NCBI GenBank assembly: GCA_004294445.1
Contig: REAZ01000010.1
Location: 1-64,000, forward strand
DNA length: 64,000 nucleotides
From: Cytophagales bacterium
GTDB lineage: Bacteria; Bacteroidota; Bacteroidia; Cytophagales; Thermoflexibacteraceae
Direction of reading: 5' to 3'
How positions within the stretch are numbered: the first letter of the stretch is position 1; every line of letters starts with the position of its first letter. Below are positions 1-64,000 of this stretch, one piece after another. Under the pieces are notes generated by a model. The model had not been told where the DNA came from, searched no databases, and saw nothing but the letters and a program-made list of their open reading frames with translations. The position numbers and the translations under genes are program-made.

Positions 1-2682
1 GGCTACTTGGATATTGTCCGTACTGCGCTGCTGATTTACTAAGTGATAGGCAATTTTGGTGATAAATAGGGCATTCTCATCTCGGAAAATGGGCAAAAAG
101 GGGCTTACATTTTCATAAATACCCATAGTAGCCAGCTCATAAGCCAAGTCGTCTGCACCTGCTATCTCATGGCTTTCCAATTCCTTCTGTATTACCTTGC
201 GGGCGGCTCTTTCCTCTCTGGAAGAAAGCAAAGTTTTGGTTTCCAATGCCCTACCTACCAAAGCAAAAAAGTTTTCCTGCTGCTCGGTAGTGAGGATTTG
301 AAAGAGTTTGGGCAGTTCCTGCAAAGCCTCGTTTAGGTCGGTAACGATATTGCCCGCAGAGGCTCTGATAGCCCCAAGTGGTGTATTTATCTCGTGGGCT
401 ACGCTGGCTACTAACTTGCCCATCACTGCCAACTTCTCGGCTTGGATAAGTTGGGCTTGGGTGGATTTTAAGTCTTCGAGGGCTTTTTCTGCAATTTCTC
501 TTTCATTCACTATTTCTCTTGTTTTATCCGCTAAGGCATCATTTTGCTTTTCCAAGAGTTGTGTCTTTTTATCAAGTTCTATTTTTTGAGCCAATAACTT
601 ATCATTTTGAGTTTCCAAAATATCGTTTTGTTTTTCTCTTTGCGTGATGTAAGCTATGAGTATGAGGATAATAAAAGCCAAGATACTAAAAATGATAATT
701 AGATTTTGATTATGATACTTGTCTTCTAAATTATTCTTTTCCACTCTTGTTTTTAGCAACTCTTGTGTTTGGATAAGGCTTTCTTTTATTCTGTCCAAAC
801 TATCACGCATCATTACTCCAAACTCGTAGGAGTCTTTTGTTTGATTATTCAAATCGTCTATATACCTAATCAATCTTCTACTTTCTTGCTGAAGAACCTC
901 AAAAGATTCCTCATTTTTTTTCAATGACTCTCTTAATTCTAAGATATAACTTTCCGCTTGCTTTTTTTCCTCTTCTGATAAACTTGAAGACTTTAGCCTT
1001 GCGGTAAGTTCTCTGATTTGCTTTCTATTATCTTCTATTTGTTTGGCATATTTTTTTTGCTCGTTATCTAATTTTTTTTGCACAACCGTAATTTCTTTCA
1101 CAATTTTTGTGAATATTTCCGAATATTTTGGTTTTTCTTTTTTTGCTAATGCATATCCAAGACTGTCTTCATTTGTCTCAGTTTTACTCATATTATTTGC
1201 TAAATGTTCTTCTTTCTTTGGTGTAGGGATTGCTAAATAAGTGAAATAGTAAGGATATGATGTCAAATAATTGCCTCTATCAGCTCTTATTTGAACACCT
1301 ATATTCTTTTTTAGTGTGATGCGGTGATAATTATTTTTACTTACGTCTTTTGCCTCCCATTTAGAGAGCCACAAATTATTATCACGCATGGCAGCAACGA
1401 TATACGTATTTGCTTTGATGGGTAAAACATACTTAAAATCAACTTTTGAGATACTAATGATATTTAAGGCATCTAAAGTCCTTTTTACCACATCTGAATT
1501 TTGTTGACCTACTATAATAGCGTTATAACTTTCCTTGCGATATATGTAAGGAGTATATTGCCGTTTCAAGGTTTCAAAATATGCCTTTTCTCTTGGAGTT
1601 GCTGCCAGCATAGACATTGTATCATTAGTACCATTTTTCTTAGAAACAAAAAAATCTCCGTCAAATGTTCTATTTAGAATACTGGTAGGGTTAGGGCTTT
1701 TGGAATATTCAACCAAGCTATATAAATCTGGGTAGGTGAAATAAATAGCGTCACTAATTACAAGTTGATTTTTTACGTCGTAAGTTGCTTTTTCATCAAT
1801 AAACTTATCTTCTGTACCCCTTTGCTTGCCTTTCAAATCATATAGTACAAACAAACCTTTTCTATTTATATCAACAATGAAAATATTACCTTCTTTATTA
1901 TAAAATTTTGCTTTTTTAATAGAGCTATTAGGGTAAGTTTTTAATATCATGGGGTTGTCTTTTTCTACTAATAGTATGCCTTCTATACTATAAATCTTTA
2001 CAGTTCCTTTGACATAAAATAAAATATATTTGTCATCTTCAGAAAACACTACATCATAAGTATCCCCTTTCTTATCATTCCTATATTCGCCATTAAAACT
2101 TGTAATTTCTTTTTTTGTATCCAAGTTATAAATGGTAATTCTATTCCCGTCGATAGCACAAAAATATTTCCCTGTGTTTGACAAAAAAATCGCAGCATTA
2201 GCATAAGATATATCTCTTACTTTTGATATCTGATTAGATTTCATATCCCACGAGAATAATTTGCCATTGGTAAGGTTAATTAAAGCATTGTTATTCTGTT
2301 GATTATAAAAAATATCTCTTATACTAATTTCCTCTGTGACTGACAATTCCAAATCATTTTTGCTAATAATTCGTGATAAAGAATAATCGTATATATAATT
2401 TATTTTTTTATCAGTTATCTCGTCCCAAAGTGTGCCTAAAATCCATGAATAACGTGTCGTATTATTTTTTTTATCAATTAACTGATTTACCCCACTTGTG
2501 ATATCTTCATAATCATTCTTTCCTACGCTTTTCCAAATAATATTTTTATACTCATTTTTAATTGTAGTGCTTGCCTTATTACTAAATTTTAATTCAAATT
2601 GTGTAGCTTGCCCAAAGCAAGTTGGATTAGGCATTACATAAAAAAACATCCAGTAAAAAAGTATAACTTTCCGCATAAACAT
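1..2682 (-). CDS. Sensor histidine kinase with periplasmic beta-propeller (3' end outside window)
   Basis: Reading the minus strand from an ATG at 2682 gives 894 uninterrupted codons to the left edge, so the C-terminus is missing. Residues about 1-27 form a signal peptide. Residues about 30-480 look like a WD40-type propeller (repeated short beta strands with hydrophobic-polar alternation). A charged coiled coil follows at about 500-650, then one membrane helix near 655-677 and a second coil. The H-box SVAHEINTPLGAI has its phospho-acceptor at His763 and is characteristic of sensor kinases. The ATP-binding domain must lie beyond position 1. A second in-frame ATG at 2676 is an alternative start. 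The gene is monocistronic here, with a good -7 box upstream. The kinase call is confident; the stimulus is unknown. Confidence 0.85.
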   Translation of the reverse strand, partial: MFMRKVILFYWMFFYVMPNPTCFGQATQFELKFSNKASTTIKNEYKNIIWKSVGKNDYEDITSGVNQLIDKKNNTTRYSWILGTLWDEITDKKINYIYDYSLSRIISKNDLELSVTEEISIRDIFYNQQNNNALINLTNGKLFSWDMKSNQISKVRDISYANAAIFLSNTGKYFCAIDGNRITIYNLDTKKEITSFNGEYRNDKKGDTYDVVFSEDDKYILFYVKGTVKIYSIEGILLVEKDNPMILKTYPNSSIKKAKFYNKEGNIFIVDINRKGLFVLYDLKGKQRGTEDKFIDEKATYDVKNQLVISDAIYFTYPDLYSLVEYSKSPNPTSILNRTFDGDFFVSKKNGTNDTMSMLAATPREKAYFETLKRQYTPYIYRKESYNAIIVGQQNSDVVKRTLDALNIISISKVDFKYVLPIKANTYIVAAMRDNNLWLSKWEAKDVSKNNYHRITLKKNIGVQIRADRGNYLTSYPYYFTYLAIPTPKKEEHLANNMSKTETNEDSLGYALAKKEKPKYSEIFTKIVKEITVVQKKLDNEQKKYAKQIEDNRKQIRELTARLKSSSLSEEEKKQAESYILELRESLKKNEESFEVLQQESRRLIRYIDDLNNQTKDSYEFGVMMRDSLDRIKESLIQTQELLKTRVEKNNLEDKYHNQNLIIIFSILAFIILILIAYITQREKQNDILETQNDKLLAQKIELDKKTQLLEKQNDALADKTREIVNEREIAEKALEDLKSTQAQLIQAEKLAVMGKLVASVAHEINTPLGAIRASAGNIVTDLNEALQELPKLFQILTTEQQENFFALVGRALETKTLLSSREERAARKVIQKELESHEIAGADDLAYELATMGIYENVSPFLPIFRDENALFITKIAYHLVNQQRSTDNIQVA

Positions 2683-2751
2683 ACTTGAATTAAGTGATTA
2701 AAGCATTTTGAAAAAAATGAGAGGAAGGATAATAAAGTGTCCTTAATGGTG

Positions 2752-2783
2752 CAAATATAAGCGTTTTTAACAGTTAAAAACAA
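2752..2783 (-). promoter_or_regulatory. Candidate promoter of the propeller sensor kinase
   Basis: On the minus strand TATATTTG (2752-2759) matches the Bacteroidota -7 consensus TAnnTTTG. A TTG (2781-2783) lies 21 bases upstream as the -33 element. The implied leader is about 60 bases. The call rests on motif match only. Confidence 0.45.
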
Positions 2784-2933
2784 GGCAAAACTACTTATTT
2801 ATCTTAATTTCTACTGAGATATAACTATTTTTAGCAAAGGTAAGGGATAAAAAGGTACTTGTCAATACTGAAAAAGTAGTATATTTCCTGCCATTGTCCG
2901 CTTCCTCACGTACAACATAGTGTTACGATGGGA

Positions 2934-2956
2934 GTTGTCCGAGGGACTCGGACAAC
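2934..2956. repeat. Perfect 10-bp GC-rich hairpin downstream of rfbC
   Basis: GTTGTCCGAG (2934-2943) and its exact reverse complement (2947-2956) flank the 3-base loop GGA. The stem is GC-rich in an AT-rich spacer of 289 bases (2683-2971). It starts 16 bases after the rfbC stop when read in the rfbC direction. No U-run follows on either strand, so it is not a textbook intrinsic terminator. It could be an RNA-stabilising 3' hairpin or a REP-like dispersed element. Confidence 0.55.
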
Positions 2957-2971
2957 GGCATAAAGAAACTT

Positions 2972-3520
2972 CTAAGAAACGGAAAAAAATTCCTTAAATG
3001 TAGGTAGCTTTCTATCCCTTTCAGAAATAATAAACTGATTTTTAGCCAAACGCCAATCTATAGCCAAATCGGGGTCATCATAGATAACGCCTAATTCATG
3101 CTTGGGAGCATAGAAATTATCACACTTATAGAAAAAAGTAGCAGTTTGGCTCAATACCACAAAGCCATGCACGAAGCCGCGCGGAATATAAAGTTGCTTT
3201 TTGTTTTCTTCGGAAATAATAATGCTAAAAGATTTGCCAAAAGTAGCCGATTCAGGACGCATATCTACCACTACATCAAGAATTTCGCCACTAAGCACTC
3301 GCACTAATTTGGCTTGGGCATATTCGCCAAGTTGCAAATGCAAGCCGCGAAGCACGCCAAAAGAAGACATAGATTGGTTGTCTTGGACAAAATTAGGCAA
3401 AATGCCTGTTTCTTTTTCAAAATTTTTTTGGTTGAAACTTTCAAAGAAATAACCCCTTTCATCACCAAAAACTTTGGGTTCTATCACCCACAATCCTTCA
3501 AACTCTGTAGATATAAACAT
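2972..3520 (-). CDS. rfbC: dTDP-4-dehydrorhamnose 3,5-epimerase
   Basis: Epimerises C3 and C5 of dTDP-4-keto-6-deoxyglucose in dTDP-L-rhamnose synthesis (cytoplasmic, cupin fold). The 182-residue product has the usual family length. It shows VFGDERGYFFESF near the N-terminus, LRGLH with the catalytic-base His61, IPRGFVHGF around residues 112-120, and the proton-donor Tyr131 in FFYK. The frame is open upstream to 3739, but that part overlaps rfbA and looks nothing like the family. The ATG at 3520, 14 bases after the rfbA stop, is the natural start. It is the last gene of the dciA-manC-gcvT-rfbA-rfbC run. rfbB and rfbD are not in the window. Confidence 0.93.
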   Translation of the reverse strand: MFISTEFEGLWVIEPKVFGDERGYFFESFNQKNFEKETGILPNFVQDNQSMSSFGVLRGLHLQLGEYAQAKLVRVLSGEILDVVVDMRPESATFGKSFSIIISEENKKQLYIPRGFVHGFVVLSQTATFFYKCDNFYAPKHELGVIYDDPDLAIDWRLAKNQFIISERDRKLPTFKEFFSVS

Positions 3521-3534
3521 GAAAACTATACAAA

Positions 3535-4395
3535 TTATTTGATTAAATCCATTAAATATTGTCCGTAGCCACTTTTTAGCAGGGGCTGGGCTATTTCTTG
3601 CAGTTTTTGAGCATCTATGAAGTTCATTTTGTAGGCAACTTCCTCTATACAGCCTATTTTCAACCCCTGCCTTTCTTCTATTACCTGCACAAACTGCCCT
3701 GCCTGCATGAGTGAGGCAAAAGTACCTGTGTCTAACCAAGCCGTACCACGATTGAGGATGCCAACTTTTAATTTTCCTGCCATTAAGTAGGTTTTATTTA
3801 CATCAGTAATTTCATACTCTCCCCTCGGCGATGGTTTGATGGACTCAGCAATGCTAATTACTTCATTGTCATAAAAATATAGCCCTGGTACGGCATAGTT
3901 TGACTTTGGTTTTTTCGGTTTTTCCTCTATCGAAATGGCTTTCATTTCATCGTCAAATTCTACTACTCCATAGCGTTCGGGGTCTGCAACGTGGTAGGCA
4001 AATACGACACCGCCATCGGGATTGTTGTTGCTCTGTAGCAGTTCGGATAAGCCCGCTCCATAGAAAATATTATCACCCAAAACGAGTGCAACCTTATCGT
4101 TGCCAATAAATTCTTTGCCAATAACAAAAGCCTGTGCCAAGCCATTGGGCGTGTGCTGTACGGTGTATGAAAAATTACAGCCCAAATTAGTACCATCACC
4201 CAAAAGCCGCTCGAAGTAAGGCAAATCATTGGGCGTGGAAATAATGAGAATATCTTTTATGCCCGCTAACATCAGGATAGAAAGCGGGTAGTAAATCATT
4301 GGCTTGTCATAAATGGGCAATATTTGCTTGCTCACTGCCATTGTTAGCGGATAAAGCCTTGTACCTGAGCCTCCTGCGAGAATAATACCTTTCAT
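3535..4395 (-). CDS. rfbA: Glucose-1-phosphate thymidylyltransferase
   Basis: Couples dTTP and glucose-1-phosphate to dTDP-glucose, the first step of dTDP-rhamnose synthesis. The 286 residues match the family length. The nucleotide-binding signature [11 protein letters not shown] is at the N-terminus, followed by [18 protein letters not shown], the metal-binding LGDNIFYG, and [20 protein letters not shown] in the middle, all diagnostic of RmlA. The start lies 7 bases after the gcvT stop and rfbC follows 14 bases after its own stop, so co-transcription and probably translational coupling are likely. The product would feed rhamnose into cell-surface polysaccharide or glycosylation of exported proteins (inference). 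Confidence 0.95.
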
Positions 4396-4402
4396 TAATT
4401 TT

Positions 4403-5494
4403 TTATTTTTTATAAAATGGCAATTTTACTACTTGTGCCTTCATATTTTTCTGACGAATTGAAATGTAAATTTCTGTATTTGCCGCACTGTATTCCTTAT
4501 CTACATAGCCCATGCCTATTCCCTTGCTCAGAGAGGGGGACTGGGAGCCAGAAGTTACTACGCCAATTGTTTCATTTTGAGCATTTTTGATTTCATAATG
4601 GCTGCGAGGGATGCCGCCTTTGTCTATCATCTCGAAGCCAATGAGTTTTCTGCTTACGCCTTCTTCTTTTTGTTTTTTTATGGCATCAGCATTGGTAAAC
4701 TGTTTTGTAAATTTGGTAACCCAGCCCAAACCCGCCTCAATTGGGGAAGTGGTATCGTCTATGTCGTTGCCGTACAAGCAAAAGCCCATTTCTAATCTCA
4801 AGGTATCTCTTGCCCCCAAGCCAATAGGTTTGATGCCAAACTCGGCACCCGCTTCAAAGATAGCATTCCACATTTTTTCGGCATTCTCATTGGCTACGTA
4901 AATCTCGAAACCGCCCGAACCTGTATAGCCTGTGGCAGAAATAATCACGTTGTCGATGCCCGCCAATGTCCCTATTTTGAAAGTATAATATTCCATCGAA
5001 GCCAAGTCTATCTCAGTCAGTTTCTGCAAAGTAGCGATTGCTTTTGGTCCCTGCACAGCAAATAGGCTTGTGGCATCCGATACATTTTTCATGTTTGCCC
5101 CTTCGGTATTGAACTTGCTAATCCAGTTCCAATCTTTTTCGATATTGGAGGCATTAACGACCAAATAATATTCATTTTCCCTGATGCGATAGACGAGCAA
5201 ATCATCTACGATGCCACCGTTTTCGTTGGGCAAATAGGTATAGAGTATTTTGCCGTCATAGAGTTTGGCAGCATCATTGGAGATAACACGCTGAATTAAG
5301 TCCAACGCCTTCTCGCCCGTAATGACAAACTCTCCCATGTGCGAAACGTCAAATACACCCACGCCATTTCTTACGGTATTGTGTTCCTCTATGTCAGATG
5401 TATAGCGAAGTGGCATATTAAAACCAGCAAAAGGAGTCATTTTTGCTCCTAATTTTTCATGCGTATCGTTCAGAGCTACTTTTTTTAAGTCCAT
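4403..5494 (-). CDS. gcvT: Aminomethyltransferase (glycine cleavage T-protein)
   Basis: Transfers the methylene group of glycine from lipoylated H-protein to tetrahydrofolate, releasing ammonia. The 363-residue product has the usual T-protein length. It shows the N-terminal [20 protein letters not shown], the folate-site [12 protein letters not shown], and [18 protein letters not shown], where Arg and Asp contact folate. The gene sits between manC (10 bases upstream) and rfbA (7 bases downstream) on the same strand and is apparently co-transcribed with sugar-nucleotide genes. No gcvH or gcvP is nearby. That context is unusual, but the assignment is secure. Confidence 0.95.
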
Positions 5495-5504
5495 TGTTTA
5501 TATG

Positions 5505-6584
5505 TTAAGAAAATTGTGTTCCTTTTTGTTTGATTGCTTCTTCCAAAAAATGTTTGATTCTTTGTTCTTGGTCTTTTTGGCAGATGAGCAGTACATTTTT
5601 GTATTTTGCCACTATGTAGTTATCCAATCCTTGCACTACTACTAATTGCTCTTCGGGCGTTTTGATGATAGAATTAGTAGTTTCATAAGCCATGATGTTG
5701 CCACTCAGCACATTACCTTCTTTGTTTTTGGGCAGTTGTTCGTAAAGAGATTTCCAAGTGCCTAAGTCTGACCAGCCCAAATCGCAAGGGACAACATACA
5801 CATTATCAGCTTTTTCCATAATTCCATAATCTATAGAAATAGTATGGCATTGCGAGTACGTTCTTCTGATGGCATCTGCCTCTCTGTCGGTATAAAAATC
5901 GCTTTGTAAATCTTTGAAAATACCATGCAGTTCGGGCATATATTTTTGGAAGGCTTTCACGATAGTAGCTGCACTGAAAATGAATATTCCTGCGTTCCAG
6001 ACATAATCGCCGCTATCCAAAAACTCCAGAGCCAATTCCAAATTGGGTTTTTCTGTAAAAGTCTTTACTTTTTTCACCTTTGTAGTTGCCTCTGAGTCCA
6101 TCATTTGGATATATCCGTAGCCTGTATCGGGTCTGGAAGGTTGTATGCCCAAAGTGAGCAATACTTCTTCTTTGGCGGTAGCATCAAGGGCGGTGAGCAG
6201 GGAGTTTGTAAAAGCATCTAATTTGTGTATTACTTGGTCGGCAGGGGCAACAATGATGTTTGCATTTGGGTTTTTCTGCTGAATCTTGTAGGAAGCATAG
6301 GCTACGCAGGGGGCAGTATTTCGCATCATTGGCTCCAAAAGTATCTGGTCATCAGCGAGTTGTGGGAGTTGCGTTTTCACCAAATCGGCATAATCTGCAT
6401 TAGTAACGACAAAAATATTTTCGTCAGGGCAGATGTCTTTGAATCTTTCTATGGTAAGTTGGATAAGACTTTTGCCGATGCCCATCATGTCTTGGAACTG
6501 CTTGGGGTTCGTAACTCGACTGTATGGCCAGAAACGAGTACCGACTCCGCCCGCCATGATTACTACATAATTATTTAATTCCAT
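5505..6584 (-). CDS. manC: Mannose-1-phosphate guanylyltransferase
   Basis: Makes GDP-mannose from GTP and mannose-1-phosphate. The N-terminal AGGVGTRFWPYSR and PKQFQ signatures, EPMMRNTAPCVAYA, VAPADQVI and FTEKPN are the classic GMP motifs. At 359 residues it is the short form, lacking the fused phosphomannose isomerase domain of the roughly 470-residue type. It lies 38 bases after the dciA-like gene and 10 bases before gcvT. GDP-mannose would serve surface glycans or GDP-fucose synthesis. The symbol manC is used for the activity; this short form may be named differently in related genomes. Confidence 0.92.
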   Translation of the reverse strand: MELNNYVVIMAGGVGTRFWPYSRVTNPKQFQDMMGIGKSLIQLTIERFKDICPDENIFVVTNADYADLVKTQLPQLADDQILLEPMMRNTAPCVAYASYKIQQKNPNANIIVAPADQVIHKLDAFTNSLLTALDATAKEEVLLTLGIQPSRPDTGYGYIQMMDSEATTKVKKVKTFTEKPNLELALEFLDSGDYVWNAGIFIFSAATIVKAFQKYMPELHGIFKDLQSDFYTDREADAIRRTYSQCHTISIDYGIMEKADNVYVVPCDLGWSDLGTWKSLYEQLPKNKEGNVLSGNIMAYETTNSIIKTPEEQLVVVQGLDNYIVAKYKNVLLICQKDQEQRIKHFLEEAIKQKGTQFS

Positions 6585-6622
6585 GTATATTGATTGCTTA
6601 GTTTTTTTATTATGGTTGATTT

Positions 6623-6934
6623 TTACAAAAAAACTACTTCCTCTATCAAATCAGCCTTTGCTTCTTGGTTGAGTAGTTTGATTATTTGTTTTTTTGACAT
6701 GAGTAGTTCATTTTTTAGGGGTGCAGAAATGATTTCTACAAATAATGTTTTATCTTTGACAAATACTTTTTTGGTATAGCGAGCTATCATTTCGCCCATG
6801 ACCTTGCTCCAAGAGCCAATTATGCCCGCTACTTGGTAGCGATTTTCTAATCTGTAGGCTTTGAGCAAAGCGTCTATAGCATCTCCAAGATTAGAGGTGT
6901 CGGACTTTCGGGAATGTTCGGAAAAAGATTTCAT
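6623..6934 (-). CDS. DUF721 / DciA-like protein
   Basis: A 103-residue protein matching the DUF721 family, which contains DciA, the bacterial loader of the replicative helicase. The family pattern is visible: LGDAIDALLKAYRLENRY, a conserved W in IGSWSKVMGEMIARYT, then LFVEIISAPLKNELLMSKK and an amphipathic C-terminal helix. It is a compact version without the long C-terminal extension of proteobacterial DciA. It heads the operon with manC and gcvT. Its role in helicase loading is known for other phyla and only inferred here. Confidence 0.75.
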   Translation of the reverse strand: MKSFSEHSRKSDTSNLGDAIDALLKAYRLENRYQVAGIIGSWSKVMGEMIARYTKKVFVKDKTLFVEIISAPLKNELLMSKKQIIKLLNQEAKADLIEEVVFL

Positions 6935-6957
6935 GGTGCCAAGCGTTATGTATTTTG

Positions 6958-6965
6958 CAAAAGTA
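6958..6965 (-). promoter_or_regulatory. Candidate -7 box for the dciA-manC-gcvT-rfbAC operon
   Basis: On the minus strand TACTTTTG matches TAnnTTTG and lies 23 bases upstream of the dciA-like ATG. No clear TTTG at the ideal spacing was found. On the opposite strand the spacer 6935-7183 also holds TATCTTTA (7021-7028), a possible -7 element for the channel gene. Confidence 0.35.
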
Positions 6966-7183
6966 ACTTTTCTAAACGTTATTTTTTTATTAAAATTAGA
7001 AATAAATTTCTTTTAGAATGTATCTTTATAGCTGAAATCTGCAAAGGGATTTTGGAATGTGGAATGATGGTATTTTTACACCGATTATCTCAGATGGTAA
7101 ATTGATGAAAAATTAATTGTTTTTTCAAAGAATTCATCTTTTCTAAAAAAGATAATCTTTTACAGCACTTTAATAACCAAACT

Positions 7184-8716
7184 ATGAATCGTGAACGCTT
7201 TGCTGAAATATTCGACCTTAACCCCAAAGTAAGTTCTTTTGCCAGAGGAATAGATAATTTTATCTATGTGATTATCTTGGTAAGCACGCTCGTAGTTACG
7301 CTGGAAACTATAGTGCCTATTGAGTATATTCCTAATTTGCAGGCATTTGAAACTATTGTTACTATTATTTTTGTTTCCGAACTCCTTTTTAAACTCTCGG
7401 TTATTGATATTCTTTTTGCGAGGCATCAGCATCTGTGGGAACGGGTCTTGCTTGTTGCGTATCTGCTCATAGACATAGCGGCGGTAGTGCCGCCAATTAT
7501 TTTCTTGTTCAACAAAGGCGCGCATCACGATTATTTCCTTACCTTGCGGCTATTGCGAATTTTCAAAGCCTTTCAGCACGACCATTCTATAGAGTTAATT
7601 TTGAGGGCGGTCATCAGAAAAAGAACAGAGCTAATCAAATCTGCCTTAGTAGTAGTAGTAGTTACTATTTTTATGTCCGTTTTGCTTTACGAAGTGGAGA
7701 ATGATTTTGAATTTGGGGGGGCGCAAGCAAGTAAAAGCACCATCAAAGACATTTTTTCAGCACTTACTTGGGCTTTTGCTATTTTCGTAGATGATGCTAC
7801 AGGGCATATAGATGCAGGACTTACCCCTATTACTTCTTTGGGCAAACTGATAGCGGCATTCATAGGGCTGCTCAAAATTGGTATTGTCGTTATCCCTACA
7901 GGCATTATCGCTACGGGTTTTATGGAGGTAATAGAGGAAAACAAGCTAAAAAATAAACATGATATACTCAAGGAGGCTTTCAGAAAAAAATTTAATGATG
8001 TACTGCAAATAGAAGTTTTTGAAAGACCACGTACTATTTTTACACTCAGGGACGCACTTTTCATCAATGAACATCAGATATTCAATATTTTAGAAAACAA
8101 TCAGGGCTTCAGGGTGAGGGCTGTGCAGTCAGATGAGCAGGAAAAGTACGTAGATACTAATCTCATAGAGCATTACGCTTACCAAGAACTTCCGCTTTAT
8201 GGGGCAAAAATAGACAGGGAAAATGGCAAACATCTCATTATTTCGCCCAATAGCAATGCAGATGTAGGTATTGGCTATTTTTCCTACTGCCTGTCAGAGA
8301 TGCTTCAGGCAGACTTGATTTCCAATGAGTTATATCAGAAAAATTCTTTGAGTCTTCGCTATGATTTCGATTTTCTCAATAATGACTTGTATTGGAAAAA
8401 CGAGCATTCAGAAATGAAGAAAAGCCAATTTGCAAAACTACCAATAAAGCAACAAGCTATTTTCAGATTCAAGGAAGATATTTTGAAACTCAAAGAATAT
8501 CAGCACATTCTGATAGTAGAGGCGGCATTGATAGAAAATGATTTCGAAATTGAAAAAATGAATATTAGCACTTGCACTCATCAGCTTATGATGTGGCTTT
8601 GCTCGCATAGCGAAAACGTATTTAGCGTGAAAGTAAAGCAAAAAGTGCTTGAAAATTACAGCTATTTCGATAGCGTGAAAAAACTAAGTGATGAAGTAAA
8701 AGTTTTAATAAAATAG
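7184..8716 (+). CDS. Voltage-sensor-type ion channel protein with atypical pore
   Basis: A 510-residue membrane protein with the layout of a six-helix cation channel (ion_trans superfamily). Hydrophobic helices lie near residues 25-45, 55-72, 86-108, an Arg/Lys-bearing S4 near 118-131 (LTLRLLRIFK), 152-170 and 222-250. The pore loop (about 191-221) starts like a K+ channel with ALTW and ends PITSLGK, but the TVGYG filter is replaced by VDDATGHID and the loop is about four residues longer. A soluble C-terminal region of about 255 residues, which I do not recognise, follows. The next gene begins 42 bases downstream. Ion selectivity cannot be predicted; it could be a non-selective or non-conducting homologue. 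Confidence 0.7.
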   Translation: MNRERFAEIFDLNPKVSSFARGIDNFIYVIILVSTLVVTLETIVPIEYIPNLQAFETIVTIIFVSELLFKLSVIDILFARHQHLWERVLLVAYLLIDIAAVVPPIIFLFNKGAHHDYFLTLRLLRIFKAFQHDHSIELILRAVIRKRTELIKSALVVVVVTIFMSVLLYEVENDFEFGGAQASKSTIKDIFSALTWAFAIFVDDATGHIDAGLTPITSLGKLIAAFIGLLKIGIVVIPTGIIATGFMEVIEENKLKNKHDILKEAFRKKFNDVLQIEVFERPRTIFTLRDALFINEHQIFNILENNQGFRVRAVQSDEQEKYVDTNLIEHYAYQELPLYGAKIDRENGKHLIISPNSNADVGIGYFSYCLSEMLQADLISNELYQKNSLSLRYDFDFLNNDLYWKNEHSEMKKSQFAKLPIKQQAIFRFKEDILKLKEYQHILIVEAALIENDFEIEKMNISTCTHQLMMWLCSHSENVFSVKVKQKVLENYSYFDSVKKLSDEVKVLIK

Positions 8717-8758
8717 ATTATTTTTATAAATCAAATAAAATTTCTAAACATAACAAGC

Positions 8759-9604
8759 ATGTTGTTCAAAATAAAGCATATCACCCATTATAAATACTCC
8801 TCAGAGGTGTTTTTAGAACCGCATTTGCTAAGAGTAGCCCCTCGCACAGATGCCTATCAGGTGCTTAAAACATTTGAGTTGGAGATTTTTCCCCTACCAA
8901 CGGTCAAAAATGCTAATATGGGGCTGACCAATCCGCATGACTATATGCTATGGTTTGAGGGAAATACCAAAGAGTTCAAAATTATCGCTACCTCGATGGT
9001 AGAAGTCATGAATGCGAATCCTTTTAGCTTTGTTATTTTTCCATTTACAGCCACTCAACTGCCAATGCGCTATTCTGATACGGTAAATGAGCAGCTTATT
9101 CCCTGCCTGAAGCAAATAACTAAAGATGAAAGAGTATATAAATTAGCGAAAGAGCTTATGCTTGATATTGATTTTCAGACACTTCCGTATGTAGCACATC
9201 TTTCTCGCTATCTGCAAAGAAATTTTAAGATAGAGGAAGTTCGCCCTAATTCCTTGCCCGCAACTCCAGAGCTTACGCTGGACAAAAAAGCAGGAACACA
9301 CCGAGATTTGGCATATTTGCAAATGGCACTTTGCAGAGAAGCGGGCATAGCCGCTCGATACGTAAATGGCTATTATATAGACGATTCCGATAAAAAATAC
9401 TTACATTCGTGGGTAGAGGTTTATTTGCCCGGAGCAGGCTGGAAGGGGTTTGATGGCACTACGGGAATGGCAGTAGGAGATAGACATATTGTGATTACTG
9501 CTGGAGCAAATCCTTCCTTATGTGCCTTAGTAACAGGAACTTTCAGGGGAAATGCGCACTCCGATTTGGAAACTACTATCGAAATTACTGAAATGTTTTC
9601 TTAA
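8759..9604 (+). CDS. Transglutaminase-fold protein lacking the catalytic cysteine
   Basis: The 281 residues resemble the bacterial transglutaminase-like family: an N-terminal beta domain (about 1-80, beginning FKIKHITHYKYSSEV) and a papain-like core (about 125-250). The core usually carries GxC(R/Q)D. Here it reads GTHRDLAYL, so His181 stands where the nucleophilic Cys should be. The other triad members are present: His216 in LHSWVEVY and Asp232 in WKGFDGTTG. A nearby Cys192 lies in the following helix and is not in the nucleophile position. It may be a pseudo-enzyme or binding protein. It has no signal peptide. It sits 42 bases after the channel gene and 39 bases before argF'. Confidence 0.8.
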   Translation: MLFKIKHITHYKYSSEVFLEPHLLRVAPRTDAYQVLKTFELEIFPLPTVKNANMGLTNPHDYMLWFEGNTKEFKIIATSMVEVMNANPFSFVIFPFTATQLPMRYSDTVNEQLIPCLKQITKDERVYKLAKELMLDIDFQTLPYVAHLSRYLQRNFKIEEVRPNSLPATPELTLDKKAGTHRDLAYLQMALCREAGIAARYVNGYYIDDSDKKYLHSWVEVYLPGAGWKGFDGTTGMAVGDRHIVITAGANPSLCALVTGTFRGNAHSDLETTIEITEMFS

Positions 9605-9643
9605 ATTTTTATACCTATTTTTTACAAATTTCAATTTTTACGA

Positions 9644-10588
9644 ATGAAGCGTTTTACAAGTGTAAATGATGTAAATAATCTTTCAGCCCTCGTACAAGAG
9701 GCTATACAGTTAAAAAAAAATCCATACCAACATAAGCATTTAGGGCAAAATAAGGTATTAGGGCTTATCTTCATGAACCCAAGCCTTCGCACGCGCCTAA
9801 GCACGCAGCGAGCAGCTATGAATCTGGGAATGAACGTAATAGTAATGGATATAAACAAAGATGGTTGGAAATTGGAAACGCGCGAGGGCGTAATAATGGA
9901 CGGAGATGCCGCCGAACACGTCAAAGATGCTGTAGCAGTCATGGGGCAATATTGTGATATTATTGGCGTGCGAGCCTTCCCTTTGTTGCAGAATAAAGAG
10001 GAGGACTATGCAGAAAATGTAATTAATCAGTTTATTAAATATGCGGGCGTGCCTATCATCAGCTTAGAATCGACTACGCTGCACCCCTTGCAGTCTTTTG
10101 CCGACTTGCTCACGATTACAGAGTACAAAAAAACAGCAAAGCCCAAAGTAGTCCTTACGTGGGCACCGCATCCCAAAGCCCTCCCGCAGGCAGTCCCTAA
10201 TTCTTTTGCCGAATGGATGAGTGCCGCAGATGTGGACTTTGTAATTACCCACCCAGAGGGGTATGAGTTAGACAAAAAATACACTTGGAATGCCAAAATA
10301 GAATACGACCAAAACAAAGCCTTTGAAGGGGCGGAGTTCATCTATGCCAAAAATTGGTCGTCTTATCATCATTACGGGCAAATTTTGAGTAAAGATCGCC
10401 ATTGGACTGTTTCTGCTGAAAAAATGAAACTCACTGATAATGCGTATTTTATGCACTGCCTACCTGTTCGCCGAAATGTAGTAGTCAATGACGAGGTGAT
10501 AGACAGCCCAAACTCTATTGTTATTCCGCTTGCGGGCAACCGACTTTGGGCAGCTCAAACAGTATTAAAAAAGATATTAGAAGGATAA
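9644..10588 (+). CDS. argF': N-succinylornithine (or N-acetylornithine) carbamoyltransferase
   Basis: Transfers carbamoyl phosphate to an N-acylated ornithine in the acetyl/succinyl-citrulline variant of arginine biosynthesis. The 314 residues show the carbamoyl-phosphate loop FMNPSLRTRLSTQ, HPLQSFADLLTI, TWAPHPKALPQAVPNSFAEW and HCLPVRRN, closely following the Bacteroides fragilis ArgF' pattern rather than ordinary OTCase. Acetyl versus succinyl preference is governed by one position: Glu in the Xanthomonas acetylornithine enzyme and Pro90 in the B. fragilis succinylornithine enzyme. Here it is Ala90 (GDAAEH). Loss of the Glu favours succinylornithine. No other arg gene is adjacent. Confidence 0.88.
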   Translation: MKRFTSVNDVNNLSALVQEAIQLKKNPYQHKHLGQNKVLGLIFMNPSLRTRLSTQRAAMNLGMNVIVMDINKDGWKLETREGVIMDGDAAEHVKDAVAVMGQYCDIIGVRAFPLLQNKEEDYAENVINQFIKYAGVPIISLESTTLHPLQSFADLLTITEYKKTAKPKVVLTWAPHPKALPQAVPNSFAEWMSAADVDFVITHPEGYELDKKYTWNAKIEYDQNKAFEGAEFIYAKNWSSYHHYGQILSKDRHWTVSAEKMKLTDNAYFMHCLPVRRNVVVNDEVIDSPNSIVIPLAGNRLWAAQTVLKKILEG

Positions 10589-10625
10589 CAACCAACAATA
10601 AACAAACAATTAATAAAAAAAACGC

Positions 10626-11075
10626 ATGAAAAAATTATTTTTACTAATCATTACTCCGTTGCTGCTTTGTGCCTGCAACGTAAACCTTATCAATGAGCAC
10701 AAAGATATGCCGAAAATGGCTTGGGAAAAGCAAAACCAACTTAGCTTCACCGCCGAAATGCCAGAAGTAAAAGAATATAACATGAAATTACATTTGAGGC
10801 ATACATCACACATTCAGATTGGGAATATAGCCGTAAAACTCACAATTACTCCTGATAATCAACCGAATGAAGCTATAGTCCAAGATTTGCTCATTCCTAT
10901 CAGGGATAAAGATGGGCATCTTACTGGCTCGGCAATGGGCGACATTTGCGATACGGAATTTCTCACCAAATTTGCCCCTAAGCAAAAAGGAAAATATACA
11001 TTTACTTTGGCGCATCAAATGGAGGAAGACAAAGTAGAATCTATCATGGAAGTTGGCTTTAGCATTGAAAAATAA
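10626..11075 (+). CDS. gldH: Gliding motility lipoprotein GldH
   Basis: A 149-residue lipoprotein: hydrophobic leader ending LLLCAC with the lipidated Cys near residue 17, so it is probably anchored facing the periplasm. The body follows the GldH pattern: W about 16 residues after the Cys, LSFTAEMP, YNMKLHLRHT, DKDGHLTGSAMGDI, KGKYTFTL and a final VGFSIE. GldH is required for gliding in Flavobacterium johnsoniae and accompanies the GldI/J/K/L/M/N machinery of type IX secretion. It lies 37 bases after argF' and 4 bases before the oxoprolinase start. The sequence is divergent but the spacing of conserved residues is convincing. Confidence 0.8.
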   Translation: MKKLFLLIITPLLLCACNVNLINEHKDMPKMAWEKQNQLSFTAEMPEVKEYNMKLHLRHTSHIQIGNIAVKLTITPDNQPNEAIVQDLLIPIRDKDGHLTGSAMGDICDTEFLTKFAPKQKGKYTFTLAHQMEEDKVESIMEVGFSIEK

Positions 11076-11079
11076 GAAC

Positions 11080-14000
11080 ATGACTTGGCAAATTTGGATT
11101 GACACAGGCGGAACTTTTACAGATTGCATTGCTATCTCGCCCGAAGGCAAAGAGCAAAATATCAAGGTATTGAGCAGTAGCAGGCTTAGGGGAAAAATAG
11201 TAGAACAAATAAATGAAACTACATTTGGCGTACAAGCAAATTGGCAAGTAGGGCAAGATATTTTCAAGGGATATGAAATTAACTTGCTCAAAAAGCCCAA
11301 ATCTGCCGCTCAAGGAAAGATAACAGTAGAAAAGTATGATTCACAAAATCAGCTACTTACCTTGTCTATGCCTCTGTTTGAGCCGTCATTTCCCGCATCT
11401 TCTCCGAAGGCACAATTTGTAGCCCTCGATTTCGAAATTACCGCCCATGAAGAAGCCCCAATTTTAGCGGCACGAATTGCTACTCAGACGGCATTGAATC
11501 AGGCTTTGCCGTCTATACAGATGCGGCTTGGCTCCACCAAAGGAACAAATACCTTGCTGGAACGCAAAGGTGCAAGAGTTACTTTCCTCATTACCAAAGG
11601 TTTCAAAGATTTGCTCAGGATAGGTACGCAGCAACGTCCCAATCTTTTTGCCCTAAATATTGTAAAACCCTCACTCCTTTGTGAGGAAGTGATAGAAGTT
11701 GAGGAACGCTTGGACAGCAACGGAAATATTTTGATAAAACTTACTGATAATGAGATAAATAGCATTATACAAAATCTTAAAAAGCAAGACGTAGAAGCCG
11801 TTGCTATAGCTTTTTTGCATAGCTATCTGAACCCAAGCCATGAATTATTGCTAAGGGCAAAATTGTTGGAAGCGGGATTCAAATTTATTTCTTTATCTTC
11901 TGATTTGGCTAACGCTATTAAAATTCTACCGAGAGGGCAGACAGCCGTAGTCAATGCCTATCTTTCGCCCGTGATTCATACGTATTTGTCGTCTATAAAA
12001 AATACCATTTTATCAAAAAATAACAGCAATGAAAGTTCTACGCTTAAAGTAATGACAAGTGCAGGCGGGCTGATAGAGGCAGACTTTTTTAACCCAAAGG
12101 ACAGTCTTTTGAGCGGTCCCGCAGGAGGCATAGTTGGGGCAGCAGAAACGGCAAAACTATCAGGTTTTCAAAAAATCATTACTTTAGATATTGGCGGCAC
12201 AAGCACAGACGTAGCGCGCTATGATACCAATTTTGATTATCAATTCGAAACTCGTATCAATGATATACAATTACTTAGCCCAAGTTTGGCAATAGAAACT
12301 GTGGCGGCAGGCGGAGGTTCTCTTTGCACTTTTGATGGATTCAAATTGACCGTAGGACCCGAAAGTGCGGGGGCAAATCCTGGTCCCGCTTGCTATGGAG
12401 TAGGGGAGATGTTGGCAATGACTGACGTAAATTTATTGCTTGGGCGGCTCTCTCCCGAAAATTTCAACATACCCATTGAAATTTATTTTGCACAGCAGGC
12501 TCTTGAAAAAGTACAAAAACAGATATATGAATCTACAGGAAATTTGCTCATACAAAGCGAAATTTTAGAAGGATTTGTGCAGATAGTCAATGAAAAAATG
12601 GCAGAGGCTATTCGCAAAATTTCGGTAAGTAAGGGGTATAATCCACAGGAATATGCCCTGCTTGCTTTCGGCGGTGGCGGCGGGCAGCACGCTTGCAGTG
12701 TTGCCAAACTATTGAATATCAATCAAATAATAATTCCATATAAAGCAGGATTGCTAAGTGCTTTTGGAATGGGAATGGCACAAATAGAACGAATTGCTTC
12801 AGTGCAACTTCTGAAAAATTTGCAAGAAGTTGCCGATACGCTACAGAATACACTAAACAATCTGAAGGAAAAAGTATTTCAAGAACTTCAAAAAGAGGGG
12901 TTTGATGCATCATTTATTGAGCTAAAAGTGAGCTATGCCTATTTGCGATTCAAGGGACAAGACAGTACGATAGAAATAGCGTTTGCAGATGGCAGCGAAA
13001 AGGCTATTCATTTGCTCATAGAAGGCTTCAAAGAGAAATATATAAAAATCTATGGGCATTGGATTGGAGATGCACAAATAATTGAAATTGAATCTATTAA
13101 AGCTATTGCAGTAGGTATTTCTCAAAAAAATTCAGTGGTTAGTAAAAATATTAATGAAGAAAATAGCTATTTCCCCACACCAGAAAAACATACACAAACG
13201 TACTTCAATGGCAGTTTTGAGGAGACACCTATTTTTATTTGGGAAAAGCTGAAAGTTGGGGCAACTATCAGAGGGACAGCCCTTTTACTTTCCAAAAATA
13301 GTAGTATTTTTATAGAAGATGGTTGGGAGCTTGCGATTTATGCAGCAAATAATGCGGTGATGAAATATTCTTCGGCAAACACACAACGAACCAAGATAGG
13401 AAATCAGGCAATTGATTTAGAATTGTTTACCAATCGTTTCAAAAGTATTGCCGAAGAGATGGGGGCATTGTTGCAACGGACTTCTTTCTCTGTGAACGTG
13501 AAAGAACGCTTGGATTTTTCTTGTGCTTTGCTTGATTCCGAAGGAGAGCTTATAGTCAATGCACCTCATATTCCTGTGCATTTGGGCAGTTTAGGAATTT
13601 GCGTAAGAACTTTAAAAAATACAATTTCTATGCAAGAAGGAGATGTGATTATCACCAATCACCCCAATTTTGGTGGCTCGCACCTACCCGATATTACCTT
13701 AGTTGCTCCTGTTTTTTCTGAAAATCAAATAGTTGGCTATGTAGCAAATAGGGCGCATCATGCAGAGATAGGTGGGAAGCGCCCTGGCTCTATGCCTCCC
13801 GATGCTACTTGTTTGGCAGAGGAAGGTGTAGTAATTTTCCCTACTTACTTAATAAAAAACTTTGAACCTCAATGGAATAGCATACGGAATACCTTGCTAT
13901 CTGCTCCGTTCCCTACGAGGGCAGTACATGAAAATTTGGCAGACTTAAATGGTGCTTTGGCTTCTGTGAAGGCGGGTATTGATGCTTTGCAGCAGCTTTG

Positions 14001-15000
14001 CAAAAAATTTAGTATAGAAAAAGTACAATTTTATATGCAAGCACTCAAAGATCATGCACACGAGAGTTTGCAAAAAAGTTTGGACAACTTTGTAACGCTT
14101 AAATCTCCTGCGGTGGCATTGATGAGCGGTTTTATATCGAGAAGTGTATTGCTTTCTGCAAGTGAATCTTTGGACGATGGCACAGTGCTAAGTGTTCGTT
14201 TCGAGATTGAGCAAAACGAGCAAAATGAGTATGAAATAATAATAGATTTTGCGGGAACATCACCAACTCATAAGGGAAATCTGAATGCTACGCCCGCAAT
14301 CGTCAATAGTGCGGCGATTTATGTCTTGCGGCTACTTTTGGATACTAATATCCCTCTGAATGAAGGTATTATGCGGAATGTAAAATTAAAAATTCCCACA
14401 AATACATTATTAAATCCGATATTTTCTGAAGATATTTTCGAATGCCCTGCGGTGGTAGGTGGCAATACGGAAACAAGTCAGCGTTTGGTTGATACTTTAC
14501 TCAAGGTGTTGGGATTAGCTGCTTGCAGTCAAGGCACGATGAATAACTTACTCTTTGGTAATGAGCATTTTGGCTACTATGAAACAATATGCGGCGGTAC
14601 GGGGGCGGGCGATGGCTTTCATGGGGCAGACGCAGTGCATCAGCACATGACCAACACCCTAATCACAGATGCCGAAGTATTAGAATTACGCTATCCCGTT
14701 CGCTTAGAACGCTTTGCTATCAAAGAAAAATCGGGAGGGGCGGGCAAATGGCAAGGCGGTAATGGCATCATCAGGGAAATTACTTTTCTGGCAAATGTGT
14801 CTTTGAGTGTGCTTACACAGCATCGGAAAATTGCTCCGTATGGCTTGGGAGGGGGCGGAAGCGGCGAGGTAGGCAAGCAATACATAGTTCGCAAAAATGG
14901 TCAAATAGAATTGCTAAGGGGGTTAGACAAAAAAGAAATGGAAAGCGGAGATAGGATAATAATGGAAACGCCAGGCGGCGGCGGATTTGGACAGAGATAA
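11080..15000 (+). CDS. 5-oxoprolinase / hydantoinase A-B fusion
   Basis: ATP-dependent opening of 5-oxoproline (pyroglutamate) to glutamate, or a related cyclic amide. The 1306-residue chain fuses an HyuA-like half (about 1-770) and an HyuB-like half (about 790-1306), the architecture of eukaryote-type 5-oxoprolinase. The first ATP-fold loop DTGGTFTD is at residues 8-15, GSTKGTNTLLERKG follows, and a second phosphate loop IGGTSTDVARY lies near 372-382. The HyuB part starts ELFTNRFKSIAEEMG and ends GTPGGGG-like (METPGGGGFGQR). The frame is open nine codons further up, inside gldH, but the ATG at 11080, 4 bases after the gldH stop, is the fitting start. Confidence 0.9.
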   Translation: MTWQIWIDTGGTFTDCIAISPEGKEQNIKVLSSSRLRGKIVEQINETTFGVQANWQVGQDIFKGYEINLLKKPKSAAQGKITVEKYDSQNQLLTLSMPLFEPSFPASSPKAQFVALDFEITAHEEAPILAARIATQTALNQALPSIQMRLGSTKGTNTLLERKGARVTFLITKGFKDLLRIGTQQRPNLFALNIVKPSLLCEEVIEVEERLDSNGNILIKLTDNEINSIIQNLKKQDVEAVAIAFLHSYLNPSHELLLRAKLLEAGFKFISLSSDLANAIKILPRGQTAVVNAYLSPVIHTYLSSIKNTILSKNNSNESSTLKVMTSAGGLIEADFFNPKDSLLSGPAGGIVGAAETAKLSGFQKIITLDIGGTSTDVARYDTNFDYQFETRINDIQLLSPSLAIETVAAGGGSLCTFDGFKLTVGPESAGANPGPACYGVGEMLAMTDVNLLLGRLSPENFNIPIEIYFAQQALEKVQKQIYESTGNLLIQSEILEGFVQIVNEKMAEAIRKISVSKGYNPQEYALLAFGGGGGQHACSVAKLLNINQIIIPYKAGLLSAFGMGMAQIERIASVQLLKNLQEVADTLQNTLNNLKEKVFQELQKEGFDASFIELKVSYAYLRFKGQDSTIEIAFADGSEKAIHLLIEGFKEKYIKIYGHWIGDAQIIEIESIKAIAVGISQKNSVVSKNINEENSYFPTPEKHTQTYFNGSFEETPIFIWEKLKVGATIRGTALLLSKNSSIFIEDGWELAIYAANNAVMKYSSANTQRTKIGNQAIDLELFTNRFKSIAEEMGALLQRTSFSVNVKERLDFSCALLDSEGELIVNAPHIPVHLGSLGICVRTLKNTISMQEGDVIITNHPNFGGSHLPDITLVAPVFSENQIVGYVANRAHHAEIGGKRPGSMPPDATCLAEEGVVIFPTYLIKNFEPQWNSIRNTLLSAPFPTRAVHENLADLNGALASVKAGIDALQQLCKKFSIEKVQFYMQALKDHAHESLQKSLDNFVTLKSPAVALMSGFISRSVLLSASESLDDGTVLSVRFEIEQNEQNEYEIIIDFAGTSPTHKGNLNATPAIVNSAAIYVLRLLLDTNIPLNEGIMRNVKLKIPTNTLLNPIFSEDIFECPAVVGGNTETSQRLVDTLLKVLGLAACSQGTMNNLLFGNEHFGYYETICGGTGAGDGFHGADAVHQHMTNTLITDAEVLELRYPVRLERFAIKEKSGGAGKWQGGNGIIREITFLANVSLSVLTQHRKIAPYGLGGGGSGEVGKQYIVRKNGQIELLRGLDKKEMESGDRIIMETPGGGGFGQR

Positions 15001-15087
15001 TTTTACTATCAAAAAATCGTTTTTTATAATAGAAATAGAAAAGTTTTATTACTTTAGTGCAAAAATTTAAAGCATCAAACTCCATAT

Positions 15088-16404
15088 ATGATTCTTCGAA
15101 ATAGTATTTATGCAATTCTGACATTATTGTTTAGCTTGCTCGCTTTTACTTATCTGATACTAAACAGACCTGATAAGTACATAGACGAGTTGCTTTTTAT
15201 TGCATTATCGGGTTGCTTGAGTCTGTTGTATATTGTATTGCGTATATTGCTTTTGCATCCGCTTGCCCAACTTGCCATCAAAAGTGCAAAAATGGCAAAG
15301 GGAGATTTGAAACAAAATATAAGTCAGAAAGCAATAGGGGAAGTGGGGGAAATAGCCAAATCTATACTGAGCATCGTTAATACTATAGACGATGCTACGA
15401 ACTTTATCAAGAAAATAGAAATAGGCAAAATAGATTTGGCTTCAAACATACTTAAAGGAGATGACCAACTTTCCAATGCCTTGAGGAGTATGAGTTGGCA
15501 GATGCAAAAGATAGCAGACGAGGAGCGTCAGCGAAGTTGGGCTGTAGAGGGAACTGCTCAGTTTGTGCCTATTCTTCGGTCTAATAATGATGATATCCAA
15601 GCCCTTTGCGATAATATTATTTCTCACTTAGTAAGGTACGTAAAAGCACAGCAAGGCGGACTTTTTATAGTCAATGACACTACCTCTGCCGTAGGCGAGC
15701 GTTACTTGGACTTGTATGCGTGCTATGCCTATGAGGAACATAAACTATTACAAAAACGTATCGAAATAGGCGAGGGATTGGTAGGGCAGACCTATTTACA
15801 GGGGGAAACACTCCTGCTTGAAGATGTTCCGAATGACTATATAAAAGTTTTATCAGGTTTGGGGACATCAGTACCAAAAAACGTCTTGATTATTCCTATG
15901 AAGGTAAATCAGCAAGTTTTTGGTATTGTGGAACTTGCATCTTTCTTTAAATTTGAACCCTATCAAGTAGAGTTTATCGAAAAATTGGGGGAGAATATTG
16001 CCGCCACAGTAGCGAATGTGAAAGCAAATGAAAGAAACAGGCGACTATTAGAGGAAGCCCAACTTATAGCTGAACAACTACGTTCGCAAGAGGAAGAAAT
16101 GCGACAGAATGTAGAAGAACTTCAAACTACTCAGGAAGAAATGCACCGCAAGCAAGACGAACTTGAGGCTGCCAACAAAAAAATGGAGGCTAACGAAGCT
16201 ATCTTGAAAAGAGCCTTTGAAAAAACTAAGCTAAGAGAACAGGAACTAAATGCAAAGCAGTTAGAGATACAAGAGCTATTAGAAGCCTCAAAAATGCAAG
16301 AAGAAGAAATGAGGCAGAATGTAGAGTATTTTTCAGAAAGAGAAGAAAAAAATATAGAACGCATAAGAGAATTAGAAAGAGAGTTGGCAAAATTTAGGAA
16401 ATAA
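15088..16404 (+). CDS. Membrane GAF-domain protein with long coiled coil
   Basis: A 438-residue signalling protein. Two N-terminal membrane helices (about 5-26 and 32-55) are followed by a HAMP-like helix (AKMAKGDLKQNI) near 65-95, a GAF domain near 160-310 (GLFIVND, GEGLVGQTYLQGE, IIPMKVNQQVFGIVELAS), and a highly charged coiled coil from about 320 to the end. The coil carries two copies of EEEMRQNVE. No kinase, cyclase or phosphatase domain follows, so the output must come from a partner or from dimerisation. It converges on the WD-repeat lipoprotein gene across a strong hairpin. Function is unknown beyond a sensory role. Confidence 0.8.
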   Translation: MILRNSIYAILTLLFSLLAFTYLILNRPDKYIDELLFIALSGCLSLLYIVLRILLLHPLAQLAIKSAKMAKGDLKQNISQKAIGEVGEIAKSILSIVNTIDDATNFIKKIEIGKIDLASNILKGDDQLSNALRSMSWQMQKIADEERQRSWAVEGTAQFVPILRSNNDDIQALCDNIISHLVRYVKAQQGGLFIVNDTTSAVGERYLDLYACYAYEEHKLLQKRIEIGEGLVGQTYLQGETLLLEDVPNDYIKVLSGLGTSVPKNVLIIPMKVNQQVFGIVELASFFKFEPYQVEFIEKLGENIAATVANVKANERNRRLLEEAQLIAEQLRSQEEEMRQNVEELQTTQEEMHRKQDELEAANKKMEANEAILKRAFEKTKLREQELNAKQLEIQELLEASKMQEEEMRQNVEYFSEREEKNIERIRELERELAKFRK

Positions 16405-16436
16405 TTGAGTACTGTGAGAAACGCTGAAAAAAGCAA

Positions 16437-16469
16437 AAAGGCAACAAACCTTTTCGTTTTGTTGCCTTT
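16437..16469. terminator. Bidirectional intrinsic terminator
   Basis: A perfect 12-bp stem (AAAGGCAACAAA 16437-16448, TTTGTTGCCTTT 16458-16469) with a 9-base loop lies between convergent genes ending at 16404 (+) and 16491 (-). A- and T-tracts at both stem bases allow use in either direction. Confidence 0.8.
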
Positions 16470-16490
16470 GAAAACTCTTATTTTTTAGGA

Positions 16491-18911
16491 CTAATTAAAA
16501 ATCTTCTTCAAATCGTCCATTGATTTTACAGATGCCTCCATGACTCGCATATCAAAAGTATAGCTTTTATCCGTTTTTAGTTTCTCCAAATCTATTTTTT
16601 TGAAGTCTTCTTTTTGGAAAACAGCTACTTTATCATCAGGAAGTACGATAATCATTCTGTTTTCATCTTTCGGGTTGAAATAAAAAGCTGTATTTTTTGA
16701 CGCATAACTCTCTATTACTGCCGTTCCCCTATTGCCCGTAATCAAAAACAGTTTAGGAGATTGCCTCAGATGAGTGTTCTGCCCAAAATCAAAGTTGGCA
16801 TTGAAAGAAATCACATTTTCAGCATTATAAATTCGGTCGCAATTATACACGCCAAATTGATTTACACTAAACACACGCAACAAATCGGCTTCATCTTGCA
16901 GGCGTTCCTTGTCTTTGGCTATTTTTGCTTCGATATATGCCTTTTTCGCCATCTGATAACGCATATTGAGGGCAGTGATAGAAGGTTTTGTACTCGGACT
17001 TTGAGTCGTAGCCCCTAACTCTTTCTGACTTACTAAGGTTGAAAAAGAATAAGAAAAAATATTTTCTCCCCCGCTTGGCGTTTCTACAGTTTCGGTTTTG
17101 GAAAGTTTTAACCTCACAATGTTTTCATCATTATTTTTATTCCAAACTACCACACTGCCATTATCTTTAACAGAAGTAACAACATATTGATTATCAGGGC
17201 TTAAATAAGTATTAGCGACTTGCTTGCCTTGTAATACCAATTCGTCTATTGCTGTCTTGCTTTTCAAGTTGTAAACAGCAACTGCTGGTAATTTCAACGG
17301 TGCGCCCGTGCATAATATTTCGTTTCTTTTTACAAACTCAACAGGTTTGTTTTGTGAAACTACCAAAGTATTCTTAAAAAGATAGTTGGGTTTGGGAAAA
17401 TAAGAGCTGTATTCAGCATTACGCTCATATTCAGCAAGTTTATCTATAAAATTGCCCTTTATTCCGTATCGCATTGTTTCTCCGTCATGTGTTTTTACAA
17501 TGACCTCAGAGCCTTCGGGGTTATAGAACTTCGCTCCTACAAGCCAACTCTTAGGGGAATCCTTCAAAGTCAGCAAGTTATCTCCTTTGCTATCCCAAAG
17601 TTTGGCAGTTTCATCGGCAGAAAATGTCAGCACATAATCACCTTTTGTAGAAAACTCAACGCTTTGTATGGCTTCCGAATGCCCTTTAAATTGAGAAATT
17701 TTCTTGCCTGAAAAATTCATAATTTTCGCTTCGTTGCGTACGGCAACCAATAAATGCTGGTTGTCTGGGGCAAAAACGGCATCGTTCACCTGCTTAAAAT
17801 GATGCACAAATTTTCCTTCTTGCGTCCATAAATCTGCCCCTATTTCATTGATTACCAAGAAATGCTTACTATCAGGGGCAAAAACTATTTTCTTAACTTT
17901 GCTTGCACCTCTTTTGGCTTTTACTTCCTTTTTGGGCATAAAAACAGGGTTTACAAAGCTAATTTGTTCCCAATTTTCGTGCAAAGCCCATTTATTCCGA
18001 GTCAGATTAGGATTTTCATTTTTCACATCAATTCCCTCATAATGCCATTTGATTCCAGCATAAATTGCCAAATCAGGGTTTTCCTTGAGATTAAAATTGA
18101 GATGGAAATAATTTAATTGCTCTTTCTTACTCAGTTTGGCAATAGCCTCCTCTTGTTTTCTTAGCTGCCCCGTCCAAAGTTCAGGACTGCTTGCTGCCGC
18201 ATTATTTTCTTCGTTTTGCGTCTGATATAGCATATCTGCATTTGCTGTATAGATAGCTTCCAAAGAGTCTAACTCATTATTTTTGCGGTAGTTAGGCACA
18301 GTTTGCGTTTGCCCTAACTCCATCCATTGGGCGGGGCGTTGCGAATTGCTTTGAGCATAGGCAGGCGTGAAAAAGGAGTTCTGATAGGCAGTACGTACTT
18401 CATTTTCAGCCAAAAAATAATGATTAAAATTTGTTTCATCTGTAAAAGAAGCAAGATTTACTTTGAGTTGCTTGCCTTCTCTAAGATACACTTTTTGCCC
18501 TTTGTGCGTGCCTCTGATTTCAAACATTCCGCCCGATTCGAAAGCACCACTGTTGTTTTCTGACTTATAAGTCATTGGTATTCCGCTTGCGATGATGTCT
18601 GCTCCGTTGTGAAACTCTCGGTAGGAAAGCAACACTTTTCCGTTGATAGGATTGCCATTTTTATCGACAAAAGCTCCCTCAGGTACTTGGATTTCGGTTC
18701 CGTTGGCTAATTTTACGGTGGAGTTTCTCTCGTTTTCTACGGCGATTGTCTGAAACGGAACATCAGTGCTTGCAAAAGTTTGCTTAATGCCCGACTGTAA
18801 GGTAAATACCTCATTGTCAGCTACTTCTTGCTTTTGAATTTGGCGTTCCGTACACAGTTGCATGAGTAAGGAAACAATTACTAAAGAACTAATTTTCAAA
18901 AAATTACGCAT
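16491..18911 (-). CDS. WD40-repeat exported protein (probable lipoprotein)
   Basis: An 806-residue exported protein. The N-terminal hydrophobic stretch ends MQLCTE. The Cys could be a lipidation site, although Leu at -1 is atypical. Residues about 60-190 form a domain beginning with a beta-rich VPEGAFVDKNGNPINGKVLLSY pattern, of a kind common in Bacteroidota surface proteins. Residues about 320-620 contain WD40-like repeats (FAPDSKHFLVIN, FAPDNQHLLVAV, FSTKGDYVLTFSADETAKLWD, LSPDNQYVVTSV). The C-terminal 180 residues add further beta-propeller-like strands. Gly, Asp and Trp positions in the WD copies are intact. Its ligand is unknown. It is transcribed alone, converging with the GAF gene. Confidence 0.75.
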   Translation of the reverse strand: MRNFLKISSLVIVSLLMQLCTERQIQKQEVADNEVFTLQSGIKQTFASTDVPFQTIAVENERNSTVKLANGTEIQVPEGAFVDKNGNPINGKVLLSYREFHNGADIIASGIPMTYKSENNSGAFESGGMFEIRGTHKGQKVYLREGKQLKVNLASFTDETNFNHYFLAENEVRTAYQNSFFTPAYAQSNSQRPAQWMELGQTQTVPNYRKNNELDSLEAIYTANADMLYQTQNEENNAAASSPELWTGQLRKQEEAIAKLSKKEQLNYFHLNFNLKENPDLAIYAGIKWHYEGIDVKNENPNLTRNKWALHENWEQISFVNPVFMPKKEVKAKRGASKVKKIVFAPDSKHFLVINEIGADLWTQEGKFVHHFKQVNDAVFAPDNQHLLVAVRNEAKIMNFSGKKISQFKGHSEAIQSVEFSTKGDYVLTFSADETAKLWDSKGDNLLTLKDSPKSWLVGAKFYNPEGSEVIVKTHDGETMRYGIKGNFIDKLAEYERNAEYSSYFPKPNYLFKNTLVVSQNKPVEFVKRNEILCTGAPLKLPAVAVYNLKSKTAIDELVLQGKQVANTYLSPDNQYVVTSVKDNGSVVVWNKNNDENIVRLKLSKTETVETPSGGENIFSYSFSTLVSQKELGATTQSPSTKPSITALNMRYQMAKKAYIEAKIAKDKERLQDEADLLRVFSVNQFGVYNCDRIYNAENVISFNANFDFGQNTHLRQSPKLFLITGNRGTAVIESYASKNTAFYFNPKDENRMIIVLPDDKVAVFQKEDFKKIDLEKLKTDKSYTFDMRVMEASVKSMDDLKKIFN

Positions 18912-19068
18912 ATAATTGGGTTACATTATGTGGAAAATAAAAAAAGATAAAAAGCAAAGATTTTGTGTATGCTAATAATTCCTTTGCTTAAAATGCTTCG
19001 TTATTTTATATAATGTTAATAAGTACAAAAAGTAACAAGAAGTTGTAATTTTTTTTTTGAAGGCAATA

Positions 19069-19106
19069 AAAAAAACGCCACTTCCCAGATGAAATGACGT
19101 TTTTTT
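19069..19106 (-). terminator. Terminator of the pyrH-frr unit
   Basis: An A8 tract with CGCCA (19069-19080) pairs with TGACG plus T7 (19095-19106), with one mismatch. It lies about 20 bases after the frr stop on the minus strand and gives the U-run expected for frr. Confidence 0.6.
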
Positions 19107-19127
19107 CATTCTCTAACCTTTTTATTT

Positions 19128-19688
19128 TTAGACTGTTAGTAGCTCTTTTTCTTTGACTACCAGCATTTCATCTAATTTTTTGATGAATTTGTCTGTCAGT
19201 GTTTGGACGACTGCTTCAGCTTTTTTTACATCATCTTCGGGCGTGCCTGCCTTTACCAATTTTTTCAAAGATTCGTTGGTATCTTTTCGGATATTTCGCA
19301 CTTTTATTTTGCCGTCTTCGATGTCATTTTTTACCTGTTTTACCAGTCCTTTTCTTCTTTCCTCGCTCAAAGGAGGGAAAGAAACGCGCAATACACCGCC
19401 TTCATTTACTGGAGAAACCCCCAAATCACTGTTTTGGATAGCCCTTTCTATCTCTATCAGCGAAGTTTTGTCAAAAGGTTTTACCATGAGGGTACGTGCA
19501 TCGGCAGAGGTAATAGAAGCCATTTGAGGTAGTGCGTTCTGCATACCGTAGAAATTGACCATGATGTTGTCGAGCATACTTGGCGATGCCTTTCCTGCCC
19601 TTACTTTAAGCAATTCACTTGCTGTATGACTGATGGTTTTGTTCATCGAGTCTTCTGCGTCTTTCAAGTTCTTATTTATGTCACTCAT
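19128..19688 (-). CDS. frr: Ribosome recycling factor
   Basis: Splits post-termination ribosomes together with EF-G. The 186-residue length is standard. The family signatures are present: the N-terminal three-helix-bundle strand with LLKVRAGKASPSMLDNI, FYGMQNALPQMASI, SDLGVSPVNEGGVLRVSFPPLSEERRKGLVKQ, and IRKDTNESLKKL. It follows pyrH at a distance of 108 bases, the usual bacterial order, although rpsB and tsf, often upstream, are absent here. Confidence 0.97.
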   Translation of the reverse strand: MSDINKNLKDAEDSMNKTISHTASELLKVRAGKASPSMLDNIMVNFYGMQNALPQMASITSADARTLMVKPFDKTSLIEIERAIQNSDLGVSPVNEGGVLRVSFPPLSEERRKGLVKQVKNDIEDGKIKVRNIRKDTNESLKKLVKAGTPEDDVKKAEAVVQTLTDKFIKKLDEMLVVKEKELLTV

Positions 19689-19699
19689 AAATTAATTGT

Positions 19700-19796
19700 T
19701 TTGGTTAAATTATTAAACTGCTGGTTGTTAGTTGTTAATTGTTGAATAGTTAGTTGTTTTGAAAAAACTCATAACTTCTAACTCATAATTGATAAC
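19700..19796. repeat. Low-complexity tandem repeats in the pyrH-frr spacer
   Basis: The spacer consists of imperfect repeats of TTGTTAG/TTGTTAA-like heptamers (about 19725-19760) followed by AACTCATAA-like units (about 19765-19797). No hairpin with a U-run is visible, so read-through from pyrH into frr is plausible. Confidence 0.5.
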
Positions 19797-20504
19797 TTAC
19801 ATTGTAATTAGCGTGCCTACGGATTCTCCTTGCACTAATTTTAACAAATTTTCTGCAATATTCATATCAAAAACTACTATTGGCAAATTATTTTCTTTGC
19901 AAAGTGTGAAAGCGGTCATGTCCATCACGTTTAAGCCCTTATTAAAAACTTCCTCAAAGGAAACGCTTGTATAGCGTACTGCTTCGGGGTCTTTTTCGGG
20001 GTCGGCAGTATAAACTCCATCTACGCGCGTACCTTTTAGCACCACATCAGCCTCTATTTCGATGGCTCTTAGGCTTGCGGCACTATCTGTGGTAAAATAC
20101 GGATTGCCCGTTCCTGCTCCAAAGATAACGATTCTGCCTTTTTCCAAGTGCCTTACCGCCCTGCGTCTGATGAAAGGTTCGCAAACTTGGTTGATAGGAA
20201 TGGCAGAGAGGAGGCGGGTATAAAGCCCTACTTTTTCTAAGGCACTTTGCAGAGCCATGCCATTGATGAGTGTTGCGAGCATTCCCATGTGGTCGCCCTG
20301 CACCCTATCAATGCCGATACGTTCTGCTTGCCCACCCCTGAAGATGTTGCCACCACCGATTACTATAGCCACTTGTACCCCAAATTGAGCTACTTTTTTT
20401 ATCTCTTGGGCGTATTCCTCCAAGCGAGTAGGGTCGATACCGTATTTTTTGTCGCCCTGTAATGCCTCGCCACTTAGCTTGAGAAGTATTCTTTTATATT
20501 TCAT
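19797..20504 (-). CDS. pyrH: UMP kinase
   Basis: Phosphorylates UMP to UDP, an essential step of pyrimidine nucleotide synthesis (amino-acid kinase fold, hexamer). The 235 residues show [12 protein letters not shown] at the N-terminus, [43 protein letters not shown] and [18 protein letters not shown], all hallmark positions. It is the first gene of a two-gene unit with frr. A TATCTTTG box lies about 30 bases upstream. Confidence 0.97.
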
Positions 20505-20532
20505 TGGAAATTAACTTATGCTTTAAATTTGA

Positions 20533-20540
20533 CAAAGATA
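20533..20540 (-). promoter_or_regulatory. Candidate -7 box for pyrH
   Basis: TATCTTTG on the minus strand is an exact TAnnTTTG match 28 bases upstream of the pyrH ATG, in the spacer shared with the divergent UbiA gene. A -33 TTG at proper spacing was not found. Confidence 0.4.
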
Positions 20541-20595
20541 TTAAAATTATCTATTTCGTAATTCTTTTTTTTAAATTTGGGAAATTATTTATGAT

Positions 20596-21468
20596 ATGCT
20601 AAAGACTTCAACTATCCAGCACTTGCGGATTCCTTTTTCATTTTTTCTGATGCCTGTGTTTTTATTTGCCCTAAGCATTTCGCCTACTGTTGATTGGTGG
20701 AGGGCGTTTTTTGCTTTTATCTCCCTACATATTTTTGTCTATCCTGCAAGTAATGGTTTTAACTCTTACTACGATAAAGATGAAAAAAGTATTGGAGGTA
20801 TAGAAAAACCACTGCCTGTGAGCAAAGAACTGCTTACTGCCTCTCTGATTTTTGATTTGATAGGAATAAATATTGGCTTTTTGGCGGGTTGGGAGTTTGC
20901 AGTTGCCCTGCTCGTTTACGGCGTGGTTTCCAAAGCATACAGTCATCCTTCGGTCAGGCTGAAAAAATACCCCTTACTTAGTTTGCTAACGATAGCTATT
21001 TTTCAAGGTGGTTTTATCTTTTTAGCAGTCTATATGGCTATAAACCAAGTAGATAGCTCACAACTTTTTGAGCCTGCTGTCTTTTTGCCTGCTTTTCTTA
21101 GTTCTACTATGTTGCTCGGCTCTTACCCCATGACACAAATATATCAGCACGAAGAGGACAGCAAACGCGGCGACAAAACCATGAGTTTGTGGCTTGGTAT
21201 CAAAGGTACTTTTCTTTACACAATGAATGTTTTTGGATTGACTACCGCAGGTTTTGCCTATTTTTATTATACTTATTTTGGACTGCCTGAGGCGGTTAGT
21301 TTCGCTTTTGCTTTGTTGCCAGTATTGGTTTTCTTTTTTTCTTGGTTTCTGAAAGTAATCAAAGACAAAGAGCAGGCTAACTTTCACAATACTATGCGAT
21401 TAAACCTAATTTCGGCAGTTTGTCTTAATCTATTTTATCTATTATTTTATCTATTTCTGAACAAATAG
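20596..21468 (+). CDS. UbiA-family prenyltransferase
   Basis: An integral membrane protein of 290 residues with about nine hydrophobic helices. It carries the two Asp-rich prenyl-diphosphate motifs of the UbiA superfamily: NSYYDKDEKSIGGIEKPLP near residues 55-73 and HEEDSKRGDKT near 188-198. Such enzymes attach isoprenoid chains to aromatic acceptors (menaquinone, haem O, tocopherol) or act on other lipids. The sequence does not allow a choice of MenA, CyoE or another subfamily. It is divergent from pyrH and followed after 32 bases by a small secreted NTF2-like gene. Confidence 0.8.
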   Translation: MLKTSTIQHLRIPFSFFLMPVFLFALSISPTVDWWRAFFAFISLHIFVYPASNGFNSYYDKDEKSIGGIEKPLPVSKELLTASLIFDLIGINIGFLAGWEFAVALLVYGVVSKAYSHPSVRLKKYPLLSLLTIAIFQGGFIFLAVYMAINQVDSSQLFEPAVFLPAFLSSTMLLGSYPMTQIYQHEEDSKRGDKTMSLWLGIKGTFLYTMNVFGLTTAGFAYFYYTYFGLPEAVSFAFALLPVLVFFFSWFLKVIKDKEQANFHNTMRLNLISAVCLNLFYLLFYLFLNK

Positions 21469-21500
21469 TTTGTTTTTCTAACCTCAATTTTAAAATTTTT

Positions 21501-21935
21501 ATGACAAAGAAAATAACTTTTTTAGGACTCTTTTTACTCATTTCTTCATTCTTACTTGCTCAAAATAACAAAAATTGGAGTCAAGTGAGCGATATTTTGG
21601 CAGTGCAAGAAAAGGCGTGGAACGAAGGAAGCATAGATGCCTTCATGCAAGGATATTGGAAAAACGATAGTCTGAAATTTATAGGCAAAAACGGTGTAGT
21701 GTATGGCTGGCAAAATACTTTTGACCGTTATAAAAAGAATTATCCCGACCGAGCTACTATGGGTGTCTTGAAGTTCGAGGTAGTTTCCAAAGAACAAATG
21801 GGCAAGGAAGTCTATTTTGTAGTAGGAAAGTGGCATCTGAAACGTGAAGAAAAAGGTGATGTTGGTGGTTATTTCTCGCTCATTTTCAGAAAGATAAAAG
21901 GCAAGTGGTACATAGTGGCAGACCACACAAGCTAA
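21501..21935 (+). CDS. Secreted NTF2-like (DUF4440/SnoaL-type) protein
   Basis: A 144-residue protein with a clear signal peptide (about 1-20, ending LLAQ) and an alpha+beta cone-fold pattern: ILAVQEKAWNEGSIDAFMQGYWKNDSLKFIG, then GWQNTFDRYKKNYPD, and a C-terminal FSLIFRKIKGKWYIVADHTS strand pair typical of DUF4440 proteins. Members bind small ligands or act as small hydrolases or isomerases. No catalytic residue can be assigned. It is probably periplasmic and probably co-transcribed with the UbiA gene. Confidence 0.72.
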   Translation: MTKKITFLGLFLLISSFLLAQNNKNWSQVSDILAVQEKAWNEGSIDAFMQGYWKNDSLKFIGKNGVVYGWQNTFDRYKKNYPDRATMGVLKFEVVSKEQMGKEVYFVVGKWHLKREEKGDVGGYFSLIFRKIKGKWYIVADHTS

Positions 21936-22085
21936 CTTAAGTAGGGTGATGTTGTGAAAAATTACTATCAAAGGCTTACCTTTGCAGGTGAAAGAAAAAA
22001 CTATGCAAACGCTCTTTTCGTAAAATAGGAGAGGAGTTATCCAAATAGCAGATAGTTTTTTTATAACCTTTACCAAATAAACAAC

Positions 22086-22829
22086 ATGACTACTTTGAGT
22101 TTTAATATGCGACAAGACTACGCAAACTATACTGCCGAAGACCATCAGGTTTGGCAGTTGCTTTTTGACAGGCAGATGATGCAGTTGCCCAGTTTGGCTT
22201 CGAGGGCTTATTTAGAAGGCATTGCCGCCATAGGTTTTACCCGCGAGCGTATCCCAAATTATGAGGAAACTAACAAGCATCTGATGAATATAACGGGCTG
22301 GAGCGTAGAGGTAGTAAAAGGGCTAATCCCTAACAAAGAATTTTTTGAACTCCTCCTTACCAAACGCTTCCCCGCTTCTACTTGGCTCAGAAAGTTAGCC
22401 CAATTAGATTATTTGGAAGAGCCTGATATGTTCCATGATACTTTTGGGCATATTCCTATGCTCACTAACCATGATTTTTGTGGCTTTTTAAAAGAACTTA
22501 GCCGCATTGCTTTGCGATTTTTGGATAGCGAAGTAGGTGTTGAGATGATAGCAAGACTCTATTGGTACACAGTAGAATTTGGTTTAATCCAAGACCCCGA
22601 AGGCTTGAAAATTTATGGGGCGGGCATCATTTCATCAAGCGGAGAGTCGGTATATAGCCTAAGTGATAAACCTCAGAAAGCACCGTTTGATGTACTTACT
22701 ATTGTAAATACGCCTTATATCAGAGATAAATTCCAAGAAAAATATTTTGTAATTAATTCGTATAGAGAACTTTACGAATCTTTGCCTATATTAGAAAAAA
22801 TTTTAGAGCAGGAATTGATGCAGGCATAA
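22086..22829 (+). CDS. phhA: Phenylalanine 4-monooxygenase
   Basis: Hydroxylates phenylalanine to tyrosine with a pterin cofactor and non-haem iron. The 247-residue catalytic domain lacks a regulatory ACT domain, as in other bacterial enzymes. The iron ligands are visible: His117 and His122 in FHDTFGH and Glu164 in YWYTVEFGL. Other conserved segments are REFPAS-like RFPASTWLRKL and the GAGIISSSGES loop. It stands alone, 150 bases after the NTF2-like gene. It could serve phenylalanine catabolism or tyrosine supply for aryl pigments (inference). Confidence 0.93.
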   Translation: MTTLSFNMRQDYANYTAEDHQVWQLLFDRQMMQLPSLASRAYLEGIAAIGFTRERIPNYEETNKHLMNITGWSVEVVKGLIPNKEFFELLLTKRFPASTWLRKLAQLDYLEEPDMFHDTFGHIPMLTNHDFCGFLKELSRIALRFLDSEVGVEMIARLYWYTVEFGLIQDPEGLKIYGAGIISSSGESVYSLSDKPQKAPFDVLTIVNTPYIRDKFQEKYFVINSYRELYESLPILEKILEQELMQA

Positions 22830-22879
22830 ATCGCACTATTTTATACTATCTAATTGTAGTGATTATCCAAATTTTGTAT

Positions 22880-22887
22880 TAATTTTG
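22880..22887 (+). promoter_or_regulatory. Candidate -7 box for the M20 dipeptidase gene
   Basis: TAATTTTG matches TAnnTTTG, with TTG at 22854-22856 (23-base spacer). It lies 37 bases upstream of the ATG at 22925. Confidence 0.35.
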
Positions 22888-22924
22888 GCACATAAAAAAA
22901 TATAAAAACCTCCAATTTTGCAAT

Positions 22925-24301
22925 ATGGCAACAACGGTAAACCAATACATAGAACAGCACAAAGACAGATTTTTAAATGAACTTTTGGACTTGCTCCGTA
23001 TTCCTTCGGTAAGTACGGATAAAAAGTTTAAATCGGATATTATAAATGCTGCTAACTTCTTGAAAGATAGATTAGTAGCGGCTGGAGCAGACCAAGTAGA
23101 GGTATGCCCTACCAATGGAAACCCAATTGTTTATGGCGAAAAATTGATAGGAAAAGATTTGCCGACGGTTTTGGTTTACGGACACTATGACGTACAGCCC
23201 GCTGACCCCGAAAATCTTTGGGATACACCTCCGTTCGAACCTACTATCAGGAACGGAAATATCTATGCCAGAGGGGCTTGCGATGACAAAGGGCAGATTT
23301 ATATGCACGTCAAAGCCTTTGAGTACATGATTTCGAATGGTCAGTTGCCTTGCAATATCAAGTTTATGTTTGAAGGCGAAGAAGAGATAGGCTCAGTACA
23401 TTTGGCTGAATTTGTGAGGGCAAACAGGGAAAAACTCAAGGCAGATGTGATTTTGATTTCGGATACAAGCATGATTTCCAATGAAGTACCCTCCATAGCT
23501 ACAGGTTTGAGAGGGCTTTCTTATATGGAAGTTGAGGTTACTGGACCTAATCGTGATTTACATTCGGGTGTGTATGGTGGTGCTGTAGAAAACCCTATCA
23601 ATGTACTTTGCGAAATGATTGCTTCGTTGAAAGACAAAGACGGCAAAATTACCATCCCTCATTTCTACGACAAAGTGGAAGAACTTAGCCTTGAGGAACG
23701 CAATGCAATGGCAGAAGCTCCATTCAATTTAGAGGAGTATAAAAGAGAATTGGATATTGCCGAAGTATTTGGCGAGAAGGGTTATGACACTTCTGAGCGT
23801 GCCTCTATCCGCCCAACTTTGGACGTAAATGGCATTTGGGGCGGCTATACGGGCGAAGGGGCAAAAACAGTATTGCCTTCAAAGGCTTATGCAAAGATTT
23901 CTATGCGTTTGGTACCGCACCAAACTTCTGATGAAATTTCACAACTATTTGCAAATCATTTCGCAGCTATAGCCCCGAAAACGGTCAAAGTCAAAGTAGA
24001 TTTCCATCATGGCGGCGAGCCTATTGTAGTTTCCATAGATTCGGTAGCTTACCGAGCCGCCGAGCGTGCTTGCGAAGCTACTTTTGGTAGGAAACCTATT
24101 CCGAAGCGTGAAGGTGGCAGTATTCCTATAGTAGCAATGTTTAAGCGTGAGTTAGGTTTGGATTCTTTGCTCTTGGGTTTTGGCTTAGATTCTGATGCAA
24201 TTCACTCTCCTAATGAGCATTATGGCATATTTAACTACTTCAAAGGCATAGAAACTATCCCTTATTTTTACCAATACTATGTGGAAATGAGTAAAAAGTA
24301 A
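22925..24301 (+). CDS. M20-family dipeptidase
   Basis: A dinuclear zinc exopeptidase of 458 residues, cytoplasmic (no signal peptide). Metal and catalytic residues are in place: His87 and Asp89 in YGHYDVQP, Asp120 in GACDDKGQ, the Glu pair in FEGEEEIGS (about 150-156), Asp in LISDT, and a C-terminal His in HSPNEHYG. The dimerisation domain starts at about residue 195 (GLRGLSYMEVEVTGPNRDLHSG). It belongs to the carnosinase/cytosolic nonspecific dipeptidase-like branch. It is followed by a hairpin terminator. The exact dipeptide preference cannot be read. Confidence 0.92.
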   Translation: MATTVNQYIEQHKDRFLNELLDLLRIPSVSTDKKFKSDIINAANFLKDRLVAAGADQVEVCPTNGNPIVYGEKLIGKDLPTVLVYGHYDVQPADPENLWDTPPFEPTIRNGNIYARGACDDKGQIYMHVKAFEYMISNGQLPCNIKFMFEGEEEIGSVHLAEFVRANREKLKADVILISDTSMISNEVPSIATGLRGLSYMEVEVTGPNRDLHSGVYGGAVENPINVLCEMIASLKDKDGKITIPHFYDKVEELSLEERNAMAEAPFNLEEYKRELDIAEVFGEKGYDTSERASIRPTLDVNGIWGGYTGEGAKTVLPSKAYAKISMRLVPHQTSDEISQLFANHFAAIAPKTVKVKVDFHHGGEPIVVSIDSVAYRAAERACEATFGRKPIPKREGGSIPIVAMFKRELGLDSLLLGFGLDSDAIHSPNEHYGIFNYFKGIETIPYFYQYYVEMSKK

Positions 24302-24320
24302 TTTTTTTAGGATAAATATT

Positions 24321-24353
24321 AAAGAGTAGCTGACAACGATGGGGCTGCTCTTT
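24321..24353 (+). terminator. Intrinsic terminator after the M20 dipeptidase
   Basis: AAAGAGTAGC (24321-24330) pairs with GCTGCTCTTT (24344-24353), with one G-T wobble. The loop is 13 bases and is followed by a T-rich run (TTTATTTTTTTG). Confidence 0.65.
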
Positions 24354-24364
24354 TTATTTTTTTG

Positions 24365-24372
24365 TATCTTTG
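24365..24372 (+). promoter_or_regulatory. Candidate -7 box for the rhodanese-thioredoxin gene
   Basis: TATCTTTG is an exact TAnnTTTG match immediately downstream of the terminator, implying a leader of about 75 bases before the ATG at 24453. No good -33 element is seen. Confidence 0.4.
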
Positions 24373-24452
24373 TAACAAAAGTTGCGCAGAGGTGAAATAA
24401 ATATAAGTAAACTTGCGCTCAAATATTCTATTAAAATCAAATATCACATCAC

Positions 24453-25154
24453 ATGAAATATTTTTGTTCATTACTTTTCATTTTATTTTTTGCTGCCTGC
24501 CAGTCAGGAACGAGCCAAAGCACCCAAAAATTAGAAGTTGATGCCTTTGAAAAGCAGTTAGCAACTTCTACTAATTTCCAGTTGGTAGATGTCCGTACGG
24601 CAGACGAATACAAGGCAAATCACCTAAAAGGTGCGCTTAATATAGACTATACAGCAGACACTTTTGAAAAATTTATTCAGTCTTTGGATAAAAACAAGCC
24701 TACTTTTGTGTATTGTCTGTCAGGCGGACGCAGTGCTTCTGCTGCCAAAGTATTGGCACAGAAAGGTTTCAAAGAAATTTACGAAATGAAAGGCGGCATG
24801 GGTGCATGGAAAGCAGGCAACAAACCTTACGAAGCCGTCATAAAAAAAGCAGGTATGAGTATGGCAGATTTTAACAAAGAATTAGCCACGCAAAAATTAG
24901 TATTGGTAGATTTCAATGCCAAATGGTGCGCTCCCTGCCAAAAAATGCTGCCAATGGTAACAGAGTTATCAAAGACTTACAAAGACAAACTTACCTTGCT
25001 CAAAATAGATTATGATGAGAACGAGGACTTAGTGAAAAGCTTGAAAGTCAGTGAGATACCTTTGTTACTTATCTATAAAAATGGGAAAGTAATTTGGCAA
25101 AAAATAGGATTGACCGAAAAAAGTGAATTAGAAAAAATTATTGGAGCTAACTAA
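24453..25154 (+). CDS. Rhodanese-thioredoxin fusion lipoprotein
   Basis: A 233-residue envelope protein. The leader ends in the lipobox FFAAC with Cys16 as lipid attachment site. Residues about 27-128 form a rhodanese domain with active-site Cys88 in YCLSGGRSASAA. Residues about 132-233 form a thioredoxin domain with the redox pair WCAPC (Cys159, Cys162) and the cis-proline Pro203 in EIPLLL. Both active sites are intact. Such a pairing suggests handling of sulfane sulfur or persulfides at the membrane, with the thioredoxin domain releasing or reducing the product (inference). The DUF983 gene starts 1 base after its stop. Confidence 0.88.
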   Translation: MKYFCSLLFILFFAACQSGTSQSTQKLEVDAFEKQLATSTNFQLVDVRTADEYKANHLKGALNIDYTADTFEKFIQSLDKNKPTFVYCLSGGRSASAAKVLAQKGFKEIYEMKGGMGAWKAGNKPYEAVIKKAGMSMADFNKELATQKLVLVDFNAKWCAPCQKMLPMVTELSKTYKDKLTLLKIDYDENEDLVKSLKVSEIPLLLIYKNGKVIWQKIGLTEKSELEKIIGAN

Positions 25155-25155
25155 A

Positions 25156-25569
25156 ATGGAAAAAAACAGTACTACGCCAAGCCAACTTTTAGCGATGGCG
25201 CAGTGTAAATGCCCGCGCTGCCGCAAAGGTAGAATATTTGAGTATTCGGCGTTAAACCTGCCAAAATTTGCCAAAACGTATGGACATTGCCCTGTTTGCG
25301 ATTTGCGATTTGAGCGCGAGCCGGGTTTTTTCGTAGGTGCTATGTATTTTGGCTATGCCATAAGCATTGCTACTTTTGTAACTGTTGCGGTTGCAATCGT
25401 AATATTAAGCACCGTTTTTCAGTTCCAAACCAGCGTTTCCTTGTACGTTACCAGCATTATTACGGTTACATTGCTAATGGCACCCGTCAATTTCAGGTAT
25501 TCGCGCGTGCTGATGCTATATTTTTTTGGCGGAGATGATGCCAAATATCAGGCTGATGCTGCCAAATAA
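25156..25569 (+). CDS. DUF983 membrane protein with zinc-ribbon-like N-terminus
   Basis: A 137-residue protein. The N-terminus carries two Cys clusters, CKCPRC (17-22) and CPVC (45-48), like a zinc ribbon. FEREPGFFVGAMYFGYA, the DUF983 signature, follows, and then two membrane helices (about 58-85 and 90-115). The frame is open five codons earlier, but the ATG at 25156, 1 base after the preceding stop, is the likely start. Function of DUF983 is unknown. Coupling with the rhodanese-thioredoxin lipoprotein suggests a redox or metal-related membrane role (inference). Confidence 0.82.
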   Translation: MEKNSTTPSQLLAMAQCKCPRCRKGRIFEYSALNLPKFAKTYGHCPVCDLRFEREPGFFVGAMYFGYAISIATFVTVAVAIVILSTVFQFQTSVSLYVTSIITVTLLMAPVNFRYSRVLMLYFFGGDDAKYQADAAK

Positions 25570-25586
25570 GTTATATATTCGTAGCT

Positions 25587-26759
25587 ATGAAAATAGGATT
25601 GTATTCAGGTAGCCTTCGCCCCGAAGAGGGTGGGGGCTATACCATTGAAAAAGAAATTATTAGTGCTATTAGTAAGCATAAAGAACTTACTGAGCATGAG
25701 TTCGTGCTTTTTTCACTTTTTGATATGCCTTTGCTTAGGAAAGAAGGATTCAAAATTGTAAATATCAATACAACCTTTTCAGAAAGAGCTTTTTACAAAG
25801 CAAAGAAAATTTTTGGCTTACCCAAAACAGAAAAAATATATCATCCGTTACAGAAAATTATTCTAAAGGAAAATATAGACTTGATGTTTTATCTTTCTCC
25901 TTGGGAAAATTTTTTCTTAGACATTCCCTATTTTAGCATGGTTTGGGATTTGCAGCACCGCCTACAGCCTTATTTTCCAGAGGTTTCTGCCAACGGAGAG
26001 TGGGAAAAGAGAGAACGCTACTATGAGGAAAACCTACCAAAAGCCAGCCGAATCATCATAGGGAACGAAGCAGGAAGAAACGAAATACATCAGTTTTATA
26101 ATATACCAAAGGAAAGAATTGCTATTTTGCCACACCCCACACCCGCTTTTGCTTTGGGAAATGAATCTATCAAACATACTTTGCCAAAGGACTTCAGCCC
26201 ACAGCGACCTTATTTGCTCTACCCTGCACAGTTTTGGGCGCATAAAAACCATATTAGCTTGGTCAAAGCCCTGCAAATCCTAAAAAATGAATTTGCAACC
26301 GAGTTAGACTTGGTATTTGTAGGCTCTGACAAGGGAAATAAAAATTTTATACAACAAAAAGTGAGTGAGTTAGCCTTAGAAAACCAAGTGCATTTCTTAG
26401 GCTTTGTTGCCACAGAAGAGTTGATAGCATTGTATCAGCATGCTTTTGCTTTGAGCTATGTAACTCATTTTGGTCCTGAAAACTTGCCACCTTTGGAGGC
26501 ATTTGCCTTAGGCTGCCCCGTGATAGCCAGCCGAGTGAGTGGAGCAGAGGAACAACTTGGCGAAGCCGCAATTTTGGCAAGCCCAAATTCCCCACAAGAG
26601 ATAGCAGAGAGCATCATGAAGTTAGTAGGTAATGAAAAATTGAGAGAAGATTTAATTAATAAAGGAAAAGAAATAGCGCAAATCCGTTCGGGTAAAGAAT
26701 TCGTTATCAAATTTTTTGCCGTACTTGATGAGTTCATGCCATATAGAAGTTGTTGGTAA
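25587..26759 (+). CDS. Family-4 type glycosyltransferase
   Basis: A 390-residue retaining glycosyltransferase (GT-B fold). The N-terminal acceptor domain begins MKIGLYSGSLRPEEGGG. The C-terminal donor domain has YLLYPAQFWAHKNH, FLGFVATEELIALYQHA and the E-x7-E motif within PENLPPLEAFALG followed by CPVIAS. It is cytoplasmic and probably acts on a lipid-linked or surface glycan. It lies 17 bases after the DUF983 gene, so may share its transcript. Donor and acceptor are unknown. Confidence 0.88.
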   Translation: MKIGLYSGSLRPEEGGGYTIEKEIISAISKHKELTEHEFVLFSLFDMPLLRKEGFKIVNINTTFSERAFYKAKKIFGLPKTEKIYHPLQKIILKENIDLMFYLSPWENFFLDIPYFSMVWDLQHRLQPYFPEVSANGEWEKRERYYEENLPKASRIIIGNEAGRNEIHQFYNIPKERIAILPHPTPAFALGNESIKHTLPKDFSPQRPYLLYPAQFWAHKNHISLVKALQILKNEFATELDLVFVGSDKGNKNFIQQKVSELALENQVHFLGFVATEELIALYQHAFALSYVTHFGPENLPPLEAFALGCPVIASRVSGAEEQLGEAAILASPNSPQEIAESIMKLVGNEKLREDLINKGKEIAQIRSGKEFVIKFFAVLDEFMPYRSCW

Positions 26760-26776
26760 TCATCAAAGACATAGTA

Positions 26777-26806
26777 TTTGCTTTTATCCACTAAGAGAAA
26801 AGCAAA
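26777..26806 (+). terminator. Hairpin after the glycosyltransferase gene
   Basis: TTTGCTTTT (26777-26785) and AAAAGCAAA (26798-26806) form a 9-bp stem with a 12-base loop. The following T-run is weak, so terminator function is moderately likely. Confidence 0.4.
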
Positions 26807-26843
26807 ATTTCTCGACCATACTCCATTACTTTTTTACACGATA

Positions 26844-26874
26844 TTGTTGCAGTAATTTTTATTTGTTACATTTG
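26844..26874 (+). promoter_or_regulatory. Candidate promoter of porX
   Basis: TTG (26844-26846), a 20-base spacer and TACATTTG (26867-26874), an exact TAnnTTTG. The implied leader is about 50 bases to the ATG at 26932. Confidence 0.5.
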
Positions 26875-26931
26875 TTCAGCAAATGCTGATGTTTTCTTAT
26901 TAAAACGATATATAATCCATAACACGCTCTT

Positions 26932-28485
26932 ATGCAACGATATACTATCCTCTGGGCTGATGACGAGATAGAACTCCTAAAGCCACATATTCTTTTTCTA
27001 TCTAAAAAAGGCTATGATATTACACCCGTAAATAGTGGGGCTGATGCTGTAGAAAAAGTAGAAGAAAACGTCTATGACCTTATTTTCTTAGATGAAAATA
27101 TGCCAGGTATGAGCGGTTTGGAGGCTTTAGCTCAAATCAAAGCCATGCGACCTCACCTGCCCGTAGTGATGATTACCAAAAATGAGGAAGAGCATATCAT
27201 GGAGGAAGCCATAGGAGCAAAAATTGCCGATTACCTCATTAAACCTGTCAATCCAAATCAGATTTTGCTATCTGCAAAGAAAATTTTGGAACAAAAACGA
27301 ATTATTACTGAAAAAACAAACCAAAATTACCAACAAGACTTCAGAAATATCAGCATGGCATTTAATGATGACATGAACCACGAGGAGTGGGCTGACGTTT
27401 ATAAAAAATTGATTTACTGGGAGTTGGAAATAGAGAATACTGAAAACCAAAGCATGTTTGATGTTCTACAGATGCAAAAAGTAGAGGCTAATGTAAATTT
27501 TGCCAAATTTGTAGAGAATAACTACGAGGACTGGCTCAATGACGCAAGTGCAGACAAACCAATTCTTTCGCACCAACTACTCAAAAAGAAAGTTTTTCCT
27601 TTGGTAGATGAAAATCCGCTTTTTTTTATACTCATAGATAATCTTCGCTACGACCAATGGAAAGTGTTGGAACCGCTTGTTAATGAATATTTTAATGTAG
27701 AAGAAGAAATTACTTACTACTCTATATTGCCTACTACTACTGCCTATGCCCGCAATGCCCTATTTTCGGGAATGATGCCCTCTGAAATGGAGCGTTTGCA
27801 ACCTAACTTATGGATGGGAGAAGATGAAGAAGGTTCGAAAAACAACTATGAGAAAGAGTTTTTGCAGAAAAATCTCCAACGAAACAAACTTGGCAATATA
27901 AAAATGAGTTACAATAAGGTGATTCATGTGAGTCAGGGGAAAACTGTGCTGGACAATCTTAACAATCTATATCACAATCAGTTCAATGCCGTAGTCTATA
28001 ACTTTGTGGATATGCTTTCGCACGCACGCACCGATACAGAGATGATTCGCGAACTTGCCCCCGACGAGGCTGCTTACCGTTCGCTTACTAAGTCTTGGTT
28101 TATCCATTCCCCGCTTTGGGAACTGCTCAGAAGGCTTGCCGATAAAAACATGAAAGTAATTATCACTACTGACCACGGAACTATCAGAACAACAAGACCT
28201 TATAAAATTATTGGTGATAAAAATACAAATAGCAATCTTCGCTACAAGCAGGGTAGAAACTTAGACTATGATAATCGGTATGTGTTCGAGTGTAGGAAAC
28301 CTGAGCGATTTTTCTTGCCAAAAACAAATGTTTCTACAAGCTATGTTTTTGCTACTGAGGACTATTTCTTTGCGTACCCGAACAACTATAATCACTATGT
28401 AAAATACTATAAAGATACTTTTCAGCATGGAGGGCTATCTTTGGAAGAAGTAATTATACCTTTTGTGCAGCTGAGTGCAAAATAA
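26932..28485 (+). CDS. porX: PorX, response regulator of type IX secretion
   Basis: A 517-residue protein with an N-terminal receiver (1-120) and a C-terminal PglZ/alkaline-phosphatase-like domain (about 200-517). Receiver residues are intact: the acidic pair Asp10-Asp11 in ILWADDEIE, phospho-acceptor Asp54 in FLDENMPG, and Lys104 in YLIKPVNP. The phosphatase-like core shows a metal-site LIDNLRYDQW (Asp236) and the nucleophile region LPTTTAYARNALFSG (Thr 268-270). In Porphyromonas gingivalis PorX acts with the kinase PorY and an ECF sigma factor to control T9SS genes, and its PglZ domain hydrolyses oligonucleotide substrates. No porY is adjacent. Confidence 0.93.
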   Translation: MQRYTILWADDEIELLKPHILFLSKKGYDITPVNSGADAVEKVEENVYDLIFLDENMPGMSGLEALAQIKAMRPHLPVVMITKNEEEHIMEEAIGAKIADYLIKPVNPNQILLSAKKILEQKRIITEKTNQNYQQDFRNISMAFNDDMNHEEWADVYKKLIYWELEIENTENQSMFDVLQMQKVEANVNFAKFVENNYEDWLNDASADKPILSHQLLKKKVFPLVDENPLFFILIDNLRYDQWKVLEPLVNEYFNVEEEITYYSILPTTTAYARNALFSGMMPSEMERLQPNLWMGEDEEGSKNNYEKEFLQKNLQRNKLGNIKMSYNKVIHVSQGKTVLDNLNNLYHNQFNAVVYNFVDMLSHARTDTEMIRELAPDEAAYRSLTKSWFIHSPLWELLRRLADKNMKVIITTDHGTIRTTRPYKIIGDKNTNSNLRYKQGRNLDYDNRYVFECRKPERFFLPKTNVSTSYVFATEDYFFAYPNNYNHYVKYYKDTFQHGGLSLEEVIIPFVQLSAK

Positions 28486-28503
28486 AGCATAGCCAACAAA
28501 AAT

Positions 28504-28539
28504 AGTGCATTTCAGGCTTATAAAAATCTGAAATGCACT
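28504..28539. terminator. Terminator between porX and the convergent small gene
   Basis: A perfect 12-bp stem, AGTGCATTTCAG (28504-28515) and CTGAAATGCACT (28528-28539), with a 12-base loop. A T-run lies about 10 bases downstream on the plus strand. It separates porX from the minus-strand gene ending at 28554. Confidence 0.65.
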
Positions 28540-28553
28540 ACAAACAAGTTTTT

Positions 28554-28892
28554 TTATACTTTGCCCCCTTTTTGCAATCCGCTAACAATAGATTCTACAA
28601 AAGTGCTGGCGATATTTTTGCCTACCGAACCAAACATATCCATATTGACACTTGAAGTAATTTGACTAAGTAAATTTTTTCCTACTTCGTCTGCCTCTTT
28701 TTTATCTATGCCTTGTTGTGGGTCGCCAAGCATGGCTTGGTATTTTTGTGGGACTACTTTCCCTACCAAGCCGCCAACTTGCCCAAGAATGGTTAATAAC
28801 ATTTGCTTTTCCTGATTTTCACCCAAAAAAGGCAAATCTACTTTTGCATTAATTTGGTCTGCAATCGAATTGATTTGTGCTTGTGATAACAT
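28554..28892 (-). CDS. Small conserved-looking hypothetical protein
   Basis: A 112-residue soluble protein, mostly helical, with no signal peptide or cysteine. Its sequence is rich in Gly, Gln and Val (ILGQVGGLVGKVVPQKYQAMLG; SSVNMDMFGSVGKNIASTFVESIV). I do not recognise the family. It lies 40 bases downstream of the YcxB-like gene on the same strand and ends at the hairpin shared with porX. Good codon structure and position between gene-like boundaries support a real gene. Confidence 0.6.
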   Translation of the reverse strand: MLSQAQINSIADQINAKVDLPFLGENQEKQMLLTILGQVGGLVGKVVPQKYQAMLGDPQQGIDKKEADEVGKNLLSQITSSVNMDMFGSVGKNIASTFVESIVSGLQKGGKV

Positions 28893-28932
28893 AATTTTAC
28901 TGTATTTTAATAAATTTAGATTTTCTTATATT

Positions 28933-29469
28933 TTACTTTTTTACCTCCGTTTTTTCTTGTTCTTCTAATTGCTCTTTCCCTTTCAATGGAGTGGTAATAA
29001 GTCCTTTACGTCTTAGGATAGTTTCGATAAACTTCAGCTCGAGGTCATTTTTAAACAAATCAAATGGCAAATAAATAAATTGCGCCCTCGAAAGTGTAAG
29101 GACAAAAGCCTCTTTTGTCTTTTCTGCTTTCTGAATCTTGTCCCAAGTGATTTGGCTGCCTTCTTTAGCATTTATTTTCATCAGAATTTGGCGACTATCT
29201 ATTTCGTAAGAAAATTTTTCAAAAATGATTTTGTATTGGTCTAACTGCGTAATAGCAGTAAATTGGAGATACCAAAATGCCCAATAACCAATAATAAGCA
29301 ATAAAGTAATGGAAAAGCACCACCAAAACGCACCACTTACAAAAATGGGCAATAACATGATAGGGACGGGAATGAACCATACCCACCAAAACTCCTTAAG
29401 TATGCTTTTTAGGCATAGGGTAGTGTATAATTTCTTAGAAAGTTGGTATTTTTTTGTCTTGATAATCAT
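28933..29469 (-). CDS. YcxB-like membrane protein
   Basis: A 178-residue protein with two central membrane helices (about 28-48 and 50-72). A C-terminal beta-rich segment with ITWDKIQKAEKTKEAFVLTLSRAQFIYLPFDLF resembles the YcxB-like domain, where an aromatic W is followed by a short strand pair and a Pro-Phe loop. A charged tail with a Lys/Glu run ends the protein. Function is unknown for the family. It is upstream of, and probably co-transcribed with, the 112-residue hypothetical gene. Confidence 0.6.
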   Translation of the reverse strand: MIIKTKKYQLSKKLYTTLCLKSILKEFWWVWFIPVPIMLLPIFVSGAFWWCFSITLLLIIGYWAFWYLQFTAITQLDQYKIIFEKFSYEIDSRQILMKINAKEGSQITWDKIQKAEKTKEAFVLTLSRAQFIYLPFDLFKNDLELKFIETILRRKGLITTPLKGKEQLEEQEKTEVKK

Positions 29470-29655
29470 TTTTTTATGAAGTAAATCGATTATTTTTTAT
29501 TTACGCAAAAGTAGGAAAAATTATTACTTCCTACAAATTTATAGATATTCGAGTAAAAAAGGTTTGTTTATAGGCTTACTTAGTTGCCGATTCTTATTGC
29601 CAAAAAAATAGTTTGATTGTATTATTTTGTTAAAAAAACAATAATTTTAAACGAA

Positions 29656-29689
29656 TTGTCAATGATACCACGTATTGTTTTTATATTTG
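29656..29689 (+). promoter_or_regulatory. Candidate promoter of the TolB/Omp85-like fusion gene
   Basis: TTG (29656-29658) and TATATTTG (29682-29689, exact TAnnTTTG) with a 23-base spacer. The leader to the ATG at 29762 is about 65 bases. The rest of the spacer 29470-29655 is AT-rich with nothing recognisable. Confidence 0.4.
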
Positions 29690-29761
29690 AACTAAGCTAA
29701 GAAATTACGGACAAACTGAATAGATGTAAGGTTTACTTAGAAAAATCACCCTAATAGAGTT

Positions 29762-32700
29762 ATGACAAAGTATATTTTTATTTCGCTTTTTGCGGTTTTA
29801 TTTATTTTTTTCCAGCAAATCGCTTTCAGCCAATTCACACAGTTTAATTTTGGAAAAAATCGGGTACAGTACAAAGACTTCGAGTGGGACTACATTTCAA
29901 GCCCCAACTTTGATGTTTTTTTCTATAAAGATGGGGAAAAAATAGCCCGACTAACGGCACAGTTTGCCGAAGATGATTTTGCTAAAATAACTGATTTTGT
30001 TGGTTTTGCACCCTATTCTAAAATCAAAATTTTTGTTTACAACTCTATCACAGACCTACAGCAGAGTAATATAGGGGTGAATCGGCAAAATTTTTCTTAC
30101 GGAGGGCAAACCAATTTTACCAAATCTCAGATTGAAGTAGCCTTCACAGGTACGAAAATGAGCTACAAAGAAGAACTACGCAAGGGAGTTGCGGAGATGC
30201 TCATATACGAAATGATGTACGGGGGCAATCTGCGAGATATGCTACAGAGTAGCTACTTACTAAGTCTGCCCGAATGGTTCATTAGCGGGGCTGCCGAGTA
30301 CATAGCAAAAGGCTGGAATGTTGCCCTCGACAATTATATGCAAGATGTCATGCTCAATAGGAAGATGAAACGATTGGAAAATATGGATGGTGTGGAAGCC
30401 AAAATAGTGGGGCAGTCTATTTGGAATTACATAGTAGAGAAATATGGAAAACCAAATGTGGCTAATATCTTGAATCTGACTCGAATAGTGCGTAATGAGG
30501 AAAGTAGTATTCAAAATACGCTCGGCGTTTCGTATCCCCGTTTTCTTACCCTATGGAAGGGGTTTTATTTGGAGCAAAGCAGAGGAATTGCAGAAACGCA
30601 CAAGTTCCCAGAGGCGAGCAACTTGCTCAAAGTCAATGACAAAGCGCATATTTACAATAAAATAAAGTTTAGCCCAGATGGTACATATTTGGCTTTTTCG
30701 GAGAACGATAACGGGAGATATAAAATTAAAATAAAAAACCTAAGTACCAATGACGAGAAAACACTCATGAAAGCAGGCTACGAAGTCATTAACCAAAGGG
30801 TAGATTATGATATTCCTATTCTCGATTGGAGAGATGATAATACCGTAGTAGTAGTAGATGAGCAAGAAGGTAAAAGCACTAATTTGCAATTTATTAATAT
30901 TGAAACCAAAGATATTTCTTCTGTTTATTTTGATTATTTTACCCACATAGAGGATATGAATATTTCTGATGACGGGGAAATGATGGTTTTTAGTGCTACT
31001 AAAGATGGACAAAGTGATATTTATACTTATCGGATTGATGATAAGAAACTTACCAATATTACTAAAGACATTTTTGATGATTTAACTCCTTCTTTTTTGA
31101 AGAAATCTTATTCGGTTGTTTTTAGTTCTAATCGCCCTACCGACACGCTTTCTAACCAAAAATATAAATTGAGTGATTTGAGCGACCGTTTTAATATCTT
31201 CATTTACAACCCAAAAGAAACAAAAAGTCTAAAAAGAATTTCTAATACGCTAAGTAATGACATCATGCCTATAGCCGTTAATGAAAATACCATTTTATTC
31301 AATAGCGACCAAAGAGGAATTTATCATTTGTATAGGTATGACATCAAAGACGAAGTAAGTACCCAGATTACGAGTTTCAGTCAGAGTGTTTTAGGGTACG
31401 ATTTGAGGGGCAAGCAGTTGGCAGTGAATCTATTACAGAACAATGTTCAAAATATTTATCTTCTTAATGATTTCGATATTTCTGTATCTGCTTTTACGGG
31501 CAAAACTGTTCGCCAACAAGTCATAGACATTAGGAGACTTGCGGCAATGAAAGCCAAAAACCAGAACAAACAACAGATAAATGATGAGAAAGAAGATGTC
31601 CAGATAGAAAACGCAGCAGATTCTACGAAAAAAAATCCAAATGTTCAGCCCTCTACAGTAAATACTGACGATTACCAATTTGATACATTTAGCAAACCTA
31701 CCAAAAAGAAAAAACTTCTCAAAAACTATCGCCCTTCTGCCAATGTGGAAGACGATAACAAGAACTTGGAAGGAGTAAAAATAGAAGGTGCTTTTCCGTA
31801 TGAAAGTAAATTTGGGGTGGATAATACCATTTTTGCCTTGGTGGTCGACCCGTTGAGAGGGCTTGGTGGCGTATTCCAAGGGAGTATGACAGATGTACTT
31901 GAAAATCATAAGTTTAATGCAGGTATTTTTGCACTTAGCAACCTCAGAAGCGGCAATTATTTCTTGGAATATGAATACTTGAAAAAAAGATTTGATTACA
32001 GATTACGCTATGATAGACAGACACTTAGCGTTTTGCCATCTTACTTTACACAGCGTTACATTCTCAACAAAGTGCAAGCATCGGCTTCGTACCCTATTAA
32101 TATCACTACTCGCTTTACGGGTGGGGCTTTTATCGCAAATACCAATTTTTCTGTTACCAGCGATTCTGACCCAAGTGTGCTGCGGATTGGCGATAAAAAT
32201 GTGAACTATGCGGGCTTTAATTTGGAATTTGTTTATGATAATAGCGTAGTTACGGGGTTAAATATGATGAAAGGATTTAGAGTACAGGCTCGTTATGAAA
32301 GTTACTTAGGACTTAGCCAAACGGGAAAAAGTTTTAGCAATTTGTCGGTAGATGGGCGTTTTTATAAGCCACTTGGCAAGACGTTCCTTTTTGCAGCAAG
32401 GGCTACCTACGGTCAGTTTGGCGGGAGTTCGCCAAAAAGCTACAGATTGGGGGGCATGAATAACTGGGTTTTCAACCAATCAGAACCTATAGCTACGAAT
32501 AATCCGCTGTATTCAGACCCCAATGACCCCCGCAAAGATTTGACAGATTTGCTTTTCACGCAGTATATTGGCAGTATGCGAGGTTTTAATTGGAACAAAC
32601 TTTCAGGTAATAATTTTGTGCTTTTTAATGCAGAATTGAGAATGCCTCTGCTCAAATATTTTTATAAAAGTTCCATCACGTCCAACTTTTTCCGAAACTT

Positions 32701-32968
32701 GCAGTTTGTTTTGTTTACGGACGTAGGAGCTGCATGGACGGGGGTAAGTCCATTTAACAGGGATAATGCACTCAATACGGTAGAAATTAATAAAACACCT
32801 TTTTTGATAAAAGTATCAAACTTCAAAAATCCTTTCCTAATAGGGTATGGGGCGGGCATACGTACTTTGCTATTAGGGTACTATGCTAAACTTGATGTAG
32901 GCTGGGGCTTAGAAGATGAAACTACTCGTCCTGCAACTGTTTATTTTACACTTGGGTATGATTTTTAA
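29762..32968 (+). CDS. Outer-membrane protein: peptidase-MA-like, TolB-propeller and Omp85-type barrel
   Basis: A 1068-residue exported protein (signal peptide about 1-24, ending AFSQ). Residues about 45-260 resemble the gluzincin peptidase-MA region but lack HExxH: the helix reads GVAEMLIYEMM (142-152), and the following EGLAEY-type motif reads SGAAEYIA. Residues about 290-560 are TolB-like propeller blades (FSPDGTYLAFSEND; DDGEMMVFSATKDGQSDIYTY). A low-complexity charged linker follows (about 595-670), then a C-terminal beta-barrel of about 390 residues with the Omp85-type MRGF (near 938-941) and a terminal aromatic residue (YDF). Similar proteins are common in Cytophagales. Role in outer-membrane assembly or secretion is inferred only. 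Confidence 0.8.
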   Translation: MTKYIFISLFAVLFIFFQQIAFSQFTQFNFGKNRVQYKDFEWDYISSPNFDVFFYKDGEKIARLTAQFAEDDFAKITDFVGFAPYSKIKIFVYNSITDLQQSNIGVNRQNFSYGGQTNFTKSQIEVAFTGTKMSYKEELRKGVAEMLIYEMMYGGNLRDMLQSSYLLSLPEWFISGAAEYIAKGWNVALDNYMQDVMLNRKMKRLENMDGVEAKIVGQSIWNYIVEKYGKPNVANILNLTRIVRNEESSIQNTLGVSYPRFLTLWKGFYLEQSRGIAETHKFPEASNLLKVNDKAHIYNKIKFSPDGTYLAFSENDNGRYKIKIKNLSTNDEKTLMKAGYEVINQRVDYDIPILDWRDDNTVVVVDEQEGKSTNLQFINIETKDISSVYFDYFTHIEDMNISDDGEMMVFSATKDGQSDIYTYRIDDKKLTNITKDIFDDLTPSFLKKSYSVVFSSNRPTDTLSNQKYKLSDLSDRFNIFIYNPKETKSLKRISNTLSNDIMPIAVNENTILFNSDQRGIYHLYRYDIKDEVSTQITSFSQSVLGYDLRGKQLAVNLLQNNVQNIYLLNDFDISVSAFTGKTVRQQVIDIRRLAAMKAKNQNKQQINDEKEDVQIENAADSTKKNPNVQPSTVNTDDYQFDTFSKPTKKKKLLKNYRPSANVEDDNKNLEGVKIEGAFPYESKFGVDNTIFALVVDPLRGLGGVFQGSMTDVLENHKFNAGIFALSNLRSGNYFLEYEYLKKRFDYRLRYDRQTLSVLPSYFTQRYILNKVQASASYPINITTRFTGGAFIANTNFSVTSDSDPSVLRIGDKNVNYAGFNLEFVYDNSVVTGLNMMKGFRVQARYESYLGLSQTGKSFSNLSVDGRFYKPLGKTFLFAARATYGQFGGSSPKSYRLGGMNNWVFNQSEPIATNNPLYSDPNDPRKDLTDLLFTQYIGSMRGFNWNKLSGNNFVLFNAELRMPLLKYFYKSSITSNFFRNLQFVLFTDVGAAWTGVSPFNRDNALNTVEINKTPFLIKVSNFKNPFLIGYGAGIRTLLLGYYAKLDVGWGLEDETTRPATVYFTLGYDF

Positions 32969-33000
32969 AAAAACGAAATAATGAGTTATTTTGCTTTTTT
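32967..33000 (+). terminator. Possible terminator after the TolB/Omp85-like gene
   Basis: An A-rich arm with CGAAATAA (32967-32981) and TTATTTTGC plus T6 (32986-33000) pair around the loop TGAG, with two mismatches. It overlaps the -33 element of the next promoter. Confidence 0.4.
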
Positions 33001-33021
33001 AAGTATATTTACTTATTTTTG
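32990..33021 (+). promoter_or_regulatory. Consensus-type promoter of the PAS gene
   Basis: TTTG (32990-32993), a 20-base spacer and TATTTTTG (33014-33021) match the Bacteroidota consensus in both elements and in spacing. The leader to the ATG at 33091 is about 60 bases. Confidence 0.55.
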
Positions 33022-33090
33022 CAGAAACATATTTTAGTACATTAAAAAGTAAAATAAATGTAATATTTACTACTTTTTTTGTCGAATATT

Positions 33091-34464
33091 ATGCTTAATG
33101 TAAATACGATGCAAAAAATGATCACTTCATTAATTCCAACATGGCTTTTGAATACTCAAGTATATACGCTTGTAGTAACAGATTTTGATGGCAATTACTT
33201 GTTTGTGAATGAAGTTTTTAAGAAAGTATTTTCATTTGTAACTCCTAATTTTATAGGCAAGCACTTTAGCACAACTGTACACCCCGAAGATGTTGGCAAA
33301 TACATCGATGCATCTATAAGGTGTAGAACGCATACTTTGCAGTCGGTAAGTGTAGAGGTACGAAAAATAAAAAACAAAAAAGGAGATTTTTTCTGGACAG
33401 AATGTGAGTTTTTTCTTTTGAAAGATGAAGATGGCACTCCCGTTGGCACTATTCATATAGGGCATGACATCAAAGAGGAAATAGTTAGAGAAAAATTGCA
33501 ACATTCGGAGAATAAACTTAGGGCTATATTGGATAGTACCAAAGATAGCAATATCCTGCTAAGTCCAGATTTTAAAATCCTGAGTATCAATAATACGGCA
33601 AAGCAGAACATCAGAAAATCCTTTGGTAAAGAAGCTACAGAAGGGCAGGACTTTTTGCAGTATGTAGTCAAAGGCTCGGAAAGTGATTTTAAGATAAATT
33701 TCCATGATGCACTGTTTGGAGAGTATTTGCAAAAAGAGAGAGAAATTTTCTTTGAGCACGAAAAGAGTGTGTGGTTTGAGTTTTCTTACTTCCCTTCTTA
33801 TGACAACAGCGGACGCATCATTGGTGTCGCTTTTAATGTCGCAAACATAGATAGTCGCAAGCAAGCAGAAGAAAAACTAAGACAATCTGAATATATCTTA
33901 AAGGCTATCTATCATAGTTCCTCTGAGTCAAGCACGCTCATCAGCCCAAGCTATAAAGTGCTTCATTTCAATAAAGTAGCTGCCGAAATGTCGCAAGAAA
34001 TATTTGGTAAATACCCTAAAATTGGTGATGATTATGCCAACTACCTATTACCATACCTACAAGAAGAGGTAAAAAGCTGTTTTAACAGAGCCTTAGAAGG
34101 AGAAACAATACAGATAGAAACAACAAGTAACATCAGTTGGTATAGACTTATATTTTTTCCTGTTTATGACCAAGAAGGTAAACTTGCGGGTGTAGCTGTA
34201 AATATAAAAGACATCACGGGGAGAAAGCAAAATGAACTCCGTATTGCCAACCAAAATGAAAAACTAAGAGCTATAGCATGGCAGCAGTCGCATGGCGTAA
34301 GGCGACCTTTAGCCAACATTCTGGGCTTAATAAACCTGATTCGAACAGAAAAAGATGAAAATAATCTTCCTGCCTACATGAATTTTTTGCAGGTAGCTGC
34401 TGATGAATTAGACAAAATTATACATGAAATAGTAAGACAAACAATCAATACAGGCGAGTTTTGA
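33091..34464 (+). CDS. Triple-PAS protein with histidine phospho-acceptor-like region but no kinase domain
   Basis: A soluble protein of 457 residues. Three PAS domains occupy about 20-140, 145-265 and 270-385; the first two end in PAS/PAC-type HIGHDIKEE and FNVANIDSRKQ, the third in VNIKDITGRKQ. The C-terminal 65 residues look like a DHp helix pair with WQQSHGVRRPLANILGL, placing the phospho-acceptor-like His401. The usual SHE is SHG here, and the protein ends before any HATPase domain. The frame extends four codons upstream only through a TTG; the ATG at 33091 is preferred. It may act as a phosphate relay or ligand sensor for a partner kinase. Confidence 0.78.
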   Translation: MLNVNTMQKMITSLIPTWLLNTQVYTLVVTDFDGNYLFVNEVFKKVFSFVTPNFIGKHFSTTVHPEDVGKYIDASIRCRTHTLQSVSVEVRKIKNKKGDFFWTECEFFLLKDEDGTPVGTIHIGHDIKEEIVREKLQHSENKLRAILDSTKDSNILLSPDFKILSINNTAKQNIRKSFGKEATEGQDFLQYVVKGSESDFKINFHDALFGEYLQKEREIFFEHEKSVWFEFSYFPSYDNSGRIIGVAFNVANIDSRKQAEEKLRQSEYILKAIYHSSSESSTLISPSYKVLHFNKVAAEMSQEIFGKYPKIGDDYANYLLPYLQEEVKSCFNRALEGETIQIETTSNISWYRLIFFPVYDQEGKLAGVAVNIKDITGRKQNELRIANQNEKLRAIAWQQSHGVRRPLANILGLINLIRTEKDENNLPAYMNFLQVAADELDKIIHEIVRQTINTGEF

Positions 34465-34501
34465 TTGTTTGTTGGGGTAACCCAAAAAAGCACAAAAACG
34501 C

Positions 34502-35500
34502 TTACATACTTACTACCAATTTCCCGAATTGATTGCCTGCTTTCATATCGTCAAAAGCTGAAATAATATTGGCAAAAGGTCTGACTGAATCTACAAATGG
34601 AACTATATTTTGCTTGCTCACAAAGTCTAACATTTGGCTAAATTCTTGGTCGTTGCCCATTGTACTGCCCTGTATTCTAAGCTGATAGAAAAACATTCGG
34701 TACAAGTCCAATGTAGTAGGCAAGCCTTGAGTTGCCCCATAGAATACAATCCTGCCTGCTTGCTTCATCATGCGAATAAAATCACTAAACCCTTTGCCGC
34801 CGCCACTATCTACTACCAAATTCAAACCTTTTATTTTTTCGTGCAACTCTTTGTTCCAGTTTACTTCCTTGTAGTTTGCCCCGCCGATAGCCCCTGCTTG
34901 TAGTGCTTTTTCTATTTTTTCCTTGCTCCCCGAAGTTACATAAACGTTGGCTTTGGCTGCTAAGGCAAATTGGAAAGCAAGCATCGCTACTCCGCCGCCT
35001 ACCCCCGAAATAAGTACATTTTCGCCCGCTTGCAAGCCTCCGAAAGTAAAAACAGCACGATAAGCCGTTAGCCCGCCTAAGGGCAGGGTTGCTGCTTGTT
35101 CGTCTGTGAGATGGGCAGGTTTCAAATGCAGCCTGTCTGCTTTTACGGCTATATATTCTGCAAAAGTGCCATGCGTAGGCATTCCAAGTATTTGATAATG
35201 AGGAGATTGTGAAATACTATTTGTTCCCCAGTCTATATTGGGGTTAATGATGACTGTTTTTCCAAGCCAATGATTGTCTGCCTCATTTTGTACTTTTTCT
35301 ACTACCCCGCAGCCGTCAGAACCTAAGGTTGTATTCGGTTTGATGTTTGGGTACTTATCTTCACGAATCCATTGGTCGCGGCGATTAAGAGCTACAGCCT
35401 TTAGCTTAATCAGCACTTCGCCCTCGCTCAGGCTTGGCATTGGCATTTCTACCATCTTTAGCTTTTCCTTGGGGTCATCTGCAATTTGTAATGCTTTCAT
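34502..35500 (-). CDS. Medium-chain dehydrogenase/reductase (quinone oxidoreductase-like)
   Basis: An NAD(P)H-dependent oxidoreductase of 332 residues. The N-terminal GroES-like domain (about 1-130) has LKAVALNRRDQW and LGSDGCGVV. The Rossmann domain shows ISGVGGGVAMLAFQFA (a GxGxxG-like loop) and a dimer-typical LVVDSGGGKGF. The structural-zinc cysteine cluster and the catalytic Cys/His zinc ligands of alcohol dehydrogenases are absent, placing it with zinc-independent quinone oxidoreductase or enoyl reductase types. It begins upstream of and on the same strand as nothing close; the alpha/beta hydrolase gene lies 29 bases before it and may be co-transcribed. Substrate unknown. Confidence 0.85.
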   Translation of the reverse strand: MKALQIADDPKEKLKMVEMPMPSLSEGEVLIKLKAVALNRRDQWIREDKYPNIKPNTTLGSDGCGVVEKVQNEADNHWLGKTVIINPNIDWGTNSISQSPHYQILGMPTHGTFAEYIAVKADRLHLKPAHLTDEQAATLPLGGLTAYRAVFTFGGLQAGENVLISGVGGGVAMLAFQFALAAKANVYVTSGSKEKIEKALQAGAIGGANYKEVNWNKELHEKIKGLNLVVDSGGGKGFSDFIRMMKQAGRIVFYGATQGLPTTLDLYRMFFYQLRIQGSTMGNDQEFSQMLDFVSKQNIVPFVDSVRPFANIISAFDDMKAGNQFGKLVVSM

Positions 35501-35529
35501 AATCAGTGTATCAAATTGGTTTTTTTTAT

Positions 35530-36342
35530 TTATTTACTTAATATTTCCTTTATTTTTTCTTGGTAAAGCAAAAAGCTACTTAAGTCGTTGTGGTCGCCCG
35601 CTTCCAAAGTGATGAACTCATCATTAGGCTTGAGCAAAGGCTTGAGTTTGTAGCCCGATTTGTAGGGAACGGTGCGGTCATAAGTGCCATGAAAAATATA
35701 AATAGGGCAGCGTACTTCCTTTATCCATTCGTTGTTATTAAATTCGAACTTAAGCAAAAGAGAGTAGGGTAGATAGGAAAAATGAAAAGCGGCTACATCT
35801 TTTAAGTTAAAATAAGGCGTTTCCAATAGGAGATAATGCGGCGAATTTGCGGCTGAAAGATAAGTAGCCACGCCCGTTCCCAAAGAACGCCCAAAGACAA
35901 TAATTTGATTTTCAGTAAAATGTGTTTTTGCAAAGTTATAAACCAACTGACCATCAGCAAGTAGATTTTTTTCATTCAGTTTGCCCGTGCTTTTGCCATA
36001 CGTCCTGTAGTCCCAGAGTATCACGTCATAGCCGTACTGCATCAGGTCATCTACAATATTTGCCCAACGCTGAATATTCCCTGCGTTGCCATGGCAATAA
36101 ACAATTACTCCTTTAGGTTTTGCCGTTTTTAACCACACCAGATTTATTTTCCCTTCTGCACTTTTGGAAGTAAGTGTATGTTCCTCACTGTCTTGCATCC
36201 ATGCACTTCGAAAGCGGAACTGATAGTTTTCGGGGAGTTTTTCGGGCAGGAAAAGCACTTTTTCTTGCCAAATATAAAAGCATACGCACACCAATAGATA
36301 AATGATGACAACTATTTTCAAAATTAGAATCACTATTTTCAC
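35530..36342 (-). CDS. Membrane-anchored alpha/beta hydrolase
   Basis: A 270-residue protein of the BEM46/ABHD13-like type: one N-terminal membrane helix (about 2-24) followed by an alpha/beta-hydrolase fold. The nucleophile elbow is GRSLG, the acid Asp is in HGTYDRTVP, and the catalytic His is in AGDHNDLS. VYCHGNAGN provides the oxyanion-hole segment. The frame is open to an ATG at 36474, but that would overlap the divergent sigma-factor gene and its promoter and add an unrelated segment. A GTG at 36342, directly before the membrane helix, is preferred, with moderate certainty. Substrate unknown. Confidence 0.8.
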   Translation of the reverse strand: MKIVILILKIVVIIYLLVCVCFYIWQEKVLFLPEKLPENYQFRFRSAWMQDSEEHTLTSKSAEGKINLVWLKTAKPKGVIVYCHGNAGNIQRWANIVDDLMQYGYDVILWDYRTYGKSTGKLNEKNLLADGQLVYNFAKTHFTENQIIVFGRSLGTGVATYLSAANSPHYLLLETPYFNLKDVAAFHFSYLPYSLLLKFEFNNNEWIKEVRCPIYIFHGTYDRTVPYKSGYKLKPLLKPNDEFITLEAGDHNDLSSFLLYQEKIKEILSK

Positions 36343-36478
36343 GGATAAATATTTAGCAATTTTGTTTGGAACGAAAATTACGTCTTGACAAATTAAAAAC
36401 CTATTCTTAACAGAAATATTATTTGTCAAATTAACAAATTGTATCTTTATTTTGCAAATTGCTAAAAATGACAAAACC

Positions 36479-37021
36479 TTGAATTATACTGTTTTTTCTG
36501 ATAATCAATTAGCCGAACTCCTCTGCAAGGGAGATAGAAATGCTTTTCGAGAAATTTACCTGCGCTATTGGAAGAAAATGTACCAAGTTGCCGAGCGAAA
36601 AGTCCCCAAAGAAATAGCCGAAGAAATAGTACAAGATATTTTTGTCAATTTTTGGAACAAGCGAGAAACACAGGTTGCGAACCTAAATTATTACTTATTT
36701 TCTTCTGTCAAATACGCCATTCTCAACTATTTTAAAAAGCAAATTACGGAAAATGAATATGCGGCGTACAAACTGTATGTAAGTAAGGATAATGAAAATA
36801 CCACCGATTACGATTTGCTAATCAGCGAGTTAGAAACGGCAGTAAACAACGCCTTAGCAAGTTTACCCGAAAAAACACAAATAGTTTTTCGCCTGAGCCG
36901 TTTCGATTTTTTGCCACACAAAGAAATTGCTATACAGCTTAATATCTCCGAAAAAGCCATCGAGTACCATATTACCCAAGCCCTCAAAGTCCTCAAAATG
37001 AGCTTAAAAGATTTTTTTTAA
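36479..37021 (+). CDS. ECF sigma factor (FecI-like)
   Basis: A sigma-70 family extracytoplasmic-function factor of about 180 residues. Region 2 lies near 15-75 (FREIYLRYWKKMYQVAERKV; EEIVQDIFVNFWNKR) and region 4 near 115-175 (ALASLPEKTQIVFRLSRFDFLPHKEIA; NISEKAIEYHITQAL), the Bacteroidota FecI/RpoE-like pattern. No in-frame ATG precedes region 2, so the start is a TTG, either 36479 or 36452. A four-codon frame beginning with ATG at 36468 ends on a TGA overlapping the 36479 TTG. FecR and a TonB receptor with STN domain follow, the classic cell-surface-signalling cassette, so this factor probably activates that receptor operon. Confidence 0.85.
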   Translation: MNYTVFSDNQLAELLCKGDRNAFREIYLRYWKKMYQVAERKVPKEIAEEIVQDIFVNFWNKRETQVANLNYYLFSSVKYAILNYFKKQITENEYAAYKLYVSKDNENTTDYDLLISELETAVNNALASLPEKTQIVFRLSRFDFLPHKEIAIQLNISEKAIEYHITQALKVLKMSLKDFF

Positions 37022-37088
37022 AAATATTTCAAATTTTTTTTAGGGATAGCACTTCTTTGTTTTTCTTATCTGTATAAACGATAGAAAA

Positions 37089-38096
37089 ATGAATAAACAG
37101 GCTTTTAGGCAACTTTTAAAAAGGTACTTAGAAAATACAGCTACTGAAAAGGAAAAGCAGTTGGTAGATTTTTGGTTTGAGTCTTTGGACTTGGAGCAAG
37201 AAAAAAATGCAAAACAGAGTGATTGGGAACTGTTAGAAAATCGCCTTTGGGACAAAATTCAACTAACAACAAACGAAGCGTTGCCACTAAAAGTAATTCC
37301 TCTTTGGCAAAACAAAAAGTTTCAAACAAGTATTGCAGCAAGTATTTTATTCTTAGTAGGTTGTTTTATTTATTTTTTTAATTCTCAATCTGCCAATGAC
37401 TCCTTTTTTGCTCAGCACGCCGAAGGGAATAGAATAGAGGAAAATACATCAGAAAAGATAAGGCAAATTCGCTTGGAAGATGGCACTTTGGTAAAACTTT
37501 ATCCCAAGGCAAAACTTACTTATCCCGCACATTTTTCAGCCGAAAAAAGAGAAGTTTCCTTGGTAGGCAATGCCTTCTTCGAGGTTGCCCACAATGCGCA
37601 AAAACCATTTTTTGTCCTTGCAAATGAAGTAGTTACCAAAGTATTAGGCACAAGTTTTTATATCAAGGCAGGGAAAAATGCCAAAGTAGAAGTAGAGGTA
37701 AAAACAGGCAAAGTGTCCGTTTCGGAGCGAAAGCCCACAGACATCAAAAACAATGGAGTGATACTGACTCCGAACCAAAAAGTGGTCTATTACACAGATG
37801 ATAAACATTTTGTAACAGGTTTAGTTGATAAACCAGAGTTATTGGCAAGCGAAAAAAACTTAGTTAGTTTCGATTTCAAAGATACCGAACTCAAAGAAGT
37901 AATTGAGAAATTAGAAAAAAGTTATGGCATCGACATCATCTTAGAAAATGAAAATATAGGTAATTGCAACCTCACAGGCAACTTAGACGGCATGTCGATG
38001 TTTGAGCAAATGGACGTGCTAAGTCATTCACTTGGCACAACTTACCAAATCAAAGGGACAACAATTTTGATTTCGGGAACGGGCTGTGAAAAATAG
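37089..38096 (+). CDS. FecR-like anti-sigma factor
   Basis: A single-pass inner-membrane regulator of 335 residues. The cytoplasmic N-terminal part (1-78) would bind the sigma factor. A membrane helix follows at about 79-97. The periplasmic FecR domain (about 115-215) includes IRLEDGTLVKLYPKAKLTYP and LVGNAFFEVAHNAQKPFFV. The C-terminal DUF4974/STN-like domain (about 260-330) includes FKDTELKEVIEKLEKSYGI. It lies 67 bases after the sigma gene and 35 bases before the TonB receptor. In characterised systems the receptor's N-terminal domain contacts FecR, releasing the sigma factor on ligand binding. Confidence 0.92.
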   Translation: MNKQAFRQLLKRYLENTATEKEKQLVDFWFESLDLEQEKNAKQSDWELLENRLWDKIQLTTNEALPLKVIPLWQNKKFQTSIAASILFLVGCFIYFFNSQSANDSFFAQHAEGNRIEENTSEKIRQIRLEDGTLVKLYPKAKLTYPAHFSAEKREVSLVGNAFFEVAHNAQKPFFVLANEVVTKVLGTSFYIKAGKNAKVEVEVKTGKVSVSERKPTDIKNNGVILTPNQKVVYYTDDKHFVTGLVDKPELLASEKNLVSFDFKDTELKEVIEKLEKSYGIDIILENENIGNCNLTGNLDGMSMFEQMDVLSHSLGTTYQIKGTTILISGTGCEK

Positions 38097-38131
38097 GAAA
38101 ATTATTTACACAATAAAATTTTATAAATCAA

Positions 38132-41104
38132 ATGAAAATGAAAAAACAATTACTACTTGGCACTTTGTGCTTACTTTTTGCCACTTTTTATGTGGGAAAT
38201 CTTTTTGGGTACGACACCACAAAGAAAGATTTTTTAGATAAAAACGTATCTATCAGTTTCCAAAATACGGAAATTCAGGATGCATTGGCAAAAATAGAAA
38301 AAATAGCAGAAATTCGCTTTATTTATAGCCCAAAAGCTATTCATGCGGAAAGAAAAGTGAGTTTTGAGGCTCAAAATCAGAAACTTTCTGAAGTATTAAC
38401 TCAATTTCTGACTCCTTTGGGTGTTGGCTACAAATTGCAAGGAAATCAAATTATTTTGAGTAATCAAACAAAAATACTTGATATTCAGTCTATTGAACTG
38501 TTATACGCACCTATCAAAGGGAAAATTACTTCTGCTACGGGTGAGGCACTTCCTGGAGTTACTATTGCTATCAAAGGTACAAGCAAGGGAACAACAAGCG
38601 ACAGCGAAGGAAATTTCTCCATTGACGCAGAGAAAGGACAAGTGCTTATTCTATCGTTTATTGGCTACAAAAGCAAAGAAATTACTGTAGGTGATGAAAC
38701 AAATCTTTCTATTTCGTTGGAAGATGCTACTACCCAACTCAATGAATTTGTGGTAGTTGGCTCGCGTGCTACGAAGCCACGTACGGACGTGGAACGCCCC
38801 GCACCCGTAGATGTACTTACAAGCAAGGAATTGCAAAACACAGGTCAAGTGGACTTAGGGCAAATGTTGCAATTTACTTCGCCCTCTTTCAACTCTTCCA
38901 AAAATGGCATCAACGGTGTAGCAAACTATGCCGACCCCGCAACTCTGAGAGGTATGTCGCCCGACCAAGTGTTGGTTTTGATAGATGGAAAACGCCGTCA
39001 TCAGTTTTCTGCCCTCAATCTCAACATTACGATAGGCAAGGGAACAGTGGTAACGGACATGAATAGTATTCCTTCTTTGGCGACCGACCGTTTGGAAATT
39101 TTGAGAGATGGTGCTGCCGCCCAATACGGATCCGATGCGATTGCAGGCATCATAAACGTAGGTTTGAATAAAAGTGTGGGCAAGGGAACTTTCAAAACGC
39201 AGTATGGCGTAACTTCCAAAGGTGATGGAGCTTCGTACTTAGCCGCAGCAAACTATGGCATCAAATTGGGCAAAGAAAAAAGCTATCTAAACATGACTTT
39301 GCACTATCAGTATGCCGATGGCACTGACCGTTCTGACCCTTTTAACGGAAATATTTATTCCGCAAATGCTGCCGCAGAAGCTACGGCACGCACAACAAGA
39401 GGCGTTTATCCTACTACAGGCGAATTTAGAGTTTCCCAATATGGTAGCAATCAAACTGAAGCCTACCAAACTTTCGTGAATGTGGGCTATCCTATCAACG
39501 ACAAATGGTCTTTGTATGGTTTTGGCGGTTTTTCTCAAAAGAATATCAAGGCATTTGGCTTTTTCCGCAATGCAATCCCTACAAATGCGAACTCCAATGT
39601 CGATATTTTTCCTGATGGCTATTCCCCAATTCTCCCTGGCAAAACCATTGATTATTCGGGTGTAGTGGGTATCAAAAGACAGATTGCCAATGAATGGAAC
39701 ATAGATTTTAGCACAGGCTACGGTTATAACTCTTTGGATTTGAACGCCAATAATACTTCTAACCCTTCGATGGGAGCAAGCTCTCCCAAAGATTTTTATG
39801 TAGGAAAGAGTGCGTTTGGGCAAAGCACTACAGAGTTGAACCTTTCTAAAAACTTTGATGGCTTTCTCAATACAAAAACATTTAACTTTGCCTTGGGTAG
39901 CCAATTTAGGATAGACCAATTCATTTTAGGGCAGGGAGATAGGAACTCTTGGTTTGTCGGCGATTTGGCACGCACAAGAGGAAAAGCACCTGGCTCAAGC
40001 GGCAGACCTGGCATAGCTCCTGATGATGAAACCAATGTAACTCGCACTAATATAGGTATTTATGCAGATGTAGAAAGCGACATTACGAATAAACTTTTGG
40101 TAGCAGCGGCTTTGCGTTACGAAAATTATAGCGATTTTGGCAGCAACTTATCGGGCAAATTAGCTACACGCTTCAAACTCACTGAGAGTTTCTCCATCAG
40201 AGGCTCTATCAATAGAGGCTTCCGCGCTCCTTCCTTACAGCAGATTTATAACAGCGTTACCACTTCTGCCGTACAAGCAGGAGAGATTCGTCAAACTAAG
40301 CAGCTACGAAGTGATGAGCCGCGCCTAAGCCAAATAGGAATTGGTAGCCCAAAAGCAGAAACTTCTTGGAACTACAACGTAGGCATTACGGCTAATGTGA
40401 ATGAAAAACTTTTAGTTACCTTAGACGCATACCAAATAGACATTGCCGACAGAATTATTGTATCTGAGCCTTTGATAGTCAATAATATAGCAGCTTTGCG
40501 ACCACTATTCCCCGGTATCCAAGAAATTTCATTTTTCACTAACCAGATTAGCACCCGTACACAAGGGATAGATTTGGTAACAACTTATAAGCATGAATTT
40601 AACCAAAATAATGGCTTTACGGCAAGTTTGGCGCTTACGCTTAATAAGACAGAAATTAATAAAATAGACCCTACGCCCGCCCAACTGCAAGAGGGAACTG
40701 CAAGGGCAATCGCACTCATAGATACGATTAGTATTTCTTTGATAGAAACGAGTCAGCCAAGAAATAAAGTCTTGTTATCACTTGGTTATCAGTGGAAAAA
40801 GCTAAATATTACAGTAAGAACTACTTATTTCGGCGAGGTTACAGCTTGGGAAAAACCAGCGAATCTGCCACACAGAAAGCAAGCCTTTGAAGGCAAAACT
40901 TTGACAGATATTGTACTTAACTACAATATAAGCAAGAAATTTATGCTTACTTTGGGTGCTAATAACGTCTTTGATGTCTATCCCGATAAAGTTTTCACTA
41001 CGTATGCCTCTTATTTCAACGGGCAAACGCCTTATACGCGAAATGCGAATCAGTTTGGTTTTAATGGTGCATTTTACTATGCTAACTTAACATTCAACTT
41101 CTAA
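38132..41104 (+). CDS. TonB-dependent receptor with STN signalling domain
   Basis: A 990-residue outer-membrane transducer: signal peptide (about 1-27), secretin/TonB short N-terminal (STN) domain at about 40-105 (VSISFQNTEIQDALAKIE), a carboxypeptidase-regulatory-like beta domain at about 125-205 (GEALPGVTIAIKGTSKGT), plug at about 220-345 (RGMSPDQVLVLIDGKRRH; DGAAAQYGSDAIAGIINV), and a C-terminal barrel ending in Phe. The STN domain fits signalling to the adjacent FecR. No SusD-like partner follows, so glycan import of the SusCD type is unlikely; an iron chelate, cofactor or small organic ligand is more plausible. Its stop overlaps the start of the permease gene (TAATG). Confidence 0.93.
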   Translation: MKMKKQLLLGTLCLLFATFYVGNLFGYDTTKKDFLDKNVSISFQNTEIQDALAKIEKIAEIRFIYSPKAIHAERKVSFEAQNQKLSEVLTQFLTPLGVGYKLQGNQIILSNQTKILDIQSIELLYAPIKGKITSATGEALPGVTIAIKGTSKGTTSDSEGNFSIDAEKGQVLILSFIGYKSKEITVGDETNLSISLEDATTQLNEFVVVGSRATKPRTDVERPAPVDVLTSKELQNTGQVDLGQMLQFTSPSFNSSKNGINGVANYADPATLRGMSPDQVLVLIDGKRRHQFSALNLNITIGKGTVVTDMNSIPSLATDRLEILRDGAAAQYGSDAIAGIINVGLNKSVGKGTFKTQYGVTSKGDGASYLAAANYGIKLGKEKSYLNMTLHYQYADGTDRSDPFNGNIYSANAAAEATARTTRGVYPTTGEFRVSQYGSNQTEAYQTFVNVGYPINDKWSLYGFGGFSQKNIKAFGFFRNAIPTNANSNVDIFPDGYSPILPGKTIDYSGVVGIKRQIANEWNIDFSTGYGYNSLDLNANNTSNPSMGASSPKDFYVGKSAFGQSTTELNLSKNFDGFLNTKTFNFALGSQFRIDQFILGQGDRNSWFVGDLARTRGKAPGSSGRPGIAPDDETNVTRTNIGIYADVESDITNKLLVAAALRYENYSDFGSNLSGKLATRFKLTESFSIRGSINRGFRAPSLQQIYNSVTTSAVQAGEIRQTKQLRSDEPRLSQIGIGSPKAETSWNYNVGITANVNEKLLVTLDAYQIDIADRIIVSEPLIVNNIAALRPLFPGIQEISFFTNQISTRTQGIDLVTTYKHEFNQNNGFTASLALTLNKTEINKIDPTPAQLQEGTARAIALIDTISISLIETSQPRNKVLLSLGYQWKKLNITVRTTYFGEVTAWEKPANLPHRKQAFEGKTLTDIVLNYNISKKFMLTLGANNVFDVYPDKVFTTYASYFNGQTPYTRNANQFGFNGAFYYANLTFNF

Positions 41105-42009
41105 TGCAAAATATCATCTTCCTTGTAGTTTGTATTTCTTTGGGAATTATCTTTAAAAAGTACAAAATTTTCAAGGGAGATGCTTATTTGGTAGTGAGCA
41201 ATATTATTCTCTATATTTGCTTGCCCGCTACTACGCTACTCTATGCTTCGGAAGCCAAGATTGAAAGTGCATACATACTGCCTATTCTTATGCCTTGGAT
41301 TTTGTATGTACTTGGTTTTCTGTTTTTTAAAGTAGTAGGGAAACTTACAAAAATGCACAAGCATAGCGAAGGAGTGCTAATTATGACGGGTAGTATTCCG
41401 AGTGTTTCCTTTGTAGGTTTTCCTATTTTTGAGATGTTTTATGGGGCGGAAGGTTTGCATATCGGCGTACTGATGAGTCAGGCAGGTTCTTTTTTAGTTT
41501 GTGCTACTTTCGGTGTGATTACGGCTTCTTACTATGCTGCCGAAAAACCTTCTTTCAGAGAAATAGCGCTCAACGTATTGAGATTTCCTGTTTTTTTAAC
41601 TTTTATAATTGCTATACTGATGAATGTAAGCGATATTCACTTTGCCCCGATAGTAGCAGAACTTTTAAAGAAGTTAGCAGCACCATTTGGTTTATTGGCA
41701 ATGTTTTCCATTGGTTTGCAAATAGAGTTACCTAAAAAAAATGCAATTTTTTTTAATTTGTCTTGGGGACTTTTTTTTAAGCTAATCTTATCTCCTTTGA
41801 TTATTTTTGTTTTATTTGTAGTCGTTTTAAAGCAAAAAGGAAGCGTGGCAGAAATATGCTTACTTGGAGCGGCTTTGGGCCCGATGAATACGGCTGCAAT
41901 CATAGCAAGTAAGTATGGACTAAATCCTCCGCTTGCTTCTGCAATGGTGGGAATAGGCATACCTATTTCATTAATAGGTGTAATGACTTTATATTTTTTG
42001 ATACATTAA
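41104..42009 (+). CDS. AEC-family permease (auxin efflux carrier-like)
   Basis: An inner-membrane transporter of 301 residues with about ten hydrophobic helices, matching the AEC family, whose bacterial members include malate/malonate permeases. Typical features are the two Pro-containing crossover regions, NIILYICLPATTLLYAS in helix 2 and ALGPMNTAAIIASKYG in the second half, plus FSIGLQIEL before the second repeat. Its ATG overlaps the stop of the TonB receptor in the sequence TAATG, so translation is probably coupled. That makes it part of the FecI/FecR-regulated unit. Substrate not determinable from sequence; direction of transport is also open. Confidence 0.85.
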   Translation: MQNIIFLVVCISLGIIFKKYKIFKGDAYLVVSNIILYICLPATTLLYASEAKIESAYILPILMPWILYVLGFLFFKVVGKLTKMHKHSEGVLIMTGSIPSVSFVGFPIFEMFYGAEGLHIGVLMSQAGSFLVCATFGVITASYYAAEKPSFREIALNVLRFPVFLTFIIAILMNVSDIHFAPIVAELLKKLAAPFGLLAMFSIGLQIELPKKNAIFFNLSWGLFFKLILSPLIIFVLFVVVLKQKGSVAEICLLGAALGPMNTAAIIASKYGLNPPLASAMVGIGIPISLIGVMTLYFLIH

Positions 42010-42085
42010 TTTAAGTAATTATAAATTATGAATTGTTTTAAGTTATTCATTATAAAATATTTATAAAAAAAAAGCATACAAAATC

Positions 42086-43399
42086 ATGAAAAAAATATTT
42101 ACCAACCTTACTTTTTGGGTGCTTACTGCCATTACTTTGGGCATACTTTTAGGGCATTTCAGACCCGATTTGGCACTTTATCAAATTCTTGACACTCCTA
42201 TCAAAGGCAAATTTTTGGGGCAGGAACTCGAAATGGGGGCTACTTTTAGCGAGTTTTTAGGTAAAACTTTCATTAGCGTTGTCAAACTATTTATCAATCC
42301 TATCATTTTCCTTACCATTACGGTTGGCATTGTGAGCATGGGCAATCTGAAAAAAGTGGGCAAAGTGGGTGCAAAAGCCCTACTCTACTTCGAGGTTGTT
42401 ACTACATTAGCTTTGTTTATTGGGGTAGTAGTTGCAAATGTAATCCGCCCCGGTGATGGTGTAGTAACTGAAAATATAAAGGGCGGTGATATTTCCAAAT
42501 ACACAAAAGCAGAGGCTTTTAGCTGGTGGAAATTTTTTATGGACAATTCTACCTTGCAAGTATTGGCGATTGCGATAGTTTTGGGAGTGGTATTGAGCAA
42601 TTACAAAGGCAGGCAAAAAGTCTTGGATTTTTTAGCTCCTATTTCCAGACAAGTGTTTTGGGCTTTGCATAAAGTCATGCTTTTAGCTCCTATTGGTGCT
42701 TTTGGCGGCATGGCGTTTACGATTGGCAAGTACGGCATAGATACACTAAAACCTTTGCTGCTGCTGATGGTAACGGTTTATACTACTATGGGCTTGTTTG
42801 TTTTTGTGGTATTGTGGTATATTTTGCGAACTCAGAAAATCAAATTGCTCGATTTCCTCAAATATATACGTGAAGAATTACTGATTGTTTTGGGTACGTC
42901 TTCTTCGGAGGCTGCCTTGCCTTCGCTCATGGAAAAATTGGAAAAAATGGGTTGCTCAAAGTCCGTAGTTGGCTTGGTAGTGCCTGCGGGCTACTCTTTC
43001 AACTTAGATGGCACAACGATTTACCTCTCTATGGCGGTCATTTTCTTGGCACAAGTTTTTAACGTTCACTTGGACATCGCTCAAATCCTGACCATTATTG
43101 GCATTCTAATGATAACCTCTAAGGGTGCGGCGGGTGTAACAGGCAGTGGCTTTATTGTGTTAGCATCTACACTTACAGCTATTAAAGTCATTCCTGTAGA
43201 AGGACTTGCCTTGCTTTTAGGTGTAGATAGGTTTATGTCGGAGGCACGAGCCATCACCAATTTCATCGGCAACGGAGTCGCTACTGTTTGGCTTGCCAAT
43301 AATGAAAAAGAATTTGACCGCAAGAAAATGCGTTATGCTTTTGGGCATGTAGAGGAATCAGAGGACATCATCGAACACAATATTGATGACAAGGTATGA
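42086..43399 (+). CDS. Dicarboxylate/amino acid:cation symporter (DAACS family)
   Basis: A 437-residue Na+ or H+ coupled carrier of the DctA/GltP family. Hallmarks are the first hairpin motif GTSSSEAALP, SFNLDGTTIYLSMA in helix 7, hairpin-2 ITSKGAAGVTGSGF, and helix-8 GVDRFMSEARAITNFIGNGVAT, where Arg and Asp define dicarboxylate versus glutamate recognition. Its ATG is 76 bases after the AEC permease stop, on the same strand. Likely substrates are C4-dicarboxylates, or glutamate/aspartate. It converges on the response-regulator kinase gene with only 6 bases between the stops. Confidence 0.92.
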   Translation: MKKIFTNLTFWVLTAITLGILLGHFRPDLALYQILDTPIKGKFLGQELEMGATFSEFLGKTFISVVKLFINPIIFLTITVGIVSMGNLKKVGKVGAKALLYFEVVTTLALFIGVVVANVIRPGDGVVTENIKGGDISKYTKAEAFSWWKFFMDNSTLQVLAIAIVLGVVLSNYKGRQKVLDFLAPISRQVFWALHKVMLLAPIGAFGGMAFTIGKYGIDTLKPLLLLMVTVYTTMGLFVFVVLWYILRTQKIKLLDFLKYIREELLIVLGTSSSEAALPSLMEKLEKMGCSKSVVGLVVPAGYSFNLDGTTIYLSMAVIFLAQVFNVHLDIAQILTIIGILMITSKGAAGVTGSGFIVLASTLTAIKVIPVEGLALLLGVDRFMSEARAITNFIGNGVATVWLANNEKEFDRKKMRYAFGHVEESEDIIEHNIDDKV

Positions 43400-43405
43400 T
43401 AATGC

Positions 43406-44653
43406 CTAAGCATCGGTATATTGAGGAAATTCTACTACAAAAGTAGCACCCTTTGCTTGGTTATCTTCTGCCCATACATTGCCACCGAGTTTTTCGGTGA
43501 GTGTTTTTACTATAGAAAGCCCTAAGCCCGAAGACGATTCGCCGTTGGTTGGGACGGCACTGAGTTTTTGAAACTTTTTGAATAGATTTTTTTTGTCGTC
43601 TCCTGTAAGTCCTTGCCCTTCATCTTGGACAATTACGTTGATATTTGTGCCGTTTTTTTTTATTTTTACAAACACATTGCTGTTATTGTCTTTTGGAGAA
43701 AACTTAAGAGCATTAGAAATCAGATTATCAAAAATACGGTTGATATAGTCTTCATTTCCATTGACATAGATTTCTTCGGAGTTATTTTCGTGATGGTAGT
43801 GTAGATTCACTTTTTTCTTCATATATTGCTCTCTGTAGCTATCAAGCATCATTGGCAGAATCTTAGAAAGACTTGTCTTTTTGAGGGGGACTTGGTAATC
43901 GATATTTCCTTCCAAGACTTTGGTATCGAGGAGATTTCTGATGTGCCTGCTTGCGTCTGAGATGTTTCTGCGAATGAGGTCTAAATAAAGTATTTGATTT
44001 TCTGAAAACGGTGTTCTGTTTTCCATAGTAAATAGCTCTATCAATCCTTTGATACGGTTAATTGGAGATTGCAAATCGTGGACTATCATGCTTATAATAT
44101 TGTTTTTCTCACTATCAATCTCCTGCAACAAATAATTTTGCTCTTCTAAAGCCTTACTTTTCTTTTCTATCTCTTCTTTTTGCTCCATTACCTCAGTGGT
44201 TCGTGCTATCACCTTTTGTTCAAGTGATTCTTTTGCTTCTTTGAGGTCTGCAATAAGTTTCTGATTATCTTGTCGTAGTTGCTGAACTTCGGATGCTTTT
44301 TTCAAAGTCAATTTCATCTCATCACCATCCCAAGGCTTGGCTATATACCGATAAATATCACATTCATTAATGGCAGTAATAATGGCTTCCGTATCGCTGA
44401 AACCCGTAAGAATGATACGAATTGTTTCTGGATAATGAACCTTACTCCATTTTAAAAACTCTGCCCCCGTCATTTTGGGCATACGTTGGTCAGTGATAAT
44501 AATATCTATCTTTGAGGATGCCAATAATTCTATTCCTTCTGCGGCACTATTTGCAGTAAATACATTATAATCACGCCTAAACGTAGCATTAAATACATTT
44601 AGGTTACTTTTTTCATCATCAACATAGAGAATGTTGTATTTCTCCGACCTCAT
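43406..44653 (-). CDS. Receiver-histidine kinase protein
   Basis: A cytoplasmic 415-residue signalling protein with an inverted order. An N-terminal receiver (1-120; phospho-acceptor Asp55 in IITDQRMPK, Lys106 in YIAKPWDG) is followed by a coiled coil (about 125-180), a DHp domain with H-box MIVHDLQSPINRIKGL (His192), and a HATPase domain (N-box DNLISNALKFS; G1 DEGQGL; G2 SSGLGLSIVK). There are no membrane segments. Such proteins receive phosphate from another kinase and modulate their own kinase activity. A TATATTTG box lies about 27 bases upstream. Monocistronic. Confidence 0.92.
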   Translation of the reverse strand: MRSEKYNILYVDDEKSNLNVFNATFRRDYNVFTANSAAEGIELLASSKIDIIITDQRMPKMTGAEFLKWSKVHYPETIRIILTGFSDTEAIITAINECDIYRYIAKPWDGDEMKLTLKKASEVQQLRQDNQKLIADLKEAKESLEQKVIARTTEVMEQKEEIEKKSKALEEQNYLLQEIDSEKNNIISMIVHDLQSPINRIKGLIELFTMENRTPFSENQILYLDLIRRNISDASRHIRNLLDTKVLEGNIDYQVPLKKTSLSKILPMMLDSYREQYMKKKVNLHYHHENNSEEIYVNGNEDYINRIFDNLISNALKFSPKDNNSNVFVKIKKNGTNINVIVQDEGQGLTGDDKKNLFKKFQKLSAVPTNGESSSGLGLSIVKTLTEKLGGNVWAEDNQAKGATFVVEFPQYTDA

Positions 44654-44679
44654 TTATTTTATAATCTTAAAAAATTTAG

Positions 44680-44687
44680 CAAATATA
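44680..44687 (-). promoter_or_regulatory. Candidate -7 box for the receiver-kinase gene
   Basis: TATATTTG on the minus strand is an exact TAnnTTTG match 26 bases upstream of the ATG at 44653. Upstream -33 elements are only TTTA-like. Confidence 0.4.
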
Positions 44688-44716
44688 ATAATAATTTTAG
44701 TATTAAAAATAAATTT

Positions 44717-45310
44717 TTACAGAGTGATACCCATGCGTATTACCCAAGGACTTGCATAGATACTGCGGCTTTGGTACTGCTCGTAGAGAAGGTTATATAA
44801 TATGGTAACATTGAATGCTGAACGCCCACCGCCTAACTGCTGACTATATCCGCCTCCTGCAAAGCCTGCGGGAATCCAATCTCGCCGAAGTTCATTGACG
44901 AGCGGGTCATAGTAGGTATTATTGAGCATTTCGTACTCCCCATGTGCAAATATACCGGGGAAAAGAAAATACCTCGCAAAAACCCTGCCTCCGAAAATGG
45001 AACTTCCAGAGGCGTTTCTAACGATAGTGCTACTGAATCGTACATATTGGTAGGTAATTCCAACTCCAATTTGTGTTCTGTCTGTAGCCTGATACATCAC
45101 CAACGGAGATACGTTGATAAAAGTAATGCTACCAAACTGCAAACCAAAGTTCCCTCCCAAGCGCACTTTATCTCGCCAAGAGGGGCTGTTAGCCTTGTTG
45201 TTTTGCCCTGCATTTCTGATACTATCATTTCTAAAAACTTGCGCAAATATTTCTGTTTGCAGGAGAAATAAAAGCAAAAAAAGGAGTAACGCGAATTTCG
45301 AGAATTTCAT
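44717..45310 (-). CDS. Small outer-membrane beta-barrel-like protein
   Basis: A 197-residue exported protein (signal peptide about 1-23, ending IFAQ). The mature part alternates hydrophobic and polar residues with Gly and aromatics (LGGNFGLQFGSITFINVSPLVMY; IGVGITYQYVRF; ARYFLFPGIFAHGEYEML) and ends in the strand WVIRMGITL, as in small outer-membrane barrels. I know no specific family name. It lies 12 bases downstream of the amidohydrolase-like gene and is probably co-transcribed with it. Confidence 0.7.
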   Translation of the reverse strand: MKFSKFALLLFLLLFLLQTEIFAQVFRNDSIRNAGQNNKANSPSWRDKVRLGGNFGLQFGSITFINVSPLVMYQATDRTQIGVGITYQYVRFSSTIVRNASGSSIFGGRVFARYFLFPGIFAHGEYEMLNNTYYDPLVNELRRDWIPAGFAGGGYSQQLGGGRSAFNVTILYNLLYEQYQSRSIYASPWVIRMGITL

Positions 45311-45322
45311 ATACTTTCTTTA

Positions 45323-46621
45323 CTATTTGTTGTCGTATTTTGTTTTGAATTTCTGATATAAACGTTTGTGTTTGTCATCTAAATTTACTTTTCTGCCCTG
45401 AATGAGCGCATGAGTAACTTTACTTGTTCTCATATCAAGAATATCGCCTTCGGAAATAATAAGTGTTCCATCTTTGCCTTGTTCGAGGGAGCCTGTGCGG
45501 TCTGCAATGCCAAGTATCTGAGCAGGGCTTAACGAAATGCTTGTCAATGCTTCCTCCTTGCTAAGTCCGTAGCCTGCGGCAAGCCCTGCGGCAAAAGGCA
45601 AATTGCGCGCTTGCGTATGATTTTCTTCGTAGCCTATGGCATATTTTACGCCTGCTTTCTGTAACAAATAAGGCATTTTATAGGGCAAATCTACATCATC
45701 ATCTACTCTGCTTGGTAGGTTAAAAGTATGGTTTAGAATGACTGAAATATTGTTGTTTTTCAAAAAATCAGTAATCATATAGCTTTCTATGCCGCCTACT
45801 ATTACTATATTTTTTACTTTATTATCTTGAGCAAATTTGACCGCTTCCATGATTTCTTTTGCCCTATCTGCATGAATATACACTTTTTTAGAGCCATCAA
45901 ATATCCCTTTCATCGCTTCAAGCCGAGCATTGATAACGGGTGGATTGATAATTTGGGCATAGCCATAAGCCTCTTTGAACAGATTATCGGCTTGCTGCAA
46001 TACTTCTTTGCGTCTTTCATTTTTCTTAACTGCTGTTTCTCCTGCAAAAAAATTAGGGCGTTGGAACATAGATACCCAGTTAATGTGCAGCCCTTCGTCA
46101 GTTTTGAAGGCAGCATCTTCCCAGTTCCATGCATCAAGCTGCACTACGGAAGAAGTACCTGAAACCAAGCCCCCTTGCGGCGTAACTTGAGCCAAAAGAA
46201 TCCCATTGGAGCGAGTTACCGCTATCACTTCGGAGTCCGTATTATAGGCGATGATAGAGCGAACGTGCGGGTTTATTTGACCCGTTTCCTGCTCATCTAC
46301 AGTTGCCCTCACCGCACCAATCTCTGTCAAGCCTAATACCGTATTGAGCAAAATTAATCCGGGATAAACGTGTTTTCCTGCGGCATTTATCACCTCTGCA
46401 TCTGTGGTGCTTGCCTGCTGAGAAGCACCAATATAGGTGATTTTTCCATTCTCGATGCGAATATCCCCTTTATCGATGACCTGCCCATTGCCAATATGAA
46501 TTGTGCCACCTTGTACTAAAATAGGTGTTTTTTGTGCAGGAGCAGGGGAAGGAACTTGAGCAAGTAAATTACCTGCCAAAAATAGTACGCAACATAGGTA
46601 AAGTATTGATTTTGAATTCAT
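45323..46621 (-). CDS. Exported amidohydrolase-like protein without the HxH motif
   Basis: A 432-residue protein with a signal peptide (about 1-21, ending LLAQ) and an amidohydrolase-superfamily layout: beta-sandwich segment GGTIHIGNGQVIDKGDI, then HVYPGLI. The metal-binding HxH that normally follows PG(L/F)ID is absent: the sequence reads LLNTVLGLTEIGAVRATVDE (91-110). Candidate later ligands are His in VYIHADR and LNHTFN. The C-terminal end SLEQGKDGTLIISEGD is typical of imidazolonepropionase-like members. Bacteroidota commonly encode such HxH-less homologues beside a canonical one; none is seen here. It is periplasmic by prediction, probably with altered or no hydrolase activity. Confidence 0.78.
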   Translation of the reverse strand: MNSKSILYLCCVLFLAGNLLAQVPSPAPAQKTPILVQGGTIHIGNGQVIDKGDIRIENGKITYIGASQQASTTDAEVINAAGKHVYPGLILLNTVLGLTEIGAVRATVDEQETGQINPHVRSIIAYNTDSEVIAVTRSNGILLAQVTPQGGLVSGTSSVVQLDAWNWEDAAFKTDEGLHINWVSMFQRPNFFAGETAVKKNERRKEVLQQADNLFKEAYGYAQIINPPVINARLEAMKGIFDGSKKVYIHADRAKEIMEAVKFAQDNKVKNIVIVGGIESYMITDFLKNNNISVILNHTFNLPSRVDDDVDLPYKMPYLLQKAGVKYAIGYEENHTQARNLPFAAGLAAGYGLSKEEALTSISLSPAQILGIADRTGSLEQGKDGTLIISEGDILDMRTSKVTHALIQGRKVNLDDKHKRLYQKFKTKYDNK

Positions 46622-46963
46622 GAGTGAAATAGAATGTTAAAAAATATATTTTACAATGATAAGTTTCAAAGCACAATTTACAAACTTCCACTATAATTTT
46701 ATTATTTTTACAAAAAAACTACAAATAATTATATTAAATCATTTAAAACAAGGCGATTTTGCTTTTAGATTAGAAATTTTTACCCCCAAAAAGTCTATTG
46801 ATTGGTATGAGGTGAGCGTGTTTTTATAAAATTAATCAAATTTTGCTTCATATCATACCAATATTTTAAAAAAGACTTGTATTTTTGACCTTGATTGTTT
46901 CAAAAGATTCAGTAAAATTTATACACATATTTTTCTATTATAAAACATTAATTTTTTTTGATT
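46622..46963. other. 342-base AT-rich intergenic region with an inverted repeat
   Basis: This divergent spacer contains no plausible gene. It holds an exact 10-bp inverted repeat, ATTGGTATGA (46801-46810) and TCATACCAAT (46853-46862), 42 bases apart, and on the plus strand TATTTTTG (46880-46887), a possible -7 box for the DUF4337 gene. The repeat lies just upstream of that box and could be an operator. Confidence 0.5.
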
Positions 46964-47497
46964 ATGAGTACCGAAATAGACGAAAGCAAATTTGAAAAAT
47001 TTGTAGCATTGACTACTTCTTTTATAGCTGTTGGTTTAGCCATTTCTACCATCCTAAACAATGCAGCAGGGGACGATTTATTAGTATTCCGAAGCGAAGC
47101 AAATAACAAGTGGAGCTATTTTCAATCCAAAAGCATCAAGCAAAACATTGTCGAAATGGAGATAGGCAATATTGAACTTTCTTTGGAAAATGAAAACATT
47201 TCGGAAAATTATAAAGCAAAGGCAAAAGAAAAAATTGCCTATTTTGAAAGCGAAGTAAAGCGATACGATACCGAAAAAGACCAGATTGGAACGGAAGCGA
47301 AAACGGCAGAAGGGCTGATGGAAAAGGCAGATAAGAAAGGACTCAAGCTTGATTTGGCAGAGGCTCTCTATCAAATTTCTATAGTTTTAGCTGCCATATC
47401 GATGATAGCCAAAAATAGACCAACTTGGTACCTTAGTATGGCATTAGGAGGTTTGGCTATTTGCATAACAACCTACGCACATTTTTTTATGCCCTAA
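46964..47497 (+). CDS. DUF4337 membrane protein
   Basis: A 177-residue protein with the DUF4337 arrangement: an N-terminal membrane helix (about 12-32, FVALTTSFIAVGLAISTILNN split by the family motif), the conserved segment NNKWSYFQSKSIKQN, a charged coiled-coil loop (about 65-125), and two C-terminal membrane helices (about 135-153 and 157-175). Function of the family is unknown. The frame is open two codons upstream through a TTG, but the ATG at 46964 is preferred. It stands alone after a 342-base spacer. Confidence 0.8.
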   Translation: MSTEIDESKFEKFVALTTSFIAVGLAISTILNNAAGDDLLVFRSEANNKWSYFQSKSIKQNIVEMEIGNIELSLENENISENYKAKAKEKIAYFESEVKRYDTEKDQIGTEAKTAEGLMEKADKKGLKLDLAEALYQISIVLAAISMIAKNRPTWYLSMALGGLAICITTYAHFFMP

Positions 47498-47614
47498 GTG
47501 CTATTTTTTAAAAAATTATTTCGGATTACTATAAAATAGCTAAATTTTTTGTAACTTTCATTTCATACTTTGAAAATTACTTAGCTAAAATTATCACTTA
47601 CACCAATCAATAAT

Positions 47615-49264
47615 ATGAAGAAAAAAGCCCTTTATCTCCTTATTGCCGTTGTTACAATCTCTACTGTAGCCTTTAATTCTCCCGATGACCATTATTTTGA
47701 AGTAATGAAAAACTTAGAGATTTTTGGCTCTCTCTTCAAAGAGGTGAATACCTACTATGTAGATGAGGTTAGCCCTAATGAACTGATGAACGAGGGAATT
47801 AATTCTATGCTCAATTCCTTAGACCCTTATACCAACTACATTCCCGAAGACCAAATTGAAGATTATCGTATTATGACTACGGGGCAGTATGCAGGAATTG
47901 GGATAGAAACTATCACTCGCGAAGATGGTAAAACGCTGATAACTATGCCTATGAAAGGCTTTGTGGGCGAAAAATCGGGACTACTCATTGGCGACCAAAT
48001 CTTAAAGATTGATGGCAATGATGTTACAAACAAGGGCGGTGCGGAAGTAAGCCAACTTTTAAAGGGGCAAGCAGGAACTTCTCTGGAACTTGTAATTCAG
48101 AGAGTAAATAGTGATAAACCTCTTACTTTTAAAATGGTGCGTGAAAAAATCTCTACGAGCAACGTTCCCTATTTGGGAATGGTTACGGCTGATGTCGGGC
48201 TTATCCAACTCACCGATTTTACCTATAATGCAGGAAAAGAAGTGAAAGATGCACTTAACAAACTTAAGGAGCAAGGAGCAAAGAATATCATCTTAGACTT
48301 AAGAGGAAACCCCGGCGGCTTGCTCGGCGAGGCGGTCAATATTGCAAATCTGTTTGTGCCAAAAGGTAGCGAGATAGTAAGTACGAAAGGCAAGGTAAAA
48401 GAATGGAATAAAAAATATACGGCTCTTAATAATGCCGTTGACACAGAAATTCCTTTGGCGGTACTCATCAATAGCTCAAGTGCGTCTGCAGCAGAGATTG
48501 TTTGCGGGGTAATCCAAGACTATGATAGGGGGGTGCTGATAGGGCAGAATAGTTTTGGCAAAGGCTTAGTGCAAGTAACTCGTTCTCTGTCATACAATTC
48601 TAAGTTGAAAGTTACGGTTGCCAAATACTACATTCCGAGTGGAAGGTGTATTCAAGCGGTAGATTACACAAATCGTAACCCTGATGGAAGTGTGGGCAAA
48701 GTGCCTGATTCTCTTCGCATTGCTTTCAAAACAAAGGCAGAGAGAGTTGTTTTTGACGGTGGGGGAGTAAAACCCGATATGGAAAATGAAAAACCACATT
48801 TACCGCAAATTTTAGCCGTTTTGTATAGAAAAGGGCTGCTATTTGACTATGCAACGCAGTTCAGAGCCAAAAATGCAAGCATTGCCGCAGCCAAAGACTT
48901 TAAACTTTCGGAGGCTCAATACCAAGAATTTATCAAATGGGTGATTAACAAAGATTTAGACTACAAATCGAGGTTAGAGAGGACTATAGAAAATTTGGAA
49001 AAAACTGCCAAAGAGGAGAAATACTTTGATGATATTAAAAGTCAGATAGCTATGCTCAAAGAAAAAACAAGCCATAACAAAGATGTGGACTTGCAAAAGT
49101 TCAAACAAGAAATAAAAGATGAGCTGGAGCGTGAGATAGCAAGTAGGTATTACTTCGCAGATGGCAAAATGGAAGCCTCTTTTGATGATGATATAGACAT
49201 AAAAACGGCAATTAGTCTTTTCAAAGACGGAGCGAAATACAAGAAAATTTTGAGTAAGCAATAG
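47615..49264 (+). CDS. S41 C-terminal processing protease
   Basis: An exported 549-residue serine protease: signal peptide (about 1-20), helical N-terminal region, PDZ domain about 85-165 (GIGIETI; GLLIGDQILKIDGNDV), then the catalytic core with NPGGLLGEAV, Ser291 in SSASAAE and Lys316 in SFGKGLVQ, the Ser/Lys dyad of CtpA/Tsp. The C-terminal about 150 residues are helical and charged. It would act in the periplasm on envelope or secreted proteins. Monocistronic here. Confidence 0.93.
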   Translation: MKKKALYLLIAVVTISTVAFNSPDDHYFEVMKNLEIFGSLFKEVNTYYVDEVSPNELMNEGINSMLNSLDPYTNYIPEDQIEDYRIMTTGQYAGIGIETITREDGKTLITMPMKGFVGEKSGLLIGDQILKIDGNDVTNKGGAEVSQLLKGQAGTSLELVIQRVNSDKPLTFKMVREKISTSNVPYLGMVTADVGLIQLTDFTYNAGKEVKDALNKLKEQGAKNIILDLRGNPGGLLGEAVNIANLFVPKGSEIVSTKGKVKEWNKKYTALNNAVDTEIPLAVLINSSSASAAEIVCGVIQDYDRGVLIGQNSFGKGLVQVTRSLSYNSKLKVTVAKYYIPSGRCIQAVDYTNRNPDGSVGKVPDSLRIAFKTKAERVVFDGGGVKPDMENEKPHLPQILAVLYRKGLLFDYATQFRAKNASIAAAKDFKLSEAQYQEFIKWVINKDLDYKSRLERTIENLEKTAKEEKYFDDIKSQIAMLKEKTSHNKDVDLQKFKQEIKDELEREIASRYYFADGKMEASFDDDIDIKTAISLFKDGAKYKKILSKQ

Positions 49265-49301
49265 GGTTTACTAATTTTTAGACCCGTTATTTATAAAATT
49301 C

Positions 49302-49309
49302 TACCTTTG
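49302..49309 (+). promoter_or_regulatory. Candidate -7 box for the TonB receptor/DUF4249 pair
   Basis: TACCTTTG is an exact TAnnTTTG match 80 bases upstream of the ATG at 49390. The -33 region is only TTTA-like. Confidence 0.4.
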
Positions 49310-49389
49310 CGTGTTTTGTTAGACAAATACAAGGTGTGTATTCACGTAGAAAATTGTTTTTATTTTAAGAATAAACCTTGAATAAATTA

Positions 49390-51795
49390 ATGAAACTGCA
49401 CTTCTCAAAATTATTGTTAATATGTCTTGCAAAAGATACATTGCTATTATGTGTATTAATTTTTACTATCTTTCAGACTATTGCTGTAGCTACTGCCCAA
49501 GATGGAAAACTAGTGCGGGTGCGAGGAGAAATTTTGGATGAACGCACCCGCAAGCCTTTAGTCGGAGCGAATGTCTATTTTGAAGAAATAAGAAAAGGTG
49601 CTATCACAGATGCTGACGGCTTTTTTACCTTGCAGGTACCTGCTGGCAAATACAATATTAGCATTAGTATCGTAGGCTACGGAGTGATTAAGCAAGAAAT
49701 TGATGCTACAAATGATGCAAATATTTCTTTAAAACTTTCCGAGAAAATCAAGGTGCTAGAGGAAGTTGAAATTACAGAAAAACGAACAGACGAGAATGTC
49801 AAAGCCATAGAAATGAGTAAGATACAGCTTGATATTCGCAACTTAATAAAAATTCCTGTTGCGTTTGGTGAGGCTGATATTATCCGAGCAATGATGCTAC
49901 AAACAGGTGTAAGTACGGTAGGAGAGGGGGCGGGAGGGTTCAACGTGCGAGGTGGACGTACCGACCAAAATTTAGTTTTATTAGACGAAGCTCCTCTGTT
50001 TGGCACTTCTCATCTTTTGGGCTTTTTTACCAATGTAAACCCAGACGCAGTGCAAAGTGTAAGCCTTTATAAAGGTGGAATCCCTGCTCAGTACGGTGGA
50101 CGACTTTCTTCCGTACTCGCCATTCGTACCCGAAGCGGCAATGATACTATAGTAAGCGGTGCAGGTGGCGTGGGCTTAATGGCAAGCCGCTTTTTGATAG
50201 AGGCACCTATTATCAAGCACAAAGCAAGTATTTTGGTGGCAGCGCGTGTTACCTACCCTAACTATCTCATCTCTATTGTCCAAAATCCTACTTATGGAAA
50301 TAGCAAAGCATCTTTTTATGATATTAATGCGAAGTTAGAGTTTAAACCTACTATCAAAGATCGCATTATTTTGTCCTCGTATCTTAGCAGAGATGTATTT
50401 CGCCTACCTACAGATACGGCATTTGCTTGGCAATCTTCTTCTGCTACTTTTCAGTGGAATCACTCCTTTTCGAGTGCCTTGTTTTCCTCTGTTACGGCTT
50501 TGGTGAGTGATTATAAAATAGTAGTGAGTGGAAATAGGGATAAGTTTGACTATGAGCTTACTAATACTATCAATCATAAGGAGGTCAAAGCAAATATCAT
50601 CTATAATCCGAGTGAAAAACTCAATGCAGAGGCAGGAGTAAGCACAATTTGGTACACTTTAAATCCTGCAACCCTCAAAGTGCCAGAAGGTTCAAATCTA
50701 ATTGCTTTGAAAATACCCAATGAGCAAGGACGAGAAATGGCAGTCTATGCTAATGCAGAACTCCAGCTTTTGCCTTCGGTTTCTTTATCACTAGGCACTC
50801 GCTATTCCTTTTTTCAGAATGTGGGTGCAAGACCGCTTTATGTGTATGCAGATAATCTCCCTAGAACCGTACTTAGCATTACGGATACTATCCAATATGC
50901 CAAAGGAGAAGTTTTAAAAGGATACGGAGGTTTAGAGCCTCGCATATCTTTGAGATTTATCACAGGAAAATCAAGTTCTTTGAAAGTAAGCTACAATCGA
51001 ACAAGGCAGTATATTCATTTGATTTCGAATACAACTGCGATTGCTCCTGCTGATTATTGGAAACTAAGCGACCCGTATATAAAACCACAAGTTAGCGACC
51101 AATATGCCATAGGCTATTTTCAAAATTTCAAAGATAATGGCTTAGAAGCCTCTATCGAAACATATTACAAAGACATTTCGAATATTGTAGAGTATAAAAA
51201 TGGCGCAAGATTACTTTTGAATAAAAATATTGAGGCTGATTTACTGCCTGCTATAGGAAAAGCGTATGGAGTAGAATTTACCCTCAAGAAAAATTATGGC
51301 AAATTACAAGGGCAAATTGGTTATACTTATTCTCGCTCCTTGATAGCGGTGCAATCAACTTTTGACCAAGAAAGCATTAATAATGGTGCATTTTTCCCTT
51401 CTAATTTTGACAGACCGCACAACTTAATCATTACGGCTCGTTATCCACTTTCAAAAAAATGGACTATTTCAGGAAATTTTACTTATGCCACTGGCGTACC
51501 TACTACTTTGCCAGATAGCAGGTATCAATTTAGCAACAAAACGTACATAAACTTTTCTCTCAGGAACACAGACAGGATTCCTGACTACCATCGTTTAGAT
51601 ATATCACTAATTTATGAAAGCAAGTCTGTGAGCAAAAAATATGCGAGCAGTGTTATATTTTCATTCTACAATGTTTATTTTAGGCGTAATCCATTTTCTA
51701 TTTTTTATGGGAATCGCTATGGCTACGACCAAGCCTACAAGCTATCCATTTTAGGCACTTTAATTCCTTCTTTTACCTATAATTTTAAGTTTTAA
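49390..51795 (+). CDS. TonB-dependent receptor (partner of the DUF4249 lipoprotein)
   Basis: An 801-residue outer-membrane receptor: long leader with a hydrophobic core (about 10-37, ending TAQ), carboxypeptidase-regulatory-like domain at about 42-125 (GEILDERTRKPLVGANVYFEE), plug at about 150-245 (GEGAGGFNVRGGRTDQNLVLLDEAP; LYKGGIPAQYGGRLSSVLAI), and a barrel ending in TYNFKF. There is no STN domain, so it is not of the signalling type. A TTG four codons upstream is less likely as start. The DUF4249 lipoprotein gene follows after 23 bases, a pairing common in Bacteroidota. Ligand unknown. Confidence 0.92.
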   Translation: MKLHFSKLLLICLAKDTLLLCVLIFTIFQTIAVATAQDGKLVRVRGEILDERTRKPLVGANVYFEEIRKGAITDADGFFTLQVPAGKYNISISIVGYGVIKQEIDATNDANISLKLSEKIKVLEEVEITEKRTDENVKAIEMSKIQLDIRNLIKIPVAFGEADIIRAMMLQTGVSTVGEGAGGFNVRGGRTDQNLVLLDEAPLFGTSHLLGFFTNVNPDAVQSVSLYKGGIPAQYGGRLSSVLAIRTRSGNDTIVSGAGGVGLMASRFLIEAPIIKHKASILVAARVTYPNYLISIVQNPTYGNSKASFYDINAKLEFKPTIKDRIILSSYLSRDVFRLPTDTAFAWQSSSATFQWNHSFSSALFSSVTALVSDYKIVVSGNRDKFDYELTNTINHKEVKANIIYNPSEKLNAEAGVSTIWYTLNPATLKVPEGSNLIALKIPNEQGREMAVYANAELQLLPSVSLSLGTRYSFFQNVGARPLYVYADNLPRTVLSITDTIQYAKGEVLKGYGGLEPRISLRFITGKSSSLKVSYNRTRQYIHLISNTTAIAPADYWKLSDPYIKPQVSDQYAIGYFQNFKDNGLEASIETYYKDISNIVEYKNGARLLLNKNIEADLLPAIGKAYGVEFTLKKNYGKLQGQIGYTYSRSLIAVQSTFDQESINNGAFFPSNFDRPHNLIITARYPLSKKWTISGNFTYATGVPTTLPDSRYQFSNKTYINFSLRNTDRIPDYHRLDISLIYESKSVSKKYASSVIFSFYNVYFRRNPFSIFYGNRYGYDQAYKLSILGTLIPSFTYNFKF

Positions 51796-51818
51796 TAAAG
51801 CATCTTAATGTGTTGATA

Positions 51819-52829
51819 ATGAAAAAACTATACTCTTTTATATATTTTATTTGTTTTTCTCTTTTATTGGGTGCTTGTATAGACGCTGTAAATTTGCCAA
51901 TTAGAGATGAGTCAGGAAAATTGGTGGTTGAGGGCTTAATTTCAAATGCACCACCTCCTTATACAATAATTCTAAGCACTTCTGTTACTTATGAAAGCGG
52001 GAGTGTTGTTGCCAGATTGCCAAATCCCTTGTCAGGAGTTTCTGTTGCCGTTCTTGACGACATGGGCAATAGAGAAGTCTTTAAGGAAACGATTAATGGG
52101 CAGTATAAAAATACTGCTAATGGTATGAGAGGGCAAGTAGGCAGAAGCTATCAGTTAGAAGTAATCATGCCCGATGGCAGGAAATTTGTTTCTATTGCTG
52201 AAAAACTTATGGCAGTTTCACCTATTGATTCCGTTACAAGCGAATATAGCAAGGTGCTAAAGGGACATTCCTTTTATGTAAATACCCACGATCCCAGAGG
52301 CGAGCGCAACTATTACCGATGGACTACCTACGGAATTGGCTCTTTGCAGGTAAGCCCTGTAAGTAATCCATCTCCTGCTTCCTGTAGTCCATTTTGTTGG
52401 CAGTACATCGAGAACAAAACATTGAATCTACTATCTGATGAGTTTATTGATGGAAACCAAATTCAAAAGCAGAAAGTATTTTTTGCACCCTATGTATCCC
52501 AGTCAGATTTTTATTTGGAAGTAAACCAATCTTCTATTAGCAAGGATGCTTTCAGATATTTACAGTTACTCGAAGACCAACGCAATAGGACAGGCTCTAT
52601 TTTTGACCCTCCCCCTGCATCTATTTTGGGCAATATATATAATGCAAATGACTCCAAAGAAATAGCGTTGGGATATTTTATAGTCTCTGGCGTATCGAGG
52701 AAGAGAATAATCATCAAGCGAACAGGACTAAGCGACCGCTTGCCAATGCCTATTCCTCTCGCTTTTGTAGGAAAATGTTGCGATGTCTATTTTGGTACGA
52801 GTCAAGCTATTCCACCATGGAGGGATTAG
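51819..52829 (+). CDS. DUF4249 lipoprotein
   Basis: A 336-residue surface or periplasmic lipoprotein: leader ending in the lipobox LLLGAC, then CIDAVNLPI. DUF4249 hallmarks are present: LVVEGLISNAPPPYTIILS, a beta-sandwich region with PLSGVSVAVLDD, and a C-terminal CCDVYFG-type motif with paired Cys. Members regularly follow a TonB receptor and are thought to act as its partner or lid, analogous to SusD (inference). The GTG three codons upstream is unlikely to be the start. Confidence 0.88.
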   Translation: MKKLYSFIYFICFSLLLGACIDAVNLPIRDESGKLVVEGLISNAPPPYTIILSTSVTYESGSVVARLPNPLSGVSVAVLDDMGNREVFKETINGQYKNTANGMRGQVGRSYQLEVIMPDGRKFVSIAEKLMAVSPIDSVTSEYSKVLKGHSFYVNTHDPRGERNYYRWTTYGIGSLQVSPVSNPSPASCSPFCWQYIENKTLNLLSDEFIDGNQIQKQKVFFAPYVSQSDFYLEVNQSSISKDAFRYLQLLEDQRNRTGSIFDPPPASILGNIYNANDSKEIALGYFIVSGVSRKRIIIKRTGLSDRLPMPIPLAFVGKCCDVYFGTSQAIPPWRD

Positions 52830-52845
52830 CAGAAACAACATCTTG

Positions 52846-52873
52846 AGTAACCAATATTTTAGCATTAGTTACT
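52846..52873 (+). terminator. Terminator of the receptor/DUF4249 unit
   Basis: AGTAACCAAT (52846-52855) and ATTAGTTACT (52864-52873) form a stem with one mismatch and an 8-base loop, followed by GCTCTTTTTT. It overlaps the stop codon of the convergent acyltransferase gene. Confidence 0.5.
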
Positions 52874-54016
52874 GCTCTTTTTTATGCCAAATAGAAAGCA
52901 AGTAAGTGCAAAAGGCTTGATTAAAAACCAATAAATGCAAAGACAAACGATAAAAGTCAGAACACAGATAAGGAATAAACCTTGCCAAATTCCCATATTT
53001 GTTTGTAAGACATAGTAGCCTATCCAAATGATGACGGTTTGATGCAAAATATAAAAAGGATAAACTGCCTTGTTTGCTTCTTTGAGGAAGGGCGAATTGA
53101 AGTTCAAATGTTTTTTGGCAAAGCCCAAAATAGCAAAAATAGCACACCCGCCCAAGCCATTATCAATAATTCTATAAATAAATCCTCTTATGCCATCATC
53201 AAAATACAGTTTCAAAATGCCTGTTTCTCGGAAAAAAATAAGTAAAGTATAACATAGAACAGCCCAAAACAAAGAGGTAAAACGTTGTTTTTCAAAAATT
53301 TCTGTAAATTTTGGGTTGCTCGCAAACAAATAACCAAGCAAAAAGGCATACCAAGAACCTATCAGATTTGCCCAGTCAGAGGTAAGGTTGTGAGTAGTAG
53401 GGAAATAGGGCTGCAAAATGAGGCTAATCGTAAAACCGCCGATAAGAAAAAGATAAACTCGTATTGGTTTTGCACCCATGAACTTTGCCAATTTTTCTAT
53501 GTTTTTCTTGCCTTTTTCACTTCTGAAATAATTGAAAATAGGAATGGAAAGCAAGGAATAAACCAAAATATAGGCAATAAACCACAAGTGATGCCATGAA
53601 AAACTACCTTGGGGATAGGGAACGAACTCGAAAACAGAGGGGTAAAAATCTAAATAAGAAAAAGTAGCTCCTTGCTGTAGCTTTTCAAAATAAATCTGAG
53701 GTGGCACTATCACCAACATTCCAAAAAGCAAGGGAAAAAACAAGCGTTTTACTCTTTCCATAGCAAATGCACCATTAGTACGCCTAATGAGGGCAAAGTA
53801 AACCCCCGAACCCGAAATAAGAAACAACAAAGACAATCGCCAACGATTCATTGCAAGCATAATAATTTCGAGAAAATTGCTTGTTTCTTGGCTTTTGATA
53901 TGAAAACCCCAACTTACGTAAATCATGCCCGTATGGTAAAAAATGAGCAAGCCAAAGGCAAGTACCCTTAGCCAATCCAAATCGTAGCGTCTTTCGCTTT
54001 CTGTTAAAATCTGCAT
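52865..54016 (-). CDS. Acyltransferase-3 family membrane protein
   Basis: A 383-residue integral membrane protein with about ten helices. It has the acyltransferase-3 signatures RRYDLDWLRVLAFGLLIFYH at the N-terminus with the conserved catalytic-type His, NRWRLSLLFLISGSG, and FFPLLFGMLVIVPPQIYFE. The family O-acylates surface sugars, antibiotics or glucans. This version resembles the glucan-biosynthesis (MdoC-like) branch. It is transcribed alone from a good promoter-like element. Substrate unknown. Confidence 0.87.
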   Translation of the reverse strand: MQILTESERRYDLDWLRVLAFGLLIFYHTGMIYVSWGFHIKSQETSNFLEIIMLAMNRWRLSLLFLISGSGVYFALIRRTNGAFAMERVKRLFFPLLFGMLVIVPPQIYFEKLQQGATFSYLDFYPSVFEFVPYPQGSFSWHHLWFIAYILVYSLLSIPIFNYFRSEKGKKNIEKLAKFMGAKPIRVYLFLIGGFTISLILQPYFPTTHNLTSDWANLIGSWYAFLLGYLFASNPKFTEIFEKQRFTSLFWAVLCYTLLIFFRETGILKLYFDDGIRGFIYRIIDNGLGGCAIFAILGFAKKHLNFNSPFLKEANKAVYPFYILHQTVIIWIGYYVLQTNMGIWQGLFLICVLTFIVCLCIYWFLIKPFALTCFLFGIKKSSN

Positions 54017-54041
54017 AAATATTTTTGATTTAAATTTTTCT

Positions 54042-54070
54042 CAAAAATACTCGCTTGTTTGCTAAACAAA
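54042..54070 (-). promoter_or_regulatory. Candidate promoter of the acyltransferase gene
   Basis: On the minus strand TTTG (54067-54070), a 17-base spacer and TATTTTTG (54042-54049) precede the ATG at 54016. The implied leader is about 20 bases. Confidence 0.45.
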
Positions 54071-54116
54071 GCACGTTTCTATAAGGTTGGCGTTTGAGAT
54101 TATAAAGTCGAACAGA

Positions 54117-55292
54117 CTATGAACTGTTATTTTTCTTAAATTCCGAAGGTGTAACACCCACGATTTTCTTAAAACTTGTATTGAAGGCAGATTTGGAGTT
54201 ATAACCTACCATTTCTGCAATTTCTTCGATTTTTAGGTGTGCGTTCTCCTTGCTTGCCAATAGTTTTTGAGACGCTGCAATTCTATATTGTGCCGCAAAC
54301 TCAAAAAAGTTTTGCTCAAGACGTTCATTCAAAATTTGTGAAAGGTGATGGGGAGAAATTTTGAGTGTTTTTGCCAAGCCCGTTAATGAAAAATTGCTCT
54401 CCAAATACGGCTTTTGTTCATTCATTAATGCGTGCAACTTTGTAAGCGTATTTTCTTCTATTTCAGATGTCAAAGAAGATTTTTCATATTTTTTGTTTTC
54501 CTTTTCTTCTGCTTGCGGTTGAAAAAATATAGATTGACGAATGACCTGAAAGCTAATCAGATAAATTACCAAAGTAATGTGTGCTGCCAAAATATGGTCG
54601 CCCAAATCTCGTTCAAAGCTCAATTTGATGATGATGAAAAGCACCAAAATAGAAAGCATTTGAAAAAACAAGTTTCTACACCACGCCAAAGTTTGGTTTT
54701 GATTTGACCAAAAAGATAGCTTTTCTTGCTTTAAAGAACTATAAATCAGGTAAAAAGATAAAAATATATAAACAAAAAATTGAGCTAAGGATAAGCTATT
54801 GACATTATTTTTTAGAAAGAAAACCCACCCATAATCCCAATACATTTTATGCGGTAAGTGAGGCAACTGTGGATGATATGAGCTTATGTAAGCATTGTAT
54901 TTGAAAAGCACATCTTGAGGGTAAAAAATTAGGCACGTATAGAGTAGATAGAAGATAAAAGGGGCAAAATGCCAATATTGATTCCTATCAAACTGCTTTG
55001 ATACCTTGTTTTGCATATACAGGTAGGCAAGCGGCGAAAATAAAAAATTAGTTGGCTCTGCAAAATCGACCAGATAAAGCAGATGAAACATGAGATTAGT
55101 ATAACACAAGAATATTTCGGTAATTGCTACAGAAAAACATAAAAGCAGACCACCTAAAAACTTGTTGGACAAGTGATTAGATTCTTTTTTTGAAAGAAAA
55201 AAGTAAGATAGAAAAAAGCCCTGCACAATGCCCAAAAAAATGAGCAGAGCAAAAAGGTCAATATTTGATGGGGGGAAAACTAAATCTTTCAT
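54117..55292 (-). CDS. Membrane-bound AraC-family regulator
   Basis: A 391-residue protein: seven to eight N-terminal membrane helices (about 10-250) followed by a linker and a C-terminal AraC DNA-binding domain (about 290-388) with two helix-turn-helix units, SLTGLAKTLKISPHHLSQIL and IEEIAEMVGYNSKSAFNTSF, and KKIVGVTPSEFKK at the end. This 7TM-AraC arrangement is frequent in Bacteroidota. The ATG at 55292 is chosen over one 8 codons upstream, which would run into the divergent ALDH promoter. It may regulate the neighbouring acyltransferase or the divergent aldehyde dehydrogenase (inference from adjacency). Confidence 0.87.
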   Translation of the reverse strand: MKDLVFPPSNIDLFALLIFLGIVQGFFLSYFFLSKKESNHLSNKFLGGLLLCFSVAITEIFLCYTNLMFHLLYLVDFAEPTNFLFSPLAYLYMQNKVSKQFDRNQYWHFAPFIFYLLYTCLIFYPQDVLFKYNAYISSYHPQLPHLPHKMYWDYGWVFFLKNNVNSLSLAQFFVYIFLSFYLIYSSLKQEKLSFWSNQNQTLAWCRNLFFQMLSILVLFIIIKLSFERDLGDHILAAHITLVIYLISFQVIRQSIFFQPQAEEKENKKYEKSSLTSEIEENTLTKLHALMNEQKPYLESNFSLTGLAKTLKISPHHLSQILNERLEQNFFEFAAQYRIAASQKLLASKENAHLKIEEIAEMVGYNSKSAFNTSFKKIVGVTPSEFKKNNSS

Positions 55293-55320
55293 GTTGCGAA
55301 TATACCAAATAATCAAAAGA

Positions 55321-55352
55321 TTTGCCCAAAAGCAAATATACTATTAGCTTTG
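55321..55352 (+). promoter_or_regulatory. Consensus-type promoter of the ALDH7 gene
   Basis: TTTG (55321-55324), a 20-base spacer and TAGCTTTG (55345-55352) match the Bacteroidota promoter in both boxes and in spacing. The leader would be only about 10-15 bases before the ATG at 55370. Confidence 0.55.
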
Positions 55353-55369
55353 TAAAAAAATAGACAAAA

Positions 55370-56932
55370 ATGATGGAAACCTTAACACACCAAGAAGAAA
55401 TTAGAAATATTCTTGATACATTGAAAATCAATGAATTAAATCCCGCCTACAGCACAGGCTTGGCTTGGGGAAGTTTGAATCAGGCATATACTAAAAAAGT
55501 GTATTCTCCTACTGACAGTAGTTTTATTGGCTCAGTTTGCATGGCTACACCTACTGACTATGAGGAAGTAGTCGGTAAGGCAAAACAGGCTTTTGAGGTA
55601 TGGAAAAGAGTGCCTGCACCAAAGCGTGGCGAAATAGTGAGGCAGATTGGTGATAAGTTGAGAACTTATAAAACCCCACTTGGCAAATTGGTAAGCTATG
55701 AAATGGGCAAAATTTACCAAGAAGGGCTGGGCGAAGTGCAGGAAATGATAGATATTTGCGACTTTGCTGTAGGGCTTGCTCGCCAACTTTATGGCTCTAC
55801 TATGCACTCCGAAAGGTCGGAACATAGAATGTACGACCAATATCACCCGCTTGGCATTGTGGGAGTTATCTCTGCTTTTAATTTTCCTGTGGCGGTTTGG
55901 GCTTGGAATGCCATGCTTGCAGCAGTTTGCGGAGATGTTACTATTTGGAAACCTTCCGAAAAAACGCCATTGTGTGCGGTAGCGTGTCAGCATATCGTTG
56001 GTGAAGTTCTCAAAGAAAACAACTTGCCCGAAGGAATTTTCAATATCATCATTGGCGATGCGGAAATAGGTAAACTCATGGCTCACGACAAACGTATGCC
56101 CCTTATCTCTGCCACAGGCTCTACACGCATGGGCAAGCAAGTAGGCAAAGCCGTAGGAGAAAGATTAGGAAGGTCTTTGCTGGAGTTAGGCGGCAATAAT
56201 GCCATCATCATTACCGAAAATGCAGATTTGGAAATGGCAATTCGCGCTACAGTATTCGGGGCAGTTGGAACTTGCGGGCAGCGATGCACGACTACTCGCC
56301 GACTAATAATCCATGAGAATAGATACGAAGAAGTAAAACAAAGATTATTAAGTATTTACCCTAAGTTACCTATAGGAAATCCTCTTAACGAAGGTATATT
56401 GGTAGGACCGCTTATAGACAAAGATGCGGTCAATAACTTCTCGAATGCACTTCAAAATGTGCAAAAAGAAGGTGGAAAATTACTCATAGGCGGCGAAGTG
56501 CTAAATGGAGAACACTATGCTAACGGTTGCTATGTAAGCCCTGCTATAGTGGAGGCAGAAAATCACTACGAAATGGTACAAGAGGAAACTTTTGCCCCTA
56601 TTTTATACCTCATCAGGTACAGTGGTGATGTGCAAAATGCTATTGATATTCAGAATGATGTAAAGCAAGGATTGTCTTCTGCTATTTTCTCTACTAATAT
56701 GTTGGAAACAGAGAAATTCTTGGCACATTGGGGTTCTGATTGCGGTATTGCCAACGTAAATATAGGCACTTCGGGTGCTGAAATAGGAGGGGCATTTGGC
56801 GGAGAAAAAGAAACAGGGGGCGGTAGAGAGTCTGGCTCTGATGCATGGAAAGTATATATGCGCCGCCAAACCAATACAATAAACTACGGCACAAGTTTGC
56901 CTTTGGCACAAGGAATTAAATTTGATGTATAG
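55370..56932 (+). CDS. Aldehyde dehydrogenase, ALDH7 type (aminoadipate semialdehyde dehydrogenase-like)
   Basis: A 520-residue NAD(P)-dependent aldehyde dehydrogenase. Diagnostic residues are the Asn in ISAFNFPVAVWAWN, WKPSEKTPLC, the Glu of SLLELGGNNAIII, and nucleophile Cys306 in GQRCTTTRRL. FGGEKETGGGRESGSDAW near the C-terminus is typical of the ALDH7 (antiquitin/AmaB) branch, which oxidises alpha-aminoadipate semialdehyde in lysine degradation. A second ATG follows the first immediately. No other lysine-catabolism gene is adjacent, so the exact substrate is inferred from subfamily. It is divergent from the AraC gene and ends at a hairpin shared with gyrA. Confidence 0.9.
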   Translation: MMETLTHQEEIRNILDTLKINELNPAYSTGLAWGSLNQAYTKKVYSPTDSSFIGSVCMATPTDYEEVVGKAKQAFEVWKRVPAPKRGEIVRQIGDKLRTYKTPLGKLVSYEMGKIYQEGLGEVQEMIDICDFAVGLARQLYGSTMHSERSEHRMYDQYHPLGIVGVISAFNFPVAVWAWNAMLAAVCGDVTIWKPSEKTPLCAVACQHIVGEVLKENNLPEGIFNIIIGDAEIGKLMAHDKRMPLISATGSTRMGKQVGKAVGERLGRSLLELGGNNAIIITENADLEMAIRATVFGAVGTCGQRCTTTRRLIIHENRYEEVKQRLLSIYPKLPIGNPLNEGILVGPLIDKDAVNNFSNALQNVQKEGGKLLIGGEVLNGEHYANGCYVSPAIVEAENHYEMVQEETFAPILYLIRYSGDVQNAIDIQNDVKQGLSSAIFSTNMLETEKFLAHWGSDCGIANVNIGTSGAEIGGAFGGEKETGGGRESGSDAWKVYMRRQTNTINYGTSLPLAQGIKFDV

Positions 56933-56978
56933 ATAGGGTAGGGGAGTGTTTTTGAGATAGCCCTTCCCATAAAACAAA

Positions 56979-57008
56979 ACAACCCATAAGTCAAAACCTA
57001 TGGGTTGT
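56979..57008. terminator. Bidirectional terminator between ALDH7 gene and gyrA
   Basis: A perfect 10-bp stem, ACAACCCATA (56979-56988) and TATGGGTTGT (56999-57008), with a 10-base loop lies between convergent genes. A-rich and T-rich flanks (AAAACAAA, GTTTGTTT) partly extend the stem. Confidence 0.7.
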
Positions 57009-57026
57009 GTTTGTTTCAAACCAATG

Positions 57027-59573
57027 TTAATGGTCTTTGCCATTAGTGCTTGGTGCGGGAAATCCCTCCATATCAGTCGTGTTATCTATCTGAATATCAG
57101 TAACATTCTCAGCAGTTACTTCTTCTGTTCCCTCTGCTTCTATGACTTTGATTTTTGCGATTGATGAAATATCGTCATCTTCATTGAGTCTGATGACACG
57201 CACTCCTTGAGTATTCCTTCCCATGACCCGAAGTTGGGAAATAGAAAAACGAATGGTAATACCTACTTCAGTCATAATCATAAGCTGGTCGCTATCAGCT
57301 ACTTCCATGACACAAACTAAGTTTCCTGTTTTTTCGGTAATATTCAATGCTTTTACGCCTTTTGCTCCTCTGTTTGTGAGTCTAAAATCTTCAATATCAG
57401 AGCGTTTTCCGTAACCTTTTTCAGAAATTACCAAAAGTTGGGTTTCAGGATTGCTGATAACTACCATACCCACTACTTTGTTGGTTTCTTCGTCTATGGA
57501 AATCCCACGAACCCCTGCCGCAGTGCGTCCCATTGGGCGAACTTTGCTTTCGTTAAAGCGAACAGCCATACCCGTTTTGGTTGCCAAAATAATTTCATCG
57601 TTGCCGCTTGTGAGGCGCACATCTAAGAGCATATCTCCTTCGTGAATCGTGATGGCATTGATACCGTTAGCGCGTGGTCGAGAGTAAGCCTCCAAAGTTG
57701 TTTTCTTGATTGTGCCTTGTGTCGTACACATTATCAAGTAGTTATTATTAATGTGTTCTTTGTCCTCTAAGTTTCGCACACTTACTACGGCTTTTACCTT
57801 ATCGTCTTTTTCAATCTGAATAAGATTTTGGAGTGGGCGACCTTTGGCAGTTTTATTCCCTTCGGGAACGTTATAACCTTTGAGCCAAAAGAGTTTGCCC
57901 GATTGGGTAAAAATGAGCAAATAACTGTGCGTAGAAGCGATAAAGAGATGCTCCGTAAAGTCATCATTTTTGCTTGCTGCCCCGCGTGAGCCTACCCCGC
58001 CTCTACTTTGCGTGCGGTATTCGGTAAGTGAGGTACGTTTGATATAGCCTTGGTGTGAAATAGCAATCACCATTTCTTCTTCGGCAATCATGTCTTCGTA
58101 GGTAATGTCCTCATCTCCGCCAATCTCTATTTGCGTTCTGCGTGAGTCTCCGAAACGCTCTCTCATCTCTGCTAATTCTGTTTTGATGATGTTCATTCGC
58201 AAACCTTCATCAGCAAGCACTTCTTTGAGGTAGTTGATGGTTTTAAGGAGTTCGTTGTATTCGTCTTGGAGTTTTTCGCGTTCCAAACCTGTTAAGCGTT
58301 GCAAACGCATTTCCAAAATGGCTTTTGCTTGGATTTCAGAAAAAGCAAACTGCTCTATCAAGCCAATTCGGGCTATTTCGGCATCTTTTGAGCCTCTGAT
58401 GAGTGCAATTATTTCCCCGATAACGTCTAAGGCTTTGAGCAAGCCCTCTAAGATATGCGCTCTTTTCTCTGCTTCACTTAGTTCATATCTGGCTCGGCGT
58501 ACTACTATCTCATGGCGGTGTTCTACGTAATATTTGATTAACTCTTTCAGATTCAGTGTCATAGGTCTGCCTTTTACTAAGGCAACGTTATTTACACTAA
58601 AAGCCACTTGTAAATCTGTATGTTTGTACAAATTGTTCAGGACTACATTGGCAATGGCATCACGCTTGAGTTCGTAAACTACGCGCGTCCCATCTCTGTC
58701 AGATTCATCACGAATGGCAGAAATTCCCTCTAACTGCTTGTCATTTACCAAGTCTGCCGTATGTTGAATGAGTTTTGATTTATTTACTTGGTAGGGCAGT
58801 TCCGTTACTACTATTTGTTGGCGGTCTTTGCCGAAATCTTCCATCGTAGTAACTGCTCGAATAACTACTCTGCCTCGCCCCGTAGCAAAGGCATTTTTGA
58901 TGCCATTGATGCCGTAAATAGTGCCACCTGTAGGGAAGTCAGGAGCTTTTATGTAGTCCATTAGTTCCAAAATCGTAATTTCAGGATTGTCTATGTATGC
59001 CACAACGCCATCTATGACCTCTCTGAGATTATGAGGAGGCATATTTGTAGCCATACCTACGGCAATACCCGAAGTACCATTTACTAATAAATTTGGTATT
59101 TTGGCAGGCAAAACGGTCGGTTCTTCTAAGGAATCGTCGAAGTTAGATTGGAAATCAACGGTATTTTTGTGAAGGTCAGCCAAAAGCTCTTCAGCCATTC
59201 GCCTCAAACGTGCCTCCGTATAACGCATAGCAGCAGGGTTGTCGCCATCTACTGAGCCAAAGTTACCTTGCCCATCTACAAGTTCGTAACGCATCGACCA
59301 AGACTGTGCCATACGCACCATCGCATCATATACGGCAGTATCCCCGTGCGGGTGATATTTACCTAAAACCTCCCCTACAATACGGGCAGATTTTTTATAG
59401 GGTTTGTTAGAACTTAAGCCCAAGTCAGCCATAGCATAGAGAATACGGCGATGCACAGGTTTTAAGCCATCTCGCACATCGGGTAATGCCCTCGACACAA
59501 TCACCGACATCGAATAATCGATGTAGGCGGTTCTCATTTCTTCCTCTATGTTAATCGGAATGATATTTTCCAT
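57027..59573 (-). CDS. gyrA: DNA gyrase subunit A
   Basis: The breakage-reunion subunit of gyrase, 848 residues. The N-terminus [20 protein letters not shown], the active-site Tyr118 in [10 protein letters not shown], and the GyrA-box [10 protein letters not shown] (one of the wrapped C-terminal blades) establish GyrA rather than ParC. The quinolone-determining region reads [15 protein letters not shown]: Thr79 at the E. coli Ser83 position and Asp83 at Asp87. The C-terminus has an acidic tail. The frame is open 17 codons upstream, but the ATG at 59573 gives the normal N-terminus. Single gene with a consensus-like promoter. Confidence 0.96.
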
Positions 59574-59621
59574 GATAAAAAATGTATGTAAAGATCTTTT
59601 TTTCGCTAAAAAATTAACACA

Positions 59622-59651
59622 CAAAGTTACAAAAAAAGATTAACTTCACAA
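59622..59651 (-). promoter_or_regulatory. Candidate promoter of gyrA
   Basis: On the minus strand TTG (59649-59651), a 19-base spacer and TAACTTTG (59622-59629), an exact TAnnTTTG. The leader to the ATG at 59573 is about 42 bases. Confidence 0.55.
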
Positions 59652-59735
59652 CCTTTTAATCAAAAAAATAGTTAGCAAAACTAAATACTTAATTTAGGCT
59701 AACTATTTGATAATCAGAATTAATTTTTTACTTTT

Positions 59736-60602
59736 TTAATACTGATGGAAAGCATCAGAAATGAAAGATAGCACTTCGGGCAAAGACTCTCGCCAATAAG
59801 TCCAGCTATGCCCACCGTTGCGAATCCGAAACTCATGAGGAATTTCTTTTTTTCGCATAGCAATGTGTATCAGTGAGTTACCTTCGAATAAAAAGTCGTC
59901 ATCTCCGCAATCTATAAACCATCGGACTGCTTTTTTATTTTCCGCAGTCATGCTTTCTATCAAAGGTAGCACGCTATTTCTTTTGTAATATTCTTCTATA
60001 TCGCTGTCTTTCAGGTCAGTGCCTGTCCCTCTTTGGGTAAGCCAACCCTTTGTTTCAGCCAGCGTAAGCGGTCCCGCACTTGCACTGAGCGGGCAGGCAG
60101 ACGAAAACAAATCTGGTCGGCGAAGGGCATAAACGAATGAGCCGCCGCCGCCCATAGATAGCCCCGCAACTGCTCTGTACCGCTTTTCGGACTTCACCCT
60201 AAATTTTTTTTCTACGTAGGGCATCAGCTCTTCGAAGAAAAAATCTTCGTATTTCCATTTGCCATCAGCACTATTGAAATAGCCTCTTTGTCCCGTATTG
60301 GCATCGGGCATCACAATTATCATGGGCGTAGCTTTACCCTCCCGAATTGCCTTGTCTGTAATTTGCAACACTTCGCCAAACTGCACCCAGCCCGTTTGGT
60401 CGTCCCCCCCACCATGCAATAAGTACAAAATAGGGTACTTCCTATTTGATGTTTCGTAATCGGGGGGGAGATAAATAGCAAATTTTCGCTCGCTATTCAA
60501 GATTTTGCTCGGCAAAGACAAATCGTCAAAAACTTTTCCCGTTTGGGCTGCTAACGAAAACGAGAGCAGGCAAGTACATACAGACAAAATAGATTTAAGC
60601 AT
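59736..60602 (-). CDS. Secreted esterase (esterase D / Fes-like family)
   Basis: A 288-residue alpha/beta hydrolase with a signal peptide (about 1-20). It has the esterase-family layout: YLPPDYETSNRKYPILYLLHGGG, nucleophile Ser149 in AGLSMGGG, Asp236 in DCGDDDF and His265 in NGGHSWTYW. Relatives include feruloyl/acetyl esterases and enterochelin-esterase-like enzymes. The family alone does not fix the substrate. It would be periplasmic or secreted. Monocistronic, divergent from the Nif3-like gene. Confidence 0.87.
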   Translation of the reverse strand: MLKSILSVCTCLLSFSLAAQTGKVFDDLSLPSKILNSERKFAIYLPPDYETSNRKYPILYLLHGGGDDQTGWVQFGEVLQITDKAIREGKATPMIIVMPDANTGQRGYFNSADGKWKYEDFFFEELMPYVEKKFRVKSEKRYRAVAGLSMGGGGSFVYALRRPDLFSSACPLSASAGPLTLAETKGWLTQRGTGTDLKDSDIEEYYKRNSVLPLIESMTAENKKAVRWFIDCGDDDFLFEGNSLIHIAMRKKEIPHEFRIRNGGHSWTYWRESLPEVLSFISDAFHQY

Positions 60603-60612
60603 AATTTTTTCG

Positions 60613-60620
60613 TATTTTTG
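60613..60620 (+). promoter_or_regulatory. Candidate -7 box for the Nif3-like gene
   Basis: TATTTTTG is an exact TAnnTTTG match 86 bases upstream of the ATG at 60707. The -33 region lies inside the esterase start region and has no clear TTTG. Confidence 0.3.
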
Positions 60621-60706
60621 TGTGAATTAGTTTTTTCTTTTCTTACGCAATGTAAAAGAAATAAGACTTAATTTGATGTTATTATTGAGAAAAATAAAAT
60701 AAAAAT

Positions 60707-61501
60707 ATGAAAATCAGAGAAATTACCAACTATCTTGAAAGCATTGCTCCCTTATCCTACCAAGAAAGTTATGATAATGCGGGATTACTCACTGGAAACG
60801 CGAATGAGGAGGTTACGGGCGTTTTACTTTCCCTCGACTGCATTGAAACGGTCATAGAGGAAGCCATCTCAAAAAAGTGCAATTTAATAGTGGCACATCA
60901 CCCCATTATTTTTGGCGGACTTAAAAAGCTAACTGGCAGAAATTATGTGGAAAGAACGGTCATAAAAGCCATTAAAAACGATATTGCTATCTATGCCATA
61001 CACACCAATTTAGACAATGTGCTAAATGGAGTAAATGCAAAAATTGCTGAAAAAATTGGACTGGAAAATACAAAAATCTTGCTTCCAAAAGCCAACCTTC
61101 TCCAAAGCCAAGAGGTAGGTAGCGGCATGATAGGGACTTTGCCCGAACAGATGGGAGCAGGCGACTTCTTAAAGCATTTGAAAGAAAAAATGCAAATAAA
61201 CTGCATCAAACATACGGCATTATTGGGGAAAAAAGTTCAAAAAATAGCTGTTTGTGGCGGTGCAGGAGGCTTTTTGCTCCGAAATGCCATAGCAGCAGGG
61301 GCAGATTTTTTTATCACTTCCGATTACAAATACCACGAATTTTTTGATGCAGATAGCCAAATAGTCATTGCAGATATTGGGCATTATGAAAGTGAGCAAT
61401 TTACAAAAGAACTATTGGCAGGTTTTTTAGAAAAGCAATTTGAAACGCTAAATATTCAGATTTCGGCAGTAAATACCAACCCTGTCAGTTATTTTATATG
61501 A
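60707..61501 (+). CDS. Nif3-like dinuclear metal-centre protein
   Basis: A 264-residue member of the NIF3/DUF34 family (also annotated GTP cyclohydrolase I type 2). Metal ligands are visible: His64-His65 in VAHHPIIFGG, the HTNLDNV segment, and C-terminal His and Glu in GHYESE. SYDNAGLLTG near residues 21-30 is another family signature. It is the short form; many Bacteroidota homologues are about 365 residues with a PII/CutA-like insert that is absent here. Its cellular function is not established. It stands alone between the esterase and the large secreted protein. Confidence 0.92.
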   Translation: MKIREITNYLESIAPLSYQESYDNAGLLTGNANEEVTGVLLSLDCIETVIEEAISKKCNLIVAHHPIIFGGLKKLTGRNYVERTVIKAIKNDIAIYAIHTNLDNVLNGVNAKIAEKIGLENTKILLPKANLLQSQEVGSGMIGTLPEQMGAGDFLKHLKEKMQINCIKHTALLGKKVQKIAVCGGAGGFLLRNAIAAGADFFITSDYKYHEFFDADSQIVIADIGHYESEQFTKELLAGFLEKQFETLNIQISAVNTNPVSYFI

Positions 61502-61582
61502 AAATAATTTATCAGATACTCAAAGACCTAATTTCTAATGCAAATCTAATGAGTTTTGAAACAAGTTGATACGTATAAAAAC

Positions 61583-61590
61583 TACTTTTG
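61583..61590 (+). promoter_or_regulatory. Candidate -7 box for the large secreted protein
   Basis: TACTTTTG is an exact TAnnTTTG match 28 bases upstream of the ATG at 61619. TTTG at 61555-61558 is 24 bases upstream, slightly long for a -33 element. Confidence 0.35.
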
Positions 61591-61618
61591 AGAACATCAC
61601 GAAGCACACAAATTCTAT

Positions 61619-64000
61619 ATGAAAAAAACTATTTTTTTATTCATTACCTCTTGCTCTCTGCTCTTTTCTTTCCAAATATTTGAAAAACAAATCATTGATA
61701 TTGGGAAAATTATTACTCAATTAGCAGATTTCTATCAAAAATATCCTACCGAAAAAGTCTATCTGCATTTAGATAAACCTTATTATGCGGCGGGAGAAAA
61801 GGTATGGTTTAAAGCGTACTTGCAAAATGAAAAAAGTGATACTATCGACATGAGTAAAATTTTGTATGTGGAACTAATTAGTCCTTATCAGTATGTGAGC
61901 CAGCATTTGCAACTCTATGTAAATTCTTTGGCGACCTTTGGCGACATCACTTTGCCTGATACGCTCTCCGAAGGTGTTTATAGACTACGGGCTTATACGA
62001 ACTACATGAGAAATTTTGGAGAAGATTATTTTTTTGAGAAGCAAATCCAGATTTTTAACCCGCGCAATAAGGCAAATATTCAAAAAAATACGATTCAGAA
62101 AAGCAATGAAATTGACCTACAATTTTTTCCCGAAGGAGGAGATTTAGTGTATAGTTTGCGTAGCACTATTGGTTTCAAAGCCATTAATGCACAGGGTTTA
62201 GGGGTAGAAATTTCTGGAGAAGTCTATGATAGTGAGGGAATTAAATCAGCAACTTTTAAGAGTAACCAATTAGGAATGGGCAGTTTCAAACTTGCCCCTT
62301 CGCTCAATCGAGCCTACAAAGCAAAAATAAAATTGGCAGATGGCAAGGAATTGACTTATGACCTGCCCAAAGCCCAGCAAAATGGTTTTGTTATCAACTT
62401 GGAAAACTTACCCGATAATCGTCTTCGTTTGCGGGTACTTGCAAACAGGAATGGCTTAGAAGGAAAGGAAAAAGACCTTTTCATCATTGCCCAAAAAGAC
62501 GGACAAGTACTTTATTCTGTGCAAGATACTACAGATAAGCCTGCTTTTCTTGCAGACATCTCCAAGCAAATTTTCCCCACAGGCATTACACATTTTACCC
62601 TATTTGATGGAAACGGTGTGCCTCGTGCGGAGCGAATGATTTTTGTTAATCAACAAGATTTTTTGACAGTTAGTATTGGCAAAGCTAAAGAAAGCTATAA
62701 GCCAAGAGAAAAGATAAATTTGAGCGTTTTTGTGGCAGATAACTTGGGCGGTAATGTGGCAACTGATTTTTCCGTTGCTGTTACAGATATTGACATTGTG
62801 TTGCCTTTGGAGCGAGAAGACAACATACTGACGAATTTGTTGCTTACCTCCGAACTCAGAGGAAACATCGAGCAGCCCGCCTTTTACTTTCAGAACACTG
62901 CCGAAGCAGCAAAAGCTTTAGATGATTTGATGCTAACGCAAGGCTGGCGTAGATTTCAGTGGAAAAACTTGATAAACAATAATTTAACTCCGTTTGCTTA
63001 TCAAATGGAAAACAGTATGTCTATTTCGGGCATAGCCAAGGGCGCACTTGGCGTGCCTTTTAGAAATGCTGATGTCAAAATATTTACTGTAAATAATATG
63101 CCTTTTATTGGTAAAACCGATGAAAAGGGAAGGTTTGAAATTTCGGGCTTAAACTTTTTAGATAGTGTTGATGTGATGGTACAAATAGAAAATGAAAAGA
63201 AAGATAAGGCATCAAAAGTAGAAATAGCAGAGCGAACTTTTGCCGAAGTAAATAAAATCCAGCATAATTTTCTTTCAAATCCAGACCTTGTGCCATATAT
63301 TACACAAAGCCAACGTGCTATTCAGGCTGAAAGGGCTTTCCGAGCCGAAAAAGATGTCAGGTTGTTAAAAGAAGTAACTGTAAATTCTACGAAAATAATT
63401 GGAGAGGATTCTGTGCATCGCCACCTCAAAATCTACAGGGTTGCAGATGCAACTGTAAGCGGTGCAAGGCTTACGAAGTTGGCGACGGGGAGAAGTAACG
63501 TTCTCTCTGCCTTACAGGGAGTTGCAGGGGTGCGAGTATTAGTGAATCCTTCGGGCGAGCCAACCATTACTATTGGGGGAGGTTTGGGTTCTTTGGGTGC
63601 AAGCACGCCTCTTGTGCTATTTGATGGAATGCCCGTTACCATCGATTTTTTTGGAGGAATCAGTGCCGAAGAAATAGACCACATAGACGTACTAAAATAC
63701 GTGTCAGCAGCCATTTATGGAACAAGAGGTGCAAATGGTGTCATCGCGGTTTACTCGAAGAAAAATCCAAAACGAACAAGTAAAAAAGCAGATGTCATTT
63801 ATCAAAAAATGATGGGCTATTATCTTGGCAAAGAGTTCTACAGTCCTAACTATGAAACAATGAGCAAAGAAGAGAAAATTCGCCCAGACCTACGTAGTAC
63901 TATTTATTGGAATCCACAAGTTTTCACCGATGGAGAGGGAACAGCTAATTTGTCATTTTTCGCCGCAGATACTCCCGCTAAGTACAGGGTAGTCATTGAG
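61619..64000 (+). CDS. Large exported protein with MG2-like and TonB-plug-like domains (3' end outside window)
   Basis: The frame is open for 794 codons to the right edge. A signal peptide covers about 1-21. It is followed by YPTEKVYLHLDKPYYAAGEK (about 41-60), the start of an alpha-2-macroglobulin MG2-like domain common in Bacteroidota, then further Ig-like beta domains with VSGIAKG-type carboxypeptidase-regulatory segment near 460-520. From about 600 a plug-like domain appears (LTKLATGRSNVLSALQGVAG; STPLVLFDGMPV; LKYVSAAIYGTRGANGVIAV). No barrel is reached before the edge. It is likely an envelope protein related to TonB plug-containing macroglobulin-like proteins. Function unknown. Confidence 0.78.
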   Translation, partial: MKKTIFLFITSCSLLFSFQIFEKQIIDIGKIITQLADFYQKYPTEKVYLHLDKPYYAAGEKVWFKAYLQNEKSDTIDMSKILYVELISPYQYVSQHLQLYVNSLATFGDITLPDTLSEGVYRLRAYTNYMRNFGEDYFFEKQIQIFNPRNKANIQKNTIQKSNEIDLQFFPEGGDLVYSLRSTIGFKAINAQGLGVEISGEVYDSEGIKSATFKSNQLGMGSFKLAPSLNRAYKAKIKLADGKELTYDLPKAQQNGFVINLENLPDNRLRLRVLANRNGLEGKEKDLFIIAQKDGQVLYSVQDTTDKPAFLADISKQIFPTGITHFTLFDGNGVPRAERMIFVNQQDFLTVSIGKAKESYKPREKINLSVFVADNLGGNVATDFSVAVTDIDIVLPLEREDNILTNLLLTSELRGNIEQPAFYFQNTAEAAKALDDLMLTQGWRRFQWKNLINNNLTPFAYQMENSMSISGIAKGALGVPFRNADVKIFTVNNMPFIGKTDEKGRFEISGLNFLDSVDVMVQIENEKKDKASKVEIAERTFAEVNKIQHNFLSNPDLVPYITQSQRAIQAERAFRAEKDVRLLKEVTVNSTKIIGEDSVHRHLKIYRVADATVSGARLTKLATGRSNVLSALQGVAGVRVLVNPSGEPTITIGGGLGSLGASTPLVLFDGMPVTIDFFGGISAEEIDHIDVLKYVSAAIYGTRGANGVIAVYSKKNPKRTSKKADVIYQKMMGYYLGKEFYSPNYETMSKEEKIRPDLRSTIYWNPQVFTDGEGTANLSFFAADTPAKYRVVIE

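Follow-up and report, generated by a model that had tools for sequence, protein, structure and literature searches.

The gene described here lies on the plus strand of the window, by which is meant the whole stretch of 64,000 nucleotides that was analysed. The gene and its parts are as follows.

7184..8716, plus strand: channel-like gene, whole coding sequence including the stop codon, 510 amino acids; ATG start, with Pfam and PDB matches
7238..7522, plus strand: S1-S3 of a voltage-sensor-like domain, residues ~19-113; by alignment and hydrophobicity
7523..7579, plus strand: S4, residues ~114-132; by alignment
7622..7705, plus strand: S5, residues 147-174; by alignment and hydrophobicity
7751..7786, plus strand: pore helix, residues 190-201, without the canonical W/Y195 and T200; by alignment
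7787..7813, plus strand: replaced selectivity filter VDDATGHID, residues 202-210; by alignment and codon counts
7793-7795 and 7811-7813, plus strand: conserved acids of the filter, D204 and D210; by alignment
7847..7942, plus strand: S6, residues 222-253, with PTGIIATGF kept; by alignment
7874-7876, plus strand: Lys231 in place of the S6 hinge glycine; by alignment
7949..8713, plus strand: C-terminal domain (CTD), residues 256-510; common to channels with a canonical filter and to HTH-like proteins

The Pfam scan places the window protein in the Ion_trans superfamily, with a score against PF00520 of 58.3 bits over residues 23-201 (E 8.6e-16), above the curated cut-off of 25; a scan of the same protein against NCBIfam gave no family above its cut-off. 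By sequence the best PDB matches (phmmer) are KCNQ3, Kv4 and KCNQ1, with a best E-value of 1.8e-7, and the PDB alignments reach residue ~259, past S6. There are five hydrophobic segments at a scanning length of 19 residues (19-49, 54-80, 83-113, 147-174 and 212-251, the last being two overlapping ones), and S4 is recognised through alignment, which together with the Ion_trans match bears out the six-helix layout given in the first-pass annotation. The AlphaFold monomer of the full chain, made from three input sequences only, has a mean pLDDT of 35.8.

Named relatives of the window protein are present in a Cytophagales MAG (79%) and in Thermoflexibacter ruber (72%; Bacteroidota, Cytophagales). 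The whole-protein search covered 39 genomes, 21 of them with any match. Searches with the CTD or its profile, the window's genome included, gave 23/390 in the order, 4/395 in the phylum and 5/395 in the class, with a further 10/15 in the family of genome G025 and 3/123 in the order of G661. The CTD search sampled genomes evenly across the larger groups of a single phylum, and reach beyond that phylum comes from the whole-protein scan (close relatives only), plasmids and viral contigs. The viral contigs gave 40 pattern matches and no relatives, while 28 plasmid records match, none covering 80% of the query, and in the 15 listed the match is confined to residues 48-270.

The CTD is found in 32 distinct places: 29 channels, two proteins that have an HTH-like N-terminus in place of a channel, and one fragment, a 62 amino acid frame with a stop (L063 in G854), which was ignored. 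Ten of the channels, including that of the window, make up a variant clade (V). Its filter reads VDDATGHID/E in the window, G001 and G002, VNDAIGYQE in G718 and G661, VGDPAGYQE in G025, VGDLAG[YF]xE in G143, G082 and G041, and FEEVSGFGN in G003, where GFG is kept. Another 14 form a canonical group (C) with T[VI]GYGD in 14/14, and five deviate (D): G1099 (GEIGGYGD), G1153 (NDIGGYG), G147 (TGDYGAI), G824 (TTLGGD) and G417 (TGSTPQG). The ordinary Kv-like places from the whole-protein search have [TS]-x-GYGD in 22/22. Members of clade V occur in genome families f1, f14 and f67, the last of which has nothing below the phylum in common with the window, and G143 holds one V and one C copy.

That the K+ filter TVGYG is absent from residues 202-210, with VDDATGHID in its place, had been claimed from the window alone and is confirmed by sequence and alignment; the pore-flanking ALTW and PITSLGK are likewise where they were said to be, at residues 193-196 and 215-221. 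Read directly, the filter region carries neither the TxGYG(D) of Kv-type K+ channels nor the TLESW-type filter of bacterial Nav channels of the NaChBac type. A canonical filter elsewhere in the chain would have overturned the claim, and none was found on looking through the window chain for GYG, GFG, GLG or T-x-G-Y/F. The loop is indeed longer, by four residues relative to the canonical one, with two of the extra residues on either side of the GYG position.

Pore and S4 residues were compared in a 50-row alignment, in which 36 rows are canonical (the 14 C channels and the 22 ordinary Kv-like ones). Residue 204 is acidic in 10/10 members of clade V, and in 13/13 of the CTD-channels that carry the two-residue insert (the ten of clade V with G1099, G147 and, by eye, G1153); an acid is present at 210 in 9/10. 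The conservation proposed as a check on the DD/H/D residues therefore holds for D204 and D210 and not for D203, where clade V has D in three, N in two, G in four and E in one, nor for H208, which is His only within the window's genus and Tyr or Phe in the other V members. Gly207 is invariant (10/10), while the second glycine of GYG is lost in 9/10. In the window protein Gly207 is the only residue of the GYG core to be kept, so the usual K+ sites are unlikely there. Position 195, Trp or Tyr in 36/36 canonical rows, is T, V, A or I in nine V members and F in one, and Thr205, present in the same 36/36, becomes A, P, V or L. The S6 hinge Gly231 is present in 36/36 canonical rows and 4/4 D rows, and is replaced in clade V by Lys (four) or Asn (six). 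Lys231 goes with an acid at 203 in 4/4 and Asn231 with a non-acid in 6/6; as the four carriers of Lys belong to one family, this pairing perhaps reflects a single event.

In the voltage sensor, the six S4 charge positions of the window read ADLRRK (A113, D116, L119, R122, R125, K128), which is not the full row of gating charges of Kv-type K+ channels. The Arg/Lys S4 of the first-pass annotation is present in so far as R122, R125 and K128 are there; the charges are only three, and the outer positions are Ala113, Asp116 and Leu119. This is a property of the clade, as the positions read xDLRRK in 10/10 members, with the outer gating charges gone and one position Asp in all ten. The outer three are all basic in 13/14 canonical CTD-channels, the exception being G120, which has -STRRK and yet a canonical filter. 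The charge-transfer residues F63 and E66 of S2 and D97 of S3 are kept in 10/10 of clade V. With the outer charges gone throughout, and with S6 and the filter codons constrained (see below), the earlier suggestion of a voltage sensor without a pore is disfavoured.

In two CTD-channels of the D group, G824 and G1153, pore and CTD are present and no voltage sensor was detected at the expected place upstream. With 49 voltage-sensor queries, the best stray match at G824 lay downstream of the gene (E 0.004) and that in G1153 had E 0.058, whereas in three similar control loci the sensor was matched where expected, at E 4e-9 to 6e-15. The frames upstream of both CTD-channels are crowded with stops. 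The two loci without S1-S4 are L075 5117-6307 (G824), where the filter TTLGGD lacks the tyrosine, and L125 (G1153).

Clade V is monophyletic (100/100) in the channel tree of 49 rows, from which the filter and outer S4 were removed, and again (100/100) in the CTD tree of 30 rows. The channel tree joins V to G1099 and G147 (98/91), with the C channels placed among the ordinary Kv-like ones, apart from V; the CTD tree has V beside eight C and two D rows (91/87). As far as these alignments go, the two trees differ on whether channel and CTD have travelled together. G824 was omitted from the channel tree, its voltage sensor not having been found; G1153, found after the 50-row alignment, is absent from both trees and from the residue table; and alignment A3 is without L042, L050, L052 and L053. 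Both trees are unrooted, and it is from the canonical filter of all 36 C and ordinary rows that we infer a direction of change from canonical to variant. G1099 and G1153, in which the insert is present and GGYG is kept, look like an intermediate step in the filter sequence.

Constraint on the clade was assessed by Nei-Gojobori counts over six pairs of V members. For the whole gene pN/pS is 0.18-0.32, these ratios being rough because gene-wide pS is 0.7-0.9, near saturation. S6 is among the most constrained parts, at 0.02-0.11 in the six pairs. For filter codons 202-210 the nonsynonymous/synonymous counts are 0/4, 1/1, 1/2, 0/3, 2/8 and 3.5/5.5, with pN below that of the gene in 6/6 pairs and pN/pS below it in 5/6. 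For the whole P-loop (190-221) pN is also lower than the gene's in 6/6, whereas pN/pS is higher in 4/6 (0.24 vs 0.18, 0.45 vs 0.25, 0.30 vs 0.23, 0.36 vs 0.32), in part because P-loop pS is low in three of those pairs, and lower in the other two (0.06 vs 0.22, 0.14 vs 0.28). Mean identity among nine V members is highest, of 13 regions, in S4 with its linker (0.74) and S6 (0.71), and is 0.30 over the last 105 residues; for the filter loop it is 0.50, against 0.81 for the canonical filter in the 14 C channels. The reading frame is intact in 10/10 members, and five of these members are in genomes listed as 99% complete. We read this pattern in the codons and alignments as conservation with a probable change of function, and not as decay.

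The C-terminal domain of about 255 residues, unrecognised in the first-pass annotation, remains without a Pfam family or PDB match. No Pfam family was found for the window CTD; the 20 CTDs searched gave ten families of one member each (best E 0.0095), with nothing consistent among them. Against NCBIfam the CTDs gave nine families, again one member each (best 0.0034), and the window CTD only PemA, at 0.017. The CTD profile found in the PDB only one de novo protein (E 1.2) and no solved relative. AlphaFold of the CTD alone, made from three input sequences only, has a mean pLDDT of 34.7. There is neither a cyclic-nucleotide-binding domain nor TrkA_N/TrkA_C in the window protein, in the 20 CTDs (Pfam) or among the PDB matches of the CTD profile.

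The CTD also occurs without a channel, behind an HTH-like N-terminus that was recognised by eye and not by profile, in L062 (G970) and L053 (G177), with open frames of 401 and 421 amino acids. The coordinates of such genes are L076 5140-6336 and L077 5272-6480. Judging from where it occurs, the CTD is apparently a sensor module common to channels and DNA-binding-like proteins. Its presence behind HTH-like domains, and in two CTD-channels without a detected voltage sensor, makes the CTD, and not voltage, look like the constant input. Within the CTD-channel family voltage sensing looks optional and the CTD constant, and we infer that the CTD is a cytosolic sensor that would drive the pore.

Across the ten neighbourhoods of clade V no gene partner kept by the whole clade was seen. 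Three genes are common to the window and G001 and missing from that place in G002: DciA, one that by eye resembles a guanylyltransferase gene, and one of transglutaminase type. The last of these (Transglut_core, Bact_transglu_N; 8759-9604, plus strand) comes after the channel gene, on the same strand, both in the window and in G001 but not in G002. In G718 (L069 3104-7309) and G661 (L070 4192-7760), which belong to one genus, the variant channel has a Band_7/SPFH gene on one side and a Na+/Pi cotransporter gene on the other; Pfam identifies the latter in G661, and in G718 a similar gene is truncated where the contig ends. One gene beyond the Band_7/SPFH gene, further upstream, G718 has a canonical Kv-like channel.

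In three deep relatives the CTD gene has, 1.2-3.2 kb away, a P-loop NTPase of the KAP family (PF07693, E 3e-37 to 1.3e-38): L073 9737-11500 (G1099), L074 7361-9484 (G417) and L076 9431-11191 (G970). Some KAP match is present in 15 of the 18 CTD genomes tested, with E <1e-36 only in these three and G147, and a next best of 6.5e-7. Related proteins of 101-126 amino acids lie between the KAP and CTD genes in G1099 and G970, with a borderline TerB match in G1099. The KAP/CTD neighbourhood is possibly an unrecognised signalling or defence locus.

Elsewhere the window's genome encodes, as a separate gene, a sodium-channel-type protein of 313 amino acids with a TLESWS filter (L084, G000 contig 34). 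It also encodes a 348 amino acid protein with an Ion_trans match (L106, contig 52) that by eye has two transmembrane segments, a TrkA/RCK-like tail and a filter-like STTGMNEV, which is not canonical.

On its sequence the window protein is a channel-like protein with the K+ filter replaced by an acidic loop that is conserved through clade V. Homology to Kv channels, replacement in both filter and S4, conservation of this within one clade and selection on the S6 and filter codons are all to be seen in the alignments and codon counts. By analogy, we would give an even chance to the reading that the protein descends from a Kv-type K+ channel and is a CTD-gated cation channel without selectivity for K+. 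The gene product would be one subunit of a homotetrameric 6TM cation channel with a Kv-type ancestor, in which two residues, including the conserved acid D204, would have been added where the pore helix leads into the filter. The threonines of the filter would have been lost, as would, in 9/10, the second glycine of GYG, and the S6 hinge glycine exchanged for Lys or Asn. With the filter rebuilt and the S6 hinge changed, the most likely outcome is passage of cations without K+ selectivity. Four D204 carboxylates could form an acidic ring just past the pore helix which, with D/E210 at the outer mouth, may favour or bind Na+ or divalents. The earlier idea that the acidic residues might favour divalent cations is a possible one: the acid at 204 is kept in 10/10 of clade V and in the three more distant insert channels. 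As the outer S4 charges are gone, membrane voltage would contribute little. A ligand or partner would bind the CTD, whose movement would pull S6, helped by the S4-S5 linker, and so open the pore. Against cation passage, Lys231 (4/10) would put four lysines near the cavity, which is unfavourable unless each is paired with the acid at 203.

The same losses might instead describe a receptor that does not conduct, its membrane part serving as an anchor, an oligomer frame or a membrane-state sensor for the CTD. The K+ filter, Trp/Tyr 195, the filter threonines and the S6 hinge glycine have all gone, with Lys at the hinge in 4/10, the pN/pS of the whole P-loop exceeds the gene's in 4/6 pairs, and the CTD does occur elsewhere without a channel. 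This alternative is nevertheless unlikely: the nine filter codons fall below the gene at nonsynonymous sites in 6/6 pairs, S6 is strongly constrained, the acid at 204 is present in 13/13 insert-bearing channels, and the best conserved regions are the S4-S5 linker and S6. Decay of the gene, or a sequencing artefact, might be entertained given that the window's genome is incomplete (62%), and is scarcely credible: the frames are intact in 10/10, five in 99%-complete genomes, and overall pN/pS is 0.18-0.32. For clade V it is refuted by orthologues that are both intact and constrained.

If the protein conducts, the acidic ring might have evolved independently in a divalent-selective channel, with the acid right after the pore helix as in Nav/Cav. 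F201-V-x-D204 can be aligned by eye with M-T-L-E in the TLESWS protein that this genome also encodes, and there is a second acid at 210 in 9/10. The register was picked by eye, however, there is no tryptophan to match that of TLESW, the stretch from filter to S6 is short, and a modified K+ filter better suits the relatives G1099 and G1153, which combine GGYG with the same insert; all this makes the idea quite improbable. Continued K+ selectivity, with the loop as an alternative K+ filter using Gly207, would agree with the invariance of that glycine (10/10), the GFG of G003 and the GGYG of two deeper relatives; set against the replacement of Thr205 (36/36 canonical) by A, P, V or L, the loss of Trp/Tyr 195 in 10/10 (Phe in one) and of the second glycine in 9/10, its chance is very slim. 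In eukaryotes, KvS proteins are silent or modifying subunits of K+ channels, and a variant protein joining a canonical K+ channel in this way would suit G718, which has a canonical Kv-like gene on the same strand, two genes upstream and beyond the Band_7 gene, and G143, which also has a canonical CTD-channel. The idea is very unlikely and is set aside, chiefly on the ground that no further Ion_trans match was found in G082 (99% complete); in addition, G001 has two further Ion_trans matches and G002 one, all of the TLESW/TLEDW type, without GYG.

The non-K+-selective, CTD-gated channel can be carried further, tentatively and with the balance of probability against it, to a Bacteroidota K+ channel that became a ligand-gated, acidic-ring and possibly Ca2+-permeable cation channel, losing K+ selectivity and voltage sensing together, with an undescribed cytosolic CTD sensor in control, one that HTH-like regulators would use as well and that has KAP-family NTPases for neighbours in deeper relatives. 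If true, this would be a CNG-like transition made separately in bacteria, with possible living intermediates (GYGD; GE-IGGYGD; EEVSGFGN; GDLAGYVE; DDATGHID). Losing K+ selectivity is generally regarded as difficult for a channel. Clade V departs from the canonical form in filter, voltage sensor and S6 hinge alike, and the changed forms are conserved within it, while other CTD-channels keep a canonical filter. The homologues and intermediate-looking forms make the steps from K+ to non-K+ testable by ordinary mutants and chimeras, and the finding also draws attention to a sensor-like domain, common to channels and HTH-like proteins, that none of the family libraries searched contains. Non-canonical filters in K+-channel lineages are already known; what is notable in this case is that filter and gating charges were lost together, that this state is conserved across families, that some forms look intermediate, and that the CTD is an orphan. 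No description of the variant channel family was found in the open-licence literature searched.

Among known systems, Kv channels (KCNQ/Kv4 and the bacterial Kv-like ones) share with the window protein the 6TM layout, the S2/S3 charge-transfer residues, the inner S4 charges, the S4-S5 linker, the position of the pore helix, P-x-T-x-x-G after the filter and P-T-G in S6. Unlike them it has no TxGYG, a filter loop longer by four residues, replaced outer S4 charges, Lys or Asn for the S6 hinge glycine and a different CTD. In CNG-type and RCK channels a cytosolic domain gates a Kv-like pore with weak voltage dependence. The gating proposed here follows that idea, although no cyclic-nucleotide-binding or RCK/TrkA domain was detected in the window protein or the CTDs; Mll3241 is among the PDB matches of the window protein (E 0.013). 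Bacterial Nav/Cav channels (the NaChBac type; CavMr) have an acid just after the pore helix, as the window protein does in the by-eye alignment. It differs from them in lacking the TLESW motif, in the shorter stretch before S6 and in that its named PDB matches are K+ channels.

Two further systems concern the filter itself. NirBac1.1 and NirBac1.2 conduct without K+ selectivity, NirBac1.2 does not conduct Ca2+, and their filter loops differ although the proteins are >66% identical elsewhere (PMC4607889). Like the window protein they belong to a K+-channel family and have a filter loop unlike any known filter; odd filters need not, on the NirBac result, pass Ca2+ (PMC4607889). Unlike it, NirBac has the Kir/KirBac architecture, with a Kir cytosolic domain and a 2TM pore, and filters unrelated in sequence, where the window loop is conserved across families; the window protein is Ion_trans with S1-S4, and its Pfam scan shows no Kir domain. 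NaKTs of Tsukamurella paurometabola has a non-canonical filter, is non-selective and has Ca2+ bound near the pore helix (PMC5052707), where the acidic insert of the window protein lies; its authors found nothing like this filter in any other channel (PMC5052707). NaKTs differs in being 2TM, with the filter LPMGNGPLSP and without S1-S4 (PMC5052707). By analogy, NirBac and NaKTs may be taken as precedents, of another architecture, for reading the window protein as a channel without K+ selectivity.
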